Shown here: piece by piece, positions 1-21,916 of the stretch
Layout: every line of letters starts with the position of its first letter
How positions within the stretch are numbered: position 1 is the first letter of the stretch
Position numbers and translations under genes: made by a program
From: a virus
Length of the DNA stretch: 21,916 bases
Strand: one strand, 5' to 3'
IMG/VR virus record: IMGVR_UViG_3300015360_000219
Location: 1-21,916 of that record
The notes under the pieces: model-generated
The model's database searches: none
What the model saw: the letters and a program-made list of their open reading frames with translations, nothing else
Told to the model about the DNA's origin: nothing

Positions 1-122
1 GCCATGTTGGCGGATTGAACCCGCCGGACGGCGAACGGTCAGCAATCCGCCATGTTGGCGGATTGAACCCGCCGGACGGCGAACGGTCAGCAATCCGCCA
101 TGTTGGCGGATTGAACCCGCCG
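1..122 (+). repeat. Tandem 48-bp palindromic repeat array (about 2.5 units)
   Basis: Two complete and one partial copy of a 48-bp unit begin at 1, 49 and 97. Units 1 and 2 look identical; the third diverges after about 26 bases. Each unit junction holds a perfect inverted repeat with 10-bp arms CAATCCGCCA and TGGCGGATTG around TGT (43-65 and 91-113), and each unit also has a smaller palindrome, CGCCG-GA-CGGCG. Because 48 is a multiple of three, the array stays open in frame and would encode a 16-residue repeat. It sits downstream of the gp36-like gene, and I see no gene in it. A 29-bp core (41-69) occurs again at 19662-19690 inside a phage early gene. It looks like a REP-type element; origin and function are unknown. 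Confidence 0.85.
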
Positions 123-203
123 GGCGGCTCTTCGCCGCCTCTTCGCCGCCTGAAGGCATGCGCGAAAAACCCTTGTCAGGATCATAACATGCGTTTTTAG
201 CCA
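123..203. other. Short non-coding stretch after the gp36-like gene
   Basis: This stretch contains a short direct repeat, CTTCGCCGCCT, twice in a row (about 129-150), then AT-richer sequence running up to the stop codon of the gp36-like gene. I see no gene, terminator or promoter that I can defend. Confidence 0.4.
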
Positions 204-632
204 TCAAATAAATCCCTTCAGCGCTTGTGTTGAAAGCGGGCGCTCGGGATCGGACATGATGACTTCGCCGCCGCCCGATGCGGCCGGTTCGGTTCCGGCC
301 AGGTCGAGCCGGATTTTGCCGTCGGCAATTTCGCGCAGCTGCTTGAGCGCGCTGGCGTAGTCGTCCTTGATCTTGTCGCCGACCGTGTTGGCATGCGCGT
401 AATAGATTGAAACCCGCAATGCCAGGTCCGCCACCAGCTGCGGCGTTGAAGCCAGCGGCAGGCCATATCTTGCGGCCAGATAGCCGTCGATCAGCGCGCC
501 GGCATCGGCAATCGCCCGCGTGACCAGCGCGTCGTCCACCGTGCCGGTCGGGCTGGTGCCGCGATCCGAAACGGCAATGAGCAGCTGCTCCCCGTAGCGC
601 TCGATCATCTGGGCCTTGGTGCAATAGGACAT
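204..632 (-). CDS. DUF1320 family protein (Mu gp36-like)
   Basis: This is a protein of about 142 residues matching the Mu gp36/DUF1320 family, a small protein encoded just after the major head gene in Mu-like phages and thought to act at the head-tail connection. The family hallmarks are visible: an N-terminal YCTKAQMIERYGE stretch, an acidic DD then an AIADAGALIDGYLAARYGLPL-type helix, a central YYAH and a C-terminal IADGKIRL segment. The preferred start is the ATG at 632, which forms a TGATG overlap with the upstream gene; a GTG one codon earlier (635) is the alternative. It is the last recognisable phage gene before the left edge and is followed by the palindromic repeat array. Family assignment is from remembered motifs. 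Confidence 0.85.
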   Translation of the reverse strand: MSYCTKAQMIERYGEQLLIAVSDRGTSPTGTVDDALVTRAIADAGALIDGYLAARYGLPLASTPQLVADLALRVSIYYAHANTVGDKIKDDYASALKQLREIADGKIRLDLAGTEPAASGGGEVIMSDPERPLSTQALKGFI

Positions 633-880
633 CACTCGCGCTCCGGCTTTGTCGCAGCCTTGAGCGCAAACATCACTGCGGTTTCCACATGGGTGATTGC
701 AATCGACTTGAGCCTGCCAATGGCGGAATTGCCGACAATCCCCGGCAGCCGGTCGTTCGGGACGCTCTCGATCATATCGATGAAGCAGGCGGAGAACTGC
801 TTGAGTGCCTCAACCTGGTCGTCGCAGGACGGATCGACCCCGGCACCGACCAGATATTCGCCATAAGTCTGCTGCGGCAT
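632..880 (-). CDS. Small protein resembling the Acb2/Tad1 nucleotide-sponge family
   Basis: This 82-residue protein shows an N-terminal YGEYLVG motif, then PSCDDQVEALK, a hydrophobic helix ending in FIDMIE, and a C-terminal helix IAITHVETAVMFALKAATKP (about 60-79). That layout (G-E-x-x-VG, PS-x-(D/N)-x-x-V-x-x-(I/L)K, then a terminal T-x-x-E-x-A-x-M-x-A-x-KA helix) is what I recall for phage proteins annotated with the Acb2/Tad1 hairpin domain. Acb2 binds cyclic oligonucleotides to block CBASS, and Tad1 binds gcADPR-type signals to block Thoeris. The match is remembered, not computed. A good ribosome site (AAAAGGA) precedes the ATG, which follows the tRNA 3' end by 23 bases. It could instead be an unrelated small head-associated protein. 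Confidence 0.6.
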   Translation of the reverse strand: MPQQTYGEYLVGAGVDPSCDDQVEALKQFSACFIDMIESVPNDRLPGIVGNSAIGRLKSIAITHVETAVMFALKAATKPERE

Positions 881-903
881 CGTCTCGTCCTTTTGTGTTG
901 GTT

Positions 904-978
904 TGGTTGCGGGGGCAGGACTTGGACCTGCGATCTGCTGGGTATGAACCGGCCGGGATGCCTCTTCCCTACCCCGCC
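904..978 (-). tRNA. tRNA with CAU anticodon (Met type), phage-encoded
   Basis: A full cloverleaf folds on the minus strand. The acceptor stem is GGCGGGG against CCCCGCA (six pairs plus a G1:A72 mismatch), the D stem is GGGA/TCCC with a GG-bearing loop, and the five-pair anticodon stem has one C:A mismatch. The seven-base loop TTCATAC carries anticodon CAT at 944-946 between T33 and A37. The T stem is GCAGG/CCTGC with loop TCCAAGT, and A73 plus CCA are encoded. The 3' half closely resembles bacterial initiator tRNA, and the unpaired 1:72 is an initiator hallmark. The three anticodon-stem G:C pairs of initiators are not intact, so initiator, elongator Met or lysidine-modified Ile2 remain open. 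It lies 7 bases after the gp35-like stop, on the late transcript. Confidence 0.85.
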
Positions 979-985
979 GAATTTT

Positions 986-1204
986 TCAGGCTGCCTTGAC
1001 CGTCAGGCCGGGTTCGGCGAGCAGCTCGTCAACCTGGTCCAGCGTTAGCGTGCCTTCCGGGTGAACCACCGTTTCGCCAGGATGAAACATCCCGGCCCGG
1101 CGCATCCCGGCCTTGGCCTTGGCGGTGATTGCCCAGCCGCGCGGTGAGCGGGCTGGATCGGTTTCGGTCACGGTTGAAGGCGTGGTTTTGGAGTGCTTGG
1201 CCAT
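986..1204 (-). CDS. HI1506-related protein (Mu gp35-like)
   Basis: This 72-residue protein matches the short HI1506/Mu gp35-type family found between the major head protein and gp36 in Mu-like phages. The recognisable elements are the central GMRRAGMFHPGETVV segment, comparable to the family pattern of arginine-rich G-x-x-R-A-G, and the C-terminal LTLDQVDELLAEPGLTV, a small helix that usually ends in a L-x-x-DP-x-L motif. The exact role is not established; it is assumed to be a minor head or assembly protein. The gene is separated from the major head gene by a 71-base spacer with a strong stem-loop, and the tRNA begins 7 bases after its stop. Confidence 0.75.
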   Translation of the reverse strand: MAKHSKTTPSTVTETDPARSPRGWAITAKAKAGMRRAGMFHPGETVVHPEGTLTLDQVDELLAEPGLTVKAA

Positions 1205-1233
1205 CGGGAGGTTCCTGTCGTTGAAATCCAGCG

Positions 1234-1261
1234 CTGCGGCTCCCGTTTTGGAGAGCCGCAG
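1234..1261 (-). promoter_or_regulatory. Stem-loop after the major head gene
   Basis: Perfect 9-bp arms CTGCGGCTC (1234-1242) and GAGCCGCAG (1253-1261) enclose a 10-base loop in the 71-base spacer downstream of the gpT-like gene. No T-run follows on the minus strand, so this is not a canonical intrinsic terminator. A role as an mRNA-stabilising or processing hairpin that boosts capsid mRNA is plausible but inferred. Confidence 0.6.
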
Positions 1262-1275
1262 AACAAGGCTTCAAA

Positions 1276-2175
1276 TCAGGCAAGCCACGGTACGACGAGC
1301 AGCTCGGCGGTGCCCTTCCACTCGTTGGTTTCGCCGCCGCTGGCGTATTCGGAATTGAGCAGCTTGCGCGCCGCGCTTTCCAGCGATGGTGGCACCACCA
1401 GCAGGTCCGGCATCAGGCCGAGCGGGCGTCCGAAATCCCCGGTGCGGCCCATGATTGCCGAGCGCGCAGCGGCGTAGTTGGCGGCGTTCAGCGTTTCCTT
1501 GCTGCCCTGCGCCATCTGCCAGAAACCAAAGCCGACGTTGAGCCGGGCATCGGTGCCGTAAACGAACTTCTTCTGCATGAAAACGTTGTCGTCGGTGTCC
1601 TTGTCCTTCGACACGAACATCGGCTTCTTGCGCTCCTGAAAGATCAGGGGCTTCAAAAAGCTCTTGGTCGACATCAGGTACCAGCCGGTGCCCGCGCCGC
1701 CGCCGGTGTTGGAAGCCGATTGCGCCACGCCGGCAGCGTCGAGCACCGGGTGGTCGGTGTCGAAGAAAAACTGGCCGTCATAGCAGGTGGTGGCGAACCC
1801 GGCCTTGAGCAGGGCGAAGGCCAGCATGTCGGGTTGCGCCGCAACCGACTGGCCCATGGCGGTGAACATCGGCGCATAGATGCCGAGGTTGTCGTCTTCG
1901 ATGTCGTTGCGGTCGACGCCGATGGTCAGCTCAAAATCCTTGTTGCGGATCGAGTAGTCGGCTTCGGCAATGCCCTGGATGACGCGGTCGCCAATCCATT
2001 CGCGCATGCCCGGCACTTCCTTGAGCCAGCCATAGCGGTTTTCGCCGGTTGACGAGGGCACGGTGGTCGCAATCCGGCCGTATTGCGAGGCGGCAAGCGT
2101 TGCCGCCATGCCGACAGCAAAGGCGGTGGAGAAGCCGACGCGCAGGGCGTCGAGGTTTGGCCTGCTGATGATCAT
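1276..2175 (-). CDS. Major head subunit (Mu gpT-like)
   Basis: This 299-residue protein is close in length to Mu gpT (about 305) and is the capsid shell subunit. Typical features seen are the N-terminal MIISRPNLDALRVGF, followed by YGRIATTVPSSTGENRYGWL, REWIGDRVIQGI, the YSIRNKDFELTIGVDRNDIEDD stretch (its key residues only) and a C-terminal segment with RPLGLMPDLLVVPP, all characteristic of the gpT family. The start is set at the ATG at 2175, preceded by an AGGACA-type ribosome site; an upstream in-frame extension is antisense-like and not family sequence. It sits after the cement-like protein in the expected head order. Assembly follows cleavage by protease I around the scaffold. Confidence 0.92.
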   Translation of the reverse strand: MIISRPNLDALRVGFSTAFAVGMAATLAASQYGRIATTVPSSTGENRYGWLKEVPGMREWIGDRVIQGIAEADYSIRNKDFELTIGVDRNDIEDDNLGIYAPMFTAMGQSVAAQPDMLAFALLKAGFATTCYDGQFFFDTDHPVLDAAGVAQSASNTGGGAGTGWYLMSTKSFLKPLIFQERKKPMFVSKDKDTDDNVFMQKKFVYGTDARLNVGFGFWQMAQGSKETLNAANYAAARSAIMGRTGDFGRPLGLMPDLLVVPPSLESAARKLLNSEYASGGETNEWKGTAELLVVPWLA

Positions 2176-2200
2176 TGTCCTGGGTCCTTGTTGAAAAAAA

Positions 2201-2617
2201 TCAGATGCCGACGCGAACCCAGACGCCCTGGGCGTCAAGGTCGGTGATCTTGCCCGCAATCGTGCGGGTGTCGGTGGCCGAGGTCTTGGCGACCGTCTGG
2301 TCATCGACGATGTAGCAATCGTCGCCGATCTCGGCGCGGGCAATCAGGTCGCCCGCCGCCGAGTTGGCAAAGCGGAAGACGCCGCGCTCGCACTCGGCAT
2401 TGATGGCGCCGTTGGCACCCGCCGTGTTGTCGGCCTGCTTCTGCGCAACGCCGCGAACGATCAGGCCCGTGGCTTCGGTTGCCGGGGCGGCCCAGCCGGC
2501 GGCGTCAAGCACCACCAGCGAGCCGCCGTAGATTTTGGTCGCGGCTTTCACCGGATCGGCGAACTTGTCGCCGGTGGCGCGCTGAAGTGCAATCCTGTCT
2601 GCTGCCTGGGCGGTCAT
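2201..2617 (-). CDS. Head decoration or cement-like protein
   Basis: This 138-residue protein lies between protease I and the major head gene, the position of capsid cement or decoration proteins (DUF2190-like) in Mu-like phages. Its sequence has a small, beta-rich, Ala/Gly-rich pattern: an N-terminal AADRIALQRATGD, a YGGSLVVLDAAGWAAPA strand, GLIVRGVAQKQADN, GVFRFANSAAGD, and a C-terminal repeat-like IAGKITDLDAQGVWVRVGI. There are no catalytic motifs and no signal peptide. The start codon overlaps the protease stop by ATGA, so translational coupling is likely. The cement role is inferred from position and composition; the precise family is less certain. Confidence 0.65.
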   Translation of the reverse strand: MTAQAADRIALQRATGDKFADPVKAATKIYGGSLVVLDAAGWAAPATEATGLIVRGVAQKQADNTAGANGAINAECERGVFRFANSAAGDLIARAEIGDDCYIVDDQTVAKTSATDTRTIAGKITDLDAQGVWVRVGI

Positions 2618-3207
2618 TCATGTGTCTCCTGCTTGAGGGTTTTGAGGTAGTCGTCATGGGAAATGCCGAGCGCCGTCGCCACTTCCTTTTGCGAGGCACT
2701 CAGCGTGGTGCCGCCGCCACCGGCAGGAAGCGCGGTGACAATCGCGCCGCCGGAGATTTTCGGCAGTGCCGCAAGTTCGGTTTCGACTGCCGCACGCCCG
2801 TCCGAAGACGCGGCAAACCGGTTTATGTAATGCTCGCGCAGCGGCTTGACGCCGACGCGGCCGTCGCGGATCGCGCCGTCAACAAACGCCGTCGCGGTTT
2901 CCTTGGCCTGGCTCGCCTGCAGCGCTGCCAGTGCCGTGGCGGTTTGCGCGTGGTCGGCCTTGAGCGCGGCGAACGCCGTGGCGTCGGGCGTGTCGGCCCT
3001 GCCCTTGATCGCAGCGGTCACCGCTTCCAGCGTTGAGCCTTCGGGTAGGCCGGCAGCCAGCGCGACGGGCTTCAGCAACTTGATTGCCGCCGCCATCGCG
3101 GCGGCTTCGTCGGGGGTGGCAATCTTCTGGATCGCCGCGACGATTTCATCCTCGGTTGCCGTGTCAGGCAGCTTGAGCACGGCGCGCAGTTTGGCCATGA
3201 AGTCCAT
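2614..3207 (-). CDS. Nested scaffold protein (Mu Z-like) inside protease I
   Basis: An in-frame ATG at 3207 begins MDFMAKLRAVLKL and would give a 197-residue product identical to the protease C-terminus. A GGAG sequence (CTCC at 3217-3220 on the plus strand) sits 9 bases upstream, a better ribosome site than that of the full-length gene. The encoded region is Ala- and charge-rich with predicted long helices, and its DEIVAAIQKI, AIKLLKP and LAALQASQAK stretches look like coiled-coil scaffold. In phage Mu the Z scaffold is known to be made this way from within I. Expression here is inferred, not demonstrated. Confidence 0.5.
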   Translation of the reverse strand: MDFMAKLRAVLKLPDTATEDEIVAAIQKIATPDEAAAMAAAIKLLKPVALAAGLPEGSTLEAVTAAIKGRADTPDATAFAALKADHAQTATALAALQASQAKETATAFVDGAIRDGRVGVKPLREHYINRFAASSDGRAAVETELAALPKISGGAIVTALPAGGGGTTLSASQKEVATALGISHDDYLKTLKQETHE

Positions 3208-3675
3208 GTCGGTTTTCTCCGTTGGTGTTTGTGCAGCCGCCGCGATGGCGGCAAGGTCGAGCGCCGGCATGTTGACCAGCGCGATGTTGAGGATTTTTTG
3301 GACGGCTTTTTCGCCGGTGAAATACGGCGAGAGATAGCGGTATTCGCCAGCCTCGATTGCCGCCTTGGCCGCTGCCGTCCATTCGATCCGCGCCATGATG
3401 CCGACCGGCGAGGCGCGAAGTTCCTTCACCCAGCCTGCGGCCTTGCTTGTCTGGTGGTCATAATCGACCATCATTTCGGTGCGGCCCAGATGAGCCAGGC
3501 TGGCGTCGATGATTTTCCGCATGGCGGCAAGGTCGCCGCAAACGAATGGTCCGCGGCCGTCGCGCGCCATCACCGAGCCGGCTGGAAACACCAGCATCCA
3601 TGCACCGGCTGATCCGGTGGCGGGAGCGGTGCTGGCGGCAAGCGCAGCAGCAAGCGTGTGAAACGGTTCTTTCAT
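2614..3675 (-). CDS. Prohead protease I (Mu gp32-like)
   Basis: This protein of about 353 residues resembles the Mu gene I product (about 361), the maturation protease that processes head proteins, with the scaffold region in its C-terminal half. The N-terminal half has the family features WMLVFPAGSVMARDGRGPF, MVDYDHQT, AAGWVKEL and YRYLSPYF. The C-terminal half is Ala/Lys/Glu-rich with the helical scaffold composition. The start is set at the ATG at 3675 because family similarity begins there; the open frame runs on to 3912 but reads through a repetitive, hairpin-rich region. GGGGG directly abuts this ATG, so the ribosome site is poor. An internal start at 3207 probably makes a separate scaffold. 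Confidence 0.85.
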   Translation of the reverse strand: MKEPFHTLAAALAASTAPATGSAGAWMLVFPAGSVMARDGRGPFVCGDLAAMRKIIDASLAHLGRTEMMVDYDHQTSKAAGWVKELRASPVGIMARIEWTAAAKAAIEAGEYRYLSPYFTGEKAVQKILNIALVNMPALDLAAIAAAAQTPTEKTDMDFMAKLRAVLKLPDTATEDEIVAAIQKIATPDEAAAMAAAIKLLKPVALAAGLPEGSTLEAVTAAIKGRADTPDATAFAALKADHAQTATALAALQASQAKETATAFVDGAIRDGRVGVKPLREHYINRFAASSDGRAAVETELAALPKISGGAIVTALPAGGGGTTLSASQKEVATALGISHDDYLKTLKQETHE

Positions 3676-4089
3676 CCCCCGGTTTTGCCATGCGCCGGGC
3701 AGCACAAAACATACGCGCAACGGCGCGGATGAAGCGGGAGGGCTTGGCATTGCCGACATCGATTGAAGCGGGAGGGGCGAAGCGACAAGGCCAGAGCGTG
3801 AAGGAAAGCATCGCTGCTTTCGATGGCGATTGCCTTGCGCTTCGCTGCGCTCAGCGTGCGGCCTTGGCTGGAAAAACGCAAGGTGCGAGGAAAAATTCAG
3901 CGCCGGGTGCAAATCCAGGCTTTGCCCTGCCGGTGAACCGGCTTTTCAAGAGGCATTCAAACCCCGCCCAGCGGTTTTGGCAGCCTGGGCGGTATCCGGG
4001 GGCCTGAAAGCGGCTCGCGGGCGCTGGCGGGGCAGGGTTCAAGGCGGGATCAGCGGCGACGCAGCGATGAAATCTGCCATATCCACCGG
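3676..4089. other. 414-bp non-coding, hairpin-rich gap between gpF-like gene and protease I
   Basis: No convincing gene was found. The region holds two copies of GAAGCGGGAGGG 34 bp apart (3731-3742 and 3765-3776). It has a perfect hairpin GAAAGCA-TCGC-TGCTTTC (3804-3821) nested inside a wider inverted pair CAAGGCC/GGCCTTG (3786-3792 and 3861-3867). A second hairpin CCGCCCAG/CTGGGCGG spans 3964-3992. The sequence CGCTTCGCTGCGCTCAG nearby has the look of host intergenic repeats. In Mu, a gene for gpG (tail and virion morphogenesis) lies between F and I, and nothing like it is visible here. Confidence 0.55.
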
Positions 4090-4791
4090 TTATATCCCCT
4101 TCAGCTTCAACCCTATCTCTCCGGGATTGAAGGCAAAGCCGGGGTCGACGCCCGCAGGCGCTTCGACCGGCGTGAGCACGCCGTCGATTTTCACAAATTT
4201 GATGATGGTCGGCGACCAGGGCGCGGCCTCGCTCACCTGCCAGCCATAGCGCTCCAGATCGTCGTCGGAGAGCTGCTGCACGTGGCAGCGGCAGTTGAAG
4301 CCGTTCGGCGGGAAATGGGTTTTCCACCACGGGTCCTCCGCGTCGAGAATGACGCCCTGCCAGGCGGCATGCGCGTCGCGCACCCGGTTGTCTTCCGCCG
4401 TGATGTAGCGCAAATACGGCGCGTGTTTTTTCCCGGCCTGGATTTGCCGCCAGCGCCCGGCGGCCTGCGCCTGTGCTGTCATCGTGCGGAAAACCAGTCT
4501 GGCCCGCCAGCCGTCCTCGTTGTCGCCGGACCAGCCGCGCGCCGCTGCAATGCCGTCAAATTTTTCCTCGAAGTCCCCGATGGTCGATCCCTCTTCCATC
4601 GCCGCCAGGATGGCCTGCAGAATGTCGCGCGACATGGCTTCGCTCATGTCGGATGAACGCGCCCGCGCTGCGGCGTCCACTTCGAAGATCAGCGCCTGCC
4701 AGTCAGCATCGGAAAATTTCAGCCGGTCCTTGAGAAAGGCGATGGCCTCGGCAAACGCGATGCCCTTTATTTCGGAATTGGCGTCAGCCAT
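4090..4791 (-). CDS. Phage head morphogenesis protein (SPP1 gp7 / Mu gpF family)
   Basis: This 233-residue protein carries the C-terminal signature of the gpF/SPP1 gp7 family: YLRYITAEDNRVRDAH (about 126-141), W-x-G, and the FPPNGFNCRCHVQ motif (160-172) with its CRC pair, preceded by DPWW. The family helps assemble the prohead near the portal vertex. It is at the short end for the family, with the N-terminal part reduced compared with many gpF proteins. It overlaps the portal gene stop by 8 bases. Downstream comes a non-coding gap rather than a gpG-type gene. The identification is strong; the exact minimal role of a short gpF is inferred. Confidence 0.9.
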   Translation of the reverse strand: MADANSEIKGIAFAEAIAFLKDRLKFSDADWQALIFEVDAAARARSSDMSEAMSRDILQAILAAMEEGSTIGDFEEKFDGIAAARGWSGDNEDGWRARLVFRTMTAQAQAAGRWRQIQAGKKHAPYLRYITAEDNRVRDAHAAWQGVILDAEDPWWKTHFPPNGFNCRCHVQQLSDDDLERYGWQVSEAAPWSPTIIKFVKIDGVLTPVEAPAGVDPGFAFNPGEIGLKLKGI

Positions 4792-6394
4792 TGTTCGCCT
4801 GCGCCAAGATTTCCGCCCGCCCGGTCAACTCGGCCAGCAGCATCGCCTGCCGCATTGTGGCTTCCAGTTCCTTTGGCGGCAAACCGGCCATGCCGTCGCG
4901 CACAAGCTTTTGCAATTCTTCCAGGCTGTCCGCCGCCTCGACGCTTTCGCGCAGCCAGGCGGTCAGCACCGATGCACCCGATAGCGCGCCGTCGGCAATC
5001 GCCTCGAACAGGTCTGCTGCGACGGGTTTTGCCGGACCTGCAGGCTTGGAGGCAACCGTCACCGGCTTTGCCGGATTGCCAGGATCGGGCAGCGGATTAG
5101 TCGCCGGATAAGGTGCCGCAACCTTGAGCGGCGCATCGCCCGGCGCGGCTTTTAGCGGCGCATCGCCGTCGGCTGGCGCGCCGATGCCTATCAGTGCCCG
5201 CATTTGGTCTTGCCCGACGACGAGGCCGAGCGGGGTCAGCATCGCCACCGCGTCAACGAGCATTTTCACGTCCTTGGTTTCCGGGCGCCCGATCTTGACG
5301 CGCGGGTAGCTGGCCTGCGGGCCAAATTCGAGGTCAATCCATGGCCGGATCAAATCACGGTTGATGATCGCCGACAATTGCCGCGCGTCGGCCCGTTCGA
5401 TGTCTTCCTGCACCTGTCGGTGTTCCTGGCCGACCGCATGGCCGCCTGCAATGGCGTCGGTGGTGGCGGTCTGGCCCAGCACTGCCTTGCTGATTTGCTG
5501 GTCGAGCCAGTTGGCCCGCTCAATGTAAAGCGCGTGGCCTGCGCCAAGGTTTTTGGCTTCGATGAATTCAATCGCCATGCTCTCGGGAATGATCGCCGCC
5601 ATGTCGCCGCCAATGTTGGCGACCGCCCGGTAAAGCGTCTGGCGGTCCTGCGGCGAAGCATTGCTGCCGTATTTGCCGAGGCGAACCGGCTGGCCGTAAT
5701 TCTGGGTGAAGATCGCCCAGTCGCGCTGGGTGAACGCCTTGAACATCCACGCCCAGGCGATGATCCGCGCAAGGCCGGAGCGCGAGGGCAGGCCGGACTT
5801 GGCCCGCATCACGGCGAAGACATACTTGAACGCATCAATCGGCTTTTCCTCGCCGTTGTCGTGGATCCGCGTCGGCGTGCGCCCGTCGGTGCGGTCAAAG
5901 CGGAACCAGCGCGGATCGCGCCATTCCAGCCGTTCCGGCCGCCATTGCCCGCTGGAGCTGTCCCAGATGATTTCGGTGAACGAATAGCCCTTGCCGACGG
6001 CGTCGAGCATGTCGAATATTTCATCGGCCAGCTCGTCGCGCTTCAGCCAGCCGCCGACCATGTCGGCCTGTTTGACGTGCGCCGGCTCGTCGCTGCCCGG
6101 CTCGACGCTGATTTCCAGCTGCGCCACGCTCTGCTTTCTGGTGCGCAGCACGCCGGCGTAATGCGGGTCGCGCTCTTCGATGGTTTCGGCGAGTTCAAGA
6201 TAGCGCAGCGGGTCACCGGCATCGGCTTCGCGCAAAATCACCGCCAGCCGGTCCGGGTTGAGCCCGTCGCCCGGATAAGAGGTCAGCGGCGAGCGCACGC
6301 CGACGCTGGCTGCGGACAATTCGGTTTCCAGAACCGATTTCTCGATGGGCTGGCCGAACCGGTCGGTCAGTCCCTTGAAGAATTTAGCCATCAT
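4784..6394 (-). CDS. Portal protein, DUF935 family (Mu gp29-like)
   Basis: This 536-residue protein matches the DUF935 portal family that forms the dodecameric channel for DNA entry and exit. Recognisable segments are DGLNPDRLAVILREAD near the N-terminus, LELAETIEERDPHYAGVLRTRK, VGKGYSFTEIIWD, PRWFRFD, GLARIIAWAWMFKAFTQRDW, YGQPVRLGKYG and GHAVGQEHRQVQEDIERAD, in the order typical of the family. A Pro/Ala/Lys-rich linker follows near residue 430, then a helical C-terminal tail. The start at 6394 gives an ATGA overlap with the terminase stop; a second ATG is one codon later. The gene order terminase-portal-gpF is standard for Mu-like phages. Confidence 0.93.
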   Translation of the reverse strand: MMAKFFKGLTDRFGQPIEKSVLETELSAASVGVRSPLTSYPGDGLNPDRLAVILREADAGDPLRYLELAETIEERDPHYAGVLRTRKQSVAQLEISVEPGSDEPAHVKQADMVGGWLKRDELADEIFDMLDAVGKGYSFTEIIWDSSSGQWRPERLEWRDPRWFRFDRTDGRTPTRIHDNGEEKPIDAFKYVFAVMRAKSGLPSRSGLARIIAWAWMFKAFTQRDWAIFTQNYGQPVRLGKYGSNASPQDRQTLYRAVANIGGDMAAIIPESMAIEFIEAKNLGAGHALYIERANWLDQQISKAVLGQTATTDAIAGGHAVGQEHRQVQEDIERADARQLSAIINRDLIRPWIDLEFGPQASYPRVKIGRPETKDVKMLVDAVAMLTPLGLVVGQDQMRALIGIGAPADGDAPLKAAPGDAPLKVAAPYPATNPLPDPGNPAKPVTVASKPAGPAKPVAADLFEAIADGALSGASVLTAWLRESVEAADSLEELQKLVRDGMAGLPPKELEATMRQAMLLAELTGRAEILAQANNG

Positions 6395-8055
6395 AAAAAC
6401 CCCTTGAAAATCTTGCCGAGCGGCGAGCGCCAGCCGCCGCCGTCATCATCGCGCGCCGGCTTCATGAAGCCGGTGCCGGTACCCGAAACACCGGCTCCAC
6501 CGGGCTGCACCACCGGTTCGTAGGCGTATTCAACCCAGCGCATGCGCGAGGCAAAATGCGCCAGCGCCAGCGCGACGGCAAAGTCGCCATGCCGCTTTTT
6601 GCCCGGCGTCCCTTCCCGCAACGGGCTGACCATCGGAATGCCGCGCACCACCTTGACCGCCCGCAGGTCCGACAAATGCGGCTGGCTTTTGACCAGCGTG
6701 ATCGCGCCGTCCTCGAACGCGGTTTTCAGCGGCGGCATGTTGATGCGGTACCATTCCTGCGAAAACTTGATTGCCCACACCAGTCCCGAGCCGTCTTCGC
6801 CCTCGCGCAGCCCGAACTTGCGGCCCATGTCCTCGGCCACGGTCCAGCCCATGCCGGTCGCATCAAAGGCTGCGCCAACCAGCCGCGAGAGCACGCGGCG
6901 CAGCACCATTTCGGTGATGGTCTTTTGTTCATCGCCCGGCACGCCGCGCAATTCAAAGGTCAGCGCTTCGCACCGGTTCAGGTTTTTTTCAATAGCCATC
7001 AGCGTGCCGACGCTCAAGTCGGCAACGCGGGCAAAGTCGAAGCCGAACGCATATTGTGGCTCCAGCGAAAGCGCCGCCAGCGCCGTTGCCAGCGCCTCCG
7101 TGAACGGCGCAACAAGGCTGGCGCGCTCGACCGCCGGTCGCTGCAGGAAGTCGGCGGGCAGTTCCAGTTCCAGCACGGCTGGCCCGTCCCTCATGCGGCT
7201 TTCAATCAGCGGCGCGGTCAGCCAGGTGCCGCTGCCTTGCGATGGAACGCAGAACAATTCCTCTTCCGCGCCGTCGCCGTAGAAGTCGATGATTTCCTCG
7301 CGCCATTGCGCTTCAGCCGGCGCGCTCCACTTTTTGCCGGTGACCAGGCAAATCCGCTGGTACAGCCCGTCTTGAAGGGCGGCGTCAAAATCCACGCGCT
7401 GATGGGCAAATCGCGAACGGCCGCCAAGAATTTCCTGCACCTGCACATTGAACTCGTTTTCGGTGCCGTTGTGCGTCGAACAGACCACCACCTGTCCGCC
7501 CCACACCAGGAAGGCCAGCGCCGCCTTCAGCAGCTGCTTGAGGCTGTCAACAAATGCCGCCTCGTCAATGATCACCAGCCCCTGCTTGCCGCGCAAACCG
7601 CGCGGTGCCGATGACAGCGCGACGATTTCAAAGCCGGATGCAAAGCGGATGCGAAATGCCTGGATCGAACGCGCGCCGTCCTTGTCGCTGTCGTCAAACA
7701 CGAATTCCTGGGTGTCGAACGCCGCCAGCGAAAATGCCCTTGCCCACATGGCGCAGGCGTCGATGAACTCGCGGGTCATTTCCTGCGAGTAAGAAATGTA
7801 CATGGCGTCCATGCCGCCGGCCGTTTTTTCCTTGGCGGCCGTCAGGGTGGCGTGTGCGGCCAGCGCCCATGTCTCGCCGATGCGCCGGCTCTTTTCGATG
7901 AACAACACCGAAACCGACGACAGCAGTGCAATTGTTCTGGCCTGGTAGCCGAGCAGCACGCTCGGCAGGCCGACCGCGCCGATGATGGCCGGCATCGCGT
8001 CAATGGTTGACTGTCGCAGCCGTTCCCATTCCGTTTTGGAAACCGCCGGGTTCAT
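6391..8055 (-). CDS. Large terminase subunit (Mu gp28-like)
   Basis: This 554-residue protein is the ATP-driven DNA packaging motor and nuclease. The ATPase domain shows a deviant Walker A at residues 55-63 (KSRRIGETW, lacking the usual lysine before T), Walker B LVIIDEAAF (160-168) and the coupling motif VCSTHNG (191-197). The C-terminal nuclease half includes an FGFDFARVADLSV segment, whose aspartates are candidate metal ligands of the RNase H-like fold. I recall similar SRRIG-x-TW forms in Mu gp28 relatives, so the lysine change is not necessarily inactivating. The start overlaps the small terminase stop by ATGA. The length is normal for Mu-type large terminases. Confidence 0.93.
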   Translation of the reverse strand: MNPAVSKTEWERLRQSTIDAMPAIIGAVGLPSVLLGYQARTIALLSSVSVLFIEKSRRIGETWALAAHATLTAAKEKTAGGMDAMYISYSQEMTREFIDACAMWARAFSLAAFDTQEFVFDDSDKDGARSIQAFRIRFASGFEIVALSSAPRGLRGKQGLVIIDEAAFVDSLKQLLKAALAFLVWGGQVVVCSTHNGTENEFNVQVQEILGGRSRFAHQRVDFDAALQDGLYQRICLVTGKKWSAPAEAQWREEIIDFYGDGAEEELFCVPSQGSGTWLTAPLIESRMRDGPAVLELELPADFLQRPAVERASLVAPFTEALATALAALSLEPQYAFGFDFARVADLSVGTLMAIEKNLNRCEALTFELRGVPGDEQKTITEMVLRRVLSRLVGAAFDATGMGWTVAEDMGRKFGLREGEDGSGLVWAIKFSQEWYRINMPPLKTAFEDGAITLVKSQPHLSDLRAVKVVRGIPMVSPLREGTPGKKRHGDFAVALALAHFASRMRWVEYAYEPVVQPGGAGVSGTGTGFMKPARDDDGGGWRSPLGKIFKGFL

Positions 8056-8663
8056 GGCGCGCCGTCCGCCTTGGGCAGAACCACGCCAAGGATCATCGCC
8101 TTGATCTGTTCGGCGGTTTCAGCCGACAGGCCCTTGGCTTTTGCCACCTCAATGGCATCGCCGACCTGCTTTGAGAACTCCTTGTCAACGCGCTGGCGGC
8201 GGACGGTCGAAACCCCTTGCGCCTGCGTTGCCGCGCGCAGCGCGTTCGCCAGCTGCATCGTTTCCTTGGGCTCGATTTTGCCGGGACCGCTGTGGGTGAC
8301 CACCTCAAACACCAGCGTCTTGATCGCTTCGGCGGCAATCAGCGTCAAATCGTCGGATGACTTGGCATCGTGCTTGTCGGCAATCGCGCTGGCAATCGCC
8401 ATCGTCTCGTTGAGACGGCGGGTCAGCACCGCCAGCTGGATCGAGTGGCGGTTGAACGCAGAAAACGACGGGATGGCAAATTCAAGCTGGCCGTCTTGCG
8501 ATGTCTGGATTTGCTCAAGCTTGCGGCTGAACTTTTGGTAAATTGCCACCTGCGGCAGCTTGCGCTTCTGCAGCTCGTTTCCGGCCCAAGCGATCACGTC
8601 GTCACACTCGGGCGGCAGCAGTTCAATGCCCGAAATCCGGCCTCGTCCCTTGCGCCTCTCCAT
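8052..8663 (-). CDS. DUF3486 family protein, probable small terminase (Mu gp27-like)
   Basis: This 203-residue protein matches DUF3486, encoded immediately before the large terminase in Mu-like phages and regarded as the DNA-recognising small terminase. It begins with the basic MERRKGRGRISGIELLP motif (HTH family N-terminus), then PPECDDVIAWAGNELQ, IYQKFSRKLEQI, and FSAFNRHSIQLAVLTRRLNE. A long helical middle and a short Ala-rich tail follow. The GGAGG ribosome site precedes the ATG at 8663, and the upstream winged-helix gene ends just 2 bases away. Because transposable phages package from a pac-like site at one end, this protein is the likely pac-site reader, though that is inferred. Confidence 0.85.
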   Translation of the reverse strand: MERRKGRGRISGIELLPPECDDVIAWAGNELQKRKLPQVAIYQKFSRKLEQIQTSQDGQLEFAIPSFSAFNRHSIQLAVLTRRLNETMAIASAIADKHDAKSSDDLTLIAAEAIKTLVFEVVTHSGPGKIEPKETMQLANALRAATQAQGVSTVRRQRVDKEFSKQVGDAIEVAKAKGLSAETAEQIKAMILGVVLPKADGAP

Positions 8664-8665
8664 TT

Positions 8666-8962
8666 CTATTCCTCCGGCGAGGGGCGGGCGACGCCGTCGA
8701 TCACCGTTCGCCGCTCAACATGGTCGGCACCGATCCGGGTGATGCTGGCAATCAGGATCGACCCGGCCTCGGTCAGTTTGACCGCACCGCGCGCTTCCAG
8801 TTCGCACAATTGCTCGCGCACCCAGTCGCGCGAGCGGCGGTGGCCGAAGGCGTCAAGCACCCGCAGCAGCATGGTGTCATTCAGCGAGCCGTCGGTCTGG
8901 GCTGCCAGCTCTTTCAGCAGGATCAGCCGGGCGTCCTGCACCAGAAAATCTTCAAAGCTCAT
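8666..8962 (-). CDS. Winged-helix phage protein (Mu gp26 / VpaChn25_0724-like)
   Basis: This 98-residue protein resembles the small VpaChn25_0724-like family found between DUF2730 and DUF3486 genes. It opens with MSFEDFLVQDARLILLKEL, has NDTMLLRVLDAFGHRRSRDWVREQL (its key elements are the helix pair typical of a winged helix), and continues with an ELEARGAVKL beta-hairpin and GVARPSPEE tail. It has no catalytic residues. A DNA-binding role in packaging or regulation is likely but unproven. The gene is coupled to DUF2730 by an ATGA overlap, and its stop falls 2 bases before the small terminase start. Confidence 0.75.
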   Translation of the reverse strand: MSFEDFLVQDARLILLKELAAQTDGSLNDTMLLRVLDAFGHRRSRDWVREQLCELEARGAVKLTEAGSILIASITRIGADHVERRTVIDGVARPSPEE

Positions 8963-9285
8963 TTGCCTGCCCTCGTCAGATATTCGTCAACCCGGCTCAC
9001 CGTGCGCTGCACCGATTTCATCGCCTCGTTGCTCACCGCCACCTGCAGGGAGAGTTCGGCGATTTTCTCTTTCAGCCCGTCCAAATCCTCCTTGGCCGGC
9101 AAATGCCGCATTTCGCTTTCCAGCAGCTGGATGCGGCGGTCGTGGTCCGCGACCAGGCTGTTGGTGCGGTCGATGGCCGAAAGCGCCTTGCCGGCGTCTC
9201 TTGTCAGCCAGGCGTAGATCGCCCCGCCGATGCCGAAAATAGCAGAGACAAAAGCGGCGATCTCGCCCCACGAAAACAGGTCCAT
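8959..9285 (-). CDS. DUF2730 family membrane-anchored coiled-coil protein (Mu gp25-like)
   Basis: This 108-residue protein has one N-terminal transmembrane helix (about residues 8-27, GEIAAFVSAIFGIGGAIYAW) followed by a long heptad-rich stretch to about residue 100. This matches DUF2730, common in Mu-like phages upstream of the terminase genes. The chosen start at 9285 makes a TGATG overlap with the upstream stop. The biochemical role is not known; membrane anchoring and its neighbours fit a lysis-associated protein, and it is one of two single-TM candidates for the missing holin. Longer upstream frames are antisense-like and were not used. Confidence 0.75.
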   Translation of the reverse strand: MDLFSWGEIAAFVSAIFGIGGAIYAWLTRDAGKALSAIDRTNSLVADHDRRIQLLESEMRHLPAKEDLDGLKEKIAELSLQVAVSNEAMKSVQRTVSRVDEYLTRAGK

Positions 9286-9743
9286 CAGGCACGCCTTTCG
9301 CGAATGGTGCGAAATTTTTTCACGCACGGCTCTGCCATGCCGGCATAATATGCCTCGAACACATGGCCGGTGCCGGCCGAGAAATAGCGTATGACCACCG
9401 GCTCGCCGAGCGTCAAACTGGTTTCCGCCGACAGCGGCCCGTAGCCGCCGCGCGCCGCCAGCGACTGTGCCGCGAAGGCGAGCATGGCAATGTCGCCAAG
9501 GCAGCGTCCCGGCGGCGGATATTCCCACTCGGCTTCCTTTGCCTGCATCACCATCGGCGCGGCCCTGGCATCGGCGAGCGACAGGGCGATTGCCACAAAA
9601 CCGGCAAAGGCAGCGGCGGCCAGCAGCGCCAGAAAGCCGAGCAATGCCGGCACGCTGGCCCCGTTGGCGCGGTCCTTGTCGTCCCATTGCGGATCCCACT
9701 GGTCACGCCATTTTTCGCTGTGCAAATCATCGTCGCGCTTCAT
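9285..9743 (-). CDS. Single-pass membrane protein of unknown function in the lysis region
   Basis: I do not recognise this 152-residue protein. It has a hydrophilic, Trp/Asp-rich N-terminus (WRDQWDPQWDDKDR), one strong hydrophobic helix at about residues 31-56 (PALLGFLALLAAAAFAGF and onward), then an Ala-rich junction and a periplasmic-looking C-domain with two cysteines (GRCLGD and EPCVKK). It lies right after the o-spanin and before DUF2730. No classical two- or three-helix holin is visible in the window, so it is a possible holin or pinholin candidate, weakly supported because its C-domain is large. The start is at an ATG in a TGATG overlap; a GTG one codon earlier is the alternative. Confidence 0.7.
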   Translation of the reverse strand: MKRDDDLHSEKWRDQWDPQWDDKDRANGASVPALLGFLALLAAAAFAGFVAIALSLADARAAPMVMQAKEAEWEYPPPGRCLGDIAMLAFAAQSLAARGGYGPLSAETSLTLGEPVVIRYFSAGTGHVFEAYYAGMAEPCVKKFRTIRERRA

Positions 9744-10078
9744 CACTTGCCTCCCTGGTGGCCGCGCACCGCTTCAAAAAATGCCGCGCAGCGCAAAACC
9801 CGTTCGTTGGCGCGGCCGAGCGCCGCATCGTATTTGACGAGCGCCACATCGACCCGGTCGGCAGCCTTGACGCGCGATTTCTCCGCCGTGCGGCAATCTT
9901 CCGGCAACGCCGGCAGCGGCTCGGCGCGCCCGCCGATTTCCGCCGCCTGCCCGATGGCCGACGCTTCCGCCTTCGCCGCTTCGGCTGCCTTCAGGCGCGC
10001 CGCGTCAGTGGCGCAGCTTGAGAGAAAAATCGCGCACGCTGGGAACAGCAGGGCTTTTTTCCAGGCGGTCGATCTCAT
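9743..10078 (-). CDS. Outer-membrane spanin (Rz1-like lipoprotein)
   Basis: This 111-residue protein starts with MRSTAWKKALLF, a positively charged then hydrophobic signal, ending in the lipobox FLSSC with acylated Cys at residue 22. The mature part is Ala/Glu-rich and helical with a C-terminal FFEAVRGHQGGK. It overlaps the i-spanin gene in another frame by 74 bases, the embedded arrangement classic for Rz/Rz1 pairs. The start at 10078 is chosen because only it yields the signal peptide; an upstream ATG at 10147 adds a non-signal extension. It would act in the outer membrane, joining the i-spanin to disrupt the envelope after endolysin action. It is larger than most Rz1 proteins. Confidence 0.75.
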   Translation of the reverse strand: MRSTAWKKALLFPACAIFLSSCATDAARLKAAEAAKAEASAIGQAAEIGGRAEPLPALPEDCRTAEKSRVKAADRVDVALVKYDAALGRANERVLRCAAFFEAVRGHQGGK

Positions 10079-10403
10079 CGGCCAGCTCCTTGTTGGTCGC
10101 TTCGCCCGCGTCGAGTGCGGCTTGAAACTTGTTGATTTCCCCGTCATAGGCCGCGCGGATATCCGCCAGCTCGCGCGCCTTGGCTTGTTCGGCCATCAGC
10201 AATTGCCGGGCGGTTTCCGCCTTGGCCTGCGCCGCGAATTTTTCGGCAATCGTCACATATTCGGCCTTCGCACGCGCCGCGACCTGCGCGTCATCGACAA
10301 GGTCGGCAGCGCTCCACACGCCGAACATCGCCGCCGCTCCGGCGGCAAGGCCGATGGCGCTGGAAATATTCAAAAAGCCGAGCGCGCCGATCATTGAGGT
10401 CAT
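10005..10403 (-). CDS. Inner-membrane spanin (Rz-like)
   Basis: This 132-residue protein has one N-terminal transmembrane helix (about residues 8-30, Ala/Gly-rich) and then a long, charge-patterned helix with heptad-like hydrophobics through about residue 115, ending with PSVRDFSLKLRH. This is the Rz layout: anchored in the inner membrane with a periplasmic coiled coil. It lies after the endolysin and the 88-residue protein, and its 3' end encodes the start of the lipoprotein partner in a different frame. Assignment rests on architecture and on the overlapping lipobox gene, not on sequence similarity. The start overlaps the preceding stop by ATGA. Confidence 0.75.
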   Translation of the reverse strand: MTSMIGALGFLNISSAIGLAAGAAAMFGVWSAADLVDDAQVAARAKAEYVTIAEKFAAQAKAETARQLLMAEQAKARELADIRAAYDGEINKFQAALDAGEATNKELADEIDRLEKSPAVPSVRDFSLKLRH

Positions 10404-10666
10404 GCCGTTATGAAATCGAGGTAGAACGTATCGCCGACAGCAAACCTTCCGATCAGGTTTGGATTGGCAATCGTAAGCTCAAGTGATCCGCTCGGGGTGA
10501 ACCGCGCAAATTGCTGATCCTCGTCACTGCCGTCTGCCGGATAGACCCCGTCCTTGCAGGGGAAATTGAAGGTCAGCACTTCCTGCAGTGTTGGCTTACT
10601 TGTATCTGGATTTTTGCTAACTCTCGTGACGCTCACCTTGGCGCGCATCGCAACTTGATTTTTCAT
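10400..10666 (-). CDS. Small hypothetical protein between endolysin and spanins
   Basis: This 88-residue soluble protein is predicted to be beta-rich. It starts MKNQVAMRAKVSVTRVSK, has an F-rich middle (EVLTFNFPCKDGVYPADG) and ends in SLELTIANPNLIGRFAVGDTFYLDF. The last segment, alternating hydrophobic residues with a GD turn, resembles small beta-barrel proteins often carried in alphaproteobacterial phages, but I do not recognise the family. It is coupled to the i-spanin by an ATGA overlap and lies 33 bases downstream of the endolysin stop. Its start codon has a nearby GGAG ribosome site in the preceding spacer. No function is proposed. Confidence 0.75.
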   Translation of the reverse strand: MKNQVAMRAKVSVTRVSKNPDTSKPTLQEVLTFNFPCKDGVYPADGSDEDQQFARFTPSGSLELTIANPNLIGRFAVGDTFYLDFITA

Positions 10667-10699
10667 TTCATTCGCTCCTGTTTTGGTTTTGAGAGGGGA

Positions 10700-11170
10700 T
10701 CATTTGCCTTGCTCCAGACCCTCAAGGCAGAGCACACGCTCGGCCCTGCGCCGCTTGGTGAGGCCCGGCAAGGTAAAGCCGCCCGCCTTGTCCCAGCGCA
10801 AAAGCTGGTTGCAGGCGGCAGCGATGCTGCCGGAATTGAGATGGCGGGCGAGCGTTGACTTGCAGAACGCCGCGACCCCGACATTGTAGGTGAACGAGAC
10901 CATCGCCGCCCAGGTCTTGTCCGGGATGCTGTCCGGAAACTTGAGGCAGGCGCTCATGCCCGCCTCGTGTTCGAGCAGGGATGCGGCCAGCATTTTCTCG
11001 CATTGCGCCGGGGTGGCGCGGTCGCCGATCTTCACGCCGCGCGTCTCGCCAAAGCAGATTGTCGGAATGCCGACCGGGTCCTTGTAGGCGGCATAACGAA
11101 CGCCCTCAAAGCAGGCCACGGCAGCGACGACAACGCTGGCCAGCGCCATGCTGGTGCGCAGCCGGCTCAT
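10700..11170 (-). CDS. Endolysin, GH24 lysozyme with SAR signal-anchor
   Basis: This 156-residue protein is a phage lysozyme of the P21/T4 type that cleaves peptidoglycan between MurNAc and GlcNAc. The catalytic triad fits E-8aa-D-5aa-T: E22, D31 and T37 in FEGVRYAAYKDPVGIPT. Other family marks are CFGET, AAMVSFTYNVG and LLRWDKAGG. The N-terminus (residues 5-20, TSMALASVVVAAVACF region) is weakly hydrophobic and Ala/Ser/Val-rich, directly before the catalytic Glu, as in signal-anchor-release endolysins that are exported by Sec and activated when released from the membrane. It is the first gene after the Mor-like activator and its 89-base spacer. Confidence 0.92.
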   Translation of the reverse strand: MSRLRTSMALASVVVAAVACFEGVRYAAYKDPVGIPTICFGETRGVKIGDRATPAQCEKMLAASLLEHEAGMSACLKFPDSIPDKTWAAMVSFTYNVGVAAFCKSTLARHLNSGSIAAACNQLLRWDKAGGFTLPGLTKRRRAERVLCLEGLEQGK

Positions 11171-11259
11171 GGCTTTTCACGTTTGAATAAACGCGGCATC
11201 GGCGCGATCCCGGAATGATTGCTCTCCGGTTGCACCTTGGCGAATTTCGGGAAAATGGT
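11171..11259 (-). promoter_or_regulatory. Spacer upstream of lysis/late genes, candidate Mor-activated promoter region
   Basis: This 89-base gap lies between the Mor-family activator stop and the endolysin start, one of the few clear spacers in the minus-strand run. It contains a small inverted repeat CGTTT-GAAT-AAACG (11180-11193) close to the endolysin start. No good sigma70 -35 box is evident, as expected for activator-dependent Mu middle or late promoters. Its function is inferred from position alone. Confidence 0.35.
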
Positions 11260-11688
11260 TTATCCGCGCCGCCGCGCGGATGGCTTGCGGTCGAACAGCG
11301 AAAGCTGCGCCGCCTTTTGTTCTTCGTGCGCGCGCCATTTGCGAACGGTGGCGACATCGGCACGGATCAGCCGGGCAATGGCCGTGGTTTCCATGCCCTG
11401 CTCGCGCTGCCAGCGGGCAATCGCCCGGCGCGCCAGCGGAACCTTGACGATACCTGAACCCAGTTCATTGACAAGGGCCGCCACGGCGGCAGTGCCGAAC
11501 AGCCGTGCAGCCTCCGACCGGCCGGCATTTGTGGCCGCCAGATAGATCTGTGTCCCGCCAAAATACAGCAGGAACCGCACCGCCTCCTTCTCGCCGAGCG
11601 CCCGGAAAAACGGCACGACGTGGGCTTCGACATAGGGCTGGACGTGCGCCGGGTCTCTCAATGCTGGTTTTGGGGAAAAATCAGGCAT
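11260..11688 (-). CDS. Mor/C-family transcription activator
   Basis: This 142-residue protein resembles the Mor (middle operon regulator) family. The dimerisation region shows FLLYFGGTQIYLA (39-51), comparable to the family GG-x-x-YIP turn, then LFGTAAVAALVNELGSGIVKVPL. A C-terminal helix-turn-helix, METTAIARLIRADVATVRKW (99-118), completes the pattern. In Mu, Mor activates the middle promoter and its relative C activates late promoters. Here only one such gene is seen, positioned between early regulators and the lysis block, so it may do both jobs. It overlaps the upstream gene by 8 bases. The IYLA form of the turn departs from the usual YIP. Confidence 0.8.
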   Translation of the reverse strand: MPDFSPKPALRDPAHVQPYVEAHVVPFFRALGEKEAVRFLLYFGGTQIYLAATNAGRSEAARLFGTAAVAALVNELGSGIVKVPLARRAIARWQREQGMETTAIARLIRADVATVRKWRAHEEQKAAQLSLFDRKPSARRRG

Positions 11689-11974
11689 CCCAATCCACCT
11701 GCATCAGACCGATCCGTTCGGGCTTGCCCAGCCTTGCCTGCGCCAGATGCGGGCGCGGGTGATCGCTGTGCGCGGTTACCACTACCGGCGTCCCGTCCTT
11801 GTCATAACAAAGCGCGAAGTGCACGCCGTCCACTGTCACGCCGCTTGCCCGCAGACGCGCTGCGTTGGTCGCCGCGTTGCGGATGCGGCGCTTGAGCGCC
11901 CTCACGTCCACGCCCTCGACGCGCTCCAGAAAGCGCAGCACCGCATGGTCGGAAACCGCGACGCGGGTGGCCAT
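11681..11974 (-). CDS. Small hypothetical phage protein
   Basis: I do not recognise this 97-residue protein with confidence. It starts MATRVAVSDHAVLRFLERVEGV, then a basic helix VRALKRRIRNAATNAARLRA and a beta region DGVHFALCYDKDGTPVVVTAH. The H-A-x-x-R-x-x-E-R opening followed by a beta core is reminiscent of small BrnT/DUF4258-like RNase-fold proteins, but that is only a hint and no catalytic set is identified. The start at 11974 overlaps the exported protein stop as TGATG. It overlaps the Mor-like gene by 8 bases, suggesting co-translation with that regulator. Confidence 0.7.
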   Translation of the reverse strand: MATRVAVSDHAVLRFLERVEGVDVRALKRRIRNAATNAARLRASGVTVDGVHFALCYDKDGTPVVVTAHSDHPRPHLAQARLGKPERIGLMQVDWDA

Positions 11975-12339
11975 CACATTCCCCTTGGCGGCTGATAGAC
12001 GCAGTAAACCTGACCATCGAAAACCCGACCGTCGCGGGCCTTCCACTGGGTGCCAATGCAGACGTGCCACTCGCCGTCTTGCGAGTTTTTCAGCTTGTCA
12101 GACCCCCAGGGCACAAACGCCGTGAACGGGGCAATCAGCATCGGGTGTTCACCCTTGTTGAGCGTGATTGTCGCCCCTTCCGCGCTTTCACGAATGGCAG
12201 ACGCCTTGACCATGGCGCAATCCTTTCCGGAGCAGCAGCCGGGGTCGTATTGCCAGCCCATTGGCGCTTCATGCGCTTTGGCCGCAAGGGCCACCAGGCA
12301 ACCGGCAAACACACCGGCAATGGCAAGGGTTTTGACCAT
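11974..12339 (-). CDS. Exported Cys-rich protein of unknown function
   Basis: This 121-residue protein has a clear Sec signal peptide (MVKTLAIAGVFAGCLVALAAKA, hydrophobic core about residues 5-20, likely cleavage after AKA). The mature part has a YDPGCCSGKDC cluster (C35, C36, C41) and later single cysteines in WHVCIG and VYCVYQ, consistent with disulfides in the periplasm. Similar short exported proteins with a YDP-x-CC motif occur in Hyphomicrobiales genomes and phages, with unknown role. It sits in the early-to-middle region between GemA and the Mor-like activator, an odd place for an exported protein, so it may be a cargo gene. The ATG at 12339 is preferred over the GTG at 12342. Confidence 0.75.
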   Translation of the reverse strand: MVKTLAIAGVFAGCLVALAAKAHEAPMGWQYDPGCCSGKDCAMVKASAIRESAEGATITLNKGEHPMLIAPFTAFVPWGSDKLKNSQDGEWHVCIGTQWKARDGRVFDGQVYCVYQPPRGM

Positions 12340-12974
12340 CACGCTTCCCCCTGCTTTGCGCGGATGCGTCGGCCAAATTCGTTCATCACCGGCACCCAGT
12401 CGGCCTCGCGCTCCAACTGGGGAGCCGGCCTGCCGGCAATGGCGCCAGCCTCGGCGAAGAATTTAGCCCAGGAGATTGCCGGCATGCCATCGAACAGCTT
12501 GCGCCATTGCGCAAAGGCGATCTTGCAGCCGGAGGTCTGCTGGTAGACCGGATCGGAAATCGTGTTCGACCAGTCCACCCCTGCGCCGCGCGAAAGCCAG
12601 CCCTTCAGCGCTTCAATCGCTTTGGCGGCATCATCGCCGTCACGCAAAAATCGCACCGCGTCGATCCCGGTCTGCCGGGTGACAAACGCTGTGAGCGCCG
12701 CATCGGAACGGTTGGTGATCAGGCCCAAATTCCAGCCGGCAATCCACAGCGCTTGCAGCTTTGCCGCATATTTGCCGGCCAGCTTGCGCCTGGAAGTTGG
12801 CGGCTTTGGCTTGAAGCCGAGGCGGCGAAACTCGGCCAGCACCCTGTCGCGCTCGGCATCATTCATTGCCTTGGTGCTGGCCTTGCCGGTGATCCGGGCT
12901 AGCACCGCCCGGTAGTTTTCCTCGTCAAGGCCGAGCTGCTTCTTTGCAACGTGGATGGCGGCGGTCTGGTTCAT
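12339..12974 (-). CDS. gemA: Regulatory protein GemA (Mu gp16 family, DUF1018)
   Basis: This 211-residue protein matches the GemA/gp16 family by its N-terminal AAIHVAKKQLGLDEENYRAVLARITGKAS, where the IHVAKKQLGLD-x-x-YR block is diagnostic, and by the following LAEFRRLGF. The C-terminal half, SGCKIAFAQWRKLFDG and a Trp-bearing helix, fits the longer forms found in alphaproteobacterial phages. In Mu, GemA alters host gene expression and DNA topology and influences the lytic programme. It sits after Gam and a 62-residue protein in the early operon. Its overlap with the exported protein start suggests coupling. Confidence 0.85.
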   Translation of the reverse strand: MNQTAAIHVAKKQLGLDEENYRAVLARITGKASTKAMNDAERDRVLAEFRRLGFKPKPPTSRRKLAGKYAAKLQALWIAGWNLGLITNRSDAALTAFVTRQTGIDAVRFLRDGDDAAKAIEALKGWLSRGAGVDWSNTISDPVYQQTSGCKIAFAQWRKLFDGMPAISWAKFFAEAGAIAGRPAPQLEREADWVPVMNEFGRRIRAKQGEA

Positions 12975-13159
12975 GTCCGGCTCCCTTCAATGCGGCGGGT
13001 GATTTCGGCCTCGGCTGCGGCCATCATCGCCTTGCCGTCTTCCTCGTCCTTCAGCATTGCCGTTTCCCGGTCAGCGTATTTGGCATGGGCGACCATCACA
13101 GCGCCGGAATGGTAGCAGCGAAGCAGCGCGGCGACGCTCTTGTGGAGAAGCGCGCTCAT
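12971..13159 (-). CDS. Small early hypothetical protein
   Basis: This 62-residue protein begins MSALLHKSVAALLRCYHSG, continues with VAHAKYADRETAMLKDEEDG and ends in an amphipathic helix MMAAAEAEITRRIEG. I do not recognise it. No signal peptide or membrane helix is convincing. It is translationally linked at both ends, with ATGA overlap to Gam upstream and to GemA downstream, which is the main evidence that it is a real gene. Confidence 0.65.
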   Translation of the reverse strand: MSALLHKSVAALLRCYHSGAVMVAHAKYADRETAMLKDEEDGKAMMAAAEAEITRRIEGSRT

Positions 13160-13686
13160 GCTGCCGCTCCTTCGCTCATCTGCTCTTCAAACGGCTCGAC
13201 GATGAAATCCTCGCCTTCGCTGGCGATGTTCACCCCGGCCACCGAGCGCGCCACTTCCGGCTCGGCCATCATCGCCTCCTTGTTCGGCTCTTCCTTGGTG
13301 CGGATGAATTTCGAAAGACCGAGCGCCCGCAGCGTCTCGACAACGGCGTCAGCCCCGCCGCGCAAACTCACCTTGGGTGGCCGGTTGCGCCAGCTCACCT
13401 GGCCGGTTGCCAGCCTTGCAAATTTCACCCGGTCATTGCCGGTGAGCCGGCTTCGATTGGCCGTGCAGTAGGCTTCAACCCCGAGCAGCAGCGTCTTCGA
13501 GCGTTCCTTCATCGGCTCTGCCGCCGCCTCGTGCAGTTTGCGCACTGCCGCCAGCTCGTCGTTCATGGCGAGTTCCGCCCGGCCAAGGTCGCGGCGCACC
13601 GCGCCAAGCTCGTGCACCGCCGTTTCGAGATTCGCGTCGCTTTGCGGTACCGGATAATTCAGGGTAAGTTTTTTGGCCTTGGCCAT
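13156..13686 (-). CDS. gam: Host-nuclease inhibitor Gam
   Basis: This 176-residue protein has the length of Mu Gam (174) and its helical, charged pattern: an N-terminal PQSDANLETAVHELGAVRRDLGR helix, a coiled stretch AELAMNDELAAVRKLHEAAAE, LLLGVEAYCTANRSRLT, then VKFARLATGQVSWRNRPPKV and an ALGLSKFIRTKEEPNKEAM segment. All follow the Gam order. Gam binds DNA ends and protects phage DNA from host exonucleases such as RecBCD or AddAB, functioning like a bacterial Ku. A GGAGG ribosome site precedes the ATG. The C-terminus has an acidic tail. It lies just after the DnaA-C-like gene. Confidence 0.9.
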   Translation of the reverse strand: MAKAKKLTLNYPVPQSDANLETAVHELGAVRRDLGRAELAMNDELAAVRKLHEAAAEPMKERSKTLLLGVEAYCTANRSRLTGNDRVKFARLATGQVSWRNRPPKVSLRGGADAVVETLRALGLSKFIRTKEEPNKEAMMAEPEVARSVAGVNIASEGEDFIVEPFEEQMSEGAAA

Positions 13687-13689
13687 GGC

Positions 13690-14238
13690 TCACGCCTCCT
13701 TGGTTTCGCCGCGCAGCGCGGCCATTTCGGAAAGGAACGCGCCACCCAGCGCCTCCCGTGTCGGCTCGTCTTCAAAGTCGCCGCTGATCAGTGCTTCGGC
13801 GATCAGCAGGATTTCCCAGCACTGGCTAAGCACATGGCCGACGGCCCGGATTTCATTGACCGAAAGACCGGCGACCGCCCGCCGGTGCGCCGCCACCGCC
13901 TCGGCAAGGCCAAGCACGTCCTTGACGTCAAAATCGGAGACCTGTTCGAGAAAGGCGACGCCGGACGAAAGGCGCTCGATCCGCTTCTTGAATTCCGGGT
14001 CACACTCGATCATGCCGTTTACTTTCGCAACAGCGTGGTAGCAGCTGGTGTGGTCGGCATAGCCGATCGCCTGGCAAATGACCCCGTTGCCAAGGCAGGC
14101 CTGCTTCGTCATCAGCCAGACGCTGGCGTGCCTCGCTTCGGCAAGCAGTGCGGAGCGGTTCGGGCTGGTGATCTGCGCAGGTTCGATCTTGTACTCGTCA
14201 GCCACCAGCTCGATGATCTGGAACGGGGTGATGATCAT
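13690..14238 (-). CDS. Protein with DnaA C-terminal-like DNA-binding domain
   Basis: This 182-residue protein opens MIITPFQIIELVADEYKIEP, then has ARHASVWLMTKQACLGNGVICQAIGYADHTSCYHAVAKV (key residues only: the aromatic-bearing helix, G-x-A and the DHTS of residues 62-65). That is the DnaA domain IV pattern, where the G-x-x-DHTTV motif reads the DnaA box. Domains I-III are missing. After residue 80 a long helical tail of unknown role follows. It may bind phage DNA or a host DnaA-box-like site during transposition-replication. The start at 14238 overlaps the preceding stop by ATGA; the longer frame upstream is antisense-like. Confidence 0.8.
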   Translation of the reverse strand: MIITPFQIIELVADEYKIEPAQITSPNRSALLAEARHASVWLMTKQACLGNGVICQAIGYADHTSCYHAVAKVNGMIECDPEFKKRIERLSSGVAFLEQVSDFDVKDVLGLAEAVAAHRRAVAGLSVNEIRAVGHVLSQCWEILLIAEALISGDFEDEPTREALGGAFLSEMAALRGETKEA

Positions 14239-14567
14239 GCTGCACCGCCGTTCTGCGGCGCGTCGCCCGGGATCGGGCGGCAGACCACCGGAAACAGCAC
14301 GATATTGGTGTCGCAGCGGCCAATCTGCGCAAGCACCGCTTCGGCCAGCGGGTCCGCCGCTGCCCGCTCGTTCCAGAACCGGGCTGAAAGCTTGCTGTAG
14401 AGCCTTTCCGCCTCGTGCGCGGCATCGGAAAGCTGGACGAGCAGCTGGGCGATATCCCCGGCATCCAGCACCAGGCTGTCGCAATTGCGGCCCGCCCTCC
14501 GGAACTGGTTGTGAAGATGCGCCAGCCGGTCGTACAGGCTGAATTGTTGGTCAGGCGAGGTTTTCAT
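14235..14567 (-). CDS. Hypothetical early protein
   Basis: I do not recognise this 110-residue protein. Starting at the ATG 14567 (MKTSPDQQFSLYDRLAHLHN), it continues as an all-helical protein with QFRRAGRNCDSLVL, an amphipathic DIAQLLVQLSDAAHEAERLYSKL helix and a C-terminal NIVLFPVVCRPIPG segment. It has no signal, membrane helix or motif. The start overlaps the upstream stop as ATGA. It is one of two small helical proteins between MuB and the DnaA-C-like protein, and it may be an accessory of replication or host takeover. A longer in-frame extension upstream overlaps the neighbour gene and lacks support. Confidence 0.65.
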   Translation of the reverse strand: MKTSPDQQFSLYDRLAHLHNQFRRAGRNCDSLVLDAGDIAQLLVQLSDAAHEAERLYSKLSARFWNERAAADPLAEAVLAQIGRCDTNIVLFPVVCRPIPGDAPQNGGAA

Positions 14568-14788
14568 TGCACAGCCCTCCCGCTGCTGGCGGAAAGCGCC
14601 GCCGATGCCAGCAAGCTGCGGTGCTGCGCCAGTTCCAGTTCCAGCAGGTTTGCGTAGGAGCCCAAAAGCCTGATCGTGAAGTCCAGCTCGGCAAACGCCT
14701 TGCATGTCTCGCGGCCGGCACCGAGCGGACACAGCCGCGCGGTCTGTTCGGCGAGGATGGCAAGGTTTTCAGACAGGGTGGTGTCCAT
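14564..14788 (-). CDS. Small helical early protein
   Basis: This 74-residue protein begins MDTTLSENLAILAEQTARLC at 14788 with a GGAGGTG ribosome site 7 bases upstream. The rest is two Leu-rich helices (FAELDFTIRLLGSYANLLEL and LAQHRSLLASAAL), which could form a helical hairpin or dimerise. No family was recognised. It starts within 2 bases of the MuB stop, which marks it as a co-expressed partner. A further upstream ATG at 14803 inside the MuB gene is less likely because the strong ribosome site is positioned for 14788. Confidence 0.65.
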   Translation of the reverse strand: MDTTLSENLAILAEQTARLCPLGAGRETCKAFAELDFTIRLLGSYANLLELELAQHRSLLASAALSASSGRAVQ

Positions 14789-14789
14789 T

Positions 14790-15839
14790 TCACACCTCCA
14801 CATCGCGGTTTGACCACGCAGCTTTCAGGTCCGGCAGCGTCAGCTCGCGCCGCTCTCCGAGCGCGTGGATTTTGGCGAGCTTCACCGTCATTTCGATCTG
14901 GCCCATCGCGCCCGGCTTCATGCCGACACCGACGAGGAAGTCGCTCATCGCTTTGTCGGCAATGCCCCATGCCCGGATATAGGCGACAAGGTCTTCCTTG
15001 CGCGGCGACGTGCGCTGCAGCCGTTTCATGATGCGGCGGCGCAGTTGCGCAAACCTTGTTCCGGCTCCCCACGAGGAGAAACGCGAATAGCTTTCCGAAT
15101 TGCCCAGCATCGCAATGCCGCACTGGAAATTGTCGGTGAAGTGACGCAGCTGGTTGGTCGCTTCGTCGGAAAGGTTCTGCGCCTCGTCGATGATCAGCAG
15201 GGTCGGCGCGTCACGCCGCTGCACCCGCTTGCCGATGGCCGCGACGATGTTGCTGTTGTTGATCGCCGCGCCGTTCAGTACCGTTTCAGCCACCGCCAGC
15301 AGCATGCCGTGCATCTTGCTGGTATGCGGCGAAATCGTCACCAGCCAGCAGTTGCCGTGCTTGGCGACATACTGCCTGGCCGTCGCGGTTTTCCCCATGC
15401 CGGCCTCGGCGCAGATCATCACCATGCCTGGGCTGGTCTGTGCCAACAGCAGCATGTGAGTGATTTCTTCCGAAATCCGCGTCTTGATGAACGGCGGGCT
15501 GACCGGCAGCGCCTCCTCCATTTTGCTCGTCTCGTCCAGCTGGTCGAGGAAGTTGGAGACCTTGGAATTGAGCTCGGCGAGACGACCCGGATACTTGCCG
15601 GAAATCCACTGGTTGAAGGTTGGCTCCTTGATGTCGATGCGCCGCGCCGCTTCGCTTTTGCTCCACTGTTGCTGCTCGGCAATGCTGGCGATCCGGTCCA
15701 CCAGGTCAGCGCGACGGGCGATGTCATCGCCGCTGCGGCCAGGTCCGGGTTCAATCACCGGCGGCGTTTCGGGAAGCGACCAGAATGCCGCCTCATCGGG
15801 CCTTGTGGCATCGGGTCTTGTGGCATTTGCGTGGTTCAT
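14790..15839 (-). CDS. MuB-like transposition target ATPase
   Basis: This 349-residue protein matches the MuB family. An N-terminal helix-turn-helix lies at about residues 58-90 (KSEAARRIDIKEPTFNQWISG), then an AAA+ core with Walker A AEAGMGKT (144-151), Walker B LLIIDEAQ (214-221) and a sensor-like AMLGNSE (243-249), with arginines RRRIMKR at 267-273 as possible fingers. The C-terminal part resembles the MuB domain contacting MuA. MuB coats target DNA in an ATP-dependent manner, delivers it to the MuA transpososome and imparts target immunity. A strong AGGAGA ribosome site is 7 bases upstream. Between it and MuA lies a 109-base gap with a plus-strand terminator. Confidence 0.93.
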   Translation of the reverse strand: MNHANATRPDATRPDEAAFWSLPETPPVIEPGPGRSGDDIARRADLVDRIASIAEQQQWSKSEAARRIDIKEPTFNQWISGKYPGRLAELNSKVSNFLDQLDETSKMEEALPVSPPFIKTRISEEITHMLLLAQTSPGMVMICAEAGMGKTATARQYVAKHGNCWLVTISPHTSKMHGMLLAVAETVLNGAAINNSNIVAAIGKRVQRRDAPTLLIIDEAQNLSDEATNQLRHFTDNFQCGIAMLGNSESYSRFSSWGAGTRFAQLRRRIMKRLQRTSPRKEDLVAYIRAWGIADKAMSDFLVGVGMKPGAMGQIEMTVKLAKIHALGERRELTLPDLKAAWSNRDVEV

Positions 15840-15882
15840 GGTATTATCTCCTCGTCACTGGGGCCTTGGCCCTCGTTTTTTT

Positions 15883-15916
15883 GCCGGCTGGTTCCAACCA
15901 GCCGGCTTCTTTTTTT
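15883..15916 (+). terminator. Intrinsic terminator reading rightward between MuB and MuA genes
   Basis: A perfect 11-bp inverted repeat, GCCGGCTGGTT/AACCAGCCGGC (15883-15906), is followed on the plus strand by TTCTTTTTTT (15907-15916). On the minus strand the hairpin is followed by A residues, so it terminates only rightward (antisense to the operon). It would stop antisense transcription from MuB into MuA. Confidence 0.75.
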
Positions 15917-15948
15917 CACCCACGCAAAACAAAGGGTGGTTCGGGAAT

Positions 15949-17874
15949 TCAGTCTTCGCCGTCCCGCCCGCCCGCGATCAGCCGCAGGCCCTTGGCAAAG
16001 TTGTCTTCATGGCTTTCAGTCCAGGCGTCGGGATTGGCTGCGGCCAATGCCGCCGCCCGGCCTCCCGCGAGCCCTCCCGCCAGCCGCACCACGACCGGGC
16101 GCACCGGCTGGTGCTCTTGCGGCAGCGGGCCTGCGTAAATCCGCGCCAGCTCGTCCGCCGAAAGTTCGGCTTGCATCCGCGCCTGGTCCTTGATGGTTTT
16201 GAGCCAGGCCGCGCGCTTGCGGTTGTGATCGCGCGCTGCGCTGACATCATCAAAACCTGCGTCTTCAATGCGCTGGGCATGGCAGACCAGCCGGTCGCTG
16301 ATGTCGTAGATGTCAACGCCGGCTTCCAGATGATCCGGGTCAAAACGCACCGTCACCCGCTTGCCGGCATGGGCTGACAGGCCGGGCGACCAGTAGCGGT
16401 TGCCAAAAAGCTCGATTTCGCCGCTGCCCTTCTTGGCTCGGATGCTTTCCGCCGCCAGCAGCCAGAGCGACCGCTGTGCCTTGCTTGCCCAGCGAACGAT
16501 GGTGCCTGGTGCGGCGAGACTGGCCGCGAAGGCGGCATCGAAGCTGCGGCCTTTGGCATTGGCGGCGCGCCGGCCGGGCCGGGCGTTGTGTTCGGCAATT
16601 CCGGCCGCTACCAGATGCCGGAATTCTTCCATGGGAATAGCCGCATTGCCGTAGTTTTCCGGCTTGGCATCCGGGCGATTGCCGGTATAGGCACCGGCAC
16701 AGGCCGGGTGGCGCGAAATATTTTCCGCAAGATCGCGCCATGCCCGCTCTATCGGCTTTGACTGGCCGCTATACGGCGTCGTCCAGATGATCTCGACGCG
16801 CAGCGTGGTCAACAGGCCCTGCGGGTCTTCGTCTCTTATCTTGAAGCGGAAGCGCCGTGCCGCCCCGCCGGTGATCCATTTGCTGGCAAACGCCCGGCCG
16901 TTGTCGAGGAAGATTTTTTCCGGGATGCCGAAGCGTTCGACCATGTCGCCGATCACCAGTCGCACGGTCTCCTTGTTCTCGGTTTCCGCAAGTCTCCATG
17001 CAACGATCTTGCCAGAAAAAAGGTCCTGGATGCCGACCAGAACGGGCCGGCCGATCCGCCCGTCCGGCCAGCGGCAGAACACATCAAATTTGTGTCCGTC
17101 CGTGTTGCAGGCCTGCATCGCAGTCAAATGGCTGCGGTCGCGCCGCTGTGCTGGGTAAAGCCCCTTGGAAACATCGCGGCGCTGGCGCGCCATCACCGCA
17201 ACACCGGCAGGAATTTCCGCTTCGATCCGCCGCCGCAGCGCCCGCTCCGATGGCACCGGCACCCAGCCGCACCGCCTCGCCGCCGCCGCCATCCGGCGAT
17301 AGCAGGAGGCAAAGCAGGGCGCTTCATCGCGCAGCCAGTCAGACTTGAAAACCTTCAGTGCTTGCGGGTGGCAGGCGGCAAAGCCGTCGCGGCCCTTGTG
17401 ACGCGGGGCCAGTGCCGCCAGCCGGTCCTGCCGGGCGTGGCCGCTGGCCAGTTCCTGCCAGTTGTACAGCGTCGCCGTGCTCACCCCGGCCTCGCGGGCG
17501 GCAATGGCAACAGCGGCGCTGGCCTGGCTGCCGGCATCTTGCAATTCCACCACCCTGTCGAGCGTCTTCAAACGCGCCTTGCAGGTGTCTTTCTGGCGAT
17601 TTGAGAGCCGGTTATAGCCGTCCCACAAGGCCTCTGCCGCCGGCTTTGCCGGCGGGCTGTCCGGACCGTGCGCCAGTGTCAACCGTGCCTGCACGTCGTC
17701 CGGCAGCAGCGAGAAATGATATTCTCGGCCGCCGCCGCGCCCCTCGGCCTTGCGCGCTGTCTCGCCCGCCCGCCAGCCTTGGCGTTGTGCGTGACGGTTG
17801 ATGCCGCGCACGCTGCCCGGCAGCGTGCCGCCGGCACAGGCGGCAATTTCGCCTGGGGAAAACCATTGCTTCAT
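15949..17874 (-). CDS. MuA-like DDE transposase
   Basis: This 641-residue protein is the phage transposase, with both integration and replicative transposition activity. The N-terminus (WFSPGEIAACAGGTLPGSVRGIN) is the MuA enhancer-type winged helix, followed by end-binding HTH domains with ATLYNWQEL. The catalytic RNase H-like core has D259 (ACNTDGHKFDVF), D324 (IFLDNGRAFASK) and E376 (QSKPIERAWRD), with 65 and 52 residue spacing close to Mu (269/336/392). A beta domain (FGNRYWSPGL, VTVRFDP) and helical C-terminus follow. The start at 17874 overlaps the upstream stop as ATGA; an 18-residue longer frame is less likely. All catalytic residues are present, so it appears intact. Confidence 0.96.
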   Translation of the reverse strand: MKQWFSPGEIAACAGGTLPGSVRGINRHAQRQGWRAGETARKAEGRGGGREYHFSLLPDDVQARLTLAHGPDSPPAKPAAEALWDGYNRLSNRQKDTCKARLKTLDRVVELQDAGSQASAAVAIAAREAGVSTATLYNWQELASGHARQDRLAALAPRHKGRDGFAACHPQALKVFKSDWLRDEAPCFASCYRRMAAAARRCGWVPVPSERALRRRIEAEIPAGVAVMARQRRDVSKGLYPAQRRDRSHLTAMQACNTDGHKFDVFCRWPDGRIGRPVLVGIQDLFSGKIVAWRLAETENKETVRLVIGDMVERFGIPEKIFLDNGRAFASKWITGGAARRFRFKIRDEDPQGLLTTLRVEIIWTTPYSGQSKPIERAWRDLAENISRHPACAGAYTGNRPDAKPENYGNAAIPMEEFRHLVAAGIAEHNARPGRRAANAKGRSFDAAFAASLAAPGTIVRWASKAQRSLWLLAAESIRAKKGSGEIELFGNRYWSPGLSAHAGKRVTVRFDPDHLEAGVDIYDISDRLVCHAQRIEDAGFDDVSAARDHNRKRAAWLKTIKDQARMQAELSADELARIYAGPLPQEHQPVRPVVVRLAGGLAGGRAAALAAANPDAWTESHEDNFAKGLRLIAGGRDGED

Positions 17875-18083
17875 TGCGCGGCTTCCTTGACCGCTGCCTC
17901 GATCACGGCTTGATGCCGTGCCACCCACCGCAGGGTTGCCAGCACCGCCTCCATCCGGGCGATCAGCACGTCGGCTTCGCTGCGCCGCATATTGCCTGCC
18001 GAAATTAGCCGGCCATAAACGAAGTGCCGCTTGGCGATTTCCGCTTCGGCCTCGCTGATTTGTTGTTCGATGCTGATTTTCAT
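17871..18083 (-). CDS. Small helical early protein upstream of MuA
   Basis: This 70-residue protein (MKISIEQQISEAEAEIAKRHF...) has a highly charged coiled-coil-like N-terminus and an amphipathic helix (EADVLIARMEAVLATL) near the end. No family is recognised by eye. The preferred ATG at 18083 overlaps the previous stop as TGATG; a GTG at 18086 is the alternative. Tight linkage to MuA and conserved spacing suggest that it is expressed with the transposase. It may be a small transposition or regulatory helper, although nothing in the sequence proves this. Confidence 0.65.
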   Translation of the reverse strand: MKISIEQQISEAEAEIAKRHFVYGRLISAGNMRRSEADVLIARMEAVLATLRWVARHQAVIEAAVKEAAQ

Positions 18084-18286
18084 CACCCGCCCCGCCGTTT
18101 CAATGCGTCCTGCCCCGGTGCGGTCAAAACAAACACGGTTTGTCCCCCGGCCATCACCCGGCGCAGCAGGCCCCGGTCGGCCAGCCGCAACGCGCTGTTA
18201 TGCCGCTGGCCCGCCCGGCCGGACACAACCACCGCGCCGCCGGCCTTCGCTTCCTGCAGCAGTCTCAATTGGTGCGGGCCGACCAT
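18083..18286 (-). CDS. Small winged-helix-like early protein
   Basis: This 67-residue protein begins MVGPHQLRLLQEAKAGGAVVV and continues as SALRLADRGLLRRVMAGGQTVFVLTAPGQDALK. The pattern helix, then L-x-x-RGLL followed by a beta hairpin (QTVFVLT) is that of a compact winged-helix domain found in DNA-binding regulators. The start at 18286 shares one base with the upstream stop. Specific family and targets are unknown. Confidence 0.65.
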   Translation of the reverse strand: MVGPHQLRLLQEAKAGGAVVVSGRAGQRHNSALRLADRGLLRRVMAGGQTVFVLTAPGQDALKRRGG

Positions 18287-18738
18287 TATTCGCCCTCCCG
18301 CTCTGGAACCGGGCGCAGCGCCAGCGCCCGGATTTGCCGGGCGATCTGCCGCTGTTTTTGTTGCAGCCGGCCGATTTCGGCGAGCCTCGCCTCGCTGCCG
18401 GCCAGCATCAGCAGGCCTTCGTCGCGAGCGGCGAGGTCCCACAGCGACACCGCACCGGTGGTGCGCACCAGCGCCTTGAACTTGGCCAGGCTGATGTCTG
18501 CCGTCTTGGCCTCGGAAACGTAGGTGTCGAGCATTGTCTTGGTCATTGAGCAACCAAGGCTGGCGCTGATTTGCGCCGCAATGGCTTCGCGCGGTGCGCC
18601 ATGCTCTTTGAGCGCGTCGGCCATGCCGCGCTTCATGCGGGCACGGTACCTGTCGAAATTGAGCCGGGCGACCGGCAGACGTTCGGCGAAGATGCCATCG
18701 GCAAACAACGCGTGTTGGTCAGGATGGTTACTCTGCAC
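18286..18738 (-). CDS. Early phage protein with helical DNA-binding-like fold
   Basis: This 150-residue protein has an N-terminal segment RLNFDRYRARMKRGMADALKEHG, then APREAIAAQISASLGCSMTKTMLDTYVSEAKT, ISLAKFKALVRTTGAVSLWDLAARDEGLLML and a C-terminal heptad-rich RLAEIGRLQQKQRQIARQIRAL. The central helices with VTK-like spacing recall phage regulatory proteins that pair HTH and coiled-coil dimerisation, and I recall relatives in alphaproteobacterial Mu-like early operons. A specific function is not assignable. The gene overlaps its neighbours by 1 and 11 bases, consistent with an operon of early genes. A coiled-coil C-terminus supports dimerisation. Confidence 0.7.
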   Translation of the reverse strand: MQSNHPDQHALFADGIFAERLPVARLNFDRYRARMKRGMADALKEHGAPREAIAAQISASLGCSMTKTMLDTYVSEAKTADISLAKFKALVRTTGAVSLWDLAARDEGLLMLAGSEARLAEIGRLQQKQRQIARQIRALALRPVPEREGE

Positions 18739-18985
18739 TTTGACCCTCCCTGGGTTGTTTCATTGTCTTCAGCGCCTGCTGCACATAGCCTGCGATCTGG
18801 TAGTCGCAGTGCTCGCGCACCGCGTCTGATTTGGCCCGCGCCCGCTCAATTTTCATCCGGATCACAAACCGCGCCGTCTTGAGATCGACGGCGAAATAGT
18901 GCTCGGCGCAGAATGCCGAAAACCGGCCCGGCAGCGGATTGCAACAGCCCGGTGCCGGGCACCGGCCATGCGGATCACTGTTCAT
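18728..18985 (-). CDS. Small cysteine-cluster (zinc-finger-like) early protein
   Basis: This 85-residue protein has an N-terminal cluster C9, C14, C15 and C26-x-x-H29 (CPAPGCC ... FCAEH), consistent with a small zinc-binding module, followed by a helical region with FVIRMKIERARAKSDAVRE and a C-terminal AGYVQQALKTMKQPRE. No family was recognised. It overlaps the preceding gene by 11 bases and the next by 11. Such small zinc-finger proteins are common in phage early regions and may bind nucleic acid or host RNA polymerase; no direct evidence is visible. Confidence 0.65.
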   Translation of the reverse strand: MNSDPHGRCPAPGCCNPLPGRFSAFCAEHYFAVDLKTARFVIRMKIERARAKSDAVREHCDYQIAGYVQQALKTMKQPREGQSAE

Positions 18986-19238
18986 GGCCGTGCTCCAGGC
19001 TGTGCAGGAAGCCGTCCAGGTCTTCTGGCGACCAGTTCCGTGATGCCTGCTCTCGCTGGGCCGGCGTCATCACACGCCGGGTGATCGCCGCGCTTTCGCC
19101 CGCCCGTTTGATCGCTTCCCGCGCCACCCTCCCGGCGCGGCTTCGGGCTGCAATCCTGCCGGTTTCAAAAACCGCCATCGCCAGCAGCAGAACCGCCAGC
19201 CAGAACAACGCCACGCCATAGCTTCCAAGGTCAGCCAT
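18975..19238 (-). CDS. Single-pass early membrane protein
   Basis: This 87-residue protein has one strong N-terminal transmembrane helix (about residues 8-27, GVALFWLAVLLLAMAVFETG), then a basic cytoplasmic tail (RIAARSRAGRVAREAIKR) and a hydrophilic C-terminus ending in LHSLEHGHEQ. The topology is probably N-out with the tail in the cytoplasm by the positive-inside rule. No family is recognised. Its start overlaps the ParB-like stop by 8 bases. It might serve in superinfection exclusion or membrane takeover, both speculative. Confidence 0.65.
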   Translation of the reverse strand: MADLGSYGVALFWLAVLLLAMAVFETGRIAARSRAGRVAREAIKRAGESAAITRRVMTPAQREQASRNWSPEDLDGFLHSLEHGHEQ

Positions 19239-20091
19239 CGGTCTCCCTTTCGATCTCTGTCAGCAGTTCGCGGACCTCGTCCGCATGGATGCGCAGCCAG
19301 TCCTTGCGCGCGTTTTTTCCGGCCCGTGACCAAATGGACACCAGCCGTTCTGCGCTCTTGGCGCTGGCGCTGGTTGGGATTGCCGGAAACAGGATTGCCT
19401 CGGCGCGGGCAACGTCGCCCTTCGCAGTGCCGGCCAGCAGTTTTGCCAGCTTGGCCTGGTCTTCTGCGGTGTAGCGGGAAACCCGCTCGATGGCCGACTG
19501 GTTGTCTTCTGCGCTCGAGTTTGTCAGCGCCGCCGCCAGGGCAAGGTGCAGGTTGCGGGCAATGGTGCAAAGCCGTTCGGCTGTGCGTAGTGAAAGACCA
19601 AACCGCTCGGCGGCGCGGGCATAAAACCGCCCTTGCTCGCTGTCTTCTGCAACGCCGAGCAGGTTCAATCCGCCAACATGGCGGATTGCTCTCTGGTAAC
19701 CGCCACGCTGCACTTTTCCGGCTTTGGCCTCGAACAGTTTGCGCCACTCACTGACCGCGATGATCTTCTCCAGCGCTGACAGCTCGTTGCGAAACAGGTT
19801 TTCCTCGATCTCCTCTTCGCGGGCCGCATCGGCATCGGCCTTGACGATTTCGCAAAGGATTGTTTCCCGTCCGGCCATCCCGTGCGCTTCCAGCCGGTGC
19901 GCGCCGGAAACCAGCAGGAACGTGCTTGTCCCGTTCGGCGTGCGCCGCACCTTGATCGGCGGCAGGCTTTTGCCGTTAAGCAGCATTGCTGCATACAGCG
20001 AAGCGAAGTCAGCCTTGACCGGCCGCAGCCGGTTTGCCGCGACGCCGATTTCCGCGACCTTCAATAATTGCGGGAGTTCCAGCTTGCTCAT
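19231..20091 (-). CDS. ParB/Srx-like nuclease-domain protein carrying an in-frame palindromic element
   Basis: This 286-residue protein has the ParB N-terminal fold: L-x-x-L-x-x-V at the start, then FLLVSGAHRLEAHGMAG (59-74, the G-x-HR-x-EA box) and EENLFRNELSALEKI (96-110, the ENL-x-R-x-x-LS box). Next come a helical HTH half (AAERFGLSLRTAERLCTIARNLH) and a C-terminal tail. Mu-like phages of this bacterial group often carry such a gene early in the operon, where it may bind or cut DNA; ParB-fold proteins bind CTP. Residues 134-143 (RAIRHVGGLN) are encoded by the 29-bp repeat core found at the left window edge. The start overlaps the upstream stop as ATGA. Confidence 0.85.
   Translation of the reverse strand: MSKLELPQLLKVAEIGVAANRLRPVKADFASLYAAMLLNGKSLPPIKVRRTPNGTSTFLLVSGAHRLEAHGMAGRETILCEIVKADADAAREEEIEENLFRNELSALEKIIAVSEWRKLFEAKAGKVQRGGYQRAIRHVGGLNLLGVAEDSEQGRFYARAAERFGLSLRTAERLCTIARNLHLALAAALTNSSAEDNQSAIERVSRYTAEDQAKLAKLLAGTAKGDVARAEAILFPAIPTSASAKSAERLVSIWSRAGKNARKDWLRIHADEVRELLTEIERETDG
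19662..19690 (-). repeat. Copy of the palindromic element inside the ParB-like gene
   Basis: These 29 bases match the core of the left-edge repeats (41-69 and 89-117) exactly, in reverse orientation on the plus strand, so the coding strand of the ParB-like gene carries the same sequence as the plus strand at the left. The perfect hairpin is at 19666-19688. It stays in frame and codes RAIRHVGGLN within a variable linker between the nuclease and HTH parts. Flanking bases do not match, so only the core is shared. Confidence 0.9.
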
Positions 20092-20510
20092 TCGCGCCCG
20101 CCTTTCTTTTCAGCAGTGCTGGCGGCCTTGCGTGCCATCACTTCATAGGTCTGCGAAAACTCGGGCTGTGCCATGCGCTCTTCGACCGTCTTGAGTGCCT
20201 GGTTGACCGACGCGCGTGACCGCTCCAGCTGCAGGGCGATCTTGCGTTTCGGCACGCCGAACTTGTTGGCCATCAGGTGGATGGCGATCTGGCGTGCCAG
20301 CGCCGCGTCAAACCATTGGTGCGGCGGCGCGATGATGTCGGCTTGCGCCAAATGCGGCATGGCGCTTTGCACCCCGGTGACCGCACTTTCAAACAGGGCG
20401 ACAACGCCCTGCGTGGCGGCTGGCGGCGCTTGCCCTGCGCGCGCTGCATCTGCTTGCGGCGCGGCCAGGGTCCTTGCCATCGCGGCAATGGCAGTTTTGT
20501 TGAACGTCAT
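20088..20510 (-). CDS. Early protein with DnaA-C-like helix-turn-helix
   Basis: This 140-residue protein has an Ala-rich N-terminal half (MTFNKTAIAAMARTLAAP...) and, at about residues 72-113, a helix-turn-helix, ARQIAIHLMANKFGVPKRKI and ALQLERSRASVNQALKTVEE. The A-R-x-I-A-x-x-L-x-x-x-x-x-x-x-x-x-x-I-x-x-x-L-x-R-x-x-x-x-V-x-x-A-L arrangement resembles DnaA domain IV-like or plasmid-type initiator HTHs found in phage early regions. The start at 20510 overlaps the upstream stop as ATGA; a longer frame to 20558 is not supported. It is probably a DNA-binding regulator or replication helper, and is the second such protein in this phage. Confidence 0.7.
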   Translation of the reverse strand: MTFNKTAIAAMARTLAAPQADAARAGQAPPAATQGVVALFESAVTGVQSAMPHLAQADIIAPPHQWFDAALARQIAIHLMANKFGVPKRKIALQLERSRASVNQALKTVEERMAQPEFSQTYEVMARKAASTAEKKGGRE

Positions 20511-20629
20511 GCCAGCACCATGGCGAAGCCGGCGACAATAGCCGCGAGGCAGACGCAAAACACCAGCCGGGCTTCCTTGTGGAGTTGCAGCGCGTTCAGG
20601 CCGTCTTGCCGTTTGAACGGGTTTCCCAT
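20507..20629 (-). CDS. Forty-residue membrane protein after Ner
   Basis: This 40-residue protein starts MGNPFKRQDGLNALQLHKEA at 20629, one base after the Ner stop, and ends with one hydrophobic helix (RLVFCVCLAAIVAGFAMVL). The start is preferred to upstream in-frame ATGs because these lie within ner. It is coupled by ATGA to the next gene. Small single-helix early proteins are frequent in temperate phages; function unknown. Confidence 0.55.
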   Translation of the reverse strand: MGNPFKRQDGLNALQLHKEARLVFCVCLAAIVAGFAMVLA

Positions 20630-20630
20630 G

Positions 20631-20954
20631 TCAGTTTGCTCCTGCCAGTTTGGCCCGGTCTTTTCGCCGTTGCCGGATGGCTGGCGGACGGGCATAGTTC
20701 ACGGATGGCTGCGGCGAGTGCCGCTTGCTTGTGCGGGTGTCGTAGCGCGACGGCCACAGGTCCTTGGGTTCCACGCCGAGCACCTTTGCGACTGCGCTTT
20801 CGGCTCGTGCATTCGGGTTGCGCAACGCGTCTCCGGACGCGCCACGCGCCAGTCCGTGATCGCGGTCGATGTCGGTCAGCAAATACCCGGCAAGTTCCAG
20901 CGCGTTCTTCACGCGCTGTGCTTCCTGGATCAGTTGGTAGGCGCGGCTCGCCAT
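20631..20954 (-). CDS. ner: Ner-like early transcription regulator
   Basis: This 107-residue protein matches the Ner/Nlp winged-helix family: a helix-turn-helix with LTDIDRDHGLARGASGDALRNPNARAESAVAKVLG (key residues only) followed by the hallmark VEPKDLWPSRY (61-71). In Mu, Ner is the first early gene product and lowers transcription from the early and repressor promoters by binding between them. It is the first gene of the leftward operon behind the 21027-21055 promoter, as in Mu. Its basic C-terminal tail (ARPPAIRQRRKDRAKLAG) is longer than Mu Ner's (75 residues). Confidence 0.9.
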   Translation of the reverse strand: MASRAYQLIQEAQRVKNALELAGYLLTDIDRDHGLARGASGDALRNPNARAESAVAKVLGVEPKDLWPSRYDTRTSKRHSPQPSVNYARPPAIRQRRKDRAKLAGAN

Positions 20955-21026
20955 TTTAGGTTTCGCTCCGGATCGGGTGCCATGGCAGGCTTCCCGGTTT
21001 GGGTTTTATTGGTCCGTATTCATGGG

Positions 21027-21055
21027 AGAATAGTGCCGTTTAGATTTTATGTAAA
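21027..21055 (-). promoter_or_regulatory. Candidate early promoter (Pe-like), sigma70 type
   Basis: On the minus strand, TTTACA (21055-21050) and TATTCT (21032-21027) are separated by exactly 17 bp, a good -35/-10 pair. The expected start site is about 66 bases upstream of ner. It overlaps the proposed GTG start of the S24-like gene on the other strand. Its role as the early promoter is inferred from position. Confidence 0.65.
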
Positions 21056-21311
21056 GTCCTTACGGCTCAACGAAGGCGACCTCATTTTTGTCGACCCGGA
21101 AAGTCCGCTCAAGGCCGGTGACGCCGTCGTCGTCCAGACGCAGGACTACGAAGGTGCCGACGTTCTTTCATGGCTCAAGGAGTATGTGCGGCAAAGCCGC
21201 GAGGACCTTACCACGCGCCAGCACAACCTGCCGGCCGAGGTCAAATTCAAGCTCGCTGTCGTGCGCGCCGTCCACCGCGTTATGACCACCAAGGACCTTT
21301 TCGGCCTTTGA
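21033..21311 (+). CDS. Truncated repressor: stand-alone S24 (LexA/CI C-terminal) domain
   Basis: This 92-residue protein resembles only the C-terminal half of LexA/CI-type repressors: FRFYV, GDLIFVDPESPLKAGDAVVVQ, a Lys in SWLKEYVR (K49, the catalytic Lys position) and HRVMTTKDLFGL at the end. The usual GDSM-x-P with the catalytic Ser is shortened to KSLRLNEGD, so the Ser is uncertain. There is no N-terminal HTH domain, and only 78 bases separate it from ner, so none can be encoded there. The start is a GTG at 21033 with a GGGAGA ribosome site. It is divergent to ner, the normal place for the repressor. It is likely decayed or a dimerisation-only remnant. Confidence 0.7.
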   Translation: MPFRFYVKSLRLNEGDLIFVDPESPLKAGDAVVVQTQDYEGADVLSWLKEYVRQSREDLTTRQHNLPAEVKFKLAVVRAVHRVMTTKDLFGL

Positions 21312-21315
21312 GCGC

Positions 21316-21447
21316 CTGTCCAAGTTCGCAACTGTAAAATCGCGGCGCGGCAAGCCGAACTTGGACAGCCTAGTGTGCTGATAACAAACGATTTTCGCTA
21401 ATTTGCTGCCAGCGATTTGGCAAACTTGGACAGCGTGTCCAAGTTCG
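21316..21447. promoter_or_regulatory. Operator-like array of four inverted TGTCCAAGTT sites
   Basis: Four copies of TGTCCAAGTT[C/T]G occur in 131 bp: site 1 at 21317-21328 (plus), site 2 at 21356-21367 (minus), site 3 at 21422-21432 (minus) and site 4 at 21436-21447 (plus). Sites 3 and 4 form a perfect 10-bp palindrome around a 3-bp spacer; sites 1 and 2 form a 12-bp inverted pair. Such an array beside an early/repressor region suggests operators or transposase accessory sites; binding partner unknown. Confidence 0.7.
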
Positions 21448-21699
21448 GTTTGCTTTTGGCTCGCTTCGCCAGGCTGTTTGCCGGTGCTTTCACCGCCCGG
21501 TCGTAAATCTGGTAAACCCTTGTGGCAGCGCGTTTTTTTGCCTGCTCTGCACCGGTTGTTTTCTGGCATTTTAGGGGTGTTTTACGAACCGGCCGCCTTG
21601 GCCTTGCATGCGCCGCATGGCCGGTGTTTTTCCAATTTCAGGCGTCAAACGTTCGTCCAGCCAGGCCGCGCCAACTCGCCGCTAAGCCCTTGTTGTGTC
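21448..21699. other. Gene-free stretch between operator array and phage terminus
   Basis: I see no gene with a plausible start. One minus-strand frame at about 21400-21550 reads RAVKAPANSLAKRAKSKP then NLDTLSKFAKSL, loosely like an HTH domain end, but it has no start codon. The stretch is otherwise featureless. Confidence 0.4.
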
Positions 21700-21769
21700 G
21701 TGCCTTCCCGGCATTTCCCGCATAATCCCGGCTCTTCCCGGTAATTCCAGTTCCTGTCGTCCCCCTACA
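21700..21769. other. Candidate phage genetic left end with 10-bp-phased TTCCCG repeats
   Basis: TCCCG occurs at 21706, 21716, 21726 and 21736, exactly one helical turn apart, mostly as TTCCCG[G/C]. About 30 bp further on, the sequence ends at TACA (21766-21769), which read inward on the minus strand gives a TGTA start as at Mu ends. After 21769 the sequence is AT-richer and leads into a host gene terminator. The exact boundary and a 5-bp duplication (possibly TCTCC at 21770-21774) are inferred. Confidence 0.45.
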
Positions 21770-21838
21770 TCTCCAACGGTTAGCGACGAAAATCAATATT
21801 CAAGTGCAATTTTCTTTCTTGTCAGGGAACATTTCGAC

Positions 21839-21864
21839 AAAAAAGGGGCCGCCGCAGCGGCCCC
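21839..21864 (-). terminator. Intrinsic terminator of the adjacent host gene
   Basis: An 8-bp hairpin GGGGCCGC-CGCA-GCGGCCCC (21845-21864) is followed on the minus strand by six Ts. It lies about 20 bases after a tandem TGA-TAA stop of the host gene at the right edge, so it terminates that leftward gene. Confidence 0.85.
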
Positions 21865-21880
21865 AATTCTAAAACGTCGA

Positions 21881-21916
21881 TTATCAGCTTGGCAGAACGA
21901 AGAACCAGTTCGCCCA
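21881..21916 (-). CDS. C-terminal end of a host gene (partial)
   Basis: The minus strand reads WANWFFVLPS followed by tandem stops TGA and TAA, then a strong intrinsic terminator. Only ten residues are in the window, so the product cannot be named. The aromatic-rich tail suggests a membrane or envelope protein, but that is only a guess. The gene's terminator and the AT-rich spacer mark sequence outside the phage. Confidence 0.5.

Follow-up and report, generated by a model that had tools for sequence, protein, structure and literature searches.

The ParB-like gene of a Mu-like phage appears to carry, within its own coding sequence, the DNA site of the protein that it encodes. From the comparison of sequences reported here, we consider it likely that a perfect palindrome in this gene is the protein's own site, of parS or operator type, and that a tandem array found elsewhere in the same genome is this site, copied and amplified. 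The DNA analysed, hereafter the window, is a linear IMG/VR virus record of a Mu-like phage taken over its whole length of 21,916 nt, in which MuA, MuB, Gam and gp36 all lie on the minus strand. Its main features are as follows.

1..123, no strand assigned: tandem array of 48-bp units, 2.56 units up to the contig edge, going on at positions 1-123 of a second contig, L003
1..17, no strand assigned: palindrome of array copy 1, truncated at the contig edge
43..65, no strand assigned: perfect 10-3-10 palindrome, array copy 2
91..113, no strand assigned: perfect 10-3-10 palindrome, array copy 3
13156..13686, minus strand: Gam
14790..15839, minus strand: MuB transposition protein
15949..17928, minus strand: MuA transposase, which marks the phage as transposable
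19231..20091, minus strand: ParB-like gene (parB), predicted ParB/KorB/Noc fold
19662..19690, minus strand: 29-mer shared exactly with the array, in the part of parB that encodes the linker
19666..19688, no strand assigned: the perfect 10-3-10 palindrome of parB, which we propose as cognate site of the encoded protein

Each 48-bp unit of the array contains one palindrome, CAATCCGCCA-TGT-TGGCGGATTG. Units 1-48 and 49-96 are 100% identical, the third unit reaches position 123, and the two complete palindromes (43-65 and 91-113) bear out the preliminary description, which had reported tandem units with perfect 10-3-10 hairpins. The same palindrome is found again within the ParB-like gene, at 19666-19688: the 29-mer AGCAATCCGCCATGTTGGCGGATTGAACC, present at 41-69 and 89-117, is the exact reverse complement of 19662-19690, again as first described, and the match lengthens to 32 nt at 97% and to 38 nt at 92% identity. 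That an exact match of 29 bases is essentially impossible by chance can also be upheld, since 0 matches to the palindrome are expected in shuffled sequence even when up to 3 mismatches are allowed. A terminator-like signal was sought at the array and none was found, and a role of the array as a terminator was rejected on this ground.

Related genes carry palindromes of their own at the same place. Among 120 distinct ParB-like genes, 72 have a strong palindrome (score of at least 8, mismatches allowed) in the linker before the DNA-binding domain, compared with a mean of 4.7 genes (maximum 9) after synonymous codon shuffling. A separate scan found 73 genes with a linker palindrome against 2-3 in three control regions of equal size in the same genes, and 70 of these 73 palindromes are of odd length. 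Perfect palindromes with arms of at least 10 occur in 42 of the 120 genes, all but one of them (41/42) at 0.47-0.64 of the gene. As expected of a parS-type site, the element is thus dyad-symmetric, conserved beyond chance and placed in the linker-coding part of parB. About 48 of the 120 genes are without a clear linker palindrome; in RcWaterboi (L301), for instance, the best palindrome is short and located outside the linker. Two related genes, L168 and L306, have even-length sites in which the half-site spacing shifts by one base, and this variation counts against a ParB site because a rigid dimer would disfavour it. Linker palindromes are also found in isolated phages: CGGTGGGAAAACTTTTCCCACCG in the RcapMu gene at 4635-5486 of JN190960, ATCGAAGGGCACCGAGTGCCCTTCGAT in Aussie, AACAGGGTAATGATTACCCTGTT in StopSmel and an imperfect one in POA1180. 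In Aussie, StopSmel, G009, L096 and L104, no palindrome of the genome, or of the stretch examined, is longer than the one within the parB-like gene.

In all 15 other phages or prophages tested (15/15), the strong palindrome is single-copy and lies within parB. For this reason the site within parB is probably the ancestral state in the family, and the array a secondary and recent copy-and-amplify event. Among the phages examined, only that of the window has an array of its own site, and no extra sites were found in the other genomes except for a partial second site in POA1180. The latter (L174:35616-35644) lies in another early gene and differs from the parB site at 6 of 29 positions (best control, 10), its right half being identical; it suggests that some phages have dispersed sites. 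Strong linker palindromes were also noted in L223, L226, L230, L246, L255 and L273, loci without a MuA match in the short stretch examined, and the self-encoded site may extend beyond transposable phages. The preliminary description had proposed, as one of two readings, a binding site recognised by the ParB-like protein and captured in its gene. Recognition gains credit from the palindromes that homologues have in their own linkers and from a core that is kept across reading frames (see below), whereas capture fits poorly with a parB site that looks ancestral.

The protein is a plausible reader of such a site. The family profile matches Spo0J, Noc, ParB and KorB chains, and PF02195 is present in 26 of 30 family members, the window protein itself having no PF02195 match. 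Its AlphaFold2 model (mean pLDDT 89.8) has a ParB fold, with an N-terminal ParB domain and then a helix-turn-helix (HTH), and these two elements make it a putative member of the ParB/Noc/KorB CTPase-clamp family. The best Foldseek match is the Caulobacter ParB complex 6t1f, with KorB (8qa9/8qa8) and Noc close behind. The linker, including the residues coded by the palindrome, is ill-defined in the model (residues 131-150, mean pLDDT 50-59). In alignments the usual GERR of box II, a motif tied to NTP binding, is replaced by GxHR, which is GAHR in the window protein. ParA was not seen among the window genes scanned (part of the ORFs), which makes a classical partition function doubtful.

Where the array stands had to be corrected. 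The preliminary description put it at the left side of the phage, but positions 1-123 are the edge of a contig. When viral contigs were scanned for the palindrome, whatever its loop, one other contig matched: L003 (IMGVR_UViG_3300015360_000365), which opens with the identical 48-bp unit in opposite orientation and continues with the gp37/Phage_tail_S gene and tail genes. L003 is very probably the other part of the window's genome, the assembly having broken at the array. The pure array is exactly 123 bp long in the window and exactly 123 bp long in L003, and 123 is a k-mer size used by MEGAHIT; this fits a k-mer assembly break, so that 2.56 units cannot be taken as the total of the array. Since L003 carries the same array into gp37, the array is located between gp36 and gp37 and not at a phage end. 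The window side of this junction comprises two features.

1..204, minus strand: small ORF MAKNACYDPDKGFSRMPSGGEEAAKS-[RPAGSIRQHGGLLTVR]n, putatively coding given its open frame and two overlaps
204..635, minus strand: gp36, head-tail adaptor (PF07030), which flanks the array

The ATG of the small ORF overlaps the gp36 stop, the repeats are read in frame as RPAGSIRQHGGLLTVR, and the frame runs on in L003 to a stop that overlaps the GTG start of gp37 (L003 156). Judging from this arrangement, the ORF may be a coupled small gene, or else an insertion that would have been retained since the coupling was preserved. In most relatives where both genes could be compared gp37 comes directly after gp36, and a conserved small gene at the junction was rejected because most relatives are without it and L008-L010 have an unrelated small ORF there. 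This ORF of about 62 aa (L008:1832-2026, also in L009 and L010) indicates that the gp36-gp37 position accepts extra genes. For the repeat-containing small ORF, Pfam yielded no match, and even the best phage homologue (E 0.4) is not convincing. At L003:2984-3116 stands another tandem array, of 39 bp in 3.4 copies and unrelated to the first. The 52-aa ORF that contains it (MSQEATSASGRQQEAANGFAASGRQQ...) and the tape-measure gene overlap at the start of the latter, a layout like that of the 48-bp array: a small coupled ORF made of in-frame repeats.

Such a layout raises the question whether the array does anything. The parB site could be functional and the array a by-product, copied by recombination, expanded by slippage and kept since it stands in frame between two translationally coupled genes; this we regard as a real possibility, though not the one that we favour. 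The 100% identity of the units implies that the expansion is recent, no other examined phage shares the feature, and the 39-bp array in another small ORF of the same phage suggests that this lineage tends to expand repeats. Against a by-product, every array unit keeps the palindrome and its asymmetric loop intact, and tandem dyads with a period of 40-50 bp are a known form of ParB centromere (sopC).

What is conserved among the parB palindromes is found at the level of DNA. Their flanks vary among phages and the core SGMMAWNWTKKCS is retained in all three reading frames. When centred on the dyad, the half-sites share S-G-M-M-A-W (position -5 is G in 93%, position -2 is A in 81%). Compared with the remainder of the same genes, the linker shows an 11-fold enrichment of the exact core SGMMANNNTKKCS. 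The palindromes are distributed over the codon phases as 52, 10 and 8 genes (n=70), and the core is present in each phase. A conserved peptide motif, E-I-x-S-F, could explain part of the core in view of the 52 palindromes in one phase, but the 18 genes in the other phases still keep it. The core of the window palindrome (AATCCGCCA...TGGCGGATT) is also found in L116 and L129, two parB genes from other phages. A relaxed pattern matched 40 stretches in viral contigs, many of them terminator-like hairpins, and L116 and L129 among them proved to be parB genes. It is translated as AIRHVGGLN in the window and, in another frame, as KSANLADL or KSASLADL in L116/L129. Conservation of RAIRHVGGLN as protein was rejected, because homologues are without it and L116/L129 read the same DNA in another frame.

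The half-sites also vary with the protein: once N-domain identity is accounted for, their similarity still follows that of the HTH (partial r 0.225, permutation p<=5e-4, Mantel test), a modest effect in a test that removes phylogeny only partly, and among pairs with N-domain identity <0.5 the correlation with the HTH (0.178) equals that with the N-domain (0.185). This relation bears on the possibility that another protein (a Ner-like regulator, a repressor, MuA or a host factor) binds a site that merely falls in parB. The genes concerned do share an early region adjoining the transposase; but the site accompanies the ParB-like gene in different phages, also at loci in which no MuA was seen (40/69), and its half-sites track the HTH of the ParB-like protein, so we hold the involvement of another binding protein to be unlikely.

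The palindrome could instead act as an RNA hairpin in the parB mRNA, for example by slowing the ribosome between two domains or by controlling expression. The parB segment does fold as a strong RNA hairpin (z -2.3), its position is exactly between two folded domains and loop length ranges from 1 to 5. However, mismatches within imperfect palindromes are A-C in 19 cases and G-T in 12, hence without a G-U excess; a generic hairpin needs no sequence core, yet the core is conserved in all reading frames; and the array copies stand in another gene cluster and in opposite orientation. An RNA element is improbable on these grounds, and the core in all frames together with the lack of a G-U excess point to a parS-type DNA site within the gene of its own binding protein.

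Rickettsia palindromic elements (RPEs), which are about 100-150 bp long, also bring palindromic DNA in frame within genes, and a mobile element of this type was the other reading of the preliminary description. RPEs are multicopy insertions, whereas here we found neither an insertion nor copies in the genomes scanned. The palindrome has only three unrelated matches in 84,980 species genomes (the two that were read are both terminator-like) and was not found in phage or plasmid collections; the record names no host for the phage. The alignment of ParB homologues, in which RAIRHVGGLN had been suspected to be an insertion, places the segment in a linker of variable length with no clear extra segment, and the linker of the window protein is not unusually long. 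Although the same 29-mer stands in two genes in opposite orientation with the frame kept in each, insertion of an RPE-type element in parB and between gp36 and gp37 is most improbable, since it is not seen as a repeat in these collections, does not interrupt parB relative to homologues, and is replaced by palindromes of different sequence in the same linker of those homologues.

Other elements of the window can be recorded here. Four TGTCCAAGTTCG-like copies in both orientations lie at 21306-21455, near the presumed left end of the phage; two of them make a perfect 10-3-10 palindrome, AACTTGGACAGCGTGTCCAAGTT, which also fits the SGMMANNNTKKCS core. These copies are candidate transposase end sites or a candidate operator. 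The perfect 11-2-11 palindrome at 15883-15906, which has T runs and lies between MuB and MuA, is likely a terminator. Among the structural genes, the minus strand at 632-880 encodes a small protein whose hairpin domain is of the Acb2/Tad1 type (PF24729); this family comprises anti-defence nucleotide sponges.

The proposed site and its array can be compared with known systems. The iterons of sopC are 43 bp long. They stand in tandem with one inverted repeat each (PMC5016525, iteron architecture), as do the 48-bp units with their 10-3-10 palindrome; the protein that binds the iterons is of the ParB family, SopB of the F plasmid. sopC adjoins sopAB, whereas the array stands among the structural genes, at a distance of about 19.5 kb from parB; it resembles sopC by analogy of form, and we do not class it as a sopC-type centromere, given that it is not adjacent to a par operon. 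The OB operator of KorB is 13 bp long. KorB of plasmid RK2, whose ParB fold is close to the model of the ParB-like protein (8qa9/8qa8), is both a clamp and a repressor with sites scattered over the replicon (PMC11790492). Its OB sites follow one consensus, whereas the outer parts of the phage sites differ between phages. Cluster O mycobacteriophages, which encode ParB-domain proteins, have many dyad-symmetric 7-3-7 sites (17-bp repeats), some of them within genes; for Corndog, the available part of that report gives about 34 dispersed copies and neither shows a link to parB nor describes a tandem array (PMC4351075).

The nearest experimental precedent for the location of the site is ParT of the Streptomyces coelicolor plasmid SCP2, a DNA-binding clamp whose 18-bp inverted-repeat parS was located within the parT coding sequence by ChIP-seq and a binding assay (PMC12260392). 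As proposed here, the gene of a ParB-like protein thus holds its own site. ParT differs in being plasmid-borne, in having a ParA partner and in being without a CTPase domain, whereas the phage proteins are of the ParB_N type with no ParA seen, and their sites are mostly 23-31 bp, of odd length and phage-specific. In the open-access literature we found no paper that assigns a DNA target to the ParB-like proteins of Mu-like phages, and the available part of a 2025 survey of ParB folds mentions neither palindromes nor transposable phages (PMC12704722). A parS within its own partition gene is therefore already known, and it is the family-wide form in transposable phages that appears undescribed.

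We thus favour the following scheme, in which binding by the ParB-like protein, clamp loading and any function of the array are what we infer. The proposed site lies in the part of the gene encoding the flexible linker that joins the N-terminal ParB domain to the helix-turn-helix; the peptide would be free to vary there, so that the site could diverge together with the protein. Each of the two helix-turn-helix domains of a dimer would dock on one palindrome arm, and, by analogy with ParB, Noc and KorB, the bound dimer may close as a clamp and slide. In the phage of the window, a copy of the site would have reached the gp36-gp37 junction and multiplied there into 48-bp tandem units, inside a small ORF whose frame they keep. 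The resulting second cluster, multi-site like F-plasmid sopC, may be a second loading site or a by-product. The consequences could be autoregulation, early-region silencing or anti-silencing, or a partition-like organisation of phage DNA. It is tempting to go further and to speculate, with considerable doubt, that a ParA-less ParB clamp of transposable phages loads at its self-encoded site in the early region, spreads and marks the phage DNA as 'self', and that the late region of this phage has gained a multi-site loading array. If so, 'self' marking could serve target immunity, anti-silencing or the organisation of the prophage as one domain, and each lineage would have a private lock and key within one gene.

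ParB-like genes adjoin the transposase in many Mu-like phages of Alphaproteobacteria. A predicted binding site is now at hand for dozens of phage ParB-like proteins, among them the one encoded by RcapMu, a phage of Rhodobacter capsulatus, and their function thereby becomes testable. The data suggest that evolution has joined site and protein in a single gene, so that they are passed on together and can diverge jointly, which would give each phage a private specificity.

What the first reader, a model, noticed from the sequence alone, without database searches (positions are those of the whole stretch)
632..880. Candidate anti-defence nucleotide sponge (Acb2/Tad1-like) inside the head operon
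Seen: an 82-residue protein with YGEYLVG, a PS-x-DDQVEALK block and a terminal helix ending ETAVMFALKAATKP. Known: this layout is what I recall for phage proteins carrying the Acb2/Tad1 hairpin domain; Acb2 sequesters CBASS cyclic nucleotides and Tad1 sequesters Thoeris signals. Inferred: this phage may carry such an inhibitor in its late structural operon, next to a tRNA, as paired cargo.
Basis: partly seen in the sequence, partly recalled or inferred. Interest (0 to 1): 0.72.

Follow-up and report, generated by a model that had tools for sequence, protein, structure and literature searches.

The report
Acb2-like nucleotide sponge in Mu-like phage
A small gene in the capsid operon of a Mu-like bacterial virus almost certainly belongs to the known family of 'sponge' proteins that soak up bacterial alarm molecules, though it is a divergent member with one altered pocket residue, and its activity has not been tested.

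Summary
The ORF is real but lies on the minus strand (880→632, 82 aa, good Shine-Dalgarno), in the head operon of a Mu-like phage: gpT, FluMu_N, tRNA-Met, this gene, Gp36. It matches Pfam PF24729 (Acb2/Tad1 hairpin) at 36.5 bits against a cut-off of 27. A profile of its relatives finds Pseudomonas-phage Acb2, T4 Vs.4/Acb2 and Tad1 in the PDB. AlphaFold2 (pLDDT 90) gives Acb2's short helix plus helical hairpin; the best VIA-align match is T4 Acb2. It belongs to a large, hardly characterised 'GEYRVG-x-FNPS' subfamily (>500 viral contigs), not to Acb2 proper and not to Tad1. K27, R56 and T63, equivalent to Acb2 K26, R67 and T74, are kept. The aromatic aligned with Acb2's cGAMP-stacking Tyr is Val here (1 of 53), so cyclic-dinucleotide binding may be weak; a cyclic-trinucleotide sponge is my best guess. 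Pairing with the tRNA is not supported: in 138 related phages the two co-occur only here. Related Mu-like phages carry sponge-type genes sporadically, at this slot or 7-9 kb upstream, which fits accessory counter-defence cargo. New member of a known kind; function inferred.

The parts
632..880 (-). Acb2/Tad1-hairpin protein, 82 aa: short N-terminal helix 6-11, helices 21-38 and 51-77
   Evidence: PF24729 36.5 bits; AlphaFold2 pLDDT 90.2; T4 Acb2 best VIA-align row, Z 7.2
881..910 (-). ribosome-binding region, AAAGGA upstream of the ATG
   Evidence: sequence
904..978 (-). tRNA-Met (CAT), CCA encoded; independent occupant of the same variable slot
   Evidence: ARAGORN; tRNA-like genes in 15 of 138 related intervals
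986..1204 (-). FluMu N-terminal-domain head-operon protein (gp35-like)
   Evidence: PF17891
1276..2175 (-). Mu-like major head subunit gpT
   Evidence: PF10124, 417.8 bits
204..635 (-). Gp36 / head-tail adaptor, start overlaps the sponge gene's stop
   Evidence: PF07030 122.3 bits, phrog_195

Best explanation
The gene encodes a short, hairpin-only sponge of the Acb2/Tad1 family. Shown by computation: family membership, Acb2-like monomer fold, conservation of K27/R56/T63, position in the head operon two protein genes after the major capsid gene. Inferred: it assembles into a ring (hexamer, as Acb2 does) and holds cyclic oligonucleotide alarm signals of host defence (CBASS, perhaps type III CRISPR) without cutting them, so effectors are not activated and the phage can finish assembly. 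Because the Arg/Thr pair that I recall as lining the cyclic-trinucleotide site is kept, while the aromatic aligned with the cyclic-dinucleotide-stacking Tyr is Val, cA3/cAAG-type rings are the more likely ligands. Making it with the capsid proteins puts the sponge where it is needed, since capsid proteins are implicated in setting off CBASS and Thoeris.
For: PF24729 hit above the gathering score; relatives of the same subfamily score 37-54 bits. Profile A1 finds PaMx33-type Acb2 8h2j (6.7e-13), T4 Vs.4 7uq2 (1e-8) and Tad1 7uav (3e-5); profile A2 finds 'Acb2 homolog 43', 9ptq. AlphaFold2 model, pLDDT 90.2, short helix plus two long helices; VIA-align best row is T4 Acb2-cGAMP (Z 7.2), PaMx33 Acb2 Z 5.8; BFVD best row an 'Acb2/Tad1 hairpin domain-containing protein', TM 0.90, E 3.4e-5. 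K27 and R56 are invariant in 53 homologues, T63 in 49. Presence among related Mu-like phages is sporadic and at two positions, as for cargo. Literature: T4 Acb2 Y8A and F82C lose Panoptes activation and T68M weakens binding (PMC12657218, PMC12657230); capsid mutations let acb2-deleted phage escape CBASS (PMC10419184) and ThsB1 binds a major head protein (PMC12043709).
Against: Foldseek PDB E-values are weak (best 1.3) and the Z of 7.2 is within what helical hairpins can reach by chance. Identity to characterised Acb2 is low (18-22%). The (F/Y)NPS aromatic is Val here, alone among 53, and the protein has the longest branch of its group. No subfamily member was found to have been tested biochemically. 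No host is known, so no cognate defence system can be named.
Confidence: 0.72

Rival explanations
1. A broad sponge that still takes cyclic dinucleotides and/or gcADPR: another aromatic (Y6, Y9 or F71) replaces the lost one in the pocket.
For: Y9 of GEY is kept in 38 of 53 homologues and F71 lies in the C-terminal helix; K27 is invariant.
Against: The position aligned with Acb2 Y11/T4 Y8 is Val here; T4 Y8A is reported as binding-deficient (PMC12657230).
Confidence: 0.35
2. A decayed or neofunctionalised hairpin protein, still folded but no longer binding nucleotides.
For: Longest branch of its group (1.69 against a median of 0.33); the aromatic is lost.
Against: ORF intact with a good ribosome-binding site; K27, R56, T63, E66 and M70 all kept.
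Confidence: 0.15
3. A morphogenesis protein of the head (assembly or connector factor) that happens to be a helical hairpin.
For: It lies between head genes; two annotated relatives lie next to terminase genes.
Against: Found in only 7 of 138 gpT-gp36 intervals, so not needed for the head; no Pfam or PHROG structural family above threshold.
Confidence: 0.08

Closest known systems
Acb2 (PaMx33-type p26, PDB 8h2j; T4 Vs.4, PDB 7uq2)
   Same: Same Pfam hairpin domain, size (82 vs ~90 aa), short N-terminal helix plus two long antiparallel helices, K26/R67/T74 equivalents of the PaMx33 protein, C-terminal (K/Q)P
   Different: No GY motif: GEYLVG-AG-VDPS instead; Val at the aromatic position; separate branch of the tree
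GEYRVG-x-FNPS subfamily of PF24729 (L167 Defluviimonas Mu prophage; >500 viral contigs; Flavobacterium phage FCL-2 hypothetical protein)
   Same: 38-50% identity over the full length with the group members aligned, same motif layout, ends in KAATKP
   Different: Consensus F-N-P-S and MWAVKAA; the window has V-D-P-S and MFALKAA
Tad1 (PDB 7uav)
   Same: C-terminal hairpin with the R-x6-T-x2-E motif, LTHVEEA against ITHVETA
   Different: The N-terminal beta-sheet domain of Tad1 is absent; no strands in the model
Acb2 homolog 43 (PDB 9ptq, 76 aa)
   Same: Short hairpin-only layout; REKS..KT..EEA.FFATKAA; best PDB hit of the subfamily profile, E 0.001
   Different: Only about 49 residues align; no paper on it was found in the library

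Membership tests
Acb2/Tad1 hairpin domain (PF24729) | profile score above the curated gathering threshold | tested here: met
   36.5 bits against 27
Acb2/Tad1 hairpin domain (PF24729) | helical hairpin, second helix bearing the conserved Arg near its start | tested here: met
   AlphaFold2 helices 21-38 and 51-77, pLDDT 90.2; R56 invariant
Acb2 (anti-CBASS 2) proper | short N-terminal helix plus two long antiparallel helices | tested here: met
   H6-11, H21-38, H51-77; best VIA-align row 7uq2, Z 7.2, though a Z of this size is not decisive for a helical hairpin
Acb2 (anti-CBASS 2) proper | GY motif with the cGAMP-stacking Tyr (PaMx33 Y11, T4 Y8) | tested here: not met
   Aligned residue is V15
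Acb2 (anti-CBASS 2) proper | Lys of the dinucleotide pocket (PaMx33 K26; role from own knowledge) | tested here: met
   K27, invariant in 53 of 53
Acb2 (anti-CBASS 2) proper | Arg/Thr of the trinucleotide site (PaMx33 R67, T74; role from own knowledge) | tested here: met
   R56 53/53, T63 49/53
Acb2 (anti-CBASS 2) proper | groups with Acb2 in a family tree | tested here: not met
   Acb2 proper forms a separate supported clade (96/88); the window joins the GEYRVG group, weakly (91/69)
Acb2 (anti-CBASS 2) proper | homohexamer that binds cyclic oligonucleotides | not testable with these tools
   needs purified protein; only monomers can be modelled here
Tad1 | N-terminal beta-sheet domain before the hairpin | tested here: not met
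   82 aa, no strands in the model
Mu head structural protein | match to a structural family, near-universal presence in the operon | tested here: not met
   no structural Pfam/PHROG match; 7 of 138 intervals

The most novel reading that the evidence does not exclude
The GEYRVG/NPS subfamily, very widespread and strongly conserved in environmental phages, is a functionally distinct sponge clade with its own pocket and perhaps its own, not yet recognised, signal nucleotide; the window protein is a specificity-shifted member of it, made together with the capsid that triggers the alarm.
Probability: 0.2. Interest if true: 0.6.

Novelty: new member of a known kind. Interest (0 to 1): 0.35.

Why it matters
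It adds a counter-defence gene to the head operon of alphaproteobacterial-type Mu-like phages. It also points to a large, conserved, apparently untested subfamily of hairpin sponges whose ligand could be determined with standard native-gel and ITC assays.

Tried and rejected
phmmer of the single sequence against the PDB gave only chance hits, esterases at E 0.02. The single-sequence scan of viral contigs found nothing, and tblastn in phages only a weak Providencia hit; relatives came through gpT synteny and then through L167. NCBIfam and PADLOC hold no model for it. PHROG hits were to families of unknown function (phrog_717 and phrog_1454). Tad1 membership rejected: no beta domain. Structural head protein rejected: sporadic presence. 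tRNA pairing rejected: overlap no greater than chance. The primary Acb2 papers (Cell 2023, Mol Cell 2024, Nature 2024) are not in the library, so the roles of K26, R67 and T74 rest on my own knowledge. A scan of 385 class-mates of the Defluviimonas genome found only the known relative.

Full report
What is there. The window is a 21.9-kb record of a Mu-like transposable phage: MuA-type transposase at 15949-17928, MuB at 14790-15839, lysozyme, Gp27, large terminase, portal, Mu F, and the head genes, all on the minus strand. The finding's ORF is real, on the minus strand, 82 aa, preceded by AAAGGA, and its stop overlaps the GTG start of gp36. The order of transcription is gpT major head, FluMu_N protein, tRNA-Met, this gene, Gp36.

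Family. The protein hits one Pfam family only, PF24729 Acb2/Tad1 hairpin, with 36.5 bits against a gathering score of 27. No structural PHROG matched, only families of unknown function. Single-sequence searches found nothing convincing, so relatives were sought through the neighbouring gpT gene: 80 viral and 80 genome loci. PF24729 was found over the cut-off in 7 of 50 related viral records and 14 of 49 host genomes; hits in the genomes need not lie in the Mu-like prophage. The closest is a protein of a Mu-like prophage of Defluviimonas denitrificans (L167/L179): 'MTKGEYRVGVTFNPSGDDQVAEIK...GRLKALAQTATEEAAMWAVKAATKP', 44-46% identical. In annotated phages it is a 'hypothetical protein', e.g. 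in Flavobacterium columnare phages; in two others it lies next to terminase genes.

Link to characterised sponges. A profile of 18 hairpin proteins finds Pseudomonas-phage Acb2 (8h2j, E 6.7e-13), T4 Vs.4 (7uq2, 1e-8) and Tad1 (7uav, 3e-5). A profile of the window's closer group finds a short solved 'Acb2 homolog 43' (9ptq, E 0.001). AlphaFold2 on a 53-sequence alignment gives pLDDT 90.2 and helices 6-11, 21-38 and 51-77, which is the published Acb2 layout of one short N-terminal and two long antiparallel helices (PMC12043709, PMC10419184). The top VIA-align row is T4 Acb2 with cGAMP, Z 7.2 over 67 residues, with PaMx33 Acb2 at 5.8; the best viral model is an Acb2/Tad1 hairpin protein at TM 0.90. 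Foldseek E-values against the PDB are weak, and helical hairpins match many things, so the structure supports the sequence evidence rather than replacing it.

Pocket. Numbering of the PaMx33 chain puts Y11, K26, R67 and T74 at the GY motif, the first long helix and the R-x6-T motif. The window keeps K27, R56 and T63. Across 53 homologues K27, R56 and M70 are invariant and T63 and E66 are above 90%. T4 Acb2 Y8A is binding-deficient, T68M lowers binding, and F82 stacks on the base (PMC12657218, PMC12657230); by the numbering, T68 corresponds to window T63. The position aligned with the stacking Tyr is F in 41, Y in 8 and L in 3 homologues, and V only in the window. That R67/T74 line the trinucleotide site and Y11/K26 the dinucleotide site is from my own knowledge; the primary papers were not available. 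Hence the inference that this protein is more likely a trinucleotide sponge, with dinucleotide binding doubtful.

Place in the family. The tree puts Acb2 proper (including T4 and PaMx33 proteins and several alphaproteobacterial Mu-phage proteins) in a separate supported clade (96/88). The window sits in the GEYRVG group (91/69, weak) on the longest branch of that group; few columns and several long branches limit the tree. So it works like Acb2 in all likelihood, but should not be called an Acb2 orthologue, and it lacks the beta-sheet domain that marks Tad1.

Cargo behaviour. The gpT-gp36 interval varies from about 200 to 1,850 bp among 138 related loci. Seven of them, the window included, carry a hairpin gene there, of three different kinds (Acb2 proper in L040, L073, L079/L113, L094; another kind in L136; the GEYRVG kind in the window); L079 and L113 are identical. 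Five other related phage records carry one 7-9 kb upstream of gpT. Fifteen intervals hold a tRNA or tRNA-like gene, but only the window holds both, against 0.76 expected, so the two are independent occupants. Sporadic presence, changing kind and changing position fit accessory counter-defence genes and argue against a head-building role.

Mechanism. Shown: membership, predicted fold, conserved residues, operon position. Inferred: hexameric ring, sequestration of cyclic oligonucleotides without cleavage, protection from CBASS-type death. The link of capsid proteins to CBASS and Thoeris activation (PMC10419184, PMC12043709) gives a reason why co-production with the capsid could be useful; that is an interpretation.

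Verdict. It is a new member of a known kind.

Noticed in passing
window 904-978 (-); intervals of L036, L057, L064, L077, L097/L037, L104, L130 and others: A tRNA-Met(CAT) or tRNA-like gene recurs between gpT and gp36 in 15 of 138 related Mu-like loci, several with enlarged loops and four-base anticodons called by ARAGORN (catc, cgtc, gatc). The copies share a GCGGGGT.GCGCAG-like 5' part, so they look like one family of phage tRNAs living in the head operon.
   Followed up: partly
window 44-68, 92-116 (+) and 19663-19687 (-): An exact 25-base palindromic repeat (AATCCGCCATGTTGGCGGATTGAAC; 0 expected by chance) occurs twice at the window start and once inside a ParB-like ORF (19231-20091), which stays open across it. 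It looks like a REP-like element inserted in a coding gene.
   Followed up: partly
L163, L164, L165, L166, L167: Related Mu-like phages carry Acb2-type genes at a second position, 7-9 kb upstream of gpT, so two cargo slots exist in these phages.
   Followed up: partly
   Followed up: partly
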